From: Bradyrhizobium canariense
Lineage (GTDB): Bacteria > Pseudomonadota > Alphaproteobacteria > Rhizobiales > Xanthobacteraceae
Length of the DNA: 64,000 nucleotides
NCBI RefSeq assembly: GCF_900105125.1
Contig: NZ_LT629750.1
Location: forward strand, 7,653,001-7,717,000
Direction: 5' to 3'
Every line of letters starts with the position of its first letter. Position 1 is the stretch's first letter. Both the position numbers and the translations under genes were made by a program. This document shows positions 1 through 64,000 of this stretch, piece after piece. The notes under the pieces are model-generated. The model did not search any database. It was not told where the DNA came from and saw only the letters and a program-made list of their open reading frames with translations.

Positions 1-138
1 GTGGGCGTATTCCCGATACTGCTAACGCAATTCCCGTGATTTTCATATGCCCTCGCGCTTGTGGGCTTGCTGATCGTGACCGCCATGCGGCGGGACTCCG
101 TGCTCAAGCCGTCGCCTGCATTGAAACGCAATGATTAG
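1..138 (+). pseudogene. C-terminal remnant of a membrane transporter with an in-frame stop
   Basis: Frame 1 reads VGVFPILLTQFP, then a TGA at 37-39, then a hydrophobic segment ALALVGLLIV followed by a basic tail that stops with TAG at 136-138. The stretches before and after the TGA look like one continuous last transmembrane helix with cytoplasmic tail, as at the end of an MFS carrier. One C-to-T change (CGA to TGA) would explain the stop. The gene starts outside the window, so the family and pseudogene status are inference. The alternative is that the hydrophobic tail is a chance reading. Confidence 0.35.
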
Positions 139-157
139 GGCTTCCGAAGGAAGCCTT
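139..157 (+). terminator. Small hairpin after the truncated transporter frame
   Basis: GGCTTCC (139-145) pairs perfectly with GGAAGCC (149-155) around a GAA loop, directly after the TAG at 136-138. Only two T residues follow, so it would be a weak intrinsic terminator. From 158 to 307 I see no gene. Confidence 0.35.
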
Positions 158-307
158 GACGGCCGTCGGAGGGAGACCGTGGGCCGATAACCGCTTCTTG
201 CATGGGCTCGATCCGACCCACATCTATGGTACGCTTCAGTCCGGCCGGATCGCGCCAGCGCGCTTCGGCAGGGCCGTCCAATTCGCGGCGAATACGGAGA
301 AACACCG

Positions 308-820
308 ATGACGACAAATACAGAACGCGCCGTTCTGGCGGGAGGTTGTTTCTGGGGAATGCAGGATCTGATCCGTCGCAAGCCCGGCGTCATATCCACA
401 CGCGTCGGTTATTCAGGTGGCGATGTCAAGAATGCGACCTATCGCAACCATGGCACCCATGCGGAGGCGATCGAGATTATTTTCGATCCCCGGGTCATGA
501 GCTTCAGGGATATCCTTGAATTTTTCTTCCAGATCCATGATCCGACGACGCGCAACCGTCAGGGCAACGATATCGGAACCAGCTATCGTTCGGCGATCTT
601 CTATACCAGCCCGGAACAGGAGCGGGTTGCGCGCGATACCATCGCCGATGTCGAGGCATCCGGTCTGTGGCCAGGCAAGGTGACGACCGAAGTCGCCGCC
701 GTCGGTGACTTCTGGGAGGCCGAGCCCGAGCATCAGGATTATCTTGAGCGTTATCCGGACGGTTACACCTGTCACTTTGTCCGCCCGGGATGGAAACTTC
801 CGCGGCGGATGGCTGGGTAG
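308..820 (+). CDS. msrA: Peptide methionine-S-sulfoxide reductase MsrA
   Basis: This 170-aa protein matches the single-domain MsrA family, which reduces methionine-S-sulfoxide in proteins and so repairs oxidative damage in the cytoplasm. The active-site motif AGGCFWG lies at residues 11-17 with Cys14 as nucleophile. [19 protein letters not shown] and the [14 protein letters not shown] block follow in the usual order. A C-terminal Cys in YTCHF could be the resolving residue. The position after GCFWG, often Glu (GCFWGVE), is Gln here (GCFWGMQ). The ATG is preceded by GGAGA about 8 bases upstream. It stands alone, with no msrB beside it. Confidence 0.95.
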
Positions 821-871
821 TTCGTTCAGCGGACGCTGCCGCCTACGCGTGCGGTTACATTATCACGTCGT

Positions 872-897
872 CGGCCTGAAAAGGCCGGCGGCGTTTT
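872..897 (+). terminator. Possible intrinsic terminator after msrA
   Basis: CGGCCT (872-877) pairs with AGGCCG (882-887) around GAAA. A TTTT run follows at 894-897, five bases after the stem, so the signal is weak. It lies about 50 bases past the msrA stop. Confidence 0.35.
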
Positions 898-986
898 CAT
901 ACCGGCAGGAGACAACGGACATATCGGCTTCGCAGCGATCTTGCTAACATCGTTTCCGGCAGGGATGGCGTCCGAGGAGTGTTGCG

Positions 987-2624
987 ATGACGAAGGGTTC
1001 AGATCTGCTGGTCCGGGCGCTCGAGAGCGAAGGCGTGGAATATATCTTCGCCATTCCCGGCGAAGAAAATCTCGATGTCCTGGAGTCGCTGCGCAGCTCC
1101 AGCATCAAGCTCGTGATCACCCGCCACGAACAGGCGGCCGGATTCATGGCGGCGACCTATGGCCGGCTGACCGGCCGAGCGGGCGTATGCCTGACCACCC
1201 TTGGTCCCGGCGCGCTCAATCTGACGACAAGTGCGGCCTATGCGGATTTGGGCGCGATGCCGATGGTGATGATCACGGGGCAAAAGGCCATCCACACCAG
1301 CCGACAGGCCAAATTCCAGATCGTCGATATCGTCGCGACGATGCGGCCGCTGACCAAGATGGCGACACAGATCGTCTCGGCACAGAGCATTCCGACCCTG
1401 GTGCGTGATGCCTTCCGCGTGGCCCAGCAGGAACGGCCGGGCCCGGTGCATCTCGAACTGCCCGAGGATGTGGCGTCCGACCGGGCGACGGCGCAGATCA
1501 TCCCGCCGCATCCGGTGGAGCTGGCGGTGGCGCCGGCGGTGGCGATCGAGCGCGCCGCGGCGATGATCACGGCCGCGCAAAGGCCGCTGGTGATGTTGGG
1601 CGCGGCAGCGAGCCGTCCTCAATTGGCCGAGCCGCTGTCGCAATTCGTCCGCCGTCTCGGCATTCCGTTCTTCAACACGCAGATGGGGAAGGGCGCGGTG
1701 AATGCCGGGTCCAACCTCTATATGGGGACCGCGGCGCTGTCGGAACGCGACTGGATCCACGAAGCCGTCGACGAGGCGGACCTCATCATCTCCATCGGGC
1801 ACGACACGGTCGAGAAGCCGCCGTTCATCATGAACGAGAACGGGCCTCGCGTGGTCCACATTGGTGCTACGCCGGCGACCGTCGAACAGGTGTATTTCCC
1901 GGAGGCCGAGATCGTCGGCGACGTCGGCGCCAGCCTTGCCGCGCTCGCAGGCCGGCTGGAAGGCAAGCTGCCCAATGCCGGCGCGCTGTTGGGCCTGCGC
2001 GAGAAAATCCTGACCAAGCTCGCGGAACGTTCGACCGAGGATCGCTTCCCGCTGACGCCGCAGCGCATCGTCCATGACGTGCGAGAGGCGGTGCCGCCGG
2101 ACGGAATCGTGACGCTCGATAACGGCATGTACAAAATCTGGTTCGCGCGCAATTACCGCACCAGCGTCGCCAACACGCTGCTGCTCGACAATGCGCTTGC
2201 GACCATGGGCGCGGGGCTTCCTTCCGCGATCGCGGCCGCGCTGATCCACCCCGAAAGAAAAGTGCTGGCGGTGTGCGGCGATGGCGGCTTCATGATGAAT
2301 TCGCAGGAAATGGAGACGGCGGTCCGTCTCGGCGTCAACATCACCGTGCTCATTCTCGAGGACCATGCCTACGGTATGATCCGCTGGAAGCAGCAGGCCG
2401 ATCACTTCGCGGATTTCGGCCTGAAATTCGGCAATCCCGATTTCGTGGCTTACGCGAAGGCCTATGGCGCGAAGGGTTCGCGTGTCGGCTCTGTCGCGGA
2501 GTTTCTGCCGACGCTGAAAGCCGCGCTGGACGGCAAGGGCGTGCATCTTGTCGTCGTCCCCGTCGACTACAGCGAGAACATGCGCGTGCTGGTGGAAGAA
2601 TTACCCAAGCGCAGTGACCGTTGA
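987..2624 (+). CDS. Acetolactate synthase large-subunit-like ThDP enzyme
   Basis: 545 aa with the three-domain ThDP enzyme layout. The N-terminal PYR domain holds the conserved Glu in TRHEQAAGFMA (about residue 48) that activates the thiazolium. A central domain follows, and the C-terminal PP domain has the Mg-ThDP motif beginning GDGGFMMNSQE. Family members condense two pyruvates to 2-acetolactate or act on related 2-oxo acids. No ilvN-type regulatory subunit is adjacent, so a catabolic acetolactate synthase or another 2-oxoacid decarboxylase or ligase is as likely as a biosynthetic IlvB. The ATG has GAGGAG about 8 bases upstream. Confidence 0.85.
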   Translation: MTKGSDLLVRALESEGVEYIFAIPGEENLDVLESLRSSSIKLVITRHEQAAGFMAATYGRLTGRAGVCLTTLGPGALNLTTSAAYADLGAMPMVMITGQKAIHTSRQAKFQIVDIVATMRPLTKMATQIVSAQSIPTLVRDAFRVAQQERPGPVHLELPEDVASDRATAQIIPPHPVELAVAPAVAIERAAAMITAAQRPLVMLGAAASRPQLAEPLSQFVRRLGIPFFNTQMGKGAVNAGSNLYMGTAALSERDWIHEAVDEADLIISIGHDTVEKPPFIMNENGPRVVHIGATPATVEQVYFPEAEIVGDVGASLAALAGRLEGKLPNAGALLGLREKILTKLAERSTEDRFPLTPQRIVHDVREAVPPDGIVTLDNGMYKIWFARNYRTSVANTLLLDNALATMGAGLPSAIAAALIHPERKVLAVCGDGGFMMNSQEMETAVRLGVNITVLILEDHAYGMIRWKQQADHFADFGLKFGNPDFVAYAKAYGAKGSRVGSVAEFLPTLKAALDGKGVHLVVVPVDYSENMRVLVEELPKRSDR

Positions 2625-2827
2625 TGGCGCCAATTCGGAATTCCAAAGCCGCTTCGCGCTAATTATGTGACAGTTTTGGGAAGCCTGATGCTGCGTCGCG
2701 CAACGCGCCCCTGATGCCACACGTTGCCGCGACACGATCTCTGCGCTTTCGGGTTCCATCGCGGACGGATTGTGTTATGAGTTCCCTCGCGGATCTGCCT
2801 GCGTGGCCAACCGATTGGGGCGAGGGG

Positions 2828-4036
2828 ATGAAGCCTTGGCATCAACCAGCCTGCGCGGCGTTTGACCGCTATGCGCGCCGCGCGGCGTCTTCCGGCGGTA
2901 TTCATGCTGCCGTCATTGGGCTATCGGTCATCCTGCTGACCGGCTGCGAACAGAACACCTTCGTGCCGCCGCCGCCGCCCAAGGTTGAGGTCGCCGTGCC
3001 GGTGAAACGCGCGGTCACACGCTATCTGGAAGCGACCGGCAATACGGCGGCGGTCAAATCCGTCGATCTGGTGGCGCGGGTGCAGGGCTTTCTGGAGTCG
3101 ATCAACTACAAGGACGGCGACTTCGTGAAAGAAGGCACGGTGCTGTTCACGATCGAGCCCGAGACCTACAAGCTGAAGCTCGACCAGGCGCAGGCGGCGC
3201 AAGCCGGTGCCCAGGCCTCGCTGAAGCAGGCCGACCTCGATTTCCAGCGGCAGAGCGACCTGGTCGCGCGCCAGGCGGTGTCGCAGGCAACCCTCGACAG
3301 CTCCACCGCCAATCGCGACAACGCGCGAGCCAATCTGGCGCAGGCGCAGGCCAACACCAGGATCGCCGAAGTCAATTACGGCTACACCAAGGTCACCGCG
3401 CCGTTCGACGGCTACGTGTCGGCGCATCTGGTCTCCGTCGGCGAACTGGTCGGCGCGGCGTCGCCGACACAGCTCGCCAGCATCGTGGCGCTCGACCCGA
3501 TCTATGTGAACTTCAATGTCAACGAGCAGGACGTGCTGCGGATTCGCGCCGAGGCGGCCCGCCGCGGCGTCACGGTGGCCGAGCTGCGCCAGCTCCCGGT
3601 CCAGGTCGGGTTGCAGACCGAGCAGGGCTATCCGCACGAGGGCAAGCTCGACTACATCGCGCCGATTATCAACCAGTCGACCGGCACGCTTCCCGTCCGC
3701 GGCATCGTGCCCAATCCCAACCGGCAGATGCTGCCCGGCTATTTCGTGCGGGTGCGCGTTCCCTATGACCAAATGGGCGACGCCCTGCTGGTCCCCGACA
3801 CCTCGCTCGGCAGTGATCAGGGCGGGCGCTATTTGCTGGTGGCTAACGGCGAGAACGTGGTCGAGCAGCGCCATGTGCAGGCCGGTCTGCTCGAAGATGG
3901 CGGCTTGCGCGTGATCGAGGACGGTCTGAAGCCGGAAGACCGCGTCGTGGTCGCCGGCCTGTTGCGGGCGATCCCGGGCGAGAAGGTCGACCCGCAACTG
4001 CAGAAGATAGATACGCCTGCCGCATCCGCTAAATAG
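2828..4036 (+). CDS. RND efflux periplasmic adaptor (membrane fusion lipoprotein)
   Basis: HlyD/AcrA-family adaptor. A hydrophobic signal ends in the lipobox LLTGC at about 2935-2949, so the mature protein should be a lipid-anchored periplasmic lipoprotein. After it come the lipoyl half (VARVQGFLESINYKDGDFVKEG), an Ala/Gln-rich coiled-coil hairpin, the second lipoyl half and the beta-barrel. It should link the permease starting at 4046 to an outer-membrane channel encoded elsewhere. I chose the ATG at 2828 because of the G-rich sequence just before it. ATG codons at 2777 and 2714 are in frame and would lengthen the signal region. Confidence 0.88.
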   Translation: MKPWHQPACAAFDRYARRAASSGGIHAAVIGLSVILLTGCEQNTFVPPPPPKVEVAVPVKRAVTRYLEATGNTAAVKSVDLVARVQGFLESINYKDGDFVKEGTVLFTIEPETYKLKLDQAQAAQAGAQASLKQADLDFQRQSDLVARQAVSQATLDSSTANRDNARANLAQAQANTRIAEVNYGYTKVTAPFDGYVSAHLVSVGELVGAASPTQLASIVALDPIYVNFNVNEQDVLRIRAEAARRGVTVAELRQLPVQVGLQTEQGYPHEGKLDYIAPIINQSTGTLPVRGIVPNPNRQMLPGYFVRVRVPYDQMGDALLVPDTSLGSDQGGRYLLVANGENVVEQRHVQAGLLEDGGLRVIEDGLKPEDRVVVAGLLRAIPGEKVDPQLQKIDTPAASAK

Positions 4037-4045
4037 GGCCGGGCC

Positions 4046-7000
4046 ATGATCTCCAAATTCTTCATCGAGCGGCCGGTTCTTTCCAACGTCATCGCCTTGC
4101 TGATGATCCTGATCGGTGGCGTCGCGCTGTTCAGCCTTGCGATCGCGCAGTATCCGGATGTGGTGCCGCCGACGGTGCAGGTGACGACGCGCTATCCGGG
4201 CGCCAGCGCCAAGACCGTGGTCGATACCGTAGCGCTGCCGATCGAGCAGCAGGTCAATGGCGTCGAGGACATGCTTTACATGCAGTCCTATGCCGCTTCG
4301 GACGGCACCTATACCTTGACCGTGACCTTCAAGATCGGCACCGACCTCAACTTCGCGCAGGTGCTGGTGCAGAACCGCGTCGCGAGCGCGCTCGCACAAC
4401 TGCCGGCGTCGGTGCAGAATCAGGGCGTCACGGTCCAAAAGAAATCGACGTCGATCCTGCTCTTCGTCACGCTCACCTCGCCCGACAAGAAATATGACAG
4501 CCTCTATCTGAGCAACTATGCCACCATCAACATCCGGGACGAGCTGTCGCGCGTGCCGGGCGTCGGCAACGTTACGGTGTTCGGCGCCGGGCAGTATTCC
4601 ATGCGCATCTGGCTTGATCCGAACAAGCTGCAGGCGCGCAGCCTGATGCCTCAGGACGTCATCCAGGCGGTCCAGCAGCAGAGCCAGCAGGTCACCGCGG
4701 GCCAGGTCGGAACGCCGCCGACGCCGCCCGGACAGGCGTTCCAGGTCACCCTCAACGTCAACGGCCGCCTCGACGACGCCAGCCAGTTCGAGGACATCAT
4801 TGTCAAGACCGGCAACAATGGCGACGTGACGCGGGTACGCGACATCGGCTCGGTCGAGCTGGGCGCGCAGACCTACGGCCAGATCTTCTCGCTCAACAAC
4901 CAGCCTGCCACCGGCATCGGCATATTCCAATCGCCTGGCGCTAACGCGCTCGAAGTCGAGCATGCGGTCGAGAAGAAGATGGCGCAGCTGGCGCGCAACT
5001 TCCCGCAAGGTATCAAATACGACACACCGTTCGACACCACCAAATTCGTCAACGCCTCGATCAACGAGGTCTACAAGACCCTGATCGAGGCCGGCCTCCT
5101 GGTGCTGGTCGTGATCCTGGTGTTCCTGCAGGACTGGCGCGCGATGCTGGTGCCGGCGACGACCGTGCCGGTCACCATCATCGGCGCGTTCGCGGCGATG
5201 GCCGCGCTCGGTTTCACCATCAACCTGTCGACGCTGTTTGCGATTGTGCTCGCGATCGGCATCGTGGTCGACGACGCCATCGTCGTCGTTGAGGGCGCGG
5301 CGCACAATATCGAGCAGGGCATGTCCGGCCACGACGCCGCGATCAAGGCGATGGACGCGCTGTTCGCGCCGATCGTCGGTATCACGCTGGTGCTGATCTC
5401 GGTGTTCCTGCCGGCGTCGTTCCTGCCGGGGCTGACAGGTCGCATCTACGCACAATTCGCGCTCGTGATCGCGGCAACCGCGCTGCTCTCGGCCATCAAC
5501 GCCGCGACGTTGAAGCCGACGCAATGTGCGCTGTGGCTGCGCCGGCCGGTGCCGCCCGAGCAGCGCAACTTCTTCTATCGCGGCTTCAACAATGTCTATA
5601 ACCGCGTCGAGCGCGGCTATGTGCGGCTGATCGGCTCGCTGGCAAAGCACGCCACCACGTCCGTCGTCGTCGCGCTGATCCTGATCGCCATCGGATTCTA
5701 TGGCCTCTCCCGGGTGCCGACCGGCTTCCTGCCGATCGAGGATCAGGGCTATCTGATCGCCGCGGTGCAATTGCCCGATGGCGCCGCGCTGGACCGGACC
5801 CAGACGGTGCTCGACCGGGTCAGCGACATCGTCGGCAAGACTCCTGGTGTGGCGCAGGTCATTACCATTGCCGGCATCTCCGCGCTCGACAACAGCGCGA
5901 GCCTTGCCAATGCCGGCGTCGCCTACATCATCTTGAAGGATTGGGACTCGCGCGGCCCGGGCGAGGATCTGCGCTCATTGGTCTATGGCCTGAACGACAA
6001 GGTCGCCACCATCCTGGAGGCGCGCACGCTGGTGCTGCCGCCGCCGCCGATCCAGGGCATCGGCAACGCGGCCGGCTTTGCCATGCAGGTCGAGCTGCGC
6101 GACGGCAACAGCGATTACGGCAAGCTGCAGGCGATCACCGGCGCGATGGTGGATAGCGCGCAGAGCCAGAGCGCGCTGCAGCGGGTGCAATCGCCGTTCC
6201 GCGCCACGGTGCCGCAGTTCAATGTCGATGTCGACCGCATCAAGACCCAGACGTTGCATGTGACGACGGACCAGGTGTTCTCGACGCTGGCGTCGTATCT
6301 TGGCTCCTCCTATGTCAACCAGTTCGACAAGTTCGGCCATGTGTTCCAGGTCTATGCACAGGCGGATTCCCAATACCGGCTGACCTTGCGCGACATCGCC
6401 AACATGATGGTGCGCAACCAGAATGGCGATATGATCCCGATCGGCACGGTCGCCACGATCACGCCGACGATCGGGCCGTCGCTGATCAGCCTCTACAACC
6501 TCTACCCGTCCGCAACCATCGTCGGGCTGCCTGCACAGGGCTACAGCTCCGGCCAGTCATTGAGCCTGATGGAGCAGATCGCGGACAAGACGTTGCCACC
6601 CGGCACCGGATACGAATGGACGGCGATGTCGTATCAGGAGAAGGCGGTGTCGGGCCAGATCTACTACGTGTTCGGGCTCGCGATGCTCCTGGTCTATCTC
6701 GTGCTCGCCGGACAATATGAGAGCTGGTATGCGCCGATCTCCGTCATATTGGCGGTGCCGCTGTCGCTGCTCGGCCCGATGGCGGTGCTGGAAGGGCTGA
6801 AGATCGACAACAACCTCTATGTCCAGATCGGCCTGATCCTCCTGATCGCGCTGTCGGCGAAGAATGCGATCCTGATCGTCGAGGTCGCGCTCGAACTCCA
6901 CGACGAGGGCAAGTCGGTCATCGAATCGGCTGTCGGCGCGGCGAAGGCCCGCTTCCGCCCGATCCTGATGACATCCTTTGCCTTCATCCTCGGCGTGGTG

Positions 7001-7186
7001 CCGCTGGTGCTTGCGACCGGCGCTGGCGCCAGCGCGCGTAAATCGATCGGGATCACCGTGTTCAGCGGGATGATCGCCTCGACCTGTCTAGCCGTACTGT
7101 TCGTGCCGGCGTTCTTCGTGGTCGTGCAGCGGTTCGAAAACTGGCTCGCGACACGGAAGCAAGCACCGGTGAAGTCGCCGATATGA
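4046..7186 (+). CDS. RND multidrug efflux permease, HAE1 (AcrB/MexF) type
   Basis: 1046 aa, the normal length for an inner-membrane AcrB-type pump. It starts with the typical first helix (FFIERPVLSNVIALLMIL) and has two repeats of one helix, a large periplasmic loop and a block of helices. The proton-relay motif [13 protein letters not shown] in TM4 retains both aspartates. It begins nine bases after the adaptor stop, so the two genes form one operon. No outer-membrane factor follows, so the pump presumably borrows a TolC-like protein, perhaps the one at 35709-37235. The substrate cannot be told. Confidence 0.93.
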   Translation: MISKFFIERPVLSNVIALLMILIGGVALFSLAIAQYPDVVPPTVQVTTRYPGASAKTVVDTVALPIEQQVNGVEDMLYMQSYAASDGTYTLTVTFKIGTDLNFAQVLVQNRVASALAQLPASVQNQGVTVQKKSTSILLFVTLTSPDKKYDSLYLSNYATINIRDELSRVPGVGNVTVFGAGQYSMRIWLDPNKLQARSLMPQDVIQAVQQQSQQVTAGQVGTPPTPPGQAFQVTLNVNGRLDDASQFEDIIVKTGNNGDVTRVRDIGSVELGAQTYGQIFSLNNQPATGIGIFQSPGANALEVEHAVEKKMAQLARNFPQGIKYDTPFDTTKFVNASINEVYKTLIEAGLLVLVVILVFLQDWRAMLVPATTVPVTIIGAFAAMAALGFTINLSTLFAIVLAIGIVVDDAIVVVEGAAHNIEQGMSGHDAAIKAMDALFAPIVGITLVLISVFLPASFLPGLTGRIYAQFALVIAATALLSAINAATLKPTQCALWLRRPVPPEQRNFFYRGFNNVYNRVERGYVRLIGSLAKHATTSVVVALILIAIGFYGLSRVPTGFLPIEDQGYLIAAVQLPDGAALDRTQTVLDRVSDIVGKTPGVAQVITIAGISALDNSASLANAGVAYIILKDWDSRGPGEDLRSLVYGLNDKVATILEARTLVLPPPPIQGIGNAAGFAMQVELRDGNSDYGKLQAITGAMVDSAQSQSALQRVQSPFRATVPQFNVDVDRIKTQTLHVTTDQVFSTLASYLGSSYVNQFDKFGHVFQVYAQADSQYRLTLRDIANMMVRNQNGDMIPIGTVATITPTIGPSLISLYNLYPSATIVGLPAQGYSSGQSLSLMEQIADKTLPPGTGYEWTAMSYQEKAVSGQIYYVFGLAMLLVYLVLAGQYESWYAPISVILAVPLSLLGPMAVLEGLKIDNNLYVQIGLILLIALSAKNAILIVEVALELHDEGKSVIESAVGAAKARFRPILMTSFAFILGVVPLVLATGAGASARKSIGITVFSGMIASTCLAVLFVPAFFVVVQRFENWLATRKQAPVKSPI

Positions 7187-7206
7187 CGGTGGTGGCCTAA
7201 GGTGGC

Positions 7207-8115
7207 CTAACTCGGCGCCGATCCCGTCCAGCTCGCGCGCGATCTGACCACGGCCGTGAATGCATCGAGCAACGGCGTCGAGCGGCCATAAACGATCGCA
7301 AGCTCGTATTCGACCGGCGCGCCTGTTCCCGTGAGATCACGAAAAACCACGCCGGGTCGGTTGGCGGTTGCGATGATGCGGCTGACCAGCCCGACACCCA
7401 TGCCGCCGGCAACCAGGCTGGCGATGGTGTCCATCTGCGAGGCTTCCTGGCCGACCCGCGGCACGAAACCGGCTTGCAGGCAGGCGGTGAGCACGCGTTC
7501 GTGCAGACCCGGCCCTTGCCGCGCCGGAAAAATGATCCAGGGCTCGTTCGCTAGATCGGATAGCGAGATCGATTGAAACTGCGCGAGCGGATGATTTTCC
7601 GGGAGCGCCGCGACCATCTGGTTTTTCGTCAGCACCTCGACGCTCAGCCCGTCGGCATCGCGCAGCGGAGGAATCACGAAACCGACGTCGGCTTCATCAG
7701 CCTGAAGCTTGGCGATCTGCTGCGCCGTCATCGCTTCCGTGAGCGTCAACTCGACTTCGGGATATTGCTCGCGAAAGGCGCGCAGGATAACGGGCAGGAT
7801 TTCGCGGGCGGCGCTCGCCACGAATGTTAGCCGCAGCGCGCCGCTCAATCCGGCGCCGGCGCGCCGCGCCGCCACCACCGCGCGCTCCGCCTGGTGTACC
7901 GTGCGCCGGCATTCTTCGAGGAATACCCGGCCGGCGGGAGTCAATTGCGTGATCCGGTTGGTGCGCTCGATCAGCAGCGTTCCCAGTTCTTCCTCGATCT
8001 GCTTGATCGCGACCGTGAGCGGCGGCTGCGCCATGTTCAAACGGTCGGCGGCACGGCGGAAACTGAGTTCTTCTGCGACGGCAATGAATTGCCGAAACTG
8101 GCGCAGCTCGATCAT
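7207..8115 (-). CDS. LysR-family transcriptional regulator
   Basis: 302 aa. The N-terminal winged helix-turn-helix (MIELRQFRQFIAVAEELSFR, then AADRLNMAQPPLTVAIKQIE) is typical LysR. The remainder is a periplasmic-binding-like effector domain. Its position next to the leftward Rieske/amidohydrolase/MFS block at 8239-11601, in the same direction, suggests it regulates that block, probably in response to an aromatic or organic acid. This is inference from position only. Its stop lies in a 10-bp tandem repeat (7191-7210) where it converges with the RND operon. Confidence 0.92.
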   Translation of the reverse strand: MIELRQFRQFIAVAEELSFRRAADRLNMAQPPLTVAIKQIEEELGTLLIERTNRITQLTPAGRVFLEECRRTVHQAERAVVAARRAGAGLSGALRLTFVASAAREILPVILRAFREQYPEVELTLTEAMTAQQIAKLQADEADVGFVIPPLRDADGLSVEVLTKNQMVAALPENHPLAQFQSISLSDLANEPWIIFPARQGPGLHERVLTACLQAGFVPRVGQEASQMDTIASLVAGGMGVGLVSRIIATANRPGVVFRDLTGTGAPVEYELAIVYGRSTPLLDAFTAVVRSRASWTGSAPS

Positions 8116-8238
8116 GTCCCGTCCCGGCGTCCCAGATATTCTAGTTGGGGGCAGGCTATCGGATCGAGCCGGAAAACACGAACGAATTCAGGTCCCCGCA
8201 GGCCATGCGGCGAGCGGGATTGGCGCAGACTTCGATAT

Positions 8239-9549
8239 TTACGCAGCTACCGCGCGCAGGCGCGGCACAATCAAAACCAGCACGATCGACACCGCCAGCA
8301 ACGCCGTGACGTAAAATAGCCCGGCGTTGAAATTGCCGGTCGCATCGCGCAGGAAGCCGATCACGGCCGGGCTCACCGCCGAGCCCAGCAGACCGACCGC
8401 GCTGATCAGGCCAATTCCGGCCGGCCGCGCCGCTTCGGACAACAGCGATTGCGGCAAGGTCCAGAACGTGCACATGGCGCAGAACGCGCCGGAGACGGTG
8501 AAGATCAGGCCGACCAGCCGCAGCTCAGGCGCGGGGAAGAAGATTACCAGCAGCCATCCGGCCGCGGCCATGCCGAGTGCTGCGACCACGTGCCAGACCC
8601 TTTCCTGCATGCGGTCGGAACTGCGGGTCCATAGCGGCATCAGGATCAGCGCTGAGATCGCCGGGATCGCGGTGACGAAACCGACCTGCGACAGCGAATA
8701 GGCTTTCAACACTTCCCGCACGATGGTCGGGATCCACGTCGCATTGGCGTTGATGGTGTTGACCAGGCAAAAATACGCCAGAGCCAGCAGCAGGATCTTC
8801 GGCTCGGCGATCTGCTTCCAGACCGATGTCTTTGTGCCGGGCGAGGATTGATCGTCCGCGAGCAGCGACGTCAGGGTGTTCTGTTCGGCCTGTTCGAGCC
8901 ACGTTGCGTCTTTGGGTTTGTCGGTCAGATAGGCATAGGCGACCAAGCCAAGGATCGCGGCCGGCAATCCCTCGAGCAGGAACAGCCAGCGCCAGCCCTG
9001 CAATCCCAGCACGCCGTTCAAATGATCGAGGATGAGGCCGGAAACGCCGGCGCCGAGCGCCATCGCGACCGGCTGCGCCATCATCAGGTAGCCATTGGCG
9101 CGCGCGCGATGCGAGTTCGGAATCCAGTAGGTCAGATAAAGCAGGACGCCCGGCACGAAGCCGGCCTCGAGTACGCCGACCAGAAAGCGGACGACATAAA
9201 GGCTGTTGGGACCGACCACAAGCATGGTGGCGGCGGAAGCCAGTCCCCAGGAAACCAGGATGCGCGCGATCCAGATCCGCGCGCCGTAACGTACCATCAG
9301 CAAATTGCTCGGAATCTCGCAGGCCACATAACCGATATAGAAGATCGAATTGGCAAGGCCGAAGGTCGTCGCCGTCAACAGCAGGTCCTTGTTCATCGAC
9401 AGCGCGGCGAAGCCGATATTGATCCGGTCGAGATAGTTGAAGATGTAGAGCACGAAGAGAAACGGTATCAGGCGCCGCCATACTTTTTTGATGGCGGCAT
9501 CGCGATCGATCTGGCTGGACGTATAGTCCGCGACGGTGATCGTGGTCAT
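8239..9549 (-). CDS. MFS transporter, anion:cation symporter type
   Basis: 436 aa with about 12 membrane segments. The first (LIPFLFVLYIFNYLDRINIG) carries the YLDRxNIG signature of the ACS family (tartrate, galactonate, phthalate and hydroxyphenylacetate carriers). It should import an organic acid with protons. I used the ATG at 9549, preceded by a GAGGGG Shine-Dalgarno sequence. An upstream in-frame start at 9567 exists. It is the last gene of the leftward catabolic block, 78 bases after the amidohydrolase, and probably brings in that enzyme's substrate. Confidence 0.9.
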   Translation of the reverse strand: MTTITVADYTSSQIDRDAAIKKVWRRLIPFLFVLYIFNYLDRINIGFAALSMNKDLLLTATTFGLANSIFYIGYVACEIPSNLLMVRYGARIWIARILVSWGLASAATMLVVGPNSLYVVRFLVGVLEAGFVPGVLLYLTYWIPNSHRARANGYLMMAQPVAMALGAGVSGLILDHLNGVLGLQGWRWLFLLEGLPAAILGLVAYAYLTDKPKDATWLEQAEQNTLTSLLADDQSSPGTKTSVWKQIAEPKILLLALAYFCLVNTINANATWIPTIVREVLKAYSLSQVGFVTAIPAISALILMPLWTRSSDRMQERVWHVVAALGMAAAGWLLVIFFPAPELRLVGLIFTVSGAFCAMCTFWTLPQSLLSEAARPAGIGLISAVGLLGSAVSPAVIGFLRDATGNFNAGLFYVTALLAVSIVLVLIVPRLRAVAA

Positions 9550-9627
9550 GAACCGTTTCCCCCTCAATTATTTTCTGTTGTTTTTGATTTTCGAGCCTGC
9601 TCGCTTCGCCCGGCGAGCTTTGCCCGG

Positions 9628-10869
9628 TCAGTCGACCATCAATTTTTTCACCGGCGTCGGATCGAGGTTGAAGATGCGTGCCGCGTTCAGCCCCAGAATG
9701 TTGCGCTTGGCCTGTTCGGTCAGGAACGGCAGGTCGCAAATTTCCTGCGGCAGATCGAAATCGAAATGCGGCCAGTCCGAGGAGAACATCAGTTGCGTCT
9801 CGGCCTTGATCATCTCGAGGGTAGTTTCCAGCGCTTTCGGATGCGTCGTCTCCATCGGCTGGGTCGTATAGAAACAATTATGGTTCATGTACTCGCTGGG
9901 CATGCGCTTGAGCTGCGGAGCTTCGGACGGGCGCATCAGATACTGGTCGTCGAGCCGCTGCATCAGGAACGGCACCCATGCCAGCCCGCTTTCGACCCAC
10001 AGGGTCTTGAGCTTCGGGAAGCGCTCGGGAATTCCGTTCAGCACCCAGTTGGTCATGTGGACCATGTTGCACCAGGCAAAGCCCAGCGCGTGCATGCCGA
10101 GAAACCGGTTGACCGTCGCCAGCGACGGATCCTGCCAATGGTAACCGGCGTGAAAAGCCAGCGGCTTGCCGCGTTCCTCGATCATGGAATAGAGGCGCAT
10201 GTAGTCGTTGTGGTGCACCGGCTTGTTGCGGGTGCTGGTCACGCAGAAGCCGATTACGCCCTTCTTGTCGCCTAATTGCTCGACCGTCCGCTCGGCTTCC
10301 TGGGGCGTGTTGAACGGCAGGTAGATCAGCGATTTGATCCGGTCGTCGCCGGACAGAATTCGATCGATCAGCCAGCGATTATAGGCGCCGGCAAGCCAAA
10401 CTTCCATTTCCGGCTGCGGATGCATGCCGAGAAACAGCATCGGTGTCGGAAAAACCACCATGTTGTCGATGCCAAGCGAATCCATCGCCCGCCGCGTCAG
10501 GATGACGTCGCGATGGACGTCGGTTTCCTTGACGACTTCGCCCTGACCATCCTGATGCGGGATCCGCCCACCGACCGACTGATAGCGCAGTCCGAGGTCG
10601 CCGTTCAGCCCGTAGGGCGGCGCGCCGATCCGCTCGGCCTGGAATCGCATCGCGTTGTCGCGAACGACCGGATCCTCGATATAGGTGACGATTTCTTTCC
10701 ACGACACGGTTTCGACGTGATGGGCGTCGATGTCGCAGACGAACCAGTCCTGCAGGCCGCGCTTGAGCGCGTTGCGTCTGGCGTGGGCGAGGATGTCGCG
10801 GGTGTCGGTGTGAACGTCGATCTGCTGCACCGGCGCATATTGCGGCCCGATTTTGCCCTGAACATTCAT
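9628..10869 (-). CDS. Amidohydrolase family 2 protein (decarboxylase-like)
   Basis: 413 aa, an amidohydrolase_2 TIM-barrel of the group that includes aminocarboxymuconate-semialdehyde and gamma-resorcylate decarboxylases. The N-terminus has DVHTDTR where many members have DxHxH. Later blocks visible are LAFHAGYHWQDP, a probable metal-ligand His in the barrel, and MFSSDWPHFDFD, the conserved Asp near the C-terminus. The start overlaps the stop of the 127-aa gene by four bases (ATGA), so the two are translationally coupled. Context with a Rieske protein and an MFS carrier suggests breakdown of an aromatic acid. The substrate is not known. Confidence 0.85.
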   Translation of the reverse strand: MNVQGKIGPQYAPVQQIDVHTDTRDILAHARRNALKRGLQDWFVCDIDAHHVETVSWKEIVTYIEDPVVRDNAMRFQAERIGAPPYGLNGDLGLRYQSVGGRIPHQDGQGEVVKETDVHRDVILTRRAMDSLGIDNMVVFPTPMLFLGMHPQPEMEVWLAGAYNRWLIDRILSGDDRIKSLIYLPFNTPQEAERTVEQLGDKKGVIGFCVTSTRNKPVHHNDYMRLYSMIEERGKPLAFHAGYHWQDPSLATVNRFLGMHALGFAWCNMVHMTNWVLNGIPERFPKLKTLWVESGLAWVPFLMQRLDDQYLMRPSEAPQLKRMPSEYMNHNCFYTTQPMETTHPKALETTLEMIKAETQLMFSSDWPHFDFDLPQEICDLPFLTEQAKRNILGLNAARIFNLDPTPVKKLMVD

Positions 10870-11249
10870 GATTGTCTTCCCGGAAAATAGCTGTCCTTAT
10901 CCGGTCGCCGGCGATACCACAGCGCCAGCTCCATCGGGCCAAGATGCAGCGCGCGCAGCATCTCGGAAACAGCCGAAAGCAATTCGGTAGGGGTCATCTC
11001 GCTGTCGCGTGTGCCTGCGATCGGTGGGAAGGTGCGCTCTTCGCCGTCAGATTTAGCGACATAGAGACGGATCGCCGCGGTCAGGATCTGCGCCACCGCT
11101 TCATCCGAGACGCGGGAGGCTTCGCCGCGCTCGACCAGTTCGCGCGAGGCGCGCAGCAATTCCGGCGCGGCGGTGTCGATCCAGCCATAGAGATCGTTCT
11201 TGAGGTGGTTCTTGAGGTCGTTCCTGCGATCCTGTTCAGACGCTAACAT
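10866..11249 (-). CDS. Hypothetical 127-aa protein in the Rieske/amidohydrolase operon
   Basis: I do not recognise a named domain. The protein is acidic and mainly helical in appearance, starts MLASEQDRRNDLKNHLKN and ends in a basic YRRRPDKDSYFPGRQS. It has no signal peptide or membrane segment. I chose the start at 11249, which overlaps the Rieske gene by 14 bases. Its stop overlaps the amidohydrolase start. A longer reading from 11381 would run back through the Rieske gene in another frame and is unlikely. Tight packing suggests an accessory subunit or chaperone of the neighbouring enzymes, which is inference. Confidence 0.75.
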   Translation of the reverse strand: MLASEQDRRNDLKNHLKNDLYGWIDTAAPELLRASRELVERGEASRVSDEAVAQILTAAIRLYVAKSDGEERTFPPIAGTRDSEMTPTELLSAVSEMLRALHLGPMELALWYRRRPDKDSYFPGRQS

Positions 11250-11601
11250 AGATCTCTCCGTTCCGGATCTGCAGCTCGGCCTTGCGCAGCCGCACCCGGT
11301 TGTTGCCCTGATGAAATCCGGTCTTGATGCTGAATTCATAGCCGTGCCAGGGACAGATGATGTGGCTTTCGGCCTCGTCATATTCCTGCGTCCGCGTGGT
11401 CTTGTCGCTCGCGACCGGCTCGAGCACGCGCTTCATGATGCGGCCCTGGCAGACCGGGCCGGCGCGGTGTGCGCATCGGTTATGCCAGGCGTAAAATTCG
11501 TCTCCGATCCGGAACACGCCGACTTCCGAATCCCCGCATACGACCACCTTGCGATCACCGTCGACATAGTCGCCGACGTTGCCGGCCATGTATTCGGCCA
11601 T
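11236..11601 (-). CDS. Rieske [2Fe-2S] protein
   Basis: 121 aa carrying a full Rieske cluster site: Cys43-x-His45 (NRCAHRAG) and Cys83-x-x-His86 (CPWHGYEF). The spacing between the two halves is longer than in small dioxygenase ferredoxins and recalls the Rieske domain of ring-hydroxylating oxygenases. No catalytic oxygenase domain is attached. It probably transfers electrons to an oxygenase or acts as a stand-alone Rieske subunit. The ATG at 11601 follows a strong AGGAGGAAG ribosome site. The in-frame ATG at 11628 lacks one. It is the first gene of the leftward block ending with the MFS carrier. Confidence 0.9.
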   Translation of the reverse strand: MAEYMAGNVGDYVDGDRKVVVCGDSEVGVFRIGDEFYAWHNRCAHRAGPVCQGRIMKRVLEPVASDKTTRTQEYDEAESHIICPWHGYEFSIKTGFHQGNNRVRLRKAELQIRNGEIYVSV

Positions 11602-11863
11602 CCGCTTCCTCCTGAATTGATTTCGCACGTGCGGAATCGATGGCCGTTCCCTTGCTGCGAAAGGGTTCGCGGCCGCCCGTCATCCTCGGCGGGGCGTGAC
11701 CCTGCCGCCAATACTTTATTCGGATGGAGCGATACGTGGTGCGTATCGCGCACAGATCACGGCCGGCTGCTCAAGTATCGCGACGACGCCCATAGAAGGA
11801 GAGGGTGGAGCGCCGGAATAGCCGCGCCGCCTCGCAGCGGGAGTGCTATTCCGGCGTTATCGG

Positions 11864-12937
11864 TTACTTCAAGGCGAGCGGCTTTTCCTCATCGAGGAAG
11901 CCCATCAGCTCGTGGAAGAACTGCATCCGGTTCTTTTCCATCATCACCGTATGGGTGCCTTCGCTCAGCTCGATCAGCCGCTTGTAGGGCGTGTTGGTGA
12001 GCTGCTTGAAATAGGCCTGCGCCAGATAGCTCGGCAGGTCCGCGTCCCATTCGGCATGCAGCAGCAATGTCGGCACGGTGATCTTGCCGGGATCGTATTG
12101 AGCCTTGCCCGCGCTCCAATATTTGAGGTTGTCGTCGAACACGCCATTGGGCGCGCGCAGCATCGGTGGCGAATGCTTTGAAGATTCCGGGTCCGTTGCC
12201 CAGGTGGCATCGGCCCAGGCATCGAACACGCCCGGCGGGATTAGCGTGGCCTGCTTGTCTTCGGCGACACCTTTCAGCCAGCGCGCCTTGGCGGAATCCT
12301 TCGAGACCAGCCGGTAAGCGCCGAGCGGCGGTGCGTTGGCGGCCGCAGGCGCTTGTGGTTCGGTACGGATCCATTGCGGTGCATACAGCACGAGGCGATC
12401 GACTTTTGCGTTGTGTTCGCTGGTGTACATGCCCGCGATCGAGGTTCCCCACGACCAGCCCATGACGTCGATCTTCGAGACGCCGCGTTTTTTCAGGATA
12501 TAATCGACGGCAGCGCCGAGATCGTGGGCGGCCGTCTCGGTCGATGTGATCGGCTTGTTCGCTTCCGGCGGCTGGTTCATCTCCGGCGGTCGGGTCGAGC
12601 GGCCGTAACCGCGGACGTCGACGAGATAAACGTCGAACCCGCGCTGGGCGATCAGGTCCATCATCGAGACGCCTTCGATCGGCAGATCGAACGCGGTCTC
12701 GGCGGGATAGGTCGCGCCATGCACGAATATGAGGATGCGGTCGGAAGAGAACTTCTGCATGCCCACGGGATGCTTGTTGCGGACAAACAGCTCGATCCCG
12801 GGATCGCCCGACGGGATCATCACATCCTTGCTTTCAAGCTTCGGCGCTGCTTGCACGCTTGCACTAATCAAGACGGTACTCATGGCGACGCCTGCCAAAG
12901 CCAGGCGCCAGGAAATATTGGGCATAATATTGGGCAT
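11864..12937 (-). CDS. Secreted alpha/beta hydrolase
   Basis: 357 aa with an N-terminal signal peptide (hydrophobic LALAGVAMSTVLISASVQA, cleavage probably after VQA-A). The alpha/beta fold shows the oxyanion segment FVHGATYPAE, the nucleophile elbow GWSWGTS, the acid in LHAEWDADLP and the histidine in EGTHTVMM. It is likely a periplasmic esterase or lipase-like enzyme of unknown substrate. The first eight residues MPNIMPNI come from an exact 12-bp tandem duplication of the start region, so there are two possible start codons (12937 and 12925). GGGGAG precedes the first. Confidence 0.87.
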   Translation of the reverse strand: MPNIMPNISWRLALAGVAMSTVLISASVQAAPKLESKDVMIPSGDPGIELFVRNKHPVGMQKFSSDRILIFVHGATYPAETAFDLPIEGVSMMDLIAQRGFDVYLVDVRGYGRSTRPPEMNQPPEANKPITSTETAAHDLGAAVDYILKKRGVSKIDVMGWSWGTSIAGMYTSEHNAKVDRLVLYAPQWIRTEPQAPAAANAPPLGAYRLVSKDSAKARWLKGVAEDKQATLIPPGVFDAWADATWATDPESSKHSPPMLRAPNGVFDDNLKYWSAGKAQYDPGKITVPTLLLHAEWDADLPSYLAQAYFKQLTNTPYKRLIELSEGTHTVMMEKNRMQFFHELMGFLDEEKPLALK

Positions 12938-13128
12938 CGAACTCTCCCCTGAGCATTTTGTTGTTATCCGCGTATTGGCGGAAACGGCCGTTGTGGCCGC
13001 TCAGGGGAAAGTACTCGATGTGAGCGGCCATATCGAGGGCAAATGCGACCGCGCAAATCAGCCGTTAATGACAGGCGCCGAATTCTGCAATCCGGTCTCT
13101 CACAACGACCGTTGCGCGGACCATCACG

Positions 13129-14562
13129 TCATCGCGAGATCTCCTCAAGCTCACGATCGAGCGTGCGCGGGCCCCATCCGGCGATGGCGACGACCACGAC
13201 GATCATGGCGACCGCGATCAGGCCGAAAACGCCCTTGGTGCCTGCGGTCTGCAGGAAGAAACCGATGATGAAGCTCGCGAATACTGCGCTGAGCCGGCTC
13301 AGCGAGTAAGTGAACCCCACGGCGCGGGCGCGTATCCGGGCCGGGAACAGCTCGGCCTGATAATTGTGAAACGAATACGACAGCACGTTGTTCGAGAGCG
13401 TGATCAGCACGCCGAACAGGATCAGCAACGGCATGGCGCTCTGAAACGAAAACAGCATTCCGAAGGTGCCGATGCAGCAAGCTGCACCAACTAACTGCCA
13501 TTTCCGCTCGAACTTGTCGGCGAACGTCATCGCGAGCAGTGGGCCGAACGGGTTGGCGATGGCGATGATGAATGAATAGAGCAGGCTAGCGGCGAGATTG
13601 ATGCCGGTCTGCTGCGCGATCAGTGTCGGCACCCAGGCGGCGAAGCCATAGAAGCCGAAAGTCTGGAAGAACTGGAACACCATCAGCATGAAGGTGCGGC
13701 TGCGATAGCGCGGCGCGAAGATCTCGCCCAAGCGGCCACGGGGTTCGGCCTTCTCCGTCGAATGATTTCCCGGTATCGGCAACGGCGCGCCGTGGAGGTC
13801 GTCCCTGACTTTCGCCTCGATCGAAGAAGTCACCGCCTCGGCCTCATCGAGCCGTCCCTGGTTGATGAGCCAGCGCGGGCTCTCCGGTACCGCGCGACGA
13901 ATGAACCAGACAAACAGTGCACCGGTCGAGCCGATCAGGACCACCCATCGCCAGCCGTCAAAACCAAACGGGCTGATCGGCACCAGTTTGTAGGCGACGA
14001 ACGCCACGATCGGCACCACTGAGAACATGACGGCCTGATTGAAGGCGAACGCGCGACCGCGAATTGATTTGGGCACAAGCTCGGCGACGTAGGTGTCGAT
14101 CGTGACCAGCTCCACGCCGATGCCGATGCTGGCGATCAGCCGCCACAAGCTCACTCCAAGACCGGTATCCTGGAACGCCATGACCAGCGTCGCCGCGCTA
14201 TACCACAGCATCGAATAGGTGAAGATCGTTCGCCGCCCATATTTGTCGGCGACGTAGCCGAACCCGCAGGTGCCGATGAACAGGCCTGTGAAGGTGGCGG
14301 CGACAAACAGCGCCGGGCCGGTGAAGATGCTGACCGACACGTTGGTGAGCAATCCAGCCTTCATCAGACCGGGGACGACATAGGCGGTCATGAACAGATC
14401 GTAGAGTTCGAACATGCCGCCAAGCGAGAGCAGCGTGATCAGCATCCACACATGCCGCGTGCCCGGGAGCCGGTCCAGGCGTGCGAGGATGTCAGCTGCG
14501 CGCCCTTGGGCGGGCTGATCTATCATGGGCCGGTCTATCGCGGGCTGGTCTATCGTGGTCAT
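13129..14562 (-). CDS. MFS metabolite:proton symporter
   Basis: 477 aa, 12 predicted membrane segments with a long central cytoplasmic loop. It resembles the sugar-porter-like or NiaP/AAHS branch of MFS: LGGMFELYDLFMTAYVVPG in TM1, then GYVADKYGRRTIF, the conserved loop 2-3 motif, and the RGRAFAFNQAVMF block. It is probably an importer of an organic acid. The N-terminus has a short repeated DQPAIDRPMIDQPA stretch. The ATG is preceded by GGGGAGG. It stands alone, not close enough to the hydrolase at 11864 to claim an operon. Confidence 0.88.
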   Translation of the reverse strand: MTTIDQPAIDRPMIDQPAQGRAADILARLDRLPGTRHVWMLITLLSLGGMFELYDLFMTAYVVPGLMKAGLLTNVSVSIFTGPALFVAATFTGLFIGTCGFGYVADKYGRRTIFTYSMLWYSAATLVMAFQDTGLGVSLWRLIASIGIGVELVTIDTYVAELVPKSIRGRAFAFNQAVMFSVVPIVAFVAYKLVPISPFGFDGWRWVVLIGSTGALFVWFIRRAVPESPRWLINQGRLDEAEAVTSSIEAKVRDDLHGAPLPIPGNHSTEKAEPRGRLGEIFAPRYRSRTFMLMVFQFFQTFGFYGFAAWVPTLIAQQTGINLAASLLYSFIIAIANPFGPLLAMTFADKFERKWQLVGAACCIGTFGMLFSFQSAMPLLILFGVLITLSNNVLSYSFHNYQAELFPARIRARAVGFTYSLSRLSAVFASFIIGFFLQTAGTKGVFGLIAVAMIVVVVAIAGWGPRTLDRELEEISR

Positions 14563-14905
14563 CGTGCCTCCCCGTGGTTTTTATGGGTGACGGAAGTACC
14601 GTCCCTTGTTTATGCGGCGAGCATGCCCGGTTTTTTTTCATTGGTGTAGGGGGACGGTGGAATCCGGTTTTGATGCTTTAGTACGGGGCGCGGTTTGGCC
14701 GTCACGACCGACGCAGTGCACCAAAAATGGGGTTCCCCCTGATGTTACGGCCTTGCCAGGCCGCGTGTGACAGAGTGCCCGTCGGCGGCGGCGCTTGAGC
14801 GCGGGGCCGGCTTTGCATATTCTGCACTGCAACGGATTGGCCTCCGAGCCGTTCTTATCTTCAGAAAATCACGACGCCTGAAATTCACAAATCCGGGAGA
14901 CAGCG
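14563..14905. other. Intergenic stretch between divergent genes
   Basis: About 340 bases separate the leftward MFS gene from the rightward aldolase gene, so both promoters should lie here. There is a T8 tract near 14632. I see no convincing gene, hairpin or repeat. Confidence 0.6.
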
Positions 14906-15934
14906 ATGAACCTTTTCGATCTCAACAAGGTGGCGCAGGCCATGGTCGCGCCGGGCAAGGGGCTTCTCGCCGCCGACGAATCCACCGGCACCATCAAGAA
15001 GCGGTTTGACGCGATCAAGGTGGAATCCACCGAAGAGAGCCGGCGCGATTATCGCGAGATGCTGTTCCGCTCCAAGGATGCCATGTCGAAATGCATCTCC
15101 GGCGTCATCCTGTATGACGAGACCATCTGGCAGAAGGCCAAGGACGGCACGCCGCTGGTCAAGCTGATCGAGCAGGCGGGCGCGATCCCCGGCATCAAGG
15201 TCGACGAGGGCACCCAGCCGCTGCCCGGTTGCCCCGGCGAACTCGTGACCGTCGGCCTCGACAAGCTCGCCGCGCGGCTGGCGGATTATTACAAGCAAGG
15301 CGCTCGCTTTGCGAAGTGGCGCGCGGTGATCGATATCGGCAAGGACATTCCGAGCATGACCGCGATTCATGTCAACGCACATGCGCTCGCGCGCTATGCA
15401 GCGCTGTGCCAGGCCGCGCAGATCGTGCCCATTGTGGAGCCGGAAGTGTTGATGGACGGCGATCACGATATCGATCGTTGTTACGACGTCACCAAGCGCG
15501 TCCTCAACAAGGTATTTCAGGAATTGCGTATCCAGCGTGTCGCGCTCGAAGGCATGATCTTGAAGCCCAACATGGTCATCTCCGGCAAGAAATGCCCGAA
15601 GCAGGCGCCGGTTCAGGAAGTCGCGGAAAAAACCATCCGCTTGTTGAAAGAGTGTGCGCCGGCGGCGGTGCCGGGCATCGCGTTCCTGTCAGGCGGCCAG
15701 GACGACGAAGAGGCCACCGCGCATCTCGACGCCATGAACCGGATCGGCGGTCTGCCGTGGAAGCTGACCTTCTCCTATGGCCGCGCATTGCAGGCGGCGC
15801 CGCAAAAGGCATGGTCGGGCAAGTCCGAGAACGTTCCGGCCGGGCAACAGGCGTTCAGCCATCGCGCGCTGATGAATTCGCTCGCCACCAAGGGTGAGTG
15901 GAAGGCCGATCTGGAAACCAAGAAAGCGGCGTAG
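14906..15934 (+). CDS. Class I fructose-bisphosphate aldolase
   Basis: 342 aa, eukaryote-like class I aldolase that cleaves fructose 1,6-bisphosphate to glyceraldehyde 3-phosphate and dihydroxyacetone phosphate. The N-terminal GKGLLAADESTGTIKKRF and central VPIVEPEVLMDGDHD are signature blocks. The Schiff-base lysine is in LEGMILKPNMVISGKK, and the phosphate-binding FLSGGQDDEEA follows. Length fits the family. The ATG follows CGGGAGA about 9 bases upstream. It stands as a single gene between two long intergenic stretches. Class I aldolases need no metal, unlike the class II enzymes of the Calvin-cycle operons. Confidence 0.95.
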   Translation: MNLFDLNKVAQAMVAPGKGLLAADESTGTIKKRFDAIKVESTEESRRDYREMLFRSKDAMSKCISGVILYDETIWQKAKDGTPLVKLIEQAGAIPGIKVDEGTQPLPGCPGELVTVGLDKLAARLADYYKQGARFAKWRAVIDIGKDIPSMTAIHVNAHALARYAALCQAAQIVPIVEPEVLMDGDHDIDRCYDVTKRVLNKVFQELRIQRVALEGMILKPNMVISGKKCPKQAPVQEVAEKTIRLLKECAPAAVPGIAFLSGGQDDEEATAHLDAMNRIGGLPWKLTFSYGRALQAAPQKAWSGKSENVPAGQQAFSHRALMNSLATKGEWKADLETKKAA

Positions 15935-16295
15935 GGCTCCGATGGCAGATCGATCGTGGACGGTTGCAATTTAGACTGCGTCGTTTCGGGGCGCATGTTT
16001 GTTGCGAGCCAAAGCCGAGCGATCCGTAACACCGAAATACAGGGAGCTTGGACGCCGGCTCACGGCTGCGCGGGCCCCCGGAATGACAAGAATTGAGTCA
16101 ATTTAAGGCGAGCCGTTCCGGCTCGGGCGCTCGTGCATGCGATGGCGATATTCTCGCCCTTGCCGGTTGGCGTTGCTGCGAAATCGAAAAGTGCCACGGG
16201 GCGGAAATCCTGTGCTAGCCTCGGGTCGTCCGCCTTCGAGGAAGGAGCGGATATTCGCGTGATTGTCTCGATGCTTTCGAAAGGGAGTGTGCGCG
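15935..16295. other. Intergenic stretch
   Basis: About 360 bases after the aldolase gene with no gene I can support. Short open frames run into the downstream amidohydrolase from the wrong frame. No clear terminator was found for the aldolase gene. The promoter of the amidohydrolase gene is expected here. Confidence 0.5.
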
Positions 16296-17747
16296 ATGAA
16301 CTCGGGAAATGGTTCGAGCATATCTTCCGGCTTGACGACGATCCGGACGCTGCAATGCATCGTACGTCCAGCACTGCTGTCGGCGATGCTCTTGATCGGG
16401 CTTTGCCAGACCGGTCTGGCGCAGCAAGAAGCGCTGGAGCTCGGACCTGAGGAGGCTGCTCCCACTTTGCCTGCTGCCGGGGTGACGCTTTTTCAGAACG
16501 TCCGTATCTTCGACGGCAAGAGCGCGCAGCTGTCAGCGTCTTCCAATGTGCTCGTCAGGGGCAGCACGATCGAGCAGATATCGGCAAATCCGGTTGCCGC
16601 AGAGGCGGCCACCGACGTGCGCGTTGTCAACGCAAACGGGCGTGTGCTGATGCCGGGCCTGATCGACGCGCATTGGCATATGTTCATGGCGGCAGTGGCT
16701 CCCGCAGTCCTTCTGACCGCAGATCCCGGCTACCTTAATCTATTGGCTGCACGGGAAGCCAGGGCGACGCTGATGAGGGGTTTCACTACCATCCGCGACA
16801 TGGGCGGTCCCGTATTCGGACTCAAGCGCGCCATCGACGAGGGCGTCACCGTTGGTCCGCGCATCTATCCCTCGGGCGCAATGATCTCGCAAACCTCGGG
16901 GCATGGGGATTTTCGCTCGCGATACGAAGTTCCGCGGGCAATGGGAGGGCCATTAAGCCAGTCCGAACTGGAGGGCATCGCAGCCATCGCCGACAGCCCC
17001 GACGAGGTACGGCTGCGTACGCGCGAGCAACTTCGAGCGGGGGCGAGTCAGATCAAGCTGATGGGAGGCGGTGGCGTCAGTTCCCAACACAACCCGATCG
17101 AGTCAACGCAGTTCACCGAAGCAGAGCTTCATGCCGCGGTCGAGGCGGCCGAAAATTGGGGCACCTATGTAGCCGTACACGCGTATACTCCGGCTGCGAT
17201 CCGACAAGCGATCGCCGCCGGCGTCAAATGCATTGAACATGGCCAATTGATCGACGAGCCCACGGCCAAGCTGCTGGCAGACAAGGGTATCTGGTGGAGT
17301 TTGCAGCCACTGACCTACGATGCAGACGTTTTCGCGCGGATGAGCCCGGTGTCGCAAAAGAAGGCGCTGGAAGTGTTCGCGGGAACGGAGAACGCCTACA
17401 AGCTCGCAAAGAAGTACAAGATCAAGACGGCCTGGGGCGCCGATATCCTGGGCGATGCGGGGGCCGCCAGCCGGCAGGGTCAATATCTCGCCATGATGGT
17501 CCGCTGGTACACGCCTGCCGAGGCATTGAAGATGGCCACCGCCGACAATGGCGAGTTGATGGCTCTTTCCGGTTTCATCAATCCCTATCCCGGCAAGCTC
17601 GGTGTCGTTAAAGTCGGGGCGCTTGCCGATCTGCTGCTCGTCGACGGCAATCCGCTTGAGGATATCAATCTTGTCGCAAATCCGGACAAGAATTTTGTCG
17701 TCATCATGAAGGATGGCCGAATCTACAAGAATACCCTGGGCAATTAG
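16296..17747 (+). CDS. Exported metal-dependent amidohydrolase (imidazolonepropionase-like)
   Basis: 483 aa. A hydrophobic signal (PALLSAMLLIGLCQTGLAQ) suggests export to the periplasm. The amidohydrolase barrel has the HxH metal motif in LIDAHWHMFM, the block FTTIRDMGGP, and His residues in VAVHAYTP and CIEHGQLI. The end (GALADLLLVDGNPLEDI) is the usual beta-sandwich motif. Relatives include imidazolonepropionase-like proteins and Xaa-Pro dipeptidases or carboxypeptidases of the same superfamily. The substrate is unclear. I chose the ATG at 16296, with GGGAG about 10 bases upstream. A TTG at 16263 would add 11 residues without improving the signal. Confidence 0.87.
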   Translation: MNSGNGSSISSGLTTIRTLQCIVRPALLSAMLLIGLCQTGLAQQEALELGPEEAAPTLPAAGVTLFQNVRIFDGKSAQLSASSNVLVRGSTIEQISANPVAAEAATDVRVVNANGRVLMPGLIDAHWHMFMAAVAPAVLLTADPGYLNLLAAREARATLMRGFTTIRDMGGPVFGLKRAIDEGVTVGPRIYPSGAMISQTSGHGDFRSRYEVPRAMGGPLSQSELEGIAAIADSPDEVRLRTREQLRAGASQIKLMGGGGVSSQHNPIESTQFTEAELHAAVEAAENWGTYVAVHAYTPAAIRQAIAAGVKCIEHGQLIDEPTAKLLADKGIWWSLQPLTYDADVFARMSPVSQKKALEVFAGTENAYKLAKKYKIKTAWGADILGDAGAASRQGQYLAMMVRWYTPAEALKMATADNGELMALSGFINPYPGKLGVVKVGALADLLLVDGNPLEDINLVANPDKNFVVIMKDGRIYKNTLGN

Positions 17748-17863
17748 AGCATGATCCGGAAAAAGGGCGCACCGGTTTTCCCTCGCGACAAACGCGAAGC
17801 GTTTGCGCGGTGCTCAAACAAGGAGATCGACGACGAGCATGATTCAACTCGGTTGAATCATGC
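17747..17863. repeat. Rhizobiales-type palindromic intergenic repeat
   Basis: The segment starts GAGCATGATCCGGAAAAA, runs through ACCGGTTTTCCC and contains two stem-loops. CAAACGC (17789-17795) pairs with GCGTTTG (17799-17805) around GAA. GCATGATTCAAC (17837-17848) pairs perfectly with GTTGAATCATGC (17852-17863) around TCG. This layout is familiar from repeated intergenic elements in Bradyrhizobium and relatives. No second copy was found in this window. It directly follows the amidohydrolase stop and may act as a transcription end or an RNA-stability element. Confidence 0.6.
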
Positions 17864-18009
17864 CCTCGGGTCCAATTCAGCACATCCGTCGGTCGTGAAA
17901 TAACACGCACCGTATCGCCGCCAGCCGCAGCAACGTCCAACATCGGTCCGGTAGTTCGAGCAAGCGGGAGGAGCCACTGAGTTCATTTCGCAGGTTCCTG
18001 TCCCGGTCT

Positions 18010-18993
18010 TTGGGATGGCTGATCGCCGCAGTCTGGTTTTTGTGCCGCGCCGTGCTCATCGCGTGGGCCGCGCTTGCCATCTACTATTCGAATCTGCCGT
18101 TCATCGCGCTGCGTCTGGGATTGGCGGTCGCCTTCGCGGTATTCGCGATCTGGGCTCTCTGGCTTTCGCGTCGATGGTGGATGTCAGCGATCGCGATCGT
18201 GCTGTTTTTCGGCGTGGTGGCGGGGTGGATCTCCATCCGTCCGTCACACGATCGAAACTGGCGGCCGGAAGTCGCGGTGATGCCGCGAGCGTTTATCGAC
18301 GGCGATCGCGTGCGGCTCACCGGGGTTCGCAACTTCGACTACCGCACCCGGAATGATTTCACGGTGCGCTATGAAGAGCGCGAGATATTGCTGTCGCATT
18401 TGACGGCCCTCGATTTCTACGTGTCCTACTTCAGCACGGGACCCGTCGGACACACGTTCCTGAGTTTCATCTTCGACAATGCGCCGCCGCTGAGTATCTC
18501 GATCGAGACACGACCGGAGGTCGGCGAGGGCTTTGCGCCGGTCGCCTCGCTCTTCAAGCAATTCGAGTTGATCTATGTGGTAGGTGACGAGCGCGACCTG
18601 GTGCGGGTGCGCACCAACTACCGGCGGGAGGCTGTGTATCTCTACCGTCTCAACACCTCGGCCGATGATGCGCGCCGGCTGCTACTTGTCTACCTGGCGC
18701 GGATCAACGAACTCGCCGATCAGCCGGAATTTTACCACCTGCTGACCAACAGTTGCACCATCAACATCGTGCGTTACGCGAACGCCGCCGGCCGGGTGGG
18801 CCGGTTCAACATTCGCCATCTCCTCAACGGTCTGGTCGATAACTACCTCTACTCCTCGGGCCGGATCGACACGACACTGCCGTTTGACGAACTGCGGCGA
18901 CGTTCGCTGATCAACGAGGCGGCGCTGGCGGCCGACAGCGCGCCCGATTTTTCGCAACGCATTCGAGCGTCCCTGCCGACGATCCCTCCATGA
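18010..18993 (+). CDS. DUF4105-type membrane protein
   Basis: About 327 aa. Three hydrophobic segments fill the first 75 residues, then comes a periplasmic or cytoplasmic domain resembling DUF4105, with the conserved block FYHLLTNSCTINIVRYANAA including an Asn-Ser-Cys. DUF4105 has been likened to cysteine peptidase-like folds, but function is unproven. The start is uncertain. TTG at 18010 begins right at the first membrane helix. An in-frame CTG at 17977 has GGGAGGAG just upstream and would add a basic RRFLSRS leader that fits the positive-inside rule. Confidence 0.75.
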   Translation: MGWLIAAVWFLCRAVLIAWAALAIYYSNLPFIALRLGLAVAFAVFAIWALWLSRRWWMSAIAIVLFFGVVAGWISIRPSHDRNWRPEVAVMPRAFIDGDRVRLTGVRNFDYRTRNDFTVRYEEREILLSHLTALDFYVSYFSTGPVGHTFLSFIFDNAPPLSISIETRPEVGEGFAPVASLFKQFELIYVVGDERDLVRVRTNYRREAVYLYRLNTSADDARRLLLVYLARINELADQPEFYHLLTNSCTINIVRYANAAGRVGRFNIRHLLNGLVDNYLYSSGRIDTTLPFDELRRRSLINEAALAADSAPDFSQRIRASLPTIPP

Positions 18994-19244
18994 TCCGCGC
19001 AACGGCAGCCATCGTCGAGCGGTCGTTCGCGGCCTCATTTCGGTTTTCGAAAATGAAGCAGGGCGTAGGGAGCGCTTCACATTGCCCCCTTCGTCCATTT
19101 GGCTGCGCATCACGGACTCAACGTTGGCCAGCGCGCGAGGTCCGAAAAGCTTCGCACCCGGAAATGATGTCTGGACGTGGCCGCTTGCGCGCGAGGCGGA
19201 AAAGCGGAAAGCTGGCAAGGAGCCAGACGACCCGGGAGAGGCTT

Positions 19245-20084
19245 ATGCGCGCTTTTCTGCTCACGCCGCTTCTCTTCTTCGCCGCTCTGCCGGCGCTTGC
19301 GGCAGAGCGATGGGAGACCTTGCCGCCGACGCCGGCGCCAATCGTGACCGACCGCATCGGTCAGGCGCAGGTCAATGGCATCAGCATCCATTATGCGATC
19401 TATGGCCAGGGCTCGCCGGTAATCTTCCTGCACGGCGGTCTGGCGAATACCGACTATTGGGGCGGTCAGGTCCCGGCCGTGGCGGCGCATCATACCGTTA
19501 TTTTGATGGACAGCCGCGGCCATGGCCGCAGCACACGCGATGCGCGGCCCTATGGTTACGATCTGATGGCCGACGACGTCGTGGCGTTGATGGACAATCT
19601 GAAAATCGCCAGGGCCGACATCGTGGGCTGGAGCGATGGCGGCATTCTCGGCATCGATCTCGCCATGCGCCACAAGGACAGGGTCCGCAAGATCTTCGCC
19701 TTTGCAGCCAATACGGTGACGTCGGGTGTCAAGGACGGCGTCGAGAAGAACCCGACCTTCGCCGCCTATATCGAGCGCGCCGGCCACGAATACCAGGCCC
19801 GTTCGGCGACGCCCAAGGAGTACGACGCCTTTGTCGGCCAGATCAGCAAGATGTGGGCCGAACAGCCAAATTGGAGCGATGCGCAGCTCAAGGCGATCGA
19901 CACGCCCGTCCTCGTCGTCGATGGCGACCATGACGAGGCGATCAAGCGTGAGCACACCGAATATATCGCGGCGACGATCCCGCATGCGGGGCTGCTGATC
20001 CTGCCCAACACAAGCCATTTCGCCTTTCTGCAGGACCCGCGGCAGTTCAATTTTGCCATCCTGCACTTCCTGGGAGACGAGTAG
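19245..20084 (+). CDS. Secreted alpha/beta hydrolase
   Basis: 279 aa with a clear signal peptide (MRAFLLTPLLFFAALPALAA). The alpha/beta hydrolase core shows HGG (oxyanion), the MDSRGHGRS loop, the nucleophile elbow GWSDGGI, the acid in VVDGDHDEA and the histidine in NTSHFAF. It is probably a periplasmic esterase or peptidase-like hydrolase. The substrate is unknown. The ATG at 19245 was chosen because it starts the signal peptide and follows GGGAGAGG. The reading frame is open back to 18990 but that part has no protein-like character. From 18994 to 19244 nothing else is seen. Confidence 0.88.
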   Translation: MRAFLLTPLLFFAALPALAAERWETLPPTPAPIVTDRIGQAQVNGISIHYAIYGQGSPVIFLHGGLANTDYWGGQVPAVAAHHTVILMDSRGHGRSTRDARPYGYDLMADDVVALMDNLKIARADIVGWSDGGILGIDLAMRHKDRVRKIFAFAANTVTSGVKDGVEKNPTFAAYIERAGHEYQARSATPKEYDAFVGQISKMWAEQPNWSDAQLKAIDTPVLVVDGDHDEAIKREHTEYIAATIPHAGLLILPNTSHFAFLQDPRQFNFAILHFLGDE

Positions 20085-20161
20085 AGATGGCCTGATTGGG
20101 CAGGCTCTGCCTCGGATCAAGGCCGCCATTGGCAAGCAGCGAGGCGCGACAGTGCGCATGC

Positions 20162-21382
20162 TCAAGGCAACACGACGACGCGCTCGGCGGGACGCGCCAG
20201 CAGCAGATATGAGACCAGCGCCAGAAGCGAGCACAGCGCCATGAAGGCGGTCATGGAGAGTGCGGAGTGTCCATCATAAAGTGCCACCACGAGCCCGCTG
20301 ACAACGGCACCTATCGCCATCTGGATGAAGCCGGTTGCGGCGCCGGCAGCGCCGGCAATTTGCGGCAGGGGCTGCATGGCCCCTTGCATTGCGTTGGGCG
20401 CGATCAGCCCGAACGCCAGATTGCCGAGGACCAGAAGCGAGATGACGAGAGAGAGCGGCATCCAGCCGGCTAACGTCATCGCCAGTAACAAGGTCGTGGA
20501 AACCGCGGCGAGCACAAGGCCGGCCGTGAGCGGATAGAAGGGCGAGACGCCCTGGGCGCTGAGCTGGCTGTTGAGAAAGGCACCCGTCATGATGCCCAGC
20601 GAGGTCGCCGCAAAGACGAGGCCATATTGCAGGGGCCTCAGCCCCACGCCATTGATCAGGAACAGCGAGGAGCCGCTGACATAAGCGAACAGCGCGCCGA
20701 AAGCGGCGGCGTTGACCAGGATGTACCCAAGGCAGAGCGGGTGCATCAGGACACGAAGATAGTTGCGAGCGATGATCGAAGGGACCAGCCGGTTGGCCGG
20801 GTCGATCCGTGCGCTCTCGTCGAAGCCGAGCAACATCGCCAGCAGCAAGAGCAGGCCGACCCCGGCAAGCACCGTATGGATGAGGCGCCAGCCGCCGAGG
20901 GCGAGCAGCGCCGCTCCCGCTGTCGGCGCGATCATCGGCACCATCATCGTCGCGATGGCCACATAGGAGAGCTTGGTGCGGGCGGCCTGCCCCTCGAACA
21001 GGTCGCGGATAATGGCCAAAGCGATGGTCATGCCGGCGCCGGCCCCGGCACCCTGGACGACACGCCACATCAGCAGGGCCAGCAGCGATCGGGCCAGCGC
21101 ACAGCCGAGCCCGGCGATGATGAAGAGCGTGCAGGCGAACACGACGACAGGTTTTCGGCCATATCGATCGGACGCGGGCCCATAGAACAGCGGCGCGACG
21201 GCGAAACCGAGCATGAAGAGGCTCATCGTCAAGCCGGCCTGTGCCGGCGCGACGCCGAGAGCGGCTGCCGTTTCGGTGATGGCCGGCAGGCTCATGTCGA
21301 TGCCGAAGGATGGCAAAGCGACAAGAAAGCTCATCAGCAGGGTGAAGGCCATGGAAGCAGGCGGAATACGCACTGGTCGCAT
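20162..21382 (-). CDS. Bcr/CflA-family MFS drug efflux transporter
   Basis: 406 aa with 12 membrane segments. The start (LVALPSFGIDMSLPAITETA) and the loop motif GPASDRYGRKPVVVF are those of the DHA1 Bcr/CflA group, which exports compounds such as chloramphenicol, bicyclomycin or small peptides by proton antiport. It converges with the hydrolase gene ending at 20084 and follows the glycosyltransferase gene by about 110 bases in the same direction. A sugar-modified small molecule could therefore be its cargo, but this is only inference. Confidence 0.88.
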   Translation of the reverse strand: MRPVRIPPASMAFTLLMSFLVALPSFGIDMSLPAITETAAALGVAPAQAGLTMSLFMLGFAVAPLFYGPASDRYGRKPVVVFACTLFIIAGLGCALARSLLALLMWRVVQGAGAGAGMTIALAIIRDLFEGQAARTKLSYVAIATMMVPMIAPTAGAALLALGGWRLIHTVLAGVGLLLLLAMLLGFDESARIDPANRLVPSIIARNYLRVLMHPLCLGYILVNAAAFGALFAYVSGSSLFLINGVGLRPLQYGLVFAATSLGIMTGAFLNSQLSAQGVSPFYPLTAGLVLAAVSTTLLLAMTLAGWMPLSLVISLLVLGNLAFGLIAPNAMQGAMQPLPQIAGAAGAATGFIQMAIGAVVSGLVVALYDGHSALSMTAFMALCSLLALVSYLLLARPAERVVVLP

Positions 21383-21490
21383 ATCCTGTGGTGGGGCAAC
21401 CCGCGTCGGCGCCGCCAGAATGCCCTGAAATTCGCGATCGCTTCGCGCATCCCAGGCGCATTCTGGAGGGGCTCGGCTGCGACGATGCGC

Positions 21491-22849
21491 TCAGGCGCGC
21501 TTGATTGCTCTTGTCTTCCGCGATTCTTCCGCGACACCGCTCCATTCCAAACCATCGTTGCCCGAGGTCTGCGAAATCTGGCCGACAATCCGGAGGATTT
21601 CGGATCGCGTGTCTATCCGGCCGAACTCGTCCGCCATGAGCGACGCACGCGAACGATAATTTGGCTTGTCGAGTACGGTTCGAATGGCTTCACGCAACGC
21701 CTGCGGCGTAGGCTGGTTGGTGGCGAGATCGATTCCAATTCCGGACCATGCCACGCGCGCGTTGACGTCGGCTTTGTCTTCGGTGAGCCCCGCAGTCACA
21801 AGGGGAATTCCGAAGCTCATGGCCTGGTTGACACTGCCATAGCCACCGTTGGTGACGAATACGTCGACCCTGGGCAGTACCCATTCGAACGGCAGATATT
21901 GGGCGAGGCGCGCGTTGCCCGGAATTGGGCCAGGTATGGCGTCGATGGGGCGCCCGCCCGCAGTGGCGATCACGAGCACATCAGGCTCGTTCGCGAGCGC
22001 GGCCAGCGTGGGCGCGACCAGCAGCCCGAAATTGTGATTGGCCAGCGTTCCCTGCGTCACCAGGACCACCTTGTGCGAGCCGTCGAGCTCGCTGGCCCAT
22101 GATGGCAGCGGAGCCTGCTTCGGAATGATGGGAGGCGTGCCTACGAAATTTACCGTGGGTGGGATGTCGCGTGGAAATTCGAAACTTGGAACCGTGAGCT
22201 GCAGATAGGCATCTGCGAGCTCCACGACGGATTCGAACATGGGCATCGACAGCGGCCCCACACCGAAGGACTGCAAGCATCGGTTCAAAAGATCGGCCGA
22301 AGCTTGATAAACTACCTTGTCATGTTCACGATAGATCGCCGCGTAGTCGTCGCGTTGCTGCTTCGTGGTTGCAGGCGGCAAGCCGGCAAAATTCGGAGCG
22401 CCATCTTCCCGGCGCCAGTGCAAGAACGATGTGCCGCAAAGCAAGATCGGGGGCCGTTTCGAGCGAGGCCCGAGCAGCATCGGCAAAACGCCGAACAGCA
22501 TGTCGTCGCCGATGACGACGTCGGCCGCGAAATTTCGCAGAACCTGCTGCAAACCCTTGTGTTGAGCGGGGATGGCGTCGATGAACACACGCTCGATGGC
22601 GACGCGCAGCCAGTCCAGCCCCGGAGGTATGGTTTTGAGTTCGGGAGCCACGGTTCCGAAGTCGCGCAGATCGAAGTCCGCGCCTTCGGGGAAGGCGTGG
22701 AATTTTGCTCCAATACCTTCGATGCGGCTGCGCAGAACGCTGCCCGATAGAAAGGCGACCTCGTGGCCTTCGGCAATCAGCATGCGCCCAACCGCAAGCA
22801 GCGGATTGAGATGGCCTGTCGCGGGGGTACAAGCGATGAGAATTTTCAT
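21491..22849 (-). CDS. GT1 (UGT/MGT-type) glycosyltransferase
   Basis: 452 aa, GT-B fold. The N-terminal domain begins MKILIACTPATGHLNPLLAV, the typical acceptor-side start of macrolide-type glycosyltransferases. The nucleotide-sugar domain includes VLVTQGTLANHNFG and VFVTNGGYGSVNQAMSFGIP. In most GT1 enzymes the latter motif is THGGxGS, where His contacts the sugar phosphate. Here it is Asn, which may alter donor use. Family enzymes glycosylate small hydrophobic molecules in the cytoplasm. The adjacent drug-type exporter at 20162 fits a detoxification or secondary-metabolite role. Confidence 0.87.
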   Translation of the reverse strand: MKILIACTPATGHLNPLLAVGRMLIAEGHEVAFLSGSVLRSRIEGIGAKFHAFPEGADFDLRDFGTVAPELKTIPPGLDWLRVAIERVFIDAIPAQHKGLQQVLRNFAADVVIGDDMLFGVLPMLLGPRSKRPPILLCGTSFLHWRREDGAPNFAGLPPATTKQQRDDYAAIYREHDKVVYQASADLLNRCLQSFGVGPLSMPMFESVVELADAYLQLTVPSFEFPRDIPPTVNFVGTPPIIPKQAPLPSWASELDGSHKVVLVTQGTLANHNFGLLVAPTLAALANEPDVLVIATAGGRPIDAIPGPIPGNARLAQYLPFEWVLPRVDVFVTNGGYGSVNQAMSFGIPLVTAGLTEDKADVNARVAWSGIGIDLATNQPTPQALREAIRTVLDKPNYRSRASLMADEFGRIDTRSEILRIVGQISQTSGNDGLEWSGVAEESRKTRAIKRA

Positions 22850-23050
22850 GTGATCTGTCTCTCTGGTTGTCGAAAGAGCCGGCCATGCGGAGAGTTGTCC
22901 GACGGGCCGACTCAGGCAGAGAAACAGGCTGAAGGATCGCCGTTACGCATCGATTTCGCAGCGGCGCGAAACGGTTACGGTTGCAATGTGTGATGGCTTT
23001 GCGAAGGCACCAAGGTGCGAGGATGAGACGTCGGGCGTTTCACCTCTTCA

Positions 23051-24397
23051 CTAAATATTCGCAATACCCGGATCAAACTTCAAAACGCCTTCGATCCATT
23101 TGGCGACGCGCAGCGTTCGAAGATCCTGCCGATAGGGGCCGACGATCTGAATCCCTAAGGGCAGGCCGTTCTTGCCGAAGCCGGCCGGCAGCGACAGCGC
23201 CGGGGCCCCGAGCAGGGTCCACGGCGCGCAATATTCGGCGTCGCCGGTATAGTGCAGGCCCAGCGGCGCCTCGCCGAAGGCTGGCAGCGTGAACACGGCG
23301 TCATAGCCTGATATGTCGGTGGTGAAGGCGTTGCGCCATTTCTCCTGCAACGCCTTGGCACTGAGATAGTCGGTCGCCGGGTGGGCCTTTCCGGTCTGAA
23401 CCAGCGACTTCAGATGATCGCTGGTGCGATCGGGATAGCGCGCCACCAGGTCCGCAAAGATCGCGGCACCTTCGGCGGCGAGAATGGTGTTGATCGCGCT
23501 CCAATTGCCGTGATCGATCTCGGCGAGTTCAAACTCGTCGAGGACGGCGCCCGATCTGCGCAGCGTCGCGACGGTAGCATCGAAGACCTTCTGCTGCTCT
23601 GGTTCAGCCTTCGACCATTTGGCAAAGCGGACAATGGCAAGGCACGGTTTGTCGAGCGGCAGCACGCCGTGACCGATATCGACCGCAAAGCCGGGAACCG
23701 GCCGGCCATGGGGATCGCGGTCGCTTGTGCCTGACAGCAGCGACAGGGCGAATGCTACATCGTCGACGCGCCGCGCAAAGAAGCCGACGTGATCGAGCGA
23801 GGGGCTTAAGGGATGCACGCCGGTGCGCGGGATGGCGCCAAAGCTCGGCTTGAACCCGACCACGCCATTGAAGGCGGCGGGCCTGATGACCGAGCCGAGC
23901 GTCTGCGTGCCCAGCGCCAACGGGACGATGCCGGCCGCGACCGACGCCGCCGATCCTGACGACGATCCGCCCGGCGTATGCTTGTTGTTCCACGGATTGA
24001 CCGTCGGTCCCGGATGCCGCCAGGCGAATTCGGTCGACACCGTCTTACCGAAGATCGTGGCGCCGAGATTGCGCAGGCGCTCGACCACCCAGGCGTCGGC
24101 GGCGGGAACGTGATCCCGGTAGACCGGCGAGCCATTGGTCGTGGGCATGTCCGAGGTGGCGATGATGTCCTTGATGGCGACGGGAATGCCGGACAACGGG
24201 CCCGGCCGTCGCGCGACGTCCGGGGGAAGGTATTCGAACGCTTTGAGCATGGGCTCGACGGCCTTCGTCTTTTCCAGACAGGCCGCCGCATAGGCGTCCG
24301 CCGCCGCCTGATCGTCCCTGAACAGGCGGAGAAGTTCGAGAACCCCGGCGCCGGATTGAAGGGCGGAGCGTGCGGTCGGATCGGTCATGTCGTTCAT
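23051..24397 (-). CDS. Amidase signature (AS) family amidase
   Basis: About 448 aa. The AS core is clear: catalytic Lys in SGIPVAIKDIIATSD and the Ser-rich loop GGSSSGSAASVAAG, which supplies the cis-Ser and the nucleophile of the Ser-cisSer-Lys triad. Such enzymes hydrolyse small amides to acid plus ammonia. GatA-like activity is unlikely without gatB/gatC nearby. I used the ATG at 24397 (MNDMTDPTARS), with 24388 as a close alternative. The frame continues up to 24469 but without amidase character. It follows the ABC importer operon in the same direction, separated by a terminator-like hairpin. Confidence 0.88.
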   Translation of the reverse strand: MNDMTDPTARSALQSGAGVLELLRLFRDDQAAADAYAAACLEKTKAVEPMLKAFEYLPPDVARRPGPLSGIPVAIKDIIATSDMPTTNGSPVYRDHVPAADAWVVERLRNLGATIFGKTVSTEFAWRHPGPTVNPWNNKHTPGGSSSGSAASVAAGIVPLALGTQTLGSVIRPAAFNGVVGFKPSFGAIPRTGVHPLSPSLDHVGFFARRVDDVAFALSLLSGTSDRDPHGRPVPGFAVDIGHGVLPLDKPCLAIVRFAKWSKAEPEQQKVFDATVATLRRSGAVLDEFELAEIDHGNWSAINTILAAEGAAIFADLVARYPDRTSDHLKSLVQTGKAHPATDYLSAKALQEKWRNAFTTDISGYDAVFTLPAFGEAPLGLHYTGDAEYCAPWTLLGAPALSLPAGFGKNGLPLGIQIVGPYRQDLRTLRVAKWIEGVLKFDPGIANI

Positions 24398-24471
24398 TCC
24401 CGGGGCAGATCGTCTTAAAGCGTTTTCGAGCGAAGAGGATACCGCTTCGCGCGGAGAAAAACGCGTCAAAA

Positions 24472-24515
24472 CAAAATATTAGAGCCCGATCCTCATTCAA
24501 CCAGAACCGGGCTCT
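24472..24515 (-). terminator. Intrinsic terminator after the ABC importer operon
   Basis: AGAGCCCG (24481-24488) pairs perfectly with CGGGCTCT (24508-24515). On the minus strand the stem is followed by AATATTTTGTTTT, so transcription from the importer genes would end here before the amidase gene. The 19-base loop is long, which makes the call moderate. Confidence 0.6.
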
Positions 24516-24575
24516 CAATCAATAGATCAGGGAGAAAGGACGCGCAAACCGGAAGTCTGCACGGGTGCCATCGGG

Positions 24576-25544
24576 TTATTTCATCGCAAGCGCCGGATCG
24601 ATGAACGTCTTCACCACGAACGACTTGTAGTCCGGCTGGCTCGCGAGATTCCCGAGCGCAATCTGCGTATCCATCGACACCTTCAGCGCGTCGGCTGATA
24701 TATCCACGCTCGGCGGATAGACGCCATCGGCGAGCATGCGCTTGACGGCGGCTTCCACCACGACCGGGTCGAGCGTCGGAAACTCCTTCTTGGCGATCTC
24801 GACGGTCTTGGCTTCGTCCTTGGCCATGAAGCGCATCGCCATTTCCATGCCGTTGACGACGCGCTGCGCGGTATCGGGGTCGACATCCTTGCGCGCGGTC
24901 ACGGCCGAGAAGGCGTAGGCGCCATAGAGTTTCGGAAAGCCGAGCACGACCTTCATGCCCTTGGCGACGGCCTGATCGAGGCCGGGCTCATACATCACGG
25001 CGATGTCGGCCTGCTTGGCGACGAAGGGGCCAGGCTCGGAGCCGATCGCGACCGGGATCATGTCGACATCGGTCTTGGCGTCCATGCCGTTTTCCTTCAG
25101 CAGCTTGATGAACAGCGAGGTGCTGGTGGTCGGCATCAGGCCCGTGACGACCTTCTGGCCCTTGATGTCCTTGATGCTGTCGAACTTGAAGTCCGGCGCG
25201 GTCGCGATCCACACCGCGGCACCATTGACGACATTGGCGATGATATCGACCGGCGCCCCCTTGGAGGCCGCGATTGCCGTCCATTCCGGTCCATGAATGG
25301 AAAACTGTGCGCTTCCGGAAATGACCGCCGAGAGCGCCACCGTCGGCGCGCCGGCGGTCTCCTTGGTGAGGTCGAGGCCCTGTTGGGTGAAGAAGCCCTC
25401 GTCGATCGCCACATAGAGCGGCAGATACAGCATCGACTGGAATGCCTGCGACAGCACTACCTTCTTGTTCTCGGCGAGTGCCGGCGTGGCGAGCAGGACC
25501 GAGATCAACGCGGCGGCGCGGGCAACGCGCGTGGGCAACGACAT
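24576..25544 (-). CDS. ABC importer substrate-binding protein (NMT1/SsuA type)
   Basis: 322 aa. A signal peptide (MSLPTRVARAAALISVLLAT, then PALAEN) precedes an NMT1/THI5-like binding domain with LYVAIDEGFFTQQGLDLTKE and the GSAQFSIHGPEW region. The family binds aliphatic sulfonates, taurine, nitrate or pyrimidine precursors. Which one cannot be read from sequence. The start at 25544 is set by GGAGA about 7 bases upstream and by the signal peptide. The frame is open far upstream only because it shadows the permease gene. It is the last gene of the leftward operon ATPase-permease-binding protein. Confidence 0.9.
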   Translation of the reverse strand: MSLPTRVARAAALISVLLATPALAENKKVVLSQAFQSMLYLPLYVAIDEGFFTQQGLDLTKETAGAPTVALSAVISGSAQFSIHGPEWTAIAASKGAPVDIIANVVNGAAVWIATAPDFKFDSIKDIKGQKVVTGLMPTTSTSLFIKLLKENGMDAKTDVDMIPVAIGSEPGPFVAKQADIAVMYEPGLDQAVAKGMKVVLGFPKLYGAYAFSAVTARKDVDPDTAQRVVNGMEMAMRFMAKDEAKTVEIAKKEFPTLDPVVVEAAVKRMLADGVYPPSVDISADALKVSMDTQIALGNLASQPDYKSFVVKTFIDPALAMK

Positions 25545-25570
25545 CTGACGTCTCCGTATGTGCATGTGAG

Positions 25571-26425
25571 CTAGACTTGAACCTGATGGGTAATGTTGGA
25601 TTGCTTCCAGGGCAGGCTGGTCCGCTCGATGATGTCGATGACGTAATAGAGGACGAACCCCATGATCATCAGCGTGAACAGCCCGACCCACACGGTGTTG
25701 AGATCGTAGAGGCTGGAAGCCGTGTAAATCAGGTGGCCGAGCCCGCGCTGCGACGAGATGAATTCGCCGACCACCGCGCCGACCAGCCCGAAGCCGATAT
25801 TGATCCGGAAGGTTGCGATGATGGACGGCAAGGTCGACGGCACCACGGCCTTGAAGAACACCTGATGCTTGTCCGCGCCCATCGAGATCAGCAGCGATTG
25901 CAGATCGACATCGGCATCCTTGGCGGCCTGGTAGGCCGCGATCAGCGCCACGATCGCGGTCAGCGAGACCGATAGCGCGACCTTGGAAACGAGGCCAGTG
26001 CCGAACCACAGCACCACGATCGGCGCCAACGCGATCTTCGGCACGCTGTTGATGGCGACGATAAAGGGCTCGACCAGCCGCGCCACGAACACCGAGTACC
26101 AGAGCGCGAGCCCCAGCAGCGATCCAAGGATGGTGCCGATAACGAAGCCGAGAATGGCCTCGAACAGGGTGTACCAGGTGTCCGACAGCAGATCGCCGCT
26201 CATGATCATCTTGAAGCCATCGGCGAAGATCCCGAATGGCGACCCCACCAGGAAGGCGGAGATCCATCCCATCCGCACACCGATCTCCCACACAGCAAAG
26301 AATGCGATCACCGCCAGCGCCTGCAGCGCGGTGCGGCCGAGCGTGGTGTCGAAGCTGGCGCGGCGGCGCCGCGCGCGCGGTTTACGCTTCGGCAGGGGAG
26401 CTGCGCCGGGCATGGTGAGGGTCAC
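25571..26425 (-). CDS. ABC importer permease
   Basis: 284 aa with a basic N-terminus (KRKPRARRRRASFD) and about six membrane segments, typical of SsuC/TauC-type BPD_transp_1 permeases. The cytoplasmic coupling (EAA) loop is visible as ISMGADKHQVFFKAVVPSTL. The start GTG at 26425 overlaps the ATPase stop in a GTGA, so translation is coupled. An ATG at 26413 is an alternative. It should form a homodimer with two ATPase subunits encoded just upstream. Confidence 0.9.
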   Translation of the reverse strand: MTLTMPGAAPLPKRKPRARRRRASFDTTLGRTALQALAVIAFFAVWEIGVRMGWISAFLVGSPFGIFADGFKMIMSGDLLSDTWYTLFEAILGFVIGTILGSLLGLALWYSVFVARLVEPFIVAINSVPKIALAPIVVLWFGTGLVSKVALSVSLTAIVALIAAYQAAKDADVDLQSLLISMGADKHQVFFKAVVPSTLPSIIATFRINIGFGLVGAVVGEFISSQRGLGHLIYTASSLYDLNTVWVGLFTLMIMGFVLYYVIDIIERTSLPWKQSNITHQVQV

Positions 26426-27204
26426 GCGGTTTTCTCGGTCTGGATGTCGAGTTCGGCGCAGAGCGCGTGGAAATAGCCCGAGAACCTGGTGTCGCTGCGC
26501 GCCGCGATCGGGGAGGCGGCGGCGATATCGATGTCGTGCACGATCTTGACGCGCGCGGGCCGGCCGCTGAGCACGACCACGCGCTTCGACAACGCGACCG
26601 CTTCGTCGATGTCGTGCGTCACCAGGATTACGGTCTTGTGGTAGGTCTCGACCGCGTCCTTCAGCACGCCTTCGAGATAAAGCCGCGTCTGGTAGTCCAG
26701 CGCGGAGAACGGCTCATCGAGCAGGAGAATATCGGGGTCCATGATCAGCGTGCGGATCAGCGCCACGCGCTGCCGCATGCCGCCGGACAGCGTCTTCGGA
26801 TAGGCGTTCTCGAATCCGGCGAGGCCGAACCCCTTGAGATATTCCCGCGCCTTGCCTTCAGCCTCGGTGCGGTCGACGCCGCGCGTCTCCAACCCCAGCA
26901 GCACGTTGCCGAGCACGGTGCGCCAGGGAAACAGCAGGTCCTTCTGCATCATGTAGCCGACGCGGCCGCGCAGGCTCTCGATGTCCTGGCCGAGATACTG
27001 CATCGCGCCGGAGTCGGGCTCGATCAGGCCGGCGATGATGTTGAAAATCGTGGTCTTGCCGCAGCCGCTCGGCCCGATGATGCTGACGAAGTCGCGCGCG
27101 TTGATGTCAAACGACAGGTCGTCAAGGACGCGGACCTCGCCGGCCTTGCCCTGGAAGGATTTTCGGACGTTTCGAACGCTTAACTGGACTTGACTGGGCT
27201 GCAT
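26422..27204 (-). CDS. ABC importer ATP-binding protein
   Basis: 260 aa. All nucleotide-binding motifs are present in order: Walker A GPSGCGKTT, Q-loop MMQKDLLFPW, signature LSGGMRQRVAL, Walker B ILLLDEPFSALD and switch His VTHDIDEAV. It matches SsuB/TauB-type ATPases, which energise uptake of sulfonates, nitrate or related compounds. I used the ATG at 27204 (MQPSQVQLSVRNV). A start at 27237 would add a Cys-containing leader with no family counterpart. It is the first gene of the importer operon. Confidence 0.9.
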   Translation of the reverse strand: MQPSQVQLSVRNVRKSFQGKAGEVRVLDDLSFDINARDFVSIIGPSGCGKTTIFNIIAGLIEPDSGAMQYLGQDIESLRGRVGYMMQKDLLFPWRTVLGNVLLGLETRGVDRTEAEGKAREYLKGFGLAGFENAYPKTLSGGMRQRVALIRTLIMDPDILLLDEPFSALDYQTRLYLEGVLKDAVETYHKTVILVTHDIDEAVALSKRVVVLSGRPARVKIVHDIDIAAASPIAARSDTRFSGYFHALCAELDIQTEKTA

Positions 27205-27532
27205 CGCAGGACAGCCAACGCAACTTGTATGCCACACGCCAAGGGGCGGAAAGCCGTGCTGTCATGGCGCTAAAGCCGGTTTACGCTGTGCCGGCCGGGG
27301 CATGGCGCCGGGGCCGTGCGCAAAAACTCCTCAGCCCGCTGCGAAATTATGCATGACAGGCTGACGATAACAGCCGCGTGAGGACCGCCGGGCCAAGCCA
27401 TCGGACGTCCTGTGCGCCCCTGAGAAGGTGCGTTTTCGTCTGCCTGACCGGAACCGCGCGCCGGGCAGGGCCTCTTGGCGGCTCTTGCGGTCACGAAATG
27501 TGGCCACCATTTGACATCAGAGGATTTTAGCC
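27205..27532. other. Divergent promoter region between ABC operon and protease gene
   Basis: About 330 bases between two genes reading away from each other. I looked on the minus strand for a thiamine-pyrophosphate riboswitch, because NMT1/THI5-like importers often have one, and saw no recognisable conserved elements. No gene is supported here. Confidence 0.5.
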
Positions 27533-28567
27533 ATGTTGGACTTTACCCGAGATACCATCGACGACTTCTCATCATCAAACCCGCCGGAACCCGCTTCCGA
27601 GGCCGCTCCCGCCAACGACCAGGCTTTGCTTGACGCTTATTCCAATGCGGTGATCAGCGTCACCGAACGCATTGGGCCGGCCGTCGTGCGCGTGGAGACC
27701 GGCTCGAAAGAGCCGGGATCGCGCGAGCGTGGCGGGCTCGGCTCCGGCATCGTCATTTCGCCCGACGGGCTGGTGCTGACCAACAGCCACGTGGTCGGCT
27801 CGTCAAAACAGATCAGGCTGCGGGATAATGAGGGCATTGTCACCGATGCGCGTGTGCTCGGCGTCGATCCCGATACCGACCTCGCGCTGCTGCGCGCCGA
27901 TGGCGTGCGCGACCTGCACTACGCGTCGCTGGGTAATTCAAAGAGCCTGCGCCGTGGCCAGCTCGTGATCGCGATCGGCAATCCCTTGGGGTTCGAGTCC
28001 ACCGTCACTGCCGGCGTGGTCTCGGCGCTCGGCCGCTCGATCCGCTCGGCGAATGGCCGCACCATCGAGGATGTGATCCAGACCGATGCCGCGCTCAATC
28101 CGGGCAATTCCGGCGGACCGCTGGTGTCGTCGTCGGCGGAGGTGATCGGCATCAACACCGCGATCATCAGCGGCGCGCAGGGCATCTGTTTTGCCGTTGC
28201 CAGCAACACCGCGCAATTCGTGCTGTCGGAGATCATCCGTCACGGCTATGTGCGGCGCGCCTATATCGGCGTGTCCGGGCAGAGCGCGCCGGTTCCGCGG
28301 CGGCATGCGGTGCTCGCCGGCGTCGACAACAAGATGGGCGCTCTTCTGATGCAGATCGAGCCGGATACGCCGGCGGCACAGGCCGGCTTGTTGCCGGGCG
28401 ATGTCGTCATCCGTCTCGATAATGTCGAGATCAACGGCGTCGATGATTTGATCCGCACGCTGGATCGCGACCGCATCGATCGCAAGCTCAAGATGGATGT
28501 GCTGCGGTTGGGACGTCTGCGCGAGATCGACATTCATCCGATCGAACGCAAGCGTTCAGCGCGCTAG
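27533..28567 (+). CDS. HtrA/DegP-like S1C serine protease with PDZ domain
   Basis: 344 aa. The trypsin-like domain has the triad His in LTNSHVVGS, Asp in DTDLALLRA and Ser in NPGNSGGPLV. One PDZ domain follows (GALLMQIEPDTPAAQAGLLPGDVVIRLD). HtrA proteases degrade misfolded envelope proteins. The first 40 residues are acidic and hydrophilic with no signal peptide or membrane helix, so this one is probably cytoplasmic or exported in a non-classical way, which is uncommon. Most relatives have NHVV where this has SHVV. It is a single gene ended by the strong terminator at 28586. Confidence 0.92.
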   Translation: MLDFTRDTIDDFSSSNPPEPASEAAPANDQALLDAYSNAVISVTERIGPAVVRVETGSKEPGSRERGGLGSGIVISPDGLVLTNSHVVGSSKQIRLRDNEGIVTDARVLGVDPDTDLALLRADGVRDLHYASLGNSKSLRRGQLVIAIGNPLGFESTVTAGVVSALGRSIRSANGRTIEDVIQTDAALNPGNSGGPLVSSSAEVIGINTAIISGAQGICFAVASNTAQFVLSEIIRHGYVRRAYIGVSGQSAPVPRRHAVLAGVDNKMGALLMQIEPDTPAAQAGLLPGDVVIRLDNVEINGVDDLIRTLDRDRIDRKLKMDVLRLGRLREIDIHPIERKRSAR

Positions 28568-28585
28568 GCGGCTCGTACCAACACA

Positions 28586-28612
28586 AAAAGGCGGCCGATC
28601 TGGCCGCCTTTT
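28586..28612. terminator. Bidirectional intrinsic terminator
   Basis: AAAGGCGGCC (28587-28596) and GGCCGCCTTT (28602-28611) form a perfect 10-bp stem around GATCT. Runs of T follow on the plus strand, and A residues precede it, giving T on the minus strand. It can serve both the protease gene ending at 28567 and the glycine-rich gene ending at 28658. Confidence 0.85.
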
Positions 28613-28657
28613 CTCTGCTTTTTCTCTGCCTTTTTTCTTGCGTCGCTCTAAAGCCGA

Positions 28658-29056
28658 TTACTGGCAAAGATGCCGGCGGCCGTCTTCGCCACGAAAATAA
28701 GTGCCGGGCTGGCAGACGAAATCGCCGTTGCCATAATAGGGAGCGGGCGCGTAACCGCCGTCGGTATCGTAGGCGTAGGAGTCGCCATAATCCGGGCCAT
28801 AGCCGCCGTAGTAGCCGAGGCCACCGAGCGCCGCGCCGGCAACTACGCCAGCCGCAATCCCCGGTCCGAAACCGCCACGACGGAATCCACCGCCGTGAAA
28901 GCCACCACCGTGGAATCCGCCGCCGCCCGCGAAATGCGCGCCGCCACCACCCATGTGGCCGCCGCCACCACCATGTCCGCCGCGTGCGAGTGCCGGCGAT
29001 GCCGCAGCTAATGCAATTGCTAGACAGGCCGCGCCTATCGTCTTGAATTTTGTCAT
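28658..29056 (-). CDS. Secreted glycine-rich protein
   Basis: 132 aa. Signal peptide (TIGAACLAIALAAASPALA) followed by a Gly/His-rich repeat region with GGGFHGGG units, a hydrophobic Gly/Ala segment (GIAAGVVAGAALGGLGYYGG), a Tyr/Asp-rich stretch and a C-terminus with two cysteines (FVCQPGTYF and RRHLCQ) that could form a disulfide. Such proteins are common in the rhizobial envelope. The His-rich repeats might bind metal, but no function is proven. The ATG at 29056 is favoured over 29062 because AGGAG lies seven bases before it. Confidence 0.8.
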   Translation of the reverse strand: MTKFKTIGAACLAIALAAASPALARGGHGGGGGHMGGGGAHFAGGGGFHGGGFHGGGFRRGGFGPGIAAGVVAGAALGGLGYYGGYGPDYGDSYAYDTDGGYAPAPYYGNGDFVCQPGTYFRGEDGRRHLCQ

Positions 29057-29322
29057 GACCATTCTCCTGCTTTCGTTGTGGAGAGAACGGCCCGCCGTCG
29101 CGAATGTTCCTGACGTGGACGCCTTGTAATGCGGCAATTGATCGGAATTAGGCGCGTAAAAAGGGGCGGCGATATCTGAACAGGTCGCGCCGATCGGAGA
29201 CCCGTTAACGCTAAATGGAGCCGATTCTCCGAAAAGATCATGCCTGACAGAGGCAGGCGAACGGACGGCGTGGGCCTATACACCTATAAAATCAGGCCTT
29301 CAACTGGCTAAAATCACGCAAA

Positions 29323-29338
29323 CCCTATAAATATAGGG
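29323..29338. repeat. Inverted repeat in the long region upstream of the HU gene
   Basis: CCCTATA (29323-29329) and TATAGGG (29332-29338) flank AA. It lies about 150 bases before the HU start, within the roughly 430-base gene-free region 29057-29485. It could be an operator or a chance AT-rich palindrome. No other element was recognised there. Confidence 0.4.
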
Positions 29339-29485
29339 GGCGGCGGCGTTGCGAATCGTCTACCGATGATGGCCCGAGGGGGTGGCCACGCCGCCAACAA
29401 AGCTGTGTAGATCGCGGGATACGCGGTTTTTGCAGGTTTTTCTAAATACTGTCGCGTGACCCGAATCACACTTAAAGGAGAGAAA

Positions 29486-29785
29486 ATGGCTGTACAGATG
29501 ACCAAATCGCAGTTGATCGAGAAGATCTCTGGCGAAACCGAAGTAGCGAAGAAGGACGTCAAGGGCGTGCTCGAGACGCTGGCGAGCGTCGGCTACAAAG
29601 AGCTGAAGAAGAACGGTCTCTTCCTGGTTCCCGGATTTGCCAAATTCGTCGTGATCAAGAAGCCCGCCACCAAGGCTCGGCAGGGCACCAACCCATTCAC
29701 GGGCGAGGCCATGACCTTCAAGGCCAAGCCGGCCCGCAAGATCGTCAGGGCGCGCCCGGTCAAGGCTGCGAAGGACGCGGTTTAA
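29486..29785 (+). CDS. HU-family DNA-binding protein
   Basis: 99 aa. It shows the HU fold: helical N-terminus (TKSQLIEKISGETEVAKKDV, then KGVLETLA), the core LVPGFAKFVV and the DNA-bending arm ARQGTNPFTGEAMTFKAK. It is basic throughout with a slightly extended Lys/Arg/Ala tail (RARPVKAAKDAV). HU proteins coat and bend DNA as dimers. The ATG at 29486 has AAAGGAGAG directly upstream, so the in-frame codon at 29456 is not needed. It is a single gene closed by a strong terminator. Confidence 0.93.
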   Translation: MAVQMTKSQLIEKISGETEVAKKDVKGVLETLASVGYKELKKNGLFLVPGFAKFVVIKKPATKARQGTNPFTGEAMTFKAKPARKIVRARPVKAAKDAV

Positions 29786-29790
29786 GTGTG

Positions 29791-29815
29791 AAAGGCCCCG
29801 CAAGGGGCCTTTTGC
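29791..29815 (+). terminator. Intrinsic terminator of the HU gene
   Basis: AAAGGCCCC (29791-29799) pairs perfectly with GGGGCCTTT (29804-29812) around GCAA, followed by TTTGCATT. It lies six bases after the stop codon. Confidence 0.88.
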
Positions 29816-29947
29816 ATTAAGGGGGGACGTTGAGGGGGCGGACGGCCGAAATGAGCCCGCGCCTGCTTCTATTGTCTGTCGCGATGGTTCTTTGAGATGC
29901 GCGACCATCCCCTCCGCTCCGGTGCGCTATTCTTATGTCAATAATGC

Positions 29948-29975
29948 TCCTGATCCCCGCCAGCGGGGATCAGGA
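29948..29975. repeat. 13-bp perfect inverted repeat
   Basis: TCCTGATCCCCGC (29948-29960) and GCGGGGATCAGGA (29963-29975) are separated by only CA, giving an almost continuous 28-base palindrome. It lies in the roughly 400-base gene-free region between HU and the MFS remnant. No T-run follows on either strand, so it is not a classic terminator. It may be a remnant of a mobile or REP-like element. Confidence 0.65.
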
Positions 29976-30191
29976 TAGCAACGTCCTTGGCGCAGGAATC
30001 CCTTGGCGCCGGCATCGGCCCAGATCTCAAGAAATACAATTAAGAATAGCTGAAGAACCAGCCTCCTCACCGGGGACCGGGCAGATGTATCCCGGTGCCG
30101 CGCTGCTATGCTGCACGGGCACGGCCCAACAAGAAATTTCGCCGGGAGAGGGGACAGGAGATGGCACTCTCGCAGCCGAGCGTCCCGCGCG

Positions 30192-30377
30192 ATCCCAATT
30201 GGACTCGCCTTCATCAACAGCATCGGCACGGTCGGTGGTTTTGCCGGACCTTCGATGATGGGCTGGCTGAAGGAGTTTTCCGGCTCCTACGTCTTCGGGC
30301 TTACCGCGTTGGCCGCGATCATGGTCGCGGCCGCCGTGGCATCGATGTCGATGAAGCTTGTCGTGTCGAAGGAATAG
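30192..30377 (+). pseudogene. C-terminal remnant of an MFS carrier
   Basis: About 60 codons from 30192 read IPIGLAFINSIGTVGG, then FAGPSMMGWLKEFSGS, a hydrophobic helix (LTALAAIMVAAAVASM) and a basic end with TAG. This is the classic last two-helix end of ACS-type MFS carriers. Nothing upstream encodes the other ten helices, so the gene is a decayed or deleted copy. The open frame back to 30108 has no transporter character. It converges with the enolase-superfamily dehydratase gene at 30400, and such carriers are often encoded next to sugar-acid dehydratases. Confidence 0.75.
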
Positions 30378-30399
30378 AAGCCGGGCACGGCGGGCGAAG

Positions 30400-31614
30400 T
30401 CAGGTCTTCCGTCCGTAGTTCAGCAGCCCGCCTTTGCCCTTTGGCGGATGGGCGCGAAGCCCGTCCTCGTTGGGCTCGGTGCCCCAGCCGGGCCGGTCGG
30501 GCATGACGAGATAGCCGTCCTTGATTTCGGGCACGTGGGTGAACAGCTCGTGGTCCCAGGCGAGGCGATCGACATCGGTCTCCATGATCCGCAGGTTCGG
30601 CACCGCTGCGCTGAAATGCGCGTTCATCATGGTGCAGAGATGGCCGTAGAAATTATGCGGGGCGACGTTGACTTCGCAGGCCTCCGCGGCGGCCGCGATC
30701 TTCATCGATTGCCACACCCCGTTCCAGGGCGTGTCGATGATCGCGACATCCATCGCCTGCTCGCGAAAGTAAGGCAGGAATTCGCGCAAGCCTGTCAGCG
30801 TCTCACAGGACGAGATCGGGTGCGGACTTTGCCGCCTGATATAGCCGAGCGCTTCCGGGCTGAAGGTGTCGATCTCGATCCAGAACATGTCGAGGTCGGC
30901 GATCTCGCGCAGGATCTTGAGATAGCCTTCGGTCTTCGCATTGAAATTGAGATCGAGCAGGATGTCGACATCGGGCCCGGCGCCGTCGCGGATGGCTTCG
31001 AGATGCATGCGCAAGTCGCGCAACACCTTGCGGTCGACGTTGATCTCCGGCTCGAACGGCGAGCCGAAACCCGGCCGCCAACCCTGCGGCTTGCCGCCGT
31101 CATAGGTAAAGATGTTGGTCTTCAGCGCCGTGAACTTTTTCTCGCGGACCTCGCGGCCGATCGCTTTTACGCCATCGAGATCGGTGATCTCCGGCTTGTA
31201 CCAGCTCGGATGATTGATGCGCCACGTCGCGCAATGCGACCAGTAGACCCGGATGCGGTCGCGGATCTTGCCGCCGAGCAGTTCATAGCAGGGTACGCCG
31301 AGCACCTTGCCCTTGACGTCGAGCAGGGCGTTTTCGATCGCGCCGAGCGCCTGTGCAATGACGCCGCCGGTGCTGGGACGGGTGGCCGCAAAAAGTTCGG
31401 CGTAGATGCGCTCGTGCTGAAGCGCGTTCTGCCCGATCACGCGCGTCGACAGCCGCTCGATCGCCGCACCGAGGCCGGGTGAACCAAAACCTTCGTCGAA
31501 TTCGCTCCAGCCGACCACGCCGTCTTCGGTGGTGATCTTGACGAAGTGATAGTTTCGCCAGCCGGCGTCGCACGCCAGCGTTTCCACGCTGCGCACCTTG
31601 GATATCCCGGGCAT
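30400..31614 (-). CDS. Mandelate racemase/muconate-lactonizing (enolase superfamily) enzyme
   Basis: 404 aa with the capping domain (KITTEDGVVGWSEFDEGFG) and a barrel with three metal ligands in the expected order: Asp in VDILLDLN, Glu in FWIEIDTF and Glu in SSCETLTG. The conserved His-containing VNVAPHNFYGHL follows. ALKTNIF holds the position of the KxK-type base. The superfamily abstracts a proton alpha to a carboxylate, usually as a sugar-acid dehydratase or racemase. The substrate is not assignable. It lies 22 bases from the MFS remnant with which it converges. Confidence 0.88.
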   Translation of the reverse strand: MPGISKVRSVETLACDAGWRNYHFVKITTEDGVVGWSEFDEGFGSPGLGAAIERLSTRVIGQNALQHERIYAELFAATRPSTGGVIAQALGAIENALLDVKGKVLGVPCYELLGGKIRDRIRVYWSHCATWRINHPSWYKPEITDLDGVKAIGREVREKKFTALKTNIFTYDGGKPQGWRPGFGSPFEPEINVDRKVLRDLRMHLEAIRDGAGPDVDILLDLNFNAKTEGYLKILREIADLDMFWIEIDTFSPEALGYIRRQSPHPISSCETLTGLREFLPYFREQAMDVAIIDTPWNGVWQSMKIAAAAEACEVNVAPHNFYGHLCTMMNAHFSAAVPNLRIMETDVDRLAWDHELFTHVPEIKDGYLVMPDRPGWGTEPNEDGLRAHPPKGKGGLLNYGRKT

Positions 31615-31647
31615 AACGTTTCCCCTTATGTTTTTATTTTTTTGTCG

Positions 31648-34600
31648 TCACTCAGCAGCCTGAGCGCGTCGCTCGTCGAGCGGCACCACCTCTGCCGAGG
31701 CTGGCTCCCGCATCTTGTGCACCATGCTGAACACAACCGGGACAAACATCAAGGTCGCAACCGTCGAAAACATCAGGCCGCCGATCACGGCGCGGCCGAG
31801 CGGGGCGTTCTGCTCGCCGCCTTCGCCGAGGCCGAGCGCCATCGGCAGCATGCCGATGATCATCGCCAGCGCCGTCATCATGACCGGGCGGATACGGACG
31901 AAGCCGGCTTCCAGCGCCGCGGCGATCGGATCGCCCAGATATTCGTAACGCTCACGCGCAAAGCTGATCACCAGCACGCTGTTGGCGGTGGCGACGCCCA
32001 TGCACATGATCGCGCCGGTGAGCGCCGGCACCGACAGCGTGGTCTGCGTCGTAAACAGCATCCAGACGATGCCGGCCAGCGCCGCCGGCAGCGCGGTGAT
32101 GATCACAAAGGGATCGGACCACGACTGGAAGTTCACCACGATCAGGAGATAGATCAGCACCACGGCGCCGAGCAGTCCGAACAGCAGGCCGGAGAACGAA
32201 CTCTCCATGGTCTGCACCTGGCCAACCAAAGCGACCGAGCTGCCCTTGGGCAATTCATTGGCAGTTTCAGCGATCACCTTGCGGATATCGGCCGCCACCG
32301 CGCCGAGATCGCGCCCCTGCGGCGTGGCGTAGATCTGCACCATCGACTGGATATCGTATTGCGACACGACCGCGTTGGAGGTCGACCGGGTGATGTTGGC
32401 GATGCCGCCGAGAATGACCGGCGTCTGCATGCCCTGCGCGGTCATTGGCAGGGTTTCCAATGCGCTCAGCGAATCCAGCTGGTATTGCGGCGTCTGCATC
32501 ACGATCGAATAGGACACGCCGTTATTGGGATCGAGATAGTAGGTCGGCGCCACCTGGGAGCTGCCGGCCAGATTCACCACCATGCTGTTGGCGACATCGC
32601 GTTCGGTCAGGCCGACATATTGCGCGCGGGTGCGATCGACATCGACATTGAAGCTCGGGCTTCGCGCCGATTGCTGAATGCGCGCGTCCGCGACGCCGGG
32701 AATGTGGCGGATTTTCGTGAGCAATTTGTTGGCATAGCCGAAATTGCCGTCGAGATTGGCGCCGCGAACTTCCAGATCGATCGGCGCCGGCGCGCCGAAA
32801 TTGAGAATCTGGTTGACGATATCGGCCGGCAGGAACGCGAAAATGTCGCCGGGGAATTGCGCGGGCAGTTTTTCGCGCAGCGCCTTGACGTAGCCGTCGG
32901 TCGGCTCGTGACCTTCCTTCAGCTTGATCTGGATGTCGCCGTCCTGCGGGCCGATCACGCCGGTGTTGTTATAGGTCATGTTGATGCCGCTGATCGGCAT
33001 GCCGATATTGTCGGCGATGGTCTCGATCTCCTCGGGCGGGATTACCGTGCGAATGGCTTTCTGGATGTCGGCAAACTGATTGGCGGCATCTTCGACGCGG
33101 GTGCCGACCTGGGTCCGCACATGCATCAGGATCTGGCCGGCGTCGACCGAGGGAAAGAAGTTACGGCCGAGATACGGCACCAGCAGGAACGACACGGCGA
33201 TAAAGCCGATGAAGCCGATCACGAATGCCGGCCGGTGCATCAGCGCGATCCCGAGCAGGTCGCGATAGGCGCTGCGGAACCGCTCGAAGCCGGCCTCGAA
33301 CGCCCGCTGAAACCGCACCAGCGGATTGCGGGTCGGCGGAGGCCCGTGTTCGCCGTGATGCACGTGCGGGTGCAGCAGATATTTCGCCATCGTCGGCACC
33401 AGCGTGCGCGACAGGATGAACGACCAGACCATGGCGAACATCACGGCTTCCGCCATCGGCACGAACAAAAAGCGCGCGATGCCGGTCAGGAAGAACATCG
33501 GCACGAACACGATGCAGATACACAATAGCGACACGAACGCCGGCACCACGATCTGGTTGGCGCCGTCCAAGATCGCCTGTTCGACTTCCTTGCCCTGTTC
33601 GAGGTGGTAATTGATATTCTCGATCGTCACGGTGGCTTCGTCGACGAGAATGCCGACCGCGAGCGCAAGCCCGCCCAGCGTCATGATGTTGAGCGTCTCT
33701 CCGATCGCCGACAGCATGATGATGGAGCCGAGCACCGCGAGCGGGATCGAGGTGGCGATAATGATGGTCGAGCGCCAGCTGCCGAGAAACAGCAGGATCA
33801 TGACGCTGGTCAGGAGCGCTGCGATGATGCCTTCACGGGCGACGCCGGTGATCGCGCCGCGCACGAACAGCGACTGATCGCCGATGAAGCCGATCTTCAA
33901 CGAGTCCGGCAGCGAGGATTTGAACTCCTGCACCTTCTGCTTGATGCCGGCGATGATATCAAGCGTCGAGACCGAGCCCGCTTTCAGCACCATCATCATC
34001 ACCGAGCGGTTGCCGTCGACATGCACGATGTTGGTCTGCGGCGGATTGCCGTCGCGAATGTTGGCGACGTCGCGCACATAGACCATGGCGCCGTTGACGG
34101 TCTTGATCGGGAGGTCGCCGAGTTCCTGGATCTTCGACGGCGAATTGTTGAGCTGGACGGTATATTCGAAAGATCCGATCTTTTCGGTGCCGACCGGCGT
34201 GATCAGGTTTTGCGCCGCCAGCGTGTTGGCGACATCCTGTCCTGACAGCCCGCGCGCCTGCAATGCGGACGCATCAAGATCGATCTGGATTTGCCGTTGC
34301 TTGCCGCCGTAAGGGTAGGGGATGGCGGCGCCAGGCACCGTCACCAGCGGCGTGCGCAGCTGGTTGATGCCGATATCGGCGAGGTTCTGTTCGGTGAGGC
34401 CTTCGCCCGACAGCGCGAGCTGGATGATCGGCACCGTGGATGCGTTGTAGTTCAGGATCAGCGGCGGCGTCGCGCCCGGCGGCAATTGCTTGAGCAAGGT
34501 CTGCGAGATCGCGGTGACCTGGGCGTTAGCGGTGCGGATATCGACATTGGGCTGGAAGAAAATCTTGACGATGCCGAACCCGTTATAGGAGTTCGCGACG

Positions 34601-34845
34601 ATGTGCTCGATGTCGTTGACCGTGGTGGTCAACGAGCGCTCGAACGGGGTGGTGATGCGCCCCGACATCTGGTCGGGCGGCAGGCCGGTGTATTGCCAGA
34701 CCACGCCGATGACGGGAATCCGGATGTCCGGGAAGATATCGGTCGGCGTGCGCAGCGCGGCAAGCGGCCCGATGATCAGAATAAGCAGCGCGAGCACGAC
34801 AAAGGTGTACGGCCGCCCGAGGGCAATTCTGACGATGGCATTCAT
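31648..34845 (-). CDS. Solitary RND efflux permease
   Basis: 1065 aa with the full AcrB-type layout. It starts MNAIVRIALGRPYTFVVLAL. The TM4 relay motif is GILVDEATVTIENI, so the second of the usual two aspartates (VDDA) is Glu. A cytoplasmic loop near residue 490 is His-rich (HPHVHHGEHGPPP), which might sense or bind metal. No adaptor or outer-membrane gene is directly attached. The mdtABC-type operon lies upstream in the same direction, more than 160 bases beyond the nearest small gene. It belongs to a distinct RND subgroup from the three other permeases here. Confidence 0.9.
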   Translation of the reverse strand: MNAIVRIALGRPYTFVVLALLILIIGPLAALRTPTDIFPDIRIPVIGVVWQYTGLPPDQMSGRITTPFERSLTTTVNDIEHIVANSYNGFGIVKIFFQPNVDIRTANAQVTAISQTLLKQLPPGATPPLILNYNASTVPIIQLALSGEGLTEQNLADIGINQLRTPLVTVPGAAIPYPYGGKQRQIQIDLDASALQARGLSGQDVANTLAAQNLITPVGTEKIGSFEYTVQLNNSPSKIQELGDLPIKTVNGAMVYVRDVANIRDGNPPQTNIVHVDGNRSVMMMVLKAGSVSTLDIIAGIKQKVQEFKSSLPDSLKIGFIGDQSLFVRGAITGVAREGIIAALLTSVMILLFLGSWRSTIIIATSIPLAVLGSIIMLSAIGETLNIMTLGGLALAVGILVDEATVTIENINYHLEQGKEVEQAILDGANQIVVPAFVSLLCICIVFVPMFFLTGIARFLFVPMAEAVMFAMVWSFILSRTLVPTMAKYLLHPHVHHGEHGPPPTRNPLVRFQRAFEAGFERFRSAYRDLLGIALMHRPAFVIGFIGFIAVSFLLVPYLGRNFFPSVDAGQILMHVRTQVGTRVEDAANQFADIQKAIRTVIPPEEIETIADNIGMPISGINMTYNNTGVIGPQDGDIQIKLKEGHEPTDGYVKALREKLPAQFPGDIFAFLPADIVNQILNFGAPAPIDLEVRGANLDGNFGYANKLLTKIRHIPGVADARIQQSARSPSFNVDVDRTRAQYVGLTERDVANSMVVNLAGSSQVAPTYYLDPNNGVSYSIVMQTPQYQLDSLSALETLPMTAQGMQTPVILGGIANITRSTSNAVVSQYDIQSMVQIYATPQGRDLGAVAADIRKVIAETANELPKGSSVALVGQVQTMESSFSGLLFGLLGAVVLIYLLIVVNFQSWSDPFVIITALPAALAGIVWMLFTTQTTLSVPALTGAIMCMGVATANSVLVISFARERYEYLGDPIAAALEAGFVRIRPVMMTALAMIIGMLPMALGLGEGGEQNAPLGRAVIGGLMFSTVATLMFVPVVFSMVHKMREPASAEVVPLDERRAQAAE

Positions 34846-35012
34846 TCGTGCGCTTCTCGATCAATCGCGAAACAGCGGTTGCGCTGCAAAACTCACGCCG
34901 AGAGTTTCTGGCATCGCGCGAGAAGGTTTTCCAATCACTAAGTTCTCATCCAATTCGTGAGCGAATTACTTTTTCGTAATATTGATCGCCTCAAAAGCGA
35001 GCTTAATCGAGG

Positions 35013-35369
35013 TTAACCCCGGCAACGATACCACACGCCGTCATCGCCCTGGAAATAACCGGGCATCGGGTTATGTGAACGATATCGGCGCGTGCAATAA
35101 ATTGGACCAAAATGCGATCCGCCTGACAGCGTGGACCCGATTATTCCGGCCGCCCCCAGCCAGGCGAGGCCGGGTCTGGCGGCGAAATCGCCTGGAAAAA
35201 CGCCATTAGCCTGAAAATCGCGCGTGTCGTCACGATTGTCATAATACCAGGCCGTGGGAGGCGTATCCCTGCGCAGGAAGGGTTCGTGGGTGCTCTGCGC
35301 AAGCACCGGTGCTGCGCCCGCGGACGACAGGATCATTGCGGCTGCGATCGATGCTCTCAGTTTGCTCAT
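35013..35369 (-). CDS. Small secreted BA14K-like protein
   Basis: 118 aa with a signal peptide (KLRASIAAAMILSSAGAAP, then VLAQ). The C-terminus CTRRYRSHNPMPGYFQGDDG, followed by VWYRC, resembles the BA14K motif of rhizobial and Brucella cell-surface proteins, where an aromatic and Arg-rich stretch lies between two Cys. The role is unknown, with lectin-like activity proposed for BA14K itself. The ATG at 35369 was chosen for the signal peptide. The frame upstream to 35429 overlaps the next gene. It is probably cotranscribed with the gene at 35380, only 10 bases away. Confidence 0.75.
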   Translation of the reverse strand: MSKLRASIAAAMILSSAGAAPVLAQSTHEPFLRRDTPPTAWYYDNRDDTRDFQANGVFPGDFAARPGLAWLGAAGIIGSTLSGGSHFGPIYCTRRYRSHNPMPGYFQGDDGVWYRCRG

Positions 35370-35379
35370 GACAGCGCCA

Positions 35380-35697
35380 TCAGTTGCAACATGGCCGGTT
35401 CGTCCCCCAATCGCCTTTCCAGCCGTCAAGCTTGCCGCGCCGGAATTGCAAATAGAGTCCGTCCCTCCGATCCGATAGCGCGCTGCCTTTCACGTTAGGC
35501 AGAGCGAGAAACATTTCGTTGCCGGGACGGCCCCTGACGTAAATCAATTGTGTGCCCAGCGCCTGCGAGGCCTCGTCCGCGCTCATGCCGAATGTCAGCG
35601 GCGTGTTGTTGGCAAGCTGCGCATGGGCGGGCGCCAGCGCGCTGCCTGCCATCGTGACCATCAGGATCGCTGCCGCACCAAAGATCATTCCCCGCAT
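35380..35697 (-). CDS. Small secreted protein, possibly BamE/SmpA-like
   Basis: 105 aa. Signal peptide (MIFGAAAILMVTMAGSALAP, then AHAQ) then LTFGMSADEASQALGTQL and YVRGRPGNEMFLA. The pattern 'function at low spacing, G-M-S-x-x-E/Q' is reminiscent of SmpA/OmlA-type small envelope domains, but similarity is weak by eye. It ends RPCCN. It lies 11 bases after the outer-membrane factor gene in the same direction, so it may be the last-but-one gene of the efflux operon. Confidence 0.7.
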   Translation of the reverse strand: MRGMIFGAAAILMVTMAGSALAPAHAQLANNTPLTFGMSADEASQALGTQLIYVRGRPGNEMFLALPNVKGSALSDRRDGLYLQFRRGKLDGWKGDWGTNRPCCN

Positions 35698-35708
35698 GGC
35701 AGAGCCCC

Positions 35709-37235
35709 TCACGGTTGCGGTTGTGGCGGCAGGGAGGCCAGCTTGCCGTCCGGCGTCCATCCGCCACCGAGCGCCTGGAACAGGCTGCTGGCGGCCAGAA
35801 GCTTGGTCAATCGCACCTGCGCCAGCGTGTTCTCGGCCGTGAGCAGGGTTTGCTGGGTCTGCAGCACCGTGATGAGGTTGACGGTGCCGGCGCGCAATTG
35901 CGTCTCGGAGACGTCGAAAGCCCGCTGCGAATTTTTCACGGCTTCGATCTGGAGCCGTTCCTGCCGGGTGAACTGCGCCAGCGCGACGAGGGCCTTCTCG
36001 ACATCGCTGAAGGCCGACAGCACCGCCTTGCGATAGGCCTGCAGGTTTTGCAGTTGCACGCCCTTGGCCTGCTTCAACTCGCTCTCGAGCAGGAAGCCGT
36101 CGAAGATCGGCTGGGTCAGTCCCGCGGATAGCGTGTAGAACCAGGCGCCCGGACCAAACAGCGAGGCAAGTGCGGCACTCTGCACGCCGGTCGTCGCCGT
36201 CAACTGGATCTGCGGAAAGAATGCGGCGCGCGCCGATTCGACGCTGAAATTGGAGGCGGCGAGCTGCGCCTCGGCCTGACGAACATCCGGCCGCTGATAG
36301 AGCAATTCGGAAGGAAGGCCGGGCGTCACGCGCGGAACGGAGATCGAGGTCAGCGTTCCGCCCTTGACGTTGAAGTTCGCGGGCGCGCGCGCCATCAGCA
36401 GCGCGAGCGCCACGATATTCTGCCTCAACGTCACTTCGAGCGGCGGGATCGCCGCGCGTTCGGTCGAGACCAGCGCTTCCTGTTGCGACAGGTCGAGCTG
36501 CGAGGCCGTTCCGCCGTTGAACTGCTGCTGGATCAGCGCCAGGATGCGCTCGGCGGCGGCGAGATTGCGGCGCGCGACCGCGAGTTCGTCCTGCGCGGCC
36601 AAAACCTGGAAGTAGGTGTTGGCAACCGTGACGATGGTGGTGAGCGTCACCACGTCGCGATTATACCGGGCCACTGTCGCGCTTTCTTCCGCTGCATAGA
36701 GCGTCGCGCGATTCTTGCCCCAGAAATCGATCATGTAGCTCGCGGTGAGGCCGGTGTTGAACTGGTTGAAGGTCGAGGCGCCGCCACCACTGCTGACACT
36801 GCCAAGCCCGCTGCTAGTGCTACTGCTACTGCCGCTCTGCGATCCGAAATGCTCGCGCTCGGCGGTCGCCGTGCCGGTCACCGATGGCAGCAGCGGAGCT
36901 CCCTGAACCCCGACCTGCGCATCGGCCTGGACGATCTGGGCCACGGCTACCGCGATGTCGAGGTTGAAGATCTGCGCCTGCTCCATCAGCGAGGTCAGTT
37001 CGGCGGAGCGGAATCCGCGCCACCAATCCAGCGCCGGGACGGCGGCATCAGGCGCGCGCGACGACGCTTCGTGATAGGCGGCTGGAACTTCGAGATTAAG
37101 TTCGGGGCGCTCGCTGCCGAGAATACAGCCCGACAATTCCGGCGCGAGCAGAAGCACGGCGAGGGCCGAGGCGATACGGACCTTGCCGCCGGATCGCGCA
37201 AACCAGAAGTGTGACTTCGGCGCAAGGTTACTCAT
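35709..37235 (-). CDS. Outer-membrane efflux lipoprotein (NodT/OprM type)
   Basis: 508 aa. A signal ending in the lipobox LSGC makes it a lipid-anchored outer-membrane channel of the TolC superfamily. It shows the two repeated OEP domains, with RPDVRQAEAQLAASNFSVES at the start of the second. A Ser/Gly-rich low-complexity insert (SGSSSSTSSGLGSVSSGGG) sits around residue 130-150, encoded by repeated trinucleotides near 36800. It is the channel partner for the MdtABC-type pump encoded just upstream and could also serve the other pumps in the window. Confidence 0.9.
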   Translation of the reverse strand: MSNLAPKSHFWFARSGGKVRIASALAVLLLAPELSGCILGSERPELNLEVPAAYHEASSRAPDAAVPALDWWRGFRSAELTSLMEQAQIFNLDIAVAVAQIVQADAQVGVQGAPLLPSVTGTATAEREHFGSQSGSSSSTSSGLGSVSSGGGASTFNQFNTGLTASYMIDFWGKNRATLYAAEESATVARYNRDVVTLTTIVTVANTYFQVLAAQDELAVARRNLAAAERILALIQQQFNGGTASQLDLSQQEALVSTERAAIPPLEVTLRQNIVALALLMARAPANFNVKGGTLTSISVPRVTPGLPSELLYQRPDVRQAEAQLAASNFSVESARAAFFPQIQLTATTGVQSAALASLFGPGAWFYTLSAGLTQPIFDGFLLESELKQAKGVQLQNLQAYRKAVLSAFSDVEKALVALAQFTRQERLQIEAVKNSQRAFDVSETQLRAGTVNLITVLQTQQTLLTAENTLAQVRLTKLLAASSLFQALGGGWTPDGKLASLPPQPQP

Positions 37236-37374
37236 GGGCCACCGGCTCGAGCTGCGACTTCAATTGTGTCCTGCGTTGCGGCGTCCGCAGAAAAGACATT
37301 GCTTCGATCCCCACATCGCACAGGGCTCGTTCAAGCGCTAGGCCTTTGCCTTTGATAGCCGTTGTTGTTGACAT

Positions 37375-40300
37375 CTATTCGCCCGGTTGCAGCCTGGCGA
37401 CCGGTGCCACACCCCTGAGCCTCTGGGCCCAGAGGCGGAAGCGATCCATGTACAGATAGATCACCGGGGTGGTGTAGAGCGTCAGCACCTGGCTGAGGAG
37501 AAGGCCGCCGACGATCGCAATGCCGAGCGGCTGGCGAAGTTCGCCGCCATCGCCCATGCCGATCGCAAGCGGAAGCGCGCCGAGCAGGGCGGCCATGGTC
37601 GTCATCATGATCGGCCGGAAGCGCAACAGGCAGGCCTCGTAGATCGCGTCAAAGGAGCTGAGGCCGCGCCCGCGCTCGGCCTCGAGCGCGAAATCGATCA
37701 TCATGATCGCATTCTTCTTCACGATGCCGATCAGCAGAATGACGCCGATCAGCGCCATGATGCTGAATTCGACGTGGAACGCCATCAGCGCCAGCAGGGC
37801 GCCGACGCCGGCGGACGGCAGGGTGGACAGGATCGTCAGCGGATGCACGTAGCTTTCATAGAGCACGCCGAGCACGATGTAGATCGTGACCAGCGCTGCC
37901 AGAATCAGGAAAGGCTGGTTGGCGAGCGAATCCTGGAACGCCTTCGCCGTGCCCTGGAAGGTGCCGCGAATCGTGGCGGGCACGCCGATCCGGTTCATGG
38001 TGGCATCGATGGTGGCGACGGCGGTGCTGAGCGAGACGTTGGGCGGCAGGTTGAATGAGATAGTGTTGGCGACCAGCAGGCCCTGATGATTGACGGCCAG
38101 CGGCGTCGCACCTTGCGTAAACTTCGCGACCGCGGACAGCGGAATCATGGTTTCCTGGTTGGTGGAAACGGCCGAGCCGGTCGAGGCCACGCCTTTGCCG
38201 GTGGCGCCGATCGAGTTGGTGGCGAGGTTGCGGGCGGCTTGCGCATTGGCGGAATTGGCCGAGGATGATTGCCCCGGCGCGGTGACGGTTCCCGCGACCG
38301 CATTGGTCGCCTGCGAGCCGCCGACCGAGGCGCCGGATGTGCTGACATAGACGTCCTTCAGCGTTTCCGGATTTTGCCAATATCGCGGCGCCACTTCCAT
38401 GATCACGTGATACTGGTTGCGGGCGACATAGATGGTCGAAACCTGGCGCTGGCCGAACGCGTCATAGAGCGTGTTGTCGATCTGGCTGACGGTGATGCCG
38501 AGCTGGGCGGCCGCGTCGCGGTCGATCACGAGGTCGGATTCAAGCCCCTTGTTCTGCTGGTCGCTATTGACGTCGGCGAGGTTGGGCTCTCGTTGCAGCG
38601 CCGCGGCGATCTTCGGCGACCACTCGTTGAGTTCCTCCAGCGTGGGACCCTGCAGCGTATATTGATACTGCGCGTTGCTGGCCCGGCCGCCGACGCGGAT
38701 GTCCTGCACCGCTTGCAGGAACAGGGTTGCGCCCGGCACGACTGCCATCTCGCGCCGCAGCCGCGCAATCACGCCGTCGGCGGAGACGTGGCGCTGGTTG
38801 AGCGGATACAGAGAGACGAACATGAAGCCGGAATTGGTCTGGCCGCCGCCGGTGAAACCGACGACCGCTTCAACGGCCGGGTCCTTTTTGATGATGGAGA
38901 CGAACTGCGCCAGCTTCTGCTGCATCAACTGAAACGAAATGCTTTGGTCGGCCTGGATCGAGCCGATCAGACGCCCGGTGTCCTGCTGCGGGAAGAAGCC
39001 TTTCGGGATGACGTCGTACAGGTAGAAATTGAGGCCGAAGACGACCGCGAGGATCAGCATCGTCGTCGCCGGATGCTTGAGCGCCGATGTCAGCGAGCGC
39101 CGATAGAGATTGAGCATTCCGTCGAAGAAGCGTTCGCTGATCTGATAGAGCCGTCCGTGCGGCCGGCCGGTCTCGCCGCGCAGCAAGACGGCGCACATCA
39201 TCGGCGTGGTCGCCAGCGAAACCGCAAGCGAGATCAGGATCGCGATCGAGATCGTCATCGCGAATTCACGGAACAGGCGGCCGACAATGCCGCCCATCAG
39301 CAGGATCGGGATGAAGACGGCGATCAGCGAGATGCTCATCGACAGCACGGTGAAGCCGACTTCGCTGGCCCCCTTCAGCGCGGCATCCAGCGGCGTCATC
39401 CCGTCCTCGATATGGCGGGTGATGTTTTCGAGCACCACGATGGCATCGTCGACGACGAAACCGGTTGCGACAGTGAGCGCCATCAGCGAAAGATTGTCGA
39501 GGCTGTAGCCCATCAGGTACATGGCGGCGAAGGTCGCGATCAGCGATACCGACACCGCGACCACAGGGATGAAGGTGGCGCGCAGGTTCCGCAGGAACGC
39601 GAACACCACGACGATGACCAGCAATACCGCAAGGATCAGGGTGCGTTCGACATCGCGCAGCGAGGTGCGAATGGTGGTCGAACGGTCGGCTGCCGCCTCG
39701 ACGTCGATAGCCGGGGAAATCGAAGCCCGCAGTTGCGGCATCAGCGCCATCACCCGATCCACGGTGCTGATGATGTTGGCGCCGGGTTGCCGATAGAGAA
39801 TGATCAGGACGGCCGGCTTGCCGTTGGCGAGACCGGAATTGCGCAGGTTTTCCACGCCGTCGGTAACCTCGCCGACATCGGAAAGATGCACCGGCGCGCC
39901 GTTTCGGTAGGCGACGATCAGCGATTGGTAATCGGCCGCCTTGTTGGCCTGGTCGTTGGAGTAAATCTGATAGCGCTGCTCGCCAACGTCGATCCCGCCC
40001 TTTGGACTGTGCGCATTGGCGCTCGACAGCGCGGCGCGCACGTCCTCCAGCCCGATGCCGTATTTGTAGATCGCCTGTGGAATGAGATCAACGCGCACCG
40101 CGGGCAGCGAACTGCCGCTGACGCCGACTTCGCCGATGCCCTCGACCTGCGACAGTTTTTGCGCCAGCACGGTCGATGCCGCGTCATAGAGGTCGCCGCG
40201 CGAGGCCGTGTCGGATGTCAGGGTCAGGATCAGGATCGGGGCGTCGGCCGGATTGACCTTTTTATAGGTCGGGTTGGACCGGAGGCTGGTCGGCAGATCG

Positions 40301-40650
40301 GCGCGGGCGGCGTTGATCGCGGCCTGCACGTCACGCGCGGCGCCGTCGATGTCGCGGTTCAGTCCGAACTGCAGGGTGATGCGGGTCGAGCCGACCGACG
40401 AAGATGAGGTCATCTCGGTGACGTCGGCGATCTGCCCGAGGTGGCGCTCGAGCGGGCTGGCCACCGTCGTGGCCACATCCTGTGGGCTGGCGCCCGGCAG
40501 GGTTGCCTGCACGGAAATGGTCGGGAAATCCACCTGCGGCAGCGGTGACACCGGCAGCTTGAAAAACGCCACGGCGCCCGCCGCCGCGAGTCCGAATGTC
40601 AGCAACGTCGTTGCGACCGGCCGGCGAATGAATGGTGTTGACGGGCCCAT
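37375..40650 (-). CDS. mdtC: RND efflux permease, MdtC type
   Basis: 1091 aa, second of two tandem permeases. The TM4 motif [14 protein letters not shown] keeps both aspartates. Residues about 775-840 form a low-complexity Ser/Ala/Asn/Thr-rich insert, with tracts such as [18 protein letters not shown], that accounts for the extra length over MdtB-type proteins (about 1030 aa). The insert lies in the second periplasmic (docking or porter) region. MdtB and MdtC form a mixed trimer in E. coli (known). The same is inferred here. It starts 18 bases downstream of the mdtB stop. Confidence 0.87.
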
Positions 40651-40667
40651 TTCGGTTCAGCGTTCGT

Positions 40668-43600
40668 TCAATTGGTGGCCGGGCTGACGTCGCGCGAGCG
40701 TCCGGCAAAGCGCACGGCGAGGCGATCGAACCAGAGGTAGATCACCGGCGTCGTGAACAGCGTCAGCAACTGACTGACCAGGAGGCCGCCGACGATCGAA
40801 ATGCCGAGCGGGTGCCTCAATTCGGAGCCCGCGCCGGTGCCCAGCATCAGCGGCAGCGCGCCGAGCACCGCGGCCATCGTGGTCATCAGGATCGGCCTGA
40901 ACCGCAACAGGCAGGCCTGATAGATCGCCTCGCGCGGCGGCTTGCCCTCGTTGCGCTCGGCATCCAGCGCGAAGTCGATCATCATGATCGCGTTTTTCTT
41001 GACGATGCCGATCAGCAGGATGATGCCGATGATCGCCACGATCGTCAGATCGTTGCCGGCGGCCATCAGCGCCAGCAGCGCGCCGATGCCGGCGGAAGGC
41101 AGCGTCGACAGAATGGTGATCGGGTGGATGAAGCTCTCATAGAGCACGCCCAGCACGATATAGACGGTGACGATCGCAGCCAGGATCAGGAAGAGCTGAT
41201 TGGACAGCGACGACTGAAACGCCAGCGCGGCGCCCTGGAACGCGGTGATGACGCTGGCCGGCTGGCCGATATCGACCTGCGCCTGCTTGATCGCCGTCAC
41301 CGCCTCGCCAAGGGAGGCGCCGGGCGCCAGGTTGAAGGAGATCGTCGCCGCCGGGAATTGGCCGAGATGCGCGACCTGCAGCGGCGCGGTCTCCGTCCGC
41401 ATCTTGGCCATCACCGACAGCGGCACCGGCGTGCTGCCGACGGAGGAGGGCAGGTAGATCGACGACAGCGAATCCAGCGAGGTCTGCAATTTCGGATCGG
41501 CTTCAAGGATGACGCGGTACTGGTTTGAATTGGTGAAGATCGTGGAGACGATGCGCTGGCCGTAGGAATCGTAGAGCGCATTGTCGATCGTGGCGGGCGT
41601 GATCCCGAAACGGGCGGCCTGGTTGCGGTCGATATCGACGAACACCGAAAGCCCATATGCCGATATATCGCTGGTTACGTCGGCGAATTGCGGGAGCTGG
41701 TTGAGCTTGTCGACAAGTTTCGGCGCCCACTCGTTGAGTTGCGCGGGATCGGAATCCTCGAGGACGAACTGGTATTGGGTGCGGCTGACGGTGCCCTCGA
41801 TCGTCAGGTCCTGAACCGGCTGCATGTAGAGGGTGATGCCGGTCAGCGAGGCCGTCGCGTCCTTGATGCGCTGCATGATCGTCGCGATGCCGGATTTGCG
41901 CTGATCATACGGCTTGAGGTTGATCAGGATGCGTCCGCTGTTGAGCGTGGTGTTGGTCCCGTCCACGCCGATGAACGACGACAGGCTCTCGACTTCGGGG
42001 TCTTTCAGGATGACGCTGGCCAGCTGCTGCTGCCGTTCCGCCATCGCTGCATAGGAAACCGACTGCGGCGCTTCGGAGATCGCCTGGATCACGCCGGTGT
42101 CCTGAAGCGGGAAGAACCCCTTGGGAATCACGATGTAGAGGAACGCGGTCAGCGCGAAGGTGCCGAGCGCGATGAAAAGCACGAAGGTCTGGCGATCGAG
42201 CACCCAATTGAGCGCATGACCATAGAGCTCGATGATGCGGTCGAACCCTTCGCGGCTGTAGCGCTGGAACGCGTTCTCATGCGCTTCGGATTCGGGCTTG
42301 AGCAGCTTGGCGCAGGCCATCGGCACCAGCGTCAGCGACACCACGGCCGAGATCAGGATCGTGACCGACAGCGTGATGGCGAATTCCCGGAACAGCCGGC
42401 CGACCACGTCTCCCATGAACAACAACGGGATCAGCACCGCGATCAGCGACACCGTCAGCGAAATGATGGTGAAGCCGATCTGCTGGGAGCCTTTAAGCGC
42501 GGCTTGCAGCGGCTGTTCGCCCTCTTCGATGTAGCGCGAGATATTCTCGATCACGACGATGGCGTCGTCGACCACGAAACCGGTGGCGATGGTCAGCGCC
42601 ATCAGCGAAAGATTGTTGAGACTGAAGCCAAACAGGTACATGGCGCCGAGCGTGCCGACCAGCGATAGCGGCACCGACAGGCTCGGGATCAACGTGGCGC
42701 GCGCGTTGCGCAGGAACACGAAGATCACCAGCACCACGAGCAACACGGCGAGCGACAGTTCGAACTCCACATCCTCCACCGAGGCGCGGATGGTCACGGT
42801 GCGGTCGGTCAGAACGTCGAGGTCGATTGCGGAGGGCAATGAGGCCTGCAATTGCGGCAGCAGCGATTTGATGCCCTGGACCACCGAGATGACGTTGGCG
42901 CCGGGCTGCCGCTGGACATTGAGAATGATCGCCGGCGTCTCGTTCATCCAGGCGCCGAGCTTGTCGTTCTCGGCGGCGTCGACGACGTCGCCGACATCGC
43001 TGAGGCGGACCGGCGAGCCGTTCTTGTAGGCGACGATCAGCGACTTGTAGTCGGCGGCGTTCTTGATCTGATCATTGGCGTTGATGGTGTAGGCGCGCAT
43101 CGCGCCGTCGAAATTGCCCTTCGGCGTGTTGATATTGGCGTTGCCGAGCGTGGTCCTGAGATCGTCGATGTTCAGCCCGTAAGCCGCGAGCTTGCGGATG
43201 TCGGCCTGGATCCGCACCGCCGGCCGCTGGCCGCCCGAAAGGCTGACAAGGCCGACGCCGGGAAGCTGCGAGATCTTCTGCGCCAGGCGCGTATTAACGA
43301 AGTCCTCGACCTGCGTCAGCGGCATGGTTTTCGACGTCAATCCCAACGTCAGGATCGGCGCGTCGGCCGGGTTGACCTTGGCGTAGATCGGCGGCGCCGG
43401 AAGATCGGAGGGCAGCAGATTGCCCGCGGCGTTGATCGCGGCCTGCACCTCCTGCTCGGCGACGTCGAGCGAGATGGAAAGCCCGAACTGCAGCGTGATG
43501 ACGGATGCGCCGGCCGAACTCACCGAGCTCATCTGGTTGAGATTCGGCATCTGGCCGAACTGCACTTCCAGCGGCGCGGTCACCGACGACGTCATCACGT

Positions 43601-43769
43601 CGGGACTGGCGCCGGGATAGAAGGTCTGCACCTGGATGGTCGGATAATCCACCTCGGGCAGCGCGGCCACGGGAAGGAACTTAAACGCCAGCATGCCGGA
43701 CAGCATGATGGCGATCATCAGCAATGTTGTCGCCACCGGCCGTAAGATGAACGGCTGGGAGGGACTCAT
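40668..43769 (-). CDS. mdtB: RND efflux permease, MdtB type
   Basis: 1033 aa, normal length. It starts with the [19 protein letters not shown] helix. TM4 carries [14 protein letters not shown]. It overlaps the adaptor gene by four bases (ATGA at 43766-43769), so translation is coupled. In E. coli the MdtABC pump exports novobiocin and bile salts under BaeSR control. No BaeSR-like two-component genes are visible here. The symbol follows overall layout (adaptor plus two permeases) rather than a search. Confidence 0.88.
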
Positions 43770-45121
43770 TGCTTTTGTCCGCTATCTTGTTTTTGTTCGC
43801 CTTCCGGATGCCGTCTCTTGCCGCCTTTTCCGGCTCCAGGAGTTGATCCGGGAGTTGCACCAGGCGTCGCTCCGGCGCCGGCCGGCTGCACGTTGGTATC
43901 GGCCTCCGCGCGCACATTGATCTTGGCGCCATCGCGCAGCTTGTCGGCGCCATCGACGACGATGCGATCGCCGGGCTGCAGCCCCGATTTGACTTCCACG
44001 CGGTCGCCATCGGTCACGCCGAGGTCGATCTTGCGGACCGAGACGGTGTCATCGGCGTTGACCAGGTAGACGAACGTGCCGGGCACGCCGCGCTGGACGC
44101 CCGCCGTCGGCATCGTGGTGACGCCCTTGTGGGTGTCGAGCAGCAGGCGGATGTTCACGAACTGGTTCGGATAGAGCGCCTCGTTCTCGTTGGGAAACTG
44201 CGCGCGCAGCTTGATCGTTCCGGTGGTCGGATCGATCTGGCTGTCGAAGGTCTGCAAGGTGCCGTCGGCGATCTTGGTGGCGCCGCCACGATCAAGCGCG
44301 GTCGCAGGCAGCACGGCGCCATCCTGGAGACGTTTCGAAATCGGCTGCAAATTGTCTTCCGGCACCGTGAACAGCACGCTGATCGGCTTCAACTGCGTGA
44401 TGACCACAAGACCGGTGGCATCGCCCGGCGTGACATAGTTGCCCTGATCGACCTGACGCAATCCGACGCGACCGTCGAGCGGCGACAGGATGCGGCAATA
44501 ATTCAAGTTGACCTCGGCGGCCCTCACGGCAGCGCGGTCGGCTTCCACCGTGCCCTGATCCTGCGCGACCAGCGCGACCTGGGTATCCAGCGTCTGACGC
44601 GGCACCGCATTCTGTGCCGCCAGCCCCTGATAGCGCGCCAGATCGACTTGCGCGCCTTTCAGCAGCGCTTCGTCGCGCGCGAGATTTCCCTTCGCTTGAT
44701 TCAACGCGGCTTCGTATGGCCTCGGATCGATCTCCGCGATCAGATCGCCTTTCTTGACCTCATCGCCTTCCTTGAAATCGATCTTCATCAGATAGCCGCT
44801 GATCTGGCTTCTGATTGTCACCGTCGCCAGCGACGTGACCGTGCCAAGGGCGTTGAGATTGATTCCAATGTCGCCTTTGCCGACAACTTCCGGCACGATC
44901 GACATCGGCCCGGCATTGCGGCCGCGTCCGCCGCCCGCCTGCTCCGGCGCGCTCTGCTGCTTGCTCCACCAGACGATGCCGGCAACGATCAGCAGCAACA
45001 CAAGGCAGGTCAGCACAAAGCGATAGCCCGACCGAGGCTTGACGACTGGCGGAGCGCCAGCCGGAGAGGGAACCGCCCGCTGAGGGGGCGCTTCCTGAGG
45101 AGGTTTCACGGGTTGGTTCAT
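43766..45121 (-). CDS. mdtA: RND efflux adaptor, MdtA type
   Basis: 451 aa. A cytoplasmic Pro-rich start is followed by one membrane anchor ([18 protein letters not shown]), then the lipoyl halves, coiled-coil hairpin and barrel of the HlyD/AcrA family ([20 protein letters not shown]). It is anchored by a helix, unlike the lipoprotein adaptor at 2828. The C-terminus is low complexity: a Gly/Ala/Pro repeat with [16 protein letters not shown], then a charged tail. It heads the leftward operon mdtA-mdtB-mdtC-outer-membrane factor. A 10-bp inverted repeat lies about 70-120 bases upstream. Confidence 0.9.
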
Positions 45122-45188
45122 GAACGTTCCATTGCCGAACCGTCGCTCATTTTCAGGCCTCTCATTGCGTGACCTGTCGTGGGTATGA

Positions 45189-45239
45189 ATCGTTCAAACT
45201 GAGCGTGACGGGCCGATCATTTTAGGCGTTTTGAACGAT
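45189..45239. promoter_or_regulatory. Inverted repeat upstream of the mdtABC-type operon
   Basis: ATCGTTCAAA (45189-45198) and TTTGAACGAT (45230-45239) are perfect inverted copies with centres about 41 bases apart, roughly four helix turns. The site lies 68-118 bases before the adaptor start. It could be an operator for an unlinked repressor of the pump. This is inference from position and symmetry. Confidence 0.5.
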
Positions 45240-45335
45240 ATCTCGCAACCGCCCCCGGAGCAAAGAAGTACACTTCCAGCAGGGACTTATCGCATTAATA
45301 ATCGGAAAGAATCATAGGCCTATCCTACACAACCA

Positions 45336-45356
45336 GCCGCTCAAGCGGCGTTTTTT
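45336..45356 (+). terminator. Orphan intrinsic terminator on the plus strand
   Basis: GCCGC (45336-45340) pairs with GCGGC (45345-45349) around TCAA, followed by G and six T residues (45351-45356). No plus-strand gene ends upstream; the nearest genes on both sides read leftward. It may end a short plus-strand RNA starting within 45122-45335. The rest of this 326-base gene-free stretch holds the inverted repeat described separately. Confidence 0.55.
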
Positions 45357-45447
45357 CGCAGAGATTGCAGGCCTTGCGCGACCGAAAAACCACAGTTTCA
45401 CAAAAACCTCAGTTTAGTGTGATCCGGCGCGCCCGAGGTTCACTTAT

Positions 45448-47043
45448 TCATTGCTGAGGAGACCGCGCGTTTGGTGCGGAAGTCGGCCGGCTGGAGCGTG
45501 TATCCGCGGTTTGCGTTGGCCGGCCCGCGAACGGAATCAGCATCAATCCGAACAGCGCCACGCAGGCCAGCAACGCCCATGCTTCGTTGGTGCTGAGCGC
45601 AAACGCGGCCTTCTCGACCATGGGGCGGACATACGCTTCGACGGTCGCGTCCGACACGTCGGGAGGGCGGTGGGTGAACAGATGCACATCAAGCCCGATC
45701 GCCCGCGCCGCGGTGATGTCGCCTGCGATCAACCGATCGCGCAGTGCTTCGGCGTGTCCCGCCGTGCGTCCATAGAGGATGGTGTCGATCAATGCGATGC
45801 CGATGGCTCCGCCGAGGTTTCGCATCAGGTTGAACAGGCCGCTCGCATCAGGCACCTGCGCGGCCGTCAAGGCGCCGAGTGCCAGTCGGGTCGGCGGCAG
45901 CAGGCAGAACATGATGGCGATGCCGCGCAACACCTGCGGCCAGAACATCTCGTCGAAATCCGCAATGCGGCTTTGAAATGCGCTGCAGCCTAGTCCGAGC
46001 GCGAACAGGCCAAACCCCATGGCCGACAGCCAGCGCGGATCGCATCGGCTTTCCAGCGCGCCGGCAACCGGCGCGGTGATGAGTTGCGCAACGCCCGTGA
46101 CCAGCATGATGGTGCCGATCTCGAAGGCATCGTGACGGCGCACATAAGCGAGGAACACCGGCATCAGATAGACCGAACCGAACAGGCCGACGCCGAGGCA
46201 GAAACTCAAGGCGCAGCCGATCGCAAACGCGCGCGTGCCCAGCGTCGACAGTTCGACGATGGGGTGCGCGGCCTTCAGTGTCCGGCGCGCGAAGACGATC
46301 GCTGCGGCTGCGCTCGTTACGAACAGGATGGAGTTCACCGGAGAAAGCCACCCCTGTTGCGGCGCTTGCTTCAGCGCGATCTCGAGACTCGAAAGCGCGA
46401 CGACCATCAGCCCGAGAGAATATCCGTCGAGCGTCGCGAGGTCGGAAAGATTAGGTTTGTCGCGCGGCAGCAGGAACGGCGTGGCGCTGGCGGCGATCAC
46501 GCCGGGAATGACGTTGATCAGGAACAGCCAGTGCCATGAGAAGGTCTCGGTAATCCAGCCGCCGACCACAGGGCCGACCGTCGGCGCCAGCACCGCCATG
46601 ATGCCGGCCATCGTGGTGGCGATCGGGTGCAGGCGGAGCGGAAACAGCAGGAACACGGCGGAGAACACCGCCGGGATCAGCGTGCCGCCGGCAAAGCCCT
46701 GCAGCACGCGGAAACAGATCAGCATCGAAAAGCTGCCGCTGAACGCGCAGCCGATCGAGGCCAAGGTGAACAGGCTGATGGCCGATACGAACAGCCATCG
46801 CAATGTCAGCACGCGTGTCAACCATCCCGTCAGCGGGATCGCGATGATCTCGGCGATCAGATACGCCGTCTGAATCCAGCTCATCGCGTCCTGCGAGATC
46901 GCAAGCACATGCTGGATCGTGGGCAGCGACGTCGCGACGACCTGGATGTCGAGAATCGCCATGAACATGCCGAGGCACATCAGCACGAAGCCGAGCCATG
47001 TGGCGGCACGCGGCGCGTCTGTCTCGATCGGCCGTTCGTTCAT
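45448..47043 (-). CDS. MFS exporter, DHA2 (EmrB/QacA) family
   Basis: 531 aa with about 14 membrane segments, the DHA2 layout. Recognisable parts are GMFMAILDIQVVATSLPTIQ in TM1, LTGWLTRVLTLRWLFV in the loop 2-3 region and APTVGPVVGGWITETFSWHW in TM5 (motif C of antiporters). It overlaps the ICMT-like gene by four bases (ATGA), so it belongs to the polyketide synthase operon and may export that product or an intermediate. EmrB-type pumps usually need an EmrA adaptor, which is absent here. Confidence 0.9.
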   Translation of the reverse strand: MNERPIETDAPRAATWLGFVLMCLGMFMAILDIQVVATSLPTIQHVLAISQDAMSWIQTAYLIAEIIAIPLTGWLTRVLTLRWLFVSAISLFTLASIGCAFSGSFSMLICFRVLQGFAGGTLIPAVFSAVFLLFPLRLHPIATTMAGIMAVLAPTVGPVVGGWITETFSWHWLFLINVIPGVIAASATPFLLPRDKPNLSDLATLDGYSLGLMVVALSSLEIALKQAPQQGWLSPVNSILFVTSAAAAIVFARRTLKAAHPIVELSTLGTRAFAIGCALSFCLGVGLFGSVYLMPVFLAYVRRHDAFEIGTIMLVTGVAQLITAPVAGALESRCDPRWLSAMGFGLFALGLGCSAFQSRIADFDEMFWPQVLRGIAIMFCLLPPTRLALGALTAAQVPDASGLFNLMRNLGGAIGIALIDTILYGRTAGHAEALRDRLIAGDITAARAIGLDVHLFTHRPPDVSDATVEAYVRPMVEKAAFALSTNEAWALLACVALFGLMLIPFAGRPTQTADTRSSRPTSAPNARSPQQ

Positions 47044-47555
47044 GGTGCACCGGACACGATCTTATCACGCGACGCCGCGAGCGCGCGGTTTTCGGCGCGG
47101 ATGCGGATCGTCAGAACCGCAGCGTTGAGGACCGTGAAGAGGATAGCAAGCCACGGAAGATACAGCGCCAGCGGCAACACGGCGATCTCGCCGGCCACGA
47201 CAGCGTAATTGGGATGCGACAGAAATCGATAGGGTCCAGCGGATACCAACGGCGCGTCCGGTAGCACGATGATCCGCGTCGTCCAGCGTGAGCCCAGCGT
47301 CCACAGCACCCAGCCGCGCAAGCCCTGCAACACGAGATAAACCGCCAAGGCAAAGGCATTCACTTCCTGGTGGCGTCCGAATACCCACAGCGAGACCAGC
47401 CACGCCGTATGTACCGCGACGATGAGCGGGTAATGCTTAGGTGAAAGCTCGACGGCCCCGCGTGCCAGCAGTTTGCCTGTATTGTGACGTGAGATGGCGA
47501 GTTCTGCGATCCGCTGCAGCGTGACGAGGGCGAGAATGATCTCAGCCAGCGTCAA
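47040..47555 (-). CDS. Isoprenylcysteine methyltransferase-like membrane protein
   Basis: 171 aa with several hydrophobic segments. The C-terminal part has SAGPYRFLSHPNYAVVAGEI, the ICMT-type S-adenosylmethionine-binding signature, followed by RIRAENRAL, the conserved Arg/Glu motif. In bacteria such proteins beside type III polyketide synthases (for example BpsB) O-methylate alkylpyrone or alkylresorcinol products. That role is inferred here from the four-base overlaps with both the synthase gene and the MFS gene. Confidence 0.88.
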   Translation of the reverse strand: MTLAEIILALVTLQRIAELAISRHNTGKLLARGAVELSPKHYPLIVAVHTAWLVSLWVFGRHQEVNAFALAVYLVLQGLRGWVLWTLGSRWTTRIIVLPDAPLVSAGPYRFLSHPNYAVVAGEIAVLPLALYLPWLAILFTVLNAAVLTIRIRAENRALAASRDKIVSGAP

Positions 47556-48637
47556 GTGGCGTGCCGCAGCGTGACGCAGCTTACGGTGAAGCCGGGTCCG
47601 AGCGCCGTCAACAATGAACGTGACGGCAGCCCTGCGTTGCGCGCGCGTTCAAGAACGAACAGCACGGTGGGCGCCGACATGTTGCCGTAATCGGCAATGA
47701 TCTGCCGTTCATGGTCGAGCGTGCCTTGATCCAGCGCCAGCGCCGTCTCCAGTGCGCTGATGACCCGCGCGCCGCCGGGATGGCAGATGAAGCGGTCGAT
47801 GTCCGCCATCGAGAGCTGCATGTTCGCCAGAATCTGCACCACGGCGGGCTTGAGATGCGCGGTGACGAAATTCGGGATGGTGCGCTGGAAGATCACGCCG
47901 AAGCCTTCGGGATCGACGTTCCAGCCCATGATGCCGAGGGTGTTCGGCCAGAGATGTTCGCCGGAATTCTCGATCTGGGTCTCACCGCCATCGCCCGCGC
48001 GCAAAATCACCGCGGCCGCGCCGTCGCCGAACAGGCTGGTGGCGACGATATTGGCCTTGGTGAGTTCGTCGAGACGAAGCGCTAGCGAGCATAGCTCGAC
48101 CGCGACCAGCAACACGTTGCTTCCCGGTCGCGCCTGCGCGAGCCGCGCCGCGATCGACAGGCCCGAAATCCCGCCCGCGCAGCCGAGGCCGAACACCGGC
48201 ACGCGCGTCACATCGGACCGGAATCCCATGCGGCCGGCGACACGGGCTTCCAGGCTGGGCGTGGCAATTCCGGTGGAGCTGATGGTGACGATCGTGTCGA
48301 TATTTGCGGCGGAAAGTTGCGCGTTCGCCAGCGCCTTATTCGCGGCATCGACAAAGAGCGCCTCGGCGCCCTCTAGAAAGGCCTTGGTTCGTTCCGGCCA
48401 GCCGCGCGGTTGGAGATACCAGTCGAACGGTTTCACGCCGTAACGCTTGACGATCCCGGTATTGGTGAAAATGCTCGACAGCGTTTCGAACTCGGGAAGG
48501 CGGGGTCCGAACACTTCCCATGCCGCAGCTAGAACATCCTTCTGCAAAAACACGTTGGGAGGGACAGATGTTGCCAGCGAGACCAGCGCAGCCTTTGGCA
48601 TCGGCGCACGTTTAGCCGCCGGGGAAACTTTGGGCAT
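47552..48637 (-). CDS. Type III polyketide synthase
   Basis: 361 aa, chalcone-synthase superfamily. The Cys-His-Asn triad is visible: Cys in VFGLGCAGGISG (about residue 152), His in FICHPGGARVI (about 284) and Asn in DYGNMSAPTVLFVLE (about 316). These homodimers extend an acyl-CoA starter with malonyl-CoA to make alkylpyrones, resorcinols or phloroglucinols without an acyl carrier. The ATG at 48637 is set by GGAGAG about seven bases upstream. In-frame starts up to 48718 would add a leader without family match. It is the first gene of the three-gene operon. Confidence 0.92.
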   Translation of the reverse strand: MPKVSPAAKRAPMPKAALVSLATSVPPNVFLQKDVLAAAWEVFGPRLPEFETLSSIFTNTGIVKRYGVKPFDWYLQPRGWPERTKAFLEGAEALFVDAANKALANAQLSAANIDTIVTISSTGIATPSLEARVAGRMGFRSDVTRVPVFGLGCAGGISGLSIAARLAQARPGSNVLLVAVELCSLALRLDELTKANIVATSLFGDGAAAVILRAGDGGETQIENSGEHLWPNTLGIMGWNVDPEGFGVIFQRTIPNFVTAHLKPAVVQILANMQLSMADIDRFICHPGGARVISALETALALDQGTLDHERQIIADYGNMSAPTVLFVLERARNAGLPSRSLLTALGPGFTVSCVTLRHAT

Positions 48638-48941
48638 TTGGAGTCTCTCCGGGGCTGGTGCCATTGTGATAACAAACATTCGTATGACGCGAATATTTCG
48701 GCGGCCGAAAAAAATCACGGATCAGGCGGGTCAATAAAAGGTGAGTCGTTGGTTACCGTTGCGCTTGGGTCACACGCGAGATCGTTACCTCAGAGCGAAC
48801 GTCATATCGCCTTTTTGCAGCCGTGATCTCTCCCGCCGGCCCTAGCCGGACCGCGGCTTGCTGTGCTTTGATATCTTCACAAGAGCCTGGAGCCCGCGCC
48901 CGTGAAGAACAGGCAACCAGAGCCGAAAGGGAGAATGTGCC

Positions 48942-50351
48942 TTGGAACAACCCGGCCGTACGATGCTGGCCAAAATCTGGGACCAGCATGTCATCGCGCA
49001 GATCAGCGATGATACCGATCTCCTTCATGTCGATCGTCATCTGCTGCACGATCTCGGCGGCTCGCGCGGCCTGCTCGATCTCAAGAGCCGCGGTCTCACG
49101 GTCCATAATCCGGAATTGACGTTTGCGACGCCGGACCACGCGATTTCGACCGCGCGCGGACGGGCCGGCACCATCAAGATCGGCCAGGAATTGCTGGCGG
49201 CGCTGCGGGTCGAGACTTCCGCCAGCGGCATTCAGTTGTTCGATGTCGACGAACCCGGGCAGGGCATCGTTCATGTCATCGGTCCCGAACTGGGCTTGAG
49301 CCTCCCCGGCTGCCTCATCGTTTGCGGCGACAGCCATACCTGCACGCATGGCGGGCTGGGTGCGTTGGCGTTTGGTATTGGCTCAAGCGAGCTTACGCAT
49401 GTGCTGGCGACGCAGGCCCTGATCCAGCGCCGGCCGAAGACCATGCGCGTAAAATTCGAGGGCAAGCTTGCGCTCGGCGTCACCGCCAAGGATCTGATCC
49501 TGGCGCTGATCGGCTACGTCGGTGCGGCCGGCGGCACCGGCTACGCCGTCGAATATGCCGGGAGTGCGATCCGCGATCTGCCGGTCGAAGGCCGGCTCAC
49601 CATCTGCAACCTCTCGATCGAGCTCGGCGCCAAGATGGGCATGGTCGCGCCGGATGAAAAAACCTTCGAATACATCCGCGGGCGCCGCTATGCGCCGCAA
49701 GGGGTGATGTGGGAGCAGGCGGTCAGCGCCTGGCGGCAGCTTCCGAGCGATCCCGATGCGGTGTTCGACAGGGAAGTCGTCATCGATGTCGACAAGATCA
49801 TTCCGCAGGTGACCTGGGGCATCAGCCCGGAACATGTCGTCGGCGTCGACGGTCGCATTCCCGATCCCAAAACGATTGACGATCCGGCGCGCCGTGCCGC
49901 GATCGAAACCGCGCTTGATTACATGGGCCTCAAGGGTGGTGCACTGATCGCCGGCACGCCGGTCGATTGGGTTTTCATCGGCTCCTGCACCAACAGCCGC
50001 TTGAGCGATCTGCGCGCCGCTGCCGAAGTCGCGCGCGGCCGAAAGGTCGCGCCGGGGGTGCGCGCCTGGATCGTGCCGGGATCGGAAACGGTCAAGCGCG
50101 ATGCGGTGGCCGAAGGGCTCGACAAGATCTTCACCGACGCCGGCTTCGAATGGCGCGAGCCCGGCTGTTCGATGTGCCTTGCGGCGAACGGCGAGACGGT
50201 CGCTCCCGGCCAGCGCTCGGTCTCGACGTCCAATCGCAATTTCATCGGCCGCCAGGGGCCGCGCGCGCGGACCCATCTGGCGAGCCCGGCAAGTGCTGTG
50301 GCCGCCGCGATATCCGGCGCCATCGCCGACGCGCGAACGATGGAGCGCTGA
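48942..50351 (+). CDS. leuC: 3-isopropylmalate dehydratase large-subunit-like (LeuC paralogue)
   Basis: 469 aa, aconitase superfamily. The [4Fe-4S] cysteines are in IGSCTNSR and GCSMCLAANGE, and the active-site block CGDSHTCTHGGLGALAFGIG is present, with a Cys where common LeuC proteins have Ser/Ala. It should isomerise a 2-substituted malate with the LeuD subunit that follows three bases later. The TTG at 48942 has GGGAG upstream; ATG at 48963 is the alternative. The operon lacks leuA, and the set looks divergent from standard leucine genes, so another substrate such as a methyl- or alkylmalate is possible. Confidence 0.85.
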   Translation: MEQPGRTMLAKIWDQHVIAQISDDTDLLHVDRHLLHDLGGSRGLLDLKSRGLTVHNPELTFATPDHAISTARGRAGTIKIGQELLAALRVETSASGIQLFDVDEPGQGIVHVIGPELGLSLPGCLIVCGDSHTCTHGGLGALAFGIGSSELTHVLATQALIQRRPKTMRVKFEGKLALGVTAKDLILALIGYVGAAGGTGYAVEYAGSAIRDLPVEGRLTICNLSIELGAKMGMVAPDEKTFEYIRGRRYAPQGVMWEQAVSAWRQLPSDPDAVFDREVVIDVDKIIPQVTWGISPEHVVGVDGRIPDPKTIDDPARRAAIETALDYMGLKGGALIAGTPVDWVFIGSCTNSRLSDLRAAAEVARGRKVAPGVRAWIVPGSETVKRDAVAEGLDKIFTDAGFEWREPGCSMCLAANGETVAPGQRSVSTSNRNFIGRQGPRARTHLASPASAVAAAISGAIADARTMER

Positions 50352-50353
50352 GC

Positions 50354-50989
50354 ATGCCGAAACCTTTCAACAAACTCAGCGCGATCGCCGCTCCGATCAT
50401 GCGCACCAATATCGATACCGACGTGATCATCCGCATCGAACGCCTGGTCGGCAACGGCATTCGCGGCACGCTCAGCAAATGGGCGTTCGGCTCGTTGCGC
50501 TATCTGCCCGATGGATCGGAGAATCCTGAGTTCATCCTGAACCGCGAGCCCTATCGGCAGGCGGAGATTCTCGTCACCGGGCCAAATTTCGGCTGCGGCT
50601 CTTCCCGCGAGGGTGCGGTATGGGCGCTGCAGGAAATGGGAATCCGCGCCGTGATCGGCTCGGGCTTCGGCGACATCTTCTTCGCCAATTGTTTTCAGAA
50701 CGGTATCCTGCCCATCATTGTCGACAAGGAGATCGTCGATGGCCTTGCGGCCGAGGTCGAACTTACGCAAGGCGCCGGCCGCATCGGCATCGATCTCGAG
50801 GAACAGACCATCACCTCGCCGACAGGCAAGCGGCACCATTTCGAGATCGATCCGCGCCGCCGCGCCGGTCTCCTTAAGGGTCTCGACGAGGTCGCGCTGA
50901 CCTTGCAGCGCGACGACGAAATCAGGGCGTTCCAGGCGGCCGACCGCAACCGGCGGCCGTGGATTCATTTTGCGGGGACACCGGCATGA
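50354..50989 (+). CDS. leuD: 3-isopropylmalate dehydratase small-subunit-like (LeuD paralogue)
   Basis: 211 aa, swivel-domain subunit. Signature blocks are NIDTDVIIRIERL near the start and FGCGSSREGAVWALQEMGIR. The usual LeuD FGxGSSREHA has His where this has Gly (SREGA). It lies three bases after leuC and overlaps leuB by ATGA. It would pair with the LeuC-like subunit to form the dehydratase. The open frame further upstream is only a shadow of leuC. Confidence 0.88.
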   Translation: MPKPFNKLSAIAAPIMRTNIDTDVIIRIERLVGNGIRGTLSKWAFGSLRYLPDGSENPEFILNREPYRQAEILVTGPNFGCGSSREGAVWALQEMGIRAVIGSGFGDIFFANCFQNGILPIIVDKEIVDGLAAEVELTQGAGRIGIDLEEQTITSPTGKRHHFEIDPRRRAGLLKGLDEVALTLQRDDEIRAFQAADRNRRPWIHFAGTPA

Positions 50990-52125
50990 ATAATCGTTCC
51001 AACATGTTCAAGGTCGCCGTCGTCGGCGGCGAGGGTATCGGCCCCGAGGTGACGGCGCAGTCACATCGGGTGCTCAAATGGTTCGCCGCCAATCGCGGTG
51101 TGCCAGTGACGATGCGCGAGGCGCAATATGGCATCATTCCGTATCTGGCGACCGGCAAGGTGCTGCCGGAAGATACGGTCGAGGCGATGGAGGAAGCCGA
51201 CGCCATCCTGTGGGGGGCGACCGGCGGTCCCGAGACCAAGGAAGTGCCACCGGCGGCGCGCAAGGCCGGAAGCCTGCTGTCGATGCGCCGCAAATACGAT
51301 CTCTACGCGAACTTGCGCCCGATCGTTGCCAGTCCGGCGCTGGCGGACTCCGCGCCGCTGAAGGCCGAAGTGCTGAGGGGCGTCGATTTCGTCATCATCC
51401 GCGAACTCACCAGCGGCATCTATTTCGGCGAGCCGCGCGGCATCGAAACGCTTGCCGATGGCCAGCGCCGCGGTTTCAACACCGAGCAATACACCACCAA
51501 TCAGATCCGTCGCGTCGCCCGCGCCGCGTTTGAGCTGGCACGCACGCGCAAGGGGAAAGTCTGCTCGGTCGACAAGGCGAACGTGCTGGAAACCAGCGTG
51601 CTGTGGCGCGAGGAGGTGATTGCGCTTCACAAGCAGGAGTTCTCCGACGTCGAGCTCAACCATCTCTATGTCGACAATGCCGCGATGCAGATCGTGCGCG
51701 AGCCGCGTCAGTTCGACGTGATGGTAACAGGCAATATCTTCGGCGACATCTTGTCCGATTGCGCGGCGATGGCGTCGGGCTCGCTCGGCATGCTGCCGTC
51801 GGCCTCGCTCGGCCCGGTCGATAAATTCGGCCGTCGCAAGGCGCTTTACGAGCCGGTCCACGGCAGCGCGCCTGACATCGCCGGCAAAGGCATCGCCAAT
51901 CCGCTCGGCTCCATTCTCAGCGTCGCCATGATGTTGCGCCTGACGCTCGACCGGCCCGACGACGCGGACCTGCTGGAGAAGGCCGTCGACACGGCGTTGG
52001 CAAACGGCGCGCGCACAGCCGACATTGCGGAGGCCGGCGCCACAAGATTGTCGACCGAGCAGATGGGCGACGCCGTGCTCAGCGCGCTTGAAAAGGTCGC
52101 AGCCAAGCAAAAGGAATCGGTGTGA
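50986..52125 (+). CDS. leuB: 3-isopropylmalate dehydrogenase-like (LeuB paralogue)
   Basis: 379 aa, NAD-dependent decarboxylating dehydrogenase. The nucleotide-side start is VAVVGGEGIGPEV, where typical LeuB has PGDGIGPE. RRKYDLYANLRPI carries the substrate-binding arginines, and NIFGDILSDCAAM and EPVHGSAPDIAGKG are the metal and NAD blocks. It overlaps leuD (ATGA). Differences at the start suggest a paralogue acting on isopropylmalate or a related 2-alkylmalate/tartrate. The stop overlaps the start of the truncated ORF at 52125. Confidence 0.87.
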   Translation: MNNRSNMFKVAVVGGEGIGPEVTAQSHRVLKWFAANRGVPVTMREAQYGIIPYLATGKVLPEDTVEAMEEADAILWGATGGPETKEVPPAARKAGSLLSMRRKYDLYANLRPIVASPALADSAPLKAEVLRGVDFVIIRELTSGIYFGEPRGIETLADGQRRGFNTEQYTTNQIRRVARAAFELARTRKGKVCSVDKANVLETSVLWREEVIALHKQEFSDVELNHLYVDNAAMQIVREPRQFDVMVTGNIFGDILSDCAAMASGSLGMLPSASLGPVDKFGRRKALYEPVHGSAPDIAGKGIANPLGSILSVAMMLRLTLDRPDDADLLEKAVDTALANGARTADIAEAGATRLSTEQMGDAVLSALEKVAAKQKESV

Positions 52126-52235
52126 TGGCGACGTCCTTCACCCGGCGGTCCGCGCTGATGATCATTGCCGGCGGCGGCTGCGCTGCTTTCGGTGGGGCGC
52201 GCGTTGGACTGGATCGATGTTCACTAGTAGATTGA
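52125..52235 (+). pseudogene. Truncated Tat-signal ORF after leuB
   Basis: A 36-codon frame starts in the leuB stop (TGATG). It reads MATSFTRRSALMIIAGGGCA and ends about 17 residues later. The twin-arginine pair followed by a hydrophobic stretch with a Cys looks like a Tat or lipoprotein signal. The mature protein is missing, so this is probably the front of a deleted gene of the same operon. It could also be a chance small ORF. No matching downstream part is seen before 52297. Confidence 0.45.
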
Positions 52236-52296
52236 GGAAGCAGCGGTTGCCTCATTCGTCTGCGTTGGCTGCGGCGGCCCTTCCGATTGGATCAGG

Positions 52297-53055
52297 ATGT
52301 TTACGGGAATAGGACTGTTCGCCTTCTGTTGCATCTTCGGGGCAGGGGTGGCCGGTCTTCTGCTGCAAAAAATAATACCGCAAGGCCAACGAACGGACGC
52401 CACGCAGAGAATGGTGCAGACCACGATGAACGTGGTGGCCATTGTGGCCGCGCTGGTGCTTGGATTGCTGATCGCCAGTACGAAGAAAAGCTTCGATACG
52501 CGAAGCAAGGAGATCGAGGAGTTCAGCGCCAATCTCACGCTGCTTGATCGCGAACTCCAGCATTTTGGGGCGGAACAAAACGACACGCGTTCGCTGCTGC
52601 GCGACTTCACGGCGGGAAAAATCGCGCAGACCTGGCCGGCTGAGCGCGGCACGCCGCCGGCGATGGACCACGCCCAGACGGTGAAGATGCTCGATGATAT
52701 CGAGGATCGGCTGCGGTCTTTGACGCCAACAACCGAGGTTCAGCGCGCCGCCCGGTCGAGCGCCCTGCAACTGGCCGGAGAGCTGAAGCGAACCAGCCGT
52801 TTGCTCGCAGTGCAGGAAAGCAGCCGGACACCTCGCCCGTTTCTTATTGTGGTGGTATTCTGGCTCAGCCTGTTGTTTCTCAGCTACGCGATCTTCGCCC
52901 CATTCAACGGCATCATTCTCGCGACCATCATCGCCGGTGCGTTTTCGGTGTCGATGGCCGTGAATTTGATTGTCGACATGGACCATCCTTTCGCAGGCTT
53001 CATTCGGGTTTCTCCAGCGCCGATGCAGCAGGCCCTCGAAAACATGAAACCCTGA
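52297..53055 (+). CDS. DUF4239 (bestrophin-like) membrane protein
   Basis: 252 aa. Two membrane segments lie near the N-terminus (GLFAFCCIFGAGVAGLLL and MNVVAIVAALVLGLLIAS), a long soluble helical region follows, and two more helices (FLIVVVFWLSLLFLSYAIF and a later one) come near the end, closing with VDMDHPFAGFIRVSP. That last motif is typical of DUF4239, annotated as bestrophin-like. Bestrophins are anion channels, but function in this family is not proven. It is a single gene between the leu set and the oxidoreductase gene. Confidence 0.8.
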   Translation: MFTGIGLFAFCCIFGAGVAGLLLQKIIPQGQRTDATQRMVQTTMNVVAIVAALVLGLLIASTKKSFDTRSKEIEEFSANLTLLDRELQHFGAEQNDTRSLLRDFTAGKIAQTWPAERGTPPAMDHAQTVKMLDDIEDRLRSLTPTTEVQRAARSSALQLAGELKRTSRLLAVQESSRTPRPFLIVVVFWLSLLFLSYAIFAPFNGIILATIIAGAFSVSMAVNLIVDMDHPFAGFIRVSPAPMQQALENMKP

Positions 53056-53101
53056 TCCACATATCTCCATTCTCTTGTCATCTCACGCGAGGAGTAACGT
53101 C

Positions 53102-54076
53102 ATGACACATGCAATCCGTTTTCATAAAACCGGCGGACCCGAGGTTCTGGTCTGGGAGGAAGTCAAACTCGGCAAGCCCGGACCGGGTGAGGCGCGCATT
53201 CGCCACACCGCCGTGGGGCTGAACTTTGTCGACATCTACAACCGTGCGGGCGTCTATCCGGTGCCGCTGCCGAGCGGGCTCGGCAGCGAGGGCGCCGGCG
53301 TGGTCGAGGAGGTCGGTCCCGGCGTCACTGATCTGAAACCCGGCGACCGCATCGCCTATGGCAGCTCGCCGCTCGGCGCCTATGCCGAAGAGCGGCTGAT
53401 CCCGGCCGACCGCCTGATCAAGCTGCCTGATGGCATCGACGACAAGACTGCGGCCGCCATGATGCTGAAGGGACTGACGACGCAATACTTGATCCGCCAG
53501 ACCTATCGCATCAAGGCCGGCGAGACGATCCTGCTGCACGCCGCGGCCGGTGGAGTCGGTCTCATCCTCGGCCAGTGGGCCAAGCATCTCGGCGTCACCG
53601 TGATCGGCACCGTCGGCAGCGACGAGAAGGCGAAACTGGCGCAAGCCCATGGCTGCGCCCACACCATCAACTACGCGCGCGAGGATTTCGTGAAGCGCGT
53701 CGATGAACTGACCGGCGGCAAGAAAGTGCCCGTGGTGTACGACTCCGTCGGCAAGGACACGTTCATGAAGTCGCTCGATTGCCTGGCGCCGCTGGGTTAT
53801 CTGGTGCTGTTCGGTGCGTCCTCCGGCAACGTCGAGCCGCTGAACCTCGGCCTGTTGGCACAAAAAGGCTCGCTCTACGTCACCCGCCCGACGCTCAACA
53901 CCTATGGCGCCAAGCGCGAGAACCTCGTCGCCATGGCGAAAGAGCTGTTCGAGGTCGTGCAATCCGGTGCGGTGAAGATCGAAGTCAACCAGACCTATCC
54001 GCTCAAGGACGCCGCGAAAGCCCATGCCGATCTCGCCGCGCGCAAGACCACGGGTTCGACGGTGCTGCTGGTCTAG
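53102..54076 (+). CDS. qor: NADPH:quinone oxidoreductase (zeta-crystallin-like)
   Basis: 324 aa, medium-chain dehydrogenase/reductase family without catalytic zinc ligands. Visible are LNFVDIYNRAGVYPVPLPSG in the substrate half and the NADP-binding HAAAGGVGLILGQWAKHLG. Such enzymes reduce quinones or other alpha,beta-unsaturated carbonyls using NADPH. I chose the ATG at 53102, which follows GAGGAG about 8 bases upstream, over an in-frame codon at 53075. It stands alone. From 54077 to 54242 I see only GC-rich sequence with no gene. Confidence 0.92.
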   Translation: MTHAIRFHKTGGPEVLVWEEVKLGKPGPGEARIRHTAVGLNFVDIYNRAGVYPVPLPSGLGSEGAGVVEEVGPGVTDLKPGDRIAYGSSPLGAYAEERLIPADRLIKLPDGIDDKTAAAMMLKGLTTQYLIRQTYRIKAGETILLHAAAGGVGLILGQWAKHLGVTVIGTVGSDEKAKLAQAHGCAHTINYAREDFVKRVDELTGGKKVPVVYDSVGKDTFMKSLDCLAPLGYLVLFGASSGNVEPLNLGLLAQKGSLYVTRPTLNTYGAKRENLVAMAKELFEVVQSGAVKIEVNQTYPLKDAAKAHADLAARKTTGSTVLLV

Positions 54077-54242
54077 GACCTCGCGGCCGATACCACGGCA
54101 CGCGTCCTCTTGCCTTTGCTAGTGCGGGATTTCGATTCAGGCGCAGCGGCGGTAAGTTGGCGCGTGCCAGCGGCCGCTGGCGATCATATGGTTATGTCAC
54201 GACGAGCCCTTGGCCGGCCTTGGCCGGCTTGTCCTGGCTTTG

Positions 54243-54623
54243 CTATTTCACCCACAATTTGAGCGGTACTGGTTCCCGATCGGGGCAGTTCATTGTGCCG
54301 GTGTAGAAGTCCGATAACCTTCCACTGTAGCTGCACTTGTCACCGGCAACCGACACCGTTGCATCCAGTTGGGAGGATGAGGTCGATATCCGCAAGCGGA
54401 TATCACCCGTCTTCTCTTCCGGGCCGTCCTGCGTGCACAGGCCGACGTGCTTCATCGTCAATGGTCCGGCGTATTCCTTAGGGGTGCCGGAAGCGTTTTC
54501 CGCAACAGTGGCGGTCAGCTCCCACTCGCCGAGATAGCCCAGATATCCGACGACCTGAAGCGATTTAGCACCGGCCGGAGTGGTGAGAACACCGAGCACG
54601 ACCAGCACAAGGAAGGCTCTCAC
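54243..54623 (-). CDS. Small secreted protein of unknown function
   Basis: 126 aa. The GTG at 54623 is set by a perfect AGGAGG six bases upstream and gives a clean signal peptide (MRAFLVLVVLGVLTTPAGA). An ATG at 54650 would place nine polar residues before it and has no ribosome site. The mature part has Cys in VGLCTQDG, DKCSYSG and TMNCPDR, and looks like a small beta domain (GEWELTATVAEN). I do not recognise the family. The TPR gene lies immediately upstream in the same direction. Confidence 0.75.
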   Translation of the reverse strand: MRAFLVLVVLGVLTTPAGAKSLQVVGYLGYLGEWELTATVAENASGTPKEYAGPLTMKHVGLCTQDGPEEKTGDIRLRISTSSSQLDATVSVAGDKCSYSGRLSDFYTGTMNCPDREPVPLKLWVK

Positions 54624-54650
54624 CGAGGTCCTCCTGTGTTGTCGTGCCAC

Positions 54651-56231
54651 TCAGGGGTTCTTCAAATAAGCGCGGGCGTCGGCGATCTCGGTGCGCGACG
54701 TATCCGCGCCATCGGCGATCGCGACGATTTTCTCGTAGTAGTCCCGGGCCTTGGCTTTGTCGCCGGCGCTGTCGGCGGCCTTCGCCGCGCCCACATAGGC
54801 GCCCAGCCGATTAGGCTCCTTTTTCAGGGTCGCTTCGAACGCGGCGAGCGCTTCCTTGGCATCGCCATGCTCGAGCAGCATCTCGCCATAGAGTTCGCGC
54901 GCCGGCTTGGGTACGCCAGGTGTCACCGGATGCTTCTCGGTCCTGTCCTCGGCATCGGCGGCCGCGCTCATCGCTTTCAGCGCATCGTCGTGCTTGCCTT
55001 CGGCGTCCAGTACCCAGGCGCTCGCGACCTGCTGCTGAATGTCCACTTGCTCGGACCAATAGGCGTCCTTCGCATCGCGCAGCTTGTCGCGCAGCTCGCC
55101 GAGCTTGGCGATATCATCCTTGGCCGCCTCGGGATTGCCTGAACGGGCGGCGCCGAGCGCGCGGGCGAAATAGGTGATCGCCTGCACATTAGCGAGCGGG
55201 CCGGGCCGAACCTGAAGCTCCGCCGCCGCCTTCCAGTCGCCGCGTTCCACCGCATAACGCGCTGGCGATGCCGCCATCGCATACGGACCGGCAACGAAAG
55301 TTTCGGCGAAGCCCTGGACCGTATTCATCTCGTCAATGACGGCCTTCGCCTTGTCGTCCTGCCCGAGTTGGAGATAGGCATAGACCAGATAGTCCATGGC
55401 GTGCAGTTCGTCGCTGCTCTCCCTGGCGGCTTTGGCAACGCGCACCGATTCGACATTGGATGCGATCGACTCCTTCCAATAACCGACGCGGGTGAAAATA
55501 TGCGAAGGCATGTGCTGGGCATGCGCTGCTGCAGGCGCGATCTTGGCGTAGCGCCGGGCAGCTTCGAGGCCCTTGTCCGCGATCGCCGGATAATCGTAGA
55601 GGTGAATCAAATAGTGCGCTACGCCGGGGTGTTGCGGCTGGCGTTTTGCGATCACTTCCAGGATCGCCGCGCCTTTGAGCTGGTTGGCATAGGTCTTGTC
55701 GGATGGCGACGCCGAGGTATTCAGCGCGAGCGCATAATAGATCTGGGCTTCGTCGTCATCGGGATAGCGCTGTGCGAGCTGTTCCATGGCTTTGGTGTAG
55801 GCCAGCATGCGCGTGCGATGATCGACCTTGTCATAATCGGCATACATGGCGCTGAGCGCGTCGATGTAGTCACGCTCACGCTGCGTCTTGGCGCCGATGC
55901 TCTTGGCCTTCGCCAGTGCGGCGGCACCCTCGGCGAGGTTCTTCGCAGGCGGTGGCGTGTGGGGATTCCAGAGCAGGCTCAGCGCGATGCCCCAATCGGC
56001 GATGCCGCATTGCGGATCGGCCTTGAGCACGCCCTCGAATTCCCGTTGCGAGGCACGATACCAGAACGAATGTTGATACAGCATTCCACGGTCGAATAGC
56101 TTCTGCGCTTCCGGATTGCACGATGTCTCGAAATGCACCGTGCCCAGCGTCTTGTCGTCCGACTGTCCGAATGCGGGCTGGACCAACGAAAGTCCGGCCG
56201 CTGCCAAGATTGCCAATGACGTTCTGATCAT
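54651..56231 (-). CDS. Exported TPR-repeat protein
   Basis: 526 aa. A signal peptide (MIRTSLAILAAAGLSLVQPA, then FGQ) is followed by helical repeats of the TPR/Sel1 type, for example GMLYQHSFWYRASQREFEGV and LLEHGDAKEALAAFEATLKK. The protein probably mediates protein contacts in the periplasm. The ATG at 56231 has GGGAG seven bases upstream, so the longer reading from 56306 is not needed. It ends 28 bases before the start of the secreted-protein gene, so the two may be cotranscribed. Confidence 0.85.
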   Translation of the reverse strand: MIRTSLAILAAAGLSLVQPAFGQSDDKTLGTVHFETSCNPEAQKLFDRGMLYQHSFWYRASQREFEGVLKADPQCGIADWGIALSLLWNPHTPPPAKNLAEGAAALAKAKSIGAKTQRERDYIDALSAMYADYDKVDHRTRMLAYTKAMEQLAQRYPDDDEAQIYYALALNTSASPSDKTYANQLKGAAILEVIAKRQPQHPGVAHYLIHLYDYPAIADKGLEAARRYAKIAPAAAHAQHMPSHIFTRVGYWKESIASNVESVRVAKAARESSDELHAMDYLVYAYLQLGQDDKAKAVIDEMNTVQGFAETFVAGPYAMAASPARYAVERGDWKAAAELQVRPGPLANVQAITYFARALGAARSGNPEAAKDDIAKLGELRDKLRDAKDAYWSEQVDIQQQVASAWVLDAEGKHDDALKAMSAAADAEDRTEKHPVTPGVPKPARELYGEMLLEHGDAKEALAAFEATLKKEPNRLGAYVGAAKAADSAGDKAKARDYYEKIVAIADGADTSRTEIADARAYLKNP

Positions 56232-56520
56232 GATCCGGCTCCCACACTGTTCGGTTTTGCCGATCGTGCTGCAGTTTAGGCCAATCGCTCGAGACCGGCT
56301 ATGCAATTACCGCATCGCTATGCAAATTCCGGCGAGAACCCAGGGAAGGGAGGTTCTGACCGTCTGCTGAGATACGTCAGTCATGTTGACGCCTGACCTG
56401 GACTTCGACAAAGCCCTGCGAGATAGATCCAGCGAGATCGGTCCTGTTGCCTTGCAAAAAACCTCAAGCACTGATTGTTTGCGGTCTCGTTGCGAATAAT
56501 CTCACCGGCTGGATCCCTTC

Positions 56521-57834
56521 ATGAACCTTTCGCATCTGCTCAATGCCCGCCGCGCCGCGGGAAAACCCGTCCGCGTCTCGCTGATCGGCGCCGGCAAGTT
56601 TGGCTCGATGTTCCTGTCGCAAGTGCCGCATACGCCGGGGCTTGAAGTGCCTGTAATCGTCGACCTCGATCCGGAGCGCGCGCGCGAGGCCTGCCGCACC
56701 GTCGGCTGGGACGCGGAACGGATCGCGGCGACATCGTTTGTTACCGACGGCGCCAAGGCGATCGCGGGCAATGTCGAAGTGGTGGTGGAAGCGACCGGCA
56801 ATCCCGCTGTCGGCATCCGTCATGCCCGCGCCGCGATTGCGGCCGGCAAGCATATCGTGATGGTTAATGTCGAGGCCGATGTGCTGGCCGGGCCGCTGCT
56901 CGCCGACGAAGCGCGCAAGGCCGGCGTGGTTTATTCGCTGGCCTATGGCGATCAGCCGGCGCTGACATCAGAGATGGTGGACTGGGCCCGCGCTACCGGT
57001 TTTCACGTCGTCGCCGCGGGCAAGGGCACCAAATATCTCCCGGCCTATCACGACGTGACGCCAAAGGATGTCTGGGGGCATTACGGGCTGACCGCGGGCG
57101 AGGCGCAATCGGCCGGCATGAATCCGCAGATGTTCAATTCGTTCCTGGACGGCACCAAATCGGCAATCGAAATGGCTGCCATCGCCAATGCCTGCGGTCT
57201 CGACGTGCCGACCGGCGGACTGTTGTTCCCGCCGTGCGGCGTCGACGATCTGCCGCACATCATGCGGCCGAAGGACAAAGGCGGCGCGCTGGAAAAATCC
57301 GGCGTGGTCGAAGTGGTCTCATCGCTGGAGCGCGATGGCCGGCCGGTGTTCCGCGATCTGCGCTGGGGTGTCTATGTGGTGCTGGAAGCGCCGAACGATT
57401 ACGCCGCCGACTGTTTCAGGCAATATGGCCTGAAGACCGATGCCAGCGGGCGTTACGCCGCGATGTACAAGCCCTATCATCTGATCGGGCTGGAACTGAA
57501 CATCTCGATCCTGTCGGCGGCGCTGCGCGGCGAGCCGACCGGGCAGCCGCACGGTTTTCGTGGCGATGCCGTCGCGGTCGCCAAGCGTGACCTGCGCGCC
57601 GGCGAAATGCTGGACGGCGAGGGCGGCTATACGGTGTGGGGCAAACTGATGCCGGCAGCCGCCAGCCTCGCCGCCGGCGCGCTACCGATTGGATTGGCGC
57701 ACAAGGTGAAGCTGAAGAACAACATCGCCCATGGCGCGGTGGTGCGCTGGAGCGACGTCGAGATCGACGCCAATGACGAGACGGTCAGGACGCGGCGGGC
57801 GATGGAAGAGAAGTTTCGCGGCGCACAGCTATGA
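56521..57834 (+). CDS. Homoserine-dehydrogenase-like oxidoreductase with SAF domain
   Basis: 437 aa. The Rossmann start is VRVSLIGAGKFGSMFLSQVP. The central region resembles homoserine dehydrogenase (GIRHARAAIAAGKHIVMVNV). The C-terminal third has a SAF-type domain (VAKRDLRAGEMLDGEGGYTV). This matches the COG4091 group, an NAD(P)-dependent dehydrogenase without the ACT domain of true homoserine dehydrogenases. Relatives occur in erythritol or other sugar catabolic clusters. It probably oxidises or reduces a branched-chain sugar intermediate. It ends 75 bases before the convergent ImmA-like gene. Confidence 0.87.
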   Translation: MNLSHLLNARRAAGKPVRVSLIGAGKFGSMFLSQVPHTPGLEVPVIVDLDPERAREACRTVGWDAERIAATSFVTDGAKAIAGNVEVVVEATGNPAVGIRHARAAIAAGKHIVMVNVEADVLAGPLLADEARKAGVVYSLAYGDQPALTSEMVDWARATGFHVVAAGKGTKYLPAYHDVTPKDVWGHYGLTAGEAQSAGMNPQMFNSFLDGTKSAIEMAAIANACGLDVPTGGLLFPPCGVDDLPHIMRPKDKGGALEKSGVVEVVSSLERDGRPVFRDLRWGVYVVLEAPNDYAADCFRQYGLKTDASGRYAAMYKPYHLIGLELNISILSAALRGEPTGQPHGFRGDAVAVAKRDLRAGEMLDGEGGYTVWGKLMPAAASLAAGALPIGLAHKVKLKNNIAHGAVVRWSDVEIDANDETVRTRRAMEEKFRGAQL

Positions 57835-57909
57835 ATGTGAATGCGTAAACGATCCTTCGTCGATTTTCCTGAGAAGCAGGAGGTCAAGCGCCTTCGCGTG
57901 TGGGAAGCC

Positions 57910-58410
57910 CTACGAAGCGCGGTTAACCGCACCCGTATCAATACCATTCAAGCGAATTTGCATGGCTTGCGCAGACACTCCAAAAAGCATCGCAAGCCGT
58001 GTAAGGTCGCGTTCCCGGACTCGCCAAACTTTTACAAGCCGAACTGGCATCAAGATATCGGCGGCCATTCTGTTTGCTTGAACTTCATAGTGATCGGACA
58101 ACTGCGCGCTGCGATACATTGTATCGTCAACAACGCCAGTTTCGATTAGGTCTCGGTGAAGTATGAAGTGGGCCAATTCATGAGCAAACGTGAACCGTCG
58201 CCGGTTAGGATGTTCACTCGAATTTACATAAATCGCGAAACCCGATGGACCACCTTTAACTTTATCTCGCATTATCTGGCCGGACACCCCTGAACCCAAA
58301 GGCATCTGGTAGACCCTTACGCCAAGAGCGTGCGCGATCCCATCGAGATCAATAGGCGGTCTCTGTTGATACCTTGCAACGACTCCAAGTGGGCTTTCAT
58401 TCATTTCCAT
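57910..58410 (-). CDS. ImmA/IrrE-family metallopeptidase
   Basis: 166 aa. The zinc motif is His77-Glu78-x-x-His81 (FTFAHELAHFILHRD), and the downstream helix EVQANRMAADILMP supplies the third ligand (Glu). In phage and ICE systems ImmA cleaves an XRE repressor to switch on genes; in Deinococcus IrrE/PprI cleaves DdrO. No XRE gene is fused or directly adjacent. The nearest repressor is the S24 gene at 60386. Start 58410 overlaps the TM-protein stop by 14 bases. It is the last gene of the leftward module. Confidence 0.9.
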   Translation of the reverse strand: MEMNESPLGVVARYQQRPPIDLDGIAHALGVRVYQMPLGSGVSGQIMRDKVKGGPSGFAIYVNSSEHPNRRRFTFAHELAHFILHRDLIETGVVDDTMYRSAQLSDHYEVQANRMAADILMPVRLVKVWRVRERDLTRLAMLFGVSAQAMQIRLNGIDTGAVNRAS

Positions 58411-58855
58411 TTGGTGTCTCTGACTGATCTAACGACTCTACAATTTCAGCAGCTTCGTTCGGAGTCGTTTCTGCCGGTTTACCTTCCAAGACGGTTCTGG
58501 CCGCCACCGATTCTGCAACTTCTCTCGCAATTTTCGTCGCTAGCCTCTCTGCGGTCCCGCTTGCGGTGCTAGTCGCCACCCTCTCTGCAGTAGCGCGAGC
58601 CTCCTCCCGAAGTGCGGTGAAGCCCCAAATAGCAGCAACTGCAACAAAAACCGTTAAAGCAGCAATGATAACAGCAAGTGCTGTGAGTACTATAGAAATA
58701 AAATCTTTATATTCAATAGCTTGGGTCTGCACTAATCCCCCACGGGAGACAATATAAAGGACGAACAACGCAAATACTGCGTTGAGAAACAGAATTAGCG
58801 CCACCTGCAATCGGGATGATCTCCCCCTACGTCGCTCGCCACTCAAATCGGTCAT
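58397..58855 (-). CDS. Two-TM protein with cytoplasmic coiled coil
   Basis: 152 aa. A basic N-terminus (GERRRGRSSR) precedes two membrane helices (about residues 18-38 and 50-77). The rest is Ala/Glu/Arg-rich with heptad-like spacing, AERVATSTASGTAERLATKI then AREVAESVAAR, suggesting a coiled coil, and an acidic tail. I do not recognise a named family. The local sequence is AT-richer than the surrounding genome. It is positioned between the Ntn hydrolase and the ImmA-like gene and overlaps both the micro-ORF and ImmA, so it is a probable membrane anchor of the module. Confidence 0.8.
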   Translation of the reverse strand: MTDLSGERRRGRSSRLQVALILFLNAVFALFVLYIVSRGGLVQTQAIEYKDFISIVLTALAVIIAALTVFVAVAAIWGFTALREEARATAERVATSTASGTAERLATKIAREVAESVAARTVLEGKPAETTPNEAAEIVESLDQSETPNGNE

Positions 58856-58935
58856 TTCGACTTTTTCTTTGCCCCCGCGGTGGGCTTGGAGCGCCCGTCA
58901 CCCACCTTCATTTCCCCGTTAGGTGTCGGACTCAT
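58852..58935 (-). CDS. Possible 27-aa basic micro-ORF between Ntn hydrolase and TM protein
   Basis: ATG at 58935 reads MSPTPNGEMKVGDGRSKPTA and ends GAKKKSK, with its TGA overlapping the TM-protein ATG (ATGA). It overlaps the last 17 bases of the hydrolase gene. Inner ATG at 58911 would give 19 aa. No good ribosome site is seen, so the only support is the tight overlap at both ends and the lack of other content in this 63-base gap. Confidence 0.35.
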   Translation of the reverse strand: MSPTPNGEMKVGDGRSKPTAGAKKKSK

Positions 58936-59845
58936 CTGGAATAGCGCTCTCATCTGATTTCGCGTCTCGCCCAGATTCTCGCTCGTTTTTCTCGTCGACT
59001 TGCATCAACTTTTTCGAAAGAGTGGGGAGATCCTTGTCCAATTGCTCTATTAACTCGGCGCCCATACCGCTTAGTTTCCCAAGATACTCCGTATAAAGGT
59101 CGTGGATTCTTTTATCCACATTGGGATCGATTGCTTCGATCTTATCTTTGAATACAAGATGTATATCTGTCCGAGAGCCGACGCCGGGTGCGATTTCGGC
59201 AGCTTTTTTTGCGGCGAAAGCTACCGCTAATGAATAAGCATAGTAGGTTGAATTCGAGTATCTGGCTTGCATAAGTCGGGACTTGGCGTGCCACGCTCCT
59301 ATGCCAATAGCACCAAAACCAACGTCATCAAGACAATGTGCGGACCCTTGGCTGTCCACCAGGTAGATATGGGCGTTATTCCCATCTGCTCCGACTATCA
59401 ACGCTTCTACATCTGGCCCCTGATGGTTTTGAAGCTGACTCGTGATGTTGCTCACGAAATCGGCGGACATTTCCTTTTGCTCAGCGAGAAACGAATCGGA
59501 GTTCAGTCCGAGGGGAGCGAGGTAGATATCCTCTGCTTGCTTGCGCTTAATAGCTTGGATGGATTGGCCGTAGTTCTGCGCAATACTGTAAGGGGATGGA
59601 TTTCTTATCCCCCGCATTTTGAGATGAGTATCATGAATTGCTTGGGAATGCGTTGAGTAGTCCCCCGCGATCATGAGGAGCGCTCGATCAGACATGAACG
59701 CTACTTTGAGCTGGGCTGGTTCATATTGAACGTCGCCGGCAGTAATCATCCGGTCGGATAATGCAATCGCGACCAATCCGACTCGGGGCGGCTCACCAAC
59801 TTGAGCATAATTCCATCTGAATAACGTCGCTATGCAGACAGTCAC
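58919..59845 (-). CDS. Proteasome-like Ntn hydrolase
   Basis: 308 aa from a GTG at 59845 with GGGAG about nine bases upstream. After Met removal the protein starts TVCIATLF, placing Thr at position 1 as in proteasome beta subunits and HslV. Asp30 (IALSDRMITAGD) and Lys46 (AQLKVAFM) are 16 residues apart, the same spacing as Asp17-Lys33 in the proteasome. AGD follows at 59-61 and GIGAWHAKS fits the GSG region. A charged helical tail (about residues 230-308) is extra. A longer start at 59959 would add a 38-residue basic leader overlapping the 91-aa gene. Substrate and role are unknown. Confidence 0.82.
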   Translation of the reverse strand: MTVCIATLFRWNYAQVGEPPRVGLVAIALSDRMITAGDVQYEPAQLKVAFMSDRALLMIAGDYSTHSQAIHDTHLKMRGIRNPSPYSIAQNYGQSIQAIKRKQAEDIYLAPLGLNSDSFLAEQKEMSADFVSNITSQLQNHQGPDVEALIVGADGNNAHIYLVDSQGSAHCLDDVGFGAIGIGAWHAKSRLMQARYSNSTYYAYSLAVAFAAKKAAEIAPGVGSRTDIHLVFKDKIEAIDPNVDKRIHDLYTEYLGKLSGMGAELIEQLDKDLPTLSKKLMQVDEKNERESGRDAKSDESAIPDESDT

Positions 59846-59955
59846 GGGCACCTTCTCCCTGAATCTTGGGTTGAAAATACCACAATATTCAACTTTTGGG
59901 AATTTGCGAAAGTTGCGGCGCGTGCGTTTCACCTTTGTCAGCAAACCGACGCCCA

Positions 59956-60231
59956 TCACACCGTCTCATGCTTGCGCAGGTCGCGGGCATGATCGAACCG
60001 GCTGGCCTGCAGATCGACTTCTGTCGCCGAAATGTCGGGAAGCGCGGCCTCGGCGAGAATCTCGGCGGTAATATCGTCGACCGCAGAATCGGCGATCTCG
60101 TGGATGAAGCTGATATTCTTGTATTCGCCGGACGCCACGCGCGAGATCACTTCGCGCCTCGTGATTTCGGGGTCGACGATCGCTTCGCGTCCGCGCCGCC
60201 CGTAATCGATCATCACGACGAAATATTGCAA
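59956..60231 (-). CDS. Hypothetical 91-aa protein, first gene of the repressor-flanked module
   Basis: Acidic protein starting MQYFVVMIDYGRRGREAIVD and ending with a charged ARDLRKHETV. No membrane segment or signal is seen and I do not recognise the family. Two copies of the 15-bp operator-like motif lie 54-99 bases upstream of its start, so it and the genes downstream are probably under the S24 repressor. The stop abuts the upstream alternative starts of the Ntn hydrolase (59956-59959). It may be an older resident gene next to a later-acquired hydrolase module. Confidence 0.75.
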   Translation of the reverse strand: MQYFVVMIDYGRRGREAIVDPEITRREVISRVASGEYKNISFIHEIADSAVDDITAEILAEAALPDISATEVDLQASRFDHARDLRKHETV

Positions 60232-60284
60232 AGGCGAGGGTCTTTCCAGGGCGGGATACCGTTTTTTGTCTCGGCAGCAAGTAT

Positions 60285-60299
60285 TTCCGAAAATCAGAA
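60285..60299. promoter_or_regulatory. Operator-like site O1
   Basis: TTCCGA-AAA-TCAGAA, a 15-base near-palindrome 54 bases before the 91-aa gene start. It is one of five copies near the S24 repressor gene. Confidence 0.7.
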
Positions 60300-60315
60300 G
60301 TAAGTCAAGGATAAT

Positions 60316-60330
60316 TTCGGAAAATCGGAA
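60316..60330. promoter_or_regulatory. Operator-like site O2
   Basis: TTCGGA-AAA-TCGGAA, centred 31 bases from O1, upstream of the 91-aa gene and just past the repressor stop side. Left arm differs from the commoner TTCCGA. Confidence 0.65.
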
Positions 60331-60385
60331 AAACTGCGAGGGCGACGACTCAAGCCCGGCAGCCCTAGAGAATCACCCCGCGTGA

Positions 60386-61009
60386 TCATTTCGCGCCGCT
60401 CTTGACCGCCTTGCGGGTGCGGGCCGCGGCCCTGGCGCGGAGGCGCTCGATCTGGCCCCTTGGCAGGGTGACGCAGATCTCGCCGATCCACTCCAGCTTC
60501 ACCCCGATGATCGGCTTGGCGTTGAAGCTGGTGAGGTTGACCACGGTCGTGGACTTTCCGCGCTCGATGGTTTTGAGGTAGCGCTCGCCGGTCTTCAGCC
60601 GCACCGCGGCCTCTTCGCCATAGAAGCTCGAGATCGGGTGGCGCTGCTCGCGGTACACCACGATGATGTCGCCATTCTCGTATTTCGGCAGCATGGAATC
60701 GCCTGATACTTCGAATGCGATGGTCTCCTCGGCGATCGGGAACGGCAGCTCGACTTCGCCAAGACCTTCCGGCGGCACCTGCTCGTGCTCCGGTTCGATC
60801 GAGGCGCCGGCGCCGACGCGGCCCATGATCGGCACCGAGTTCAGTTCGAGATAGTCGATGATCGGAGCGATCTCCGACGCCTTGATCAGGCGAATGCCCG
60901 AGAGGATTTCTGAGACCGCGCCCGGGCGCACGCCCATGGCGGTGGCGAGGCCGCCCTTGGTCTTGCCCGGCTTTTGCAGCCCACGTTCGATCAACCTGAT
61001 GTCTAGCAT
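60386..61009 (-). CDS. S24-family (LexA/CI-like) transcriptional repressor
   Basis: 207 aa. An N-terminal helix-turn-helix is suggested by GGLATAMGVRPGAVSEILSG. The C-terminal S24 domain has the catalytic Ser in VSGDSMLPKYENGD and the Lys in ERYLKTIERG, the Ser-Lys pair used for self-cleavage in LexA and phage CI proteins. The tail is very basic (RARAAARTRKAVKSGAK). It sits among five copies of a 15-bp near-palindrome, three of them before its own start, so it probably represses itself, the divergent gcrA operon and the leftward module. RecA-stimulated cleavage is possible but not shown. Confidence 0.9.
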   Translation of the reverse strand: MLDIRLIERGLQKPGKTKGGLATAMGVRPGAVSEILSGIRLIKASEIAPIIDYLELNSVPIMGRVGAGASIEPEHEQVPPEGLGEVELPFPIAEETIAFEVSGDSMLPKYENGDIIVVYREQRHPISSFYGEEAAVRLKTGERYLKTIERGKSTTVVNLTSFNAKPIIGVKLEWIGEICVTLPRGQIERLRARAAARTRKAVKSGAK

Positions 61010-61019
61010 ATGCCATGCT

Positions 61020-61034
61020 TTCCGAATTTCAGAA
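61020..61034. promoter_or_regulatory. Operator-like site O3
   Basis: TTCCGA-ATT-TCAGAA, starting 11 bases upstream of the repressor start, in the divergent region shared with gcrA. Confidence 0.75.
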
Positions 61035-61044
61035 ATGATAGCAA

Positions 61045-61059
61045 TTCCGATTATCAGAA
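61045..61059. promoter_or_regulatory. Operator-like site O4
   Basis: TTCCGA-TTA-TCAGAA, centred 25 bases from O3. Confidence 0.75.
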
Positions 61060-61077
61060 ATCAAGCTTGACTTTGAT

Positions 61078-61092
61078 TTCGGAATATCAGAA
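61078..61092. promoter_or_regulatory. Operator-like site O5
   Basis: TTCGGA-ATA-TCAGAA, centred 33 bases from O4 and about 46 bases before the gcrA-like start. Left arm is inverted at one position relative to O3/O4. Confidence 0.72.
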
Positions 61093-61137
61093 ATTAACGG
61101 AGGCGCCGAGCGACGACAAAAAGAGCAGGGACAAATA

Positions 61138-61668
61138 ATGGAACTGACCAACTGGGCGCCCGAGCATTCGGACGCGCTGCGGGACTATCTTGCCCTCGGC
61201 ATGTCCTATTCGGAGATCACGCGGGCGATCAACGCGAAATTCAACACCGCCTATTCCCGCAATGCCGCGATCGGCCGCGCCAGGCGGATGGGACTTGCCG
61301 GCGATGATCGTCCGAAGGACTGGGCGAGGCTGCCGCCGAAGGCGCAGCAGATGAGTCTTCACCGGCTGCGCGAACGCTATGCGGCGGCGTCGCGCTGGTT
61401 CGGGCCGACCTTTGAGCGCGTGGAGATCCCAAAGCTCCGTTGCGTCGAGATCGATCCGCGCCATCTGTCGCTCTTCGAGCTTGAGCCCGGTGATTGCCGT
61501 TACCCCTATGGCGGCGACGAGGAGGGCGAGGCCATCACTTTCTGCGGCCACCCGCAGCGCGAGGAGTCCAGCTACTGCACCGCGCATTTTCATCTGACGC
61601 GTGGCCCCGATGCGGCGCCGGAACGCGCCGTCAGCGCGGCGCGCCTCAGGATCGTGGAGGCGGCATGA
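61138..61668 (+). CDS. gcrA: GcrA-family cell-cycle regulator
   Basis: 176 aa. The N-terminal helix-turn-helix (LGMSYSEITRAINAKFNTAY, RNAAIGRARRMGL) is characteristic of GcrA, which in Caulobacter acts with sigma-70 at CcrM-methylated promoters. The C-terminus has a Cys/His cluster: GDCRYPYGG, FCGHP and SYCTAHFHL, a likely metal site. A copy within a repressor-flanked, prophage-like cluster may be an accessory GcrA rather than the housekeeping one. It is the first gene of the rightward operon and overlaps the next gene by ATGA. Confidence 0.88.
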   Translation: MELTNWAPEHSDALRDYLALGMSYSEITRAINAKFNTAYSRNAAIGRARRMGLAGDDRPKDWARLPPKAQQMSLHRLRERYAAASRWFGPTFERVEIPKLRCVEIDPRHLSLFELEPGDCRYPYGGDEEGEAITFCGHPQREESSYCTAHFHLTRGPDAAPERAVSAARLRIVEAA

Positions 61669-61859
61669 AACACGAACCGAACCCACCGATCGCAATCATG
61701 GCCGACCGCATGAAGCCGTTGCCGCGCCGGCATCGCATCGCGCATCTGCGCGCGCTGATCGGCCAGCAACCACTCCAATCCACGCGCAGGCGCGAACTCG
61801 CGGCCCTGTTGCGCGACGAAACGACGGCGCAGGCCGGCGAGGGAGGCTGCGCCGTATGA
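61665..61859 (+). CDS. Small basic protein in the gcrA operon
   Basis: 64 aa starting MKHEPNPPIAIMADRMKPLP, rich in Arg, with RRHRIAHLRALI and RRRELAALLRDE as amphipathic helices. It overlaps gcrA at its start (ATGA) and the DUF1376 gene at its end (ATGA), which strongly supports translation. I do not recognise a family. Confidence 0.75.
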   Translation: MKHEPNPPIAIMADRMKPLPRRHRIAHLRALIGQQPLQSTRRRELAALLRDETTAQAGEGGCAV

Positions 61860-62413
61860 ACCGCCCCTGGATGCCGCTCTATGTCGGCGACTATCTTGGC
61901 GACACCGGCCACCTGACCACAGCGCAGCACGGCGCGTATCTGCTGCTGATGATGCATTACTGGCGCAAGGGAGAGTTGCCCGACGACGACCGGCAACTCT
62001 CCAAGATCACCAAGCTGCCGCTGCGAACCTGGTGCGAATATCGCGCGACCTTGCAGGATTTTTTCCATGAGGGATGGAAGCACAAGCGCATCGATGCCGA
62101 ATTGGAGAAGATGATGCGGGTTTCCGCCAAGCGCGCCATTGCCGGACAAAAGGGCGGTATCGGTTCGGCGCTGGCCCGCATGAAACTGGAAAACCGCGCG
62201 CATGGGCGATCGGCGCCCGCGCGAGCAATTGCCGTGCAAACGTTGGCCCACGCTGAAGTCGGCGTCGACCACTCACAATCACACAAGAATCTTCTTCTCG
62301 GTGAGCGGAGTTCAGCTGATCCGCCGGCGCAGCAGCAAACAGGTCGCGCCGAAAAACCCGCCATCCCCGTCAGCGCCGAGTTGGCGGCCTATGTCGCCAA
62401 GAGAACGCCGTAG
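61856..62413 (+). CDS. DUF1376 (YdaU-like) protein
   Basis: 185 aa. The start (RPWMPLYVGDYLGDTGHLTT) and LLLMMHYWRKGELPDDDRQL are the DUF1376 hallmark, common in prophage replication regions where YdaU-like proteins lie near replication initiators. The C-terminal part is basic and of low conservation. It may help start replication of a phage or integrative element, but here no helicase or integrase is seen. Start at 61856 overlaps the small basic gene. Confidence 0.87.
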   Translation: MNRPWMPLYVGDYLGDTGHLTTAQHGAYLLLMMHYWRKGELPDDDRQLSKITKLPLRTWCEYRATLQDFFHEGWKHKRIDAELEKMMRVSAKRAIAGQKGGIGSALARMKLENRAHGRSAPARAIAVQTLAHAEVGVDHSQSHKNLLLGERSSADPPAQQQTGRAEKPAIPVSAELAAYVAKRTP

Positions 62414-62468
62414 CGCGAACGGCATCACCGGAATTTCAAAACCTCATTCGGACAGAGGAGTTTTCAGC

Positions 62469-63020
62469 ATGCCACGGGCAAAGCGCAACAAGCCGTACAA
62501 TCCGGCCAAGGTTCATGACCGAAAGTCCCGCGATCTCTTGCGTAACGCCGATGTCGCGCCGGTCGAGGTCGACGATCCCCTGGGGCTTGAGCCCGGCGAC
62601 AGGATCGTCACGCTGCGTTCGCTGCGCAACGATCCCCTGGGCAGATTGCACTCGCATCGTCAGATCGACGAGGCGCAGTACCAGGGCGGGCGTTCCTTTC
62701 AGAACGATTGGGAGAAGGCCGAGCGGGGCCCGCAGGCAGTCGATCCCTCCCGGGAATATGTCGATGGTGGGCAGTTTCGCGAGCCCATCACCGAAGGCCA
62801 GCGCAAGGCGGTGCTGCGGCTGAACCGGGTCGAGCGAGAGCTCGGCGCCGATGGCTCGGCGCTGGTGCATGAGGTCCTGATCCTGGGGCTGACCATGGAG
62901 CAGATCAGCCAGCAGCGGGGGTTGCGCGGCCAGCGCTGGCTCGATTATTTCGCGCGGCGCTTCCGTGAATGCCTCGACCGGCTGGCGCTGGTCTACGGAT
63001 TTGCGACAGAGAAACGGTGA
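62469..63020 (+). CDS. DUF6456-like protein
   Basis: 183 aa. The C-terminus QISQQRGLRGQRWLDYFARR followed by FRECLDRLAL looks like a helix-turn-helix-type helical domain as in DUF6456 proteins found with GcrA and DUF1376 in Bradyrhizobium-type clusters (assignment by eye). The N-terminus is basic (MPRAKRNKPYNPAKVHDRKS). The ATG at 62469 follows AGAGGAG about 8 bases upstream. The open frame back to 62202 is a shadow of the DUF1376 gene. Confidence 0.75.
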   Translation: MPRAKRNKPYNPAKVHDRKSRDLLRNADVAPVEVDDPLGLEPGDRIVTLRSLRNDPLGRLHSHRQIDEAQYQGGRSFQNDWEKAERGPQAVDPSREYVDGGQFREPITEGQRKAVLRLNRVERELGADGSALVHEVLILGLTMEQISQQRGLRGQRWLDYFARRFRECLDRLALVYGFATEKR

Positions 63021-63054
63021 TGGGGCGTACCGCGTGTTGTCGGCGTGTTCTTAA

Positions 63055-63082
63055 ATCGCCTGGTTCATATCGCCTGGTTCAT
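63055..63082. repeat. 14-bp tandem duplication at the tspO 3' end
   Basis: ATCGCCTGGTTCAT occurs twice in direct succession (63055-63068 and 63069-63082). It duplicates the last codons and stop region of tspO, leaving a second copy just after the stop. Confidence 0.85.
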
Positions 63083-63550
63083 GGCCACGACGCCGATATT
63101 GATGGTGGTCGCGTAGGCGACCCAAAGCAGATACGGCGCGAGTATCCACGCCGCAGCGCGGTCGACGCGTGCGGCCGCGATCATTGTTGCTGCGATCGTG
63201 GCCAGCAACGCGATGATGACAACGAGCGCTGCGCTGGTGCTGTGCCATCCGAAAAACACCGGCGGCCACAGCGCGTTGAGCGCGAGCTGGACCAGAAACC
63301 AGATCATCGCTTTGGTGCGGGCGGCGGACCGCGCTTCGATGTTCCAAAGCCGCCAAAAGCTGATGGCCATTAGAATATAGAGCATGGTCCAGGCGATCGG
63401 AAACACCGGTGGCGGGGGCGTCCAGGATGGCTTGCCAATGCCAGCATACCAGGCCGGGATCTCGGGCATCGTCACCAGCGCTCCGAGTACGCCGACGGCG
63501 AGGCACAGCAACAGACTAAGCGCTAGCCGAACGATCGATTTCAATTTCAT
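63065..63550 (-). CDS. tspO: TspO/MBR-family membrane protein
   Basis: 161 aa with five membrane segments. The family motifs are present: WYAGIGKPSWTPPPPVFPIA in the first loop and WTMLYILMAIS, LNALWPPVFFGWH and the final segment LLWVAYATTINIGVV. TspO binds porphyrins and other ligands and has been linked to tetrapyrrole and oxidative-stress control in alphaproteobacteria. The ATG at 63550 was chosen because MKLKSIVRLALSLLL starts the first helix; the frame runs to 63592. Confidence 0.92.
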   Translation of the reverse strand: MKLKSIVRLALSLLLCLAVGVLGALVTMPEIPAWYAGIGKPSWTPPPPVFPIAWTMLYILMAISFWRLWNIEARSAARTKAMIWFLVQLALNALWPPVFFGWHSTSAALVVIIALLATIAATMIAAARVDRAAAWILAPYLLWVAYATTINIGVVAMNQAI

Positions 63551-63731
63551 GCCCACCCCGAATGCGCCAGAAACGACCTGAGGGCCCGTCAACCCGATTG
63601 GCCGGGAGCCACGACAATATGCGACCCGGCCCGATGCGAATAACTTTTTACTCGCTGAATTGTTCTTGCCGCAACCGATCGTCGCGCGCGTTTCGCGAGC
63701 TATGCTATGTTCGGCAAATCAGGAGGCGGGA

Positions 63732-63872
63732 ATGAAACTACGGCTGGGGTTTAGCATCGCGCTGGTCGTGGTTCTCTTCGGCCTCTGGCTCGCTTTTGCG
63801 AAGCCAAGCTGCCTCGAGGGATATTCTCCTTCGCTCGACCGGAGCTTCAAGTGGAGGTGCGTCGCGCAGTGA
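63732..63872 (+). CDS. 46-aa membrane peptide
   Basis: The ATG at 63732 has AGGAGG six bases upstream. The sequence is a basic start, one membrane helix (GFSIALVVVLFGLWLAFA) and a tail with two cysteines, KPSCLEGYSPSLDRSFKWRC. The helix could also be an uncleaved signal. The function is unknown. The frame is open further upstream (63660) but the ribosome site fixes this start. Confidence 0.7.
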   Translation: MKLRLGFSIALVVVLFGLWLAFAKPSCLEGYSPSLDRSFKWRCVAQ

Positions 63873-63885
63873 CCGTTTCGCGGCG

Positions 63886-64000
63886 CTAATGATCGAACCC
63901 CACCTTGATGAAGAACATCAGCATGACCGCGCCGGCGCCGGCGAAGATGGCGCTGAAGATCAGCGGCGCGATGTCGCCGGTTGGCGGTCGTCTCGCCAGC
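63886..64000 (-). CDS. C-terminal end of a small membrane protein (partial)
   Basis: The minus strand reads LARRPPTGDIAPLIFSAIFA, then GAGAVMLMFFIKVGFDH and TAG at 63886-63888. One transmembrane helix ends the protein. The start lies outside the window, so the family cannot be named. Confidence 0.6.
   Translation of the reverse strand, partial: LARRPPTGDIAPLIFSAIFAGAGAVMLMFFIKVGFDH

What the first reader, a model, noticed from the sequence alone, without database searches (positions are those of the whole stretch)
57910..60231. Uncharacterised module: proteasome-like Ntn hydrolase, two-TM coiled-coil protein and ImmA/IrrE metallopeptidase
Two unrelated proteases, one with an N-terminal-nucleophile proteasome-like signature and one HExxH type, are coupled to a membrane protein in one AT-rich leftward operon. 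The combination lies beside an S24 repressor and operator-like sites, as in phage or defence islands. I do not know a described system with this composition. A regulated proteolytic response to a stress or phage signal is an inference.
Basis: partly seen in the sequence, partly recalled or inferred. Interest (0 to 1): 0.85.

Follow-up and report, generated by a model that had tools for sequence, protein, structure and literature searches.

The report
Transposon-type cargo with two proteases
A soil bacterium's chromosome carries a small foreign gene cassette for a proteasome-like protease, a membrane protein and a zinc protease; relatives of its parts travel inside jumping genes, so it may be a mobile protease switch, perhaps against phages, but no function has been tested.

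Summary

TM and ImmA are a conserved pair: in the 7 of 397 genomes of the order where the TM profile hit, ImmA follows at once. In four other genomes the pair lies inside complete IS1595 transposons with inverted repeats and 8-bp duplications. Proteasome-like genes are passengers of four transposons, one in this genome and one holding only a distant relative. Only the window holds all three, and there transposase, repeats and duplication were not found. The S24 repressor is resident.

Best reading: a transposon-derived conflict cassette in which TM-ImmA, elsewhere next to Beta (as named in gop-beta-cII defence), works with a proteasome-like protease. Function is inferred; a chance meeting of two passengers is not excluded.

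The parts
58919..59845 (-). Ntn: proteasome-like threonine protease, 308 aa, predicted mature N-terminus Thr2
58397..58855 (-). TM: 152-aa membrane protein, two hydrophobic helices then a long helical tail, IEYKDFI motif
   Evidence: Hydrophobic stretches 18-36 and 46-64; low-confidence model with helices 5-39 and 49-124 (pLDDT 68.3); 41% identity to the TM of G156
57910..58410 (-). ImmA: ImmA/IrrE (M78) zinc endopeptidase, 166 aa, no HTH domain
   Evidence: PF06114 1.1e-18; H77, E78, H81 and E109 invariant in 11 relatives; PADLOC capP 5.4e-29; IrrE 7.1e-12 and CapP 1.6e-10 by profile
57835..59955 (.). Inserted segment between two convergent resident stop codons, about 2.1 kb; exact ends uncertain by some 15 bases
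   Evidence: Flanks aligned to G136 (57815 / 59965) and G167 (57821 / 59952) with 57 and 287 bases between them there; no inverted repeat or duplication found

Best explanation
A horizontally acquired conflict cassette made of transposon-type passenger genes. SHOWN: relatives of both halves (TM-ImmA; Ntn) occur as passengers of complete IS1595- or IS1-type transposons; here they stand together, co-oriented and equally AT-rich, at a site empty in two relatives; catalytic residues of both proteases are kept. INFERRED: TM is a membrane hairpin whose cytosolic stalk holds or presents ImmA. On a signal, probably phage or invading DNA, ImmA cleaves a target and so sets free an effector. In sister operons the third gene is Beta, named after a component of a tested anti-phage system. 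Here the proteasome-like threonine protease takes that slot and degrades phage or host proteins, stopping infection or growth. Trigger, substrates and any defence phenotype are unknown.
For: Empty site in two relatives; shared composition of the three genes, GC 0.494-0.501. TM followed at once by ImmA in 7 of 7 genomes with a TM hit, plus G156 and G031. TM-ImmA inside complete IS1595 transposons in four genomes; G156 and G031 have a single IS1595 match each in the assembly and it is this one. Ntn inside complete transposons in L037, L035, L036 and, as a distant relative, L103. Third gene is Beta in G493, G319, G506, G307 and a Neorhizobium plasmid, there with cll and Drt2 matches. Beta and Abi systems with ImmA: PMC9122126 and PMC9519451, passages. 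Fold and active sites.
Against: Ntn next to TM-ImmA is seen once. By tblastn at 1e-3 none of 10 other Ntn loci holds TM or ImmA, and none of 13 ImmA loci holds Ntn. Ntn and TM-ImmA ride on different transposase groups, about 30% alike. No defence gene was found in 5 neighbouring proteins by PADLOC. Ser129 of the proteasome is not evident in the window (IGIG, my reading). No expression or phenotype data.
Confidence: 0.42

Rival explanations
1. Two unrelated passengers met by chance: a TM-ImmA pair and an Ntn gene, from different transposons, left side by side after the transposases were lost. They share a neighbourhood, not a function.
For: Single instance; no second Ntn-TM-ImmA locus in the samples searched. 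Transposases of the two kinds of carrier differ, about 30% identity.
Against: Same strand, 63 bases apart, no terminator-like site called between them on that strand, same GC, one added segment in the empty-site comparison. But passengers of this kind share low GC elsewhere too, so composition proves little.
Confidence: 0.33
2. A selfish addiction cassette: the genes only helped their transposon persist (toxin-antitoxin-like) and give the host no phage protection.
For: The genome's IS1595 copy lies beside a HigB-HigA pair, and the G513 element holds a SocA/Panacea-type antitoxin domain.
Against: No toxin recognised among the three proteins; no Pfam toxin hit above cut-off.
Confidence: 0.14
3. 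A stress operon run by the S24 repressor.
For: S24 sites lie upstream of resident ORF 59956-60231 (seen by eye); no terminator-like site on the minus strand between that ORF and Ntn, so read-through is possible.
Against: S24 locus present without the module in G136 and G167; right flank in 189 of 195 genomes whereas Ntn is in 1 of 195.
Confidence: 0.06

Closest known systems
Proteasome-like homologues of bacteria (Fuchs, Alva, Lupas 2021, PMC8665760; parts 1-5 of 6 read), nearest by architecture PHI
   Same: Proteasome-beta core, Thr/Asp/Lys/Gly centre, no propeptide, helical insertion after the first two helices, long C-terminal helix
   Different: No sequence comparison with PHI was possible; that paper reports no context hinting at function, whereas this family sits in transposons and beside TM-ImmA
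gop-beta-cII anti-phage system of satellite P4 (PMC9122126, passages)
   Same: Sister TM-ImmA operons carry a Beta protein, and one a cll match
   Different: The window has no Beta, Gop or cII; TM-ImmA and Ntn stand instead
PD-lambda-2 (PMC9519451, passages)
   Same: Has an ImmA-type peptidase and a third part related to a P4 antitoxin; window ImmA matches PD-Lambda-2_B at 4.3e-6 and a sister Beta matches PD-Lambda-2_C at 1.2e-7
   Different: No HigB toxin, no HTH on ImmA, no Beta in the window
IS1595-family transposons with passenger genes, e.g. ISNha5 (PMC11891212, PMC8101967, passages)
   Same: Relatives of all three genes lie in such elements with 8-bp duplications
   Different: No transposase or ends at the window locus
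CapP-CapH of CBASS
   Same: capP is the best PADLOC score of the window ImmA (5.4e-29)
   Different: Partner is a membrane protein, not an HTH repressor; no cyclase recognised beside it

Membership tests
Proteasome-like Ntn family | Proteasome-beta fold | tested here: met
Proteasome-like Ntn family | Thr1, Asp17, Lys33, Gly47 equivalents | tested here: met
   T2, D31, K47, G61; spacings 16 and 14 as in the proteasome, the first gap 13 longer (numbering from PMC8665760)
Proteasome-like Ntn family | Pfam PF00227 / TIGR03634 profile match | tested here: inconclusive
   8 of 11 members match PF00227, not the window protein; 7 of 11 match TIGR03634, the window at 7.2e-6, below cut-off
PHI subfamily | Helical insertion after H1/H2, none between H3 and H4 | tested here: met
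   Helices 116-125 and 128-139 extra; 8 residues between 184-193 and 202-216
PHI subfamily | Clusters with PHI sequences | not testable with these tools
   Reference sequences not on hand
ImmA/IrrE (M78) | PF06114 above cut-off and HExxH with a downstream Glu | tested here: met
   67.7 bits against 22; H77 E78 H81 E109
ImmA-ImmR / CapP-CapH type switch | Partner HTH repressor encoded in the operon | tested here: not met
   Partners are TM and Ntn; the S24 gene is resident
gop-beta-cII / PD-lambda-2 | Beta component in the operon | tested here: not met
   No Beta hit among the window's three proteins
IS1595-type transposon with passengers | Transposase, inverted repeats, 8-bp duplication at this locus | tested here: not met
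   No transposase ORF in the insert; scans negative; the genome's only PF12762 match is at C1:4784785
Anti-phage system | Protects against phage | not testable with these tools
   Needs plating assays

The most novel reading that the evidence does not exclude
Rare proteasome-like threonine proteases are mobile defence effectors: carried as passengers by IS1595/IS1-type transposons and, here, joined in one operon with a membrane-anchored ImmA switch, giving an anti-phage system that works by proteolysis alone, without ATPase or nuclease.
Probability: 0.25. Interest if true: 0.85.

Novelty: new variant of a known kind. Interest (0 to 1): 0.6.

Why it matters
The 2021 survey of proteasome homologues found no genomic context that hints at a function for these orphan families. 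Here one such family is seen in complete transposons and in one cassette with a membrane protein and a zinc protease. That links an orphan proteasome relative to mobile, conflict-type cargo and offers a three-gene system that can be tested by phage plating and active-site mutants. It also defines a TM-ImmA pair shared by IS1595 transposons and by Beta operons, which makes the role of ImmA in them testable.

Tried and rejected
Rejected: the S24 repressor as part of the module. Rejected: an insert bounded by any transposon end found elsewhere; matches near its ends are no better than elsewhere in the 64 kb.

Negative or weak: tblastn of Ntn against 72,556 plasmid and 50,697 phage records gave no match; TM gave none in plasmids or viral contigs. 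The genome-contig scan, limited to two peptide patterns, gave 4 relatives. Divergent Ntn members are missed: the order search did not report the second Ntn of G349 (L103), and tblastn with the window protein does not find it; it rests on PF00227 at 1.3e-7. A first test for inverted repeats used intervals that missed the ends of L064, L065 and L037; for L035 two of 200 shuffles scored as high, and its arms for L035 and L036 are longer than the repeat-plus-duplication fit, so those ends are less sure. L038 stayed undelimited. The same scan found no ends for the HigB-HigA element L098 or for L101. TM kinship of G319 and G307 rests on the profile (6.8e-11, 8.1e-5), not on tblastn; the plasmid TM proteins (L070, L073) on alignment and hydropathy only. 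Of 18 ImmA matches I mapped 7; TM stands beside 3 of these. L071 (Aeromonas) has ImmA-Beta with no TM recognised; L074 has an HTH gene before ImmA. The ImmA tree places the window row weakly (47/89). A weak ZorA hit of one TM relative (8e-5) is not used. HslV and Anbu are not in the 50 VIA rows shown and are not excluded. The paper search listed only unrelated work.

Full report
WHAT IS THERE. Three leftward genes stand between 57910 and 59845. ImmA (166 aa) hits PF06114 at 1.1e-18. TM (152 aa) has two hydrophobic stretches. Ntn (308 aa) begins at a GTG at 59843-59845 behind AGGGAGAAGG, so the mature protein would begin at Thr2. TM and ImmA overlap by 14 bases; Ntn and TM are 63 bases apart. 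GC is 0.494, 0.497 and 0.501 for Ntn, TM and ImmA, and GC3 0.515, 0.425 and 0.473; four resident genes nearby have GC 0.594-0.651 and GC3 0.75-0.86 (all).

THE INSERTION. In 195 same-genus genomes the right flank matched in 189 and the left flank in 184 (the match lists are cut). In G136 and G167 both flanks lie together on one contig. There the left gene (PF21135 oxidoreductase with a SAF domain) is separated by 57 and 287 bases from the homologue of ORF 59956-60231 and the S24 repressor, without the module (the G167 gap holds a run of N). So about 2.1 kb stands extra here between two convergent stop codons. The S24 gene and the GcrA-family gene (PF07750 5.1e-32) are residents. Ntn was found in 1 of 195 same-genus genomes, 3 of 397 of the order, 1 of 21 relatives and 1 of 398 of the phylum, G000 counted each time.

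THE TM-ImmA PAIR. A TM profile hit 7 of 397 genomes of the order, in 7 genera, and in all 7, the window included, ImmA follows at once. Two more came from the ImmA search of 190 same-genus genomes, 16 of which matched: G156 (ImmA 57%, TM 41% identity) and G031. Of these nine loci, four lie in IS1595 transposons, four have Beta as third gene, and the window has Ntn. Beta in G493, G506 and G307 matches PF14350 at 1.9e-45, 2.1e-46 and 4.2e-69, in G319 PADLOC beta at 1.4e-45. A Neorhizobium plasmid has a TM-like protein, ImmA, Beta (9.9e-41), a neighbour matching cll (4e-33) and a reverse transcriptase matching Drt2 (1.5e-134). I take PADLOC's beta and cll as the parts of gop-beta-cII, which protects against lambda and P1 (PMC9122126, passages). 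PD-lambda-2, another tested system, joins an ImmA-type peptidase with a part related to a P4 antitoxin (PMC9519451, passages). In the ImmA tree the six Beta-linked rows group together (96/96); the window row is nearest to G513 (58% identity) and G156 by path, with weak support.

PASSENGERS OF TRANSPOSONS. In G156, G031, G513 and G309 TM-ImmA lies between inverted repeats of 24-26 nt (three mismatches in G513, none in the others) with exact 8-bp duplications: L064 1657-5632, L065 3461-8159, L092 4206-8308, L096 4418-9222. Their transposases hit PF12762, are 48-78% identical to each other and at most 32% to the other IS1595 transposases compared. G156 and G031 show one PF12762 match each in the assembly, and it is this one (both are draft assemblies). 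Ntn lies inside L037 7794-10952, in this genome: 3159 bp, 17-nt identical repeats, duplication GACGCTTG, transposase PF03400 at 7.2e-7. It also lies inside IS1595-type elements L036 7999-10182 and L035 8681-10903, with repeats matching at 14 and 12 of 18, and a distant relative lies inside L103 3862-6085 (13 of 18); each has an exact 8-bp duplication, and five shuffles of each right side gave no such pair. L103 was found through the IS1595 search, so it is no independent draw. Of the other six Ntn loci, L038 has an IS1-type transposase beside Ntn (56% identical to that of L037) but was not delimited; L008 has an IS1595 transposase about 3 kb away; L007 starts with the gene; L039 (phage portal protein) and L040 lie among phage-like genes; L041 is a fragment. 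Passenger genes of IS1595 elements are known in general (ISNha5; PMC11891212, passages).

WHAT IT PROBABLY DOES. The window is the one place seen where Ntn and TM-ImmA stand together: none of 10 other Ntn loci has TM or ImmA, and none of 13 ImmA loci has Ntn, by tblastn at 1e-3. No transposase or transposon end is left there. Two readings remain close. Either it is one operon in which TM-ImmA is a membrane-tethered protease switch and Ntn the effector in the slot that Beta holds elsewhere (0.42), or two passengers lie side by side (0.33). The first is favoured by strand, spacing, composition and the fixed TM-ImmA pair with a changing third gene; the second by the single instance and by different carriers. 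Defence is inferred from the Beta operons, the Drt2 neighbour and the kind of cargo; no phenotype is known.

NOVELTY. Paper searches showed no description of Ntn with ImmA and a membrane protein or of proteasome-like genes as transposon passengers; most subscription papers are not held. Known folds and a known kind of vehicle in a new combination: a new variant of a known kind.

Noticed in passing
L037:7237-7785: A 549-bp stretch with the same 15-nt inverted ends abuts the Ntn transposon of this genome and holds no transposase.
   Followed up: partly
L064:1657-5632 and L065:3461-8159: The G156 and G031 elements sit at the same chromosomal place beside a dprA-like gene (named by eye), in opposite orientation.
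   Followed up: no
L098:3832-5631: The only IS1595 match of this genome lies beside a HigB-HigA pair; no element ends found.
   Followed up: partly
L070:1941-6302: Neorhizobium plasmid: Drt2-like reverse transcriptase, TM-like protein, unannotated ImmA, Beta and cll-like gene in a row.
   Followed up: partly
L099:3914-5991 and L100:4867-6841: Two more IS1595-type elements with fitted ends and passenger ORFs not compared with any family library.
   Followed up: no
L008:4870-6807: Two tandem divergent Ntn genes on one viral contig.
   Followed up: no
window 60280-61090: Repeated TTTCNGAA-type palindromes flank the S24 gene and also occur in G136 and G167 (seen by eye).
   Followed up: no
L035:8172-8903: A PemK/MazF-type toxin gene (PF02452 5.3e-12) overlaps the left end of the Ntn transposon of G349.
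   Followed up: no
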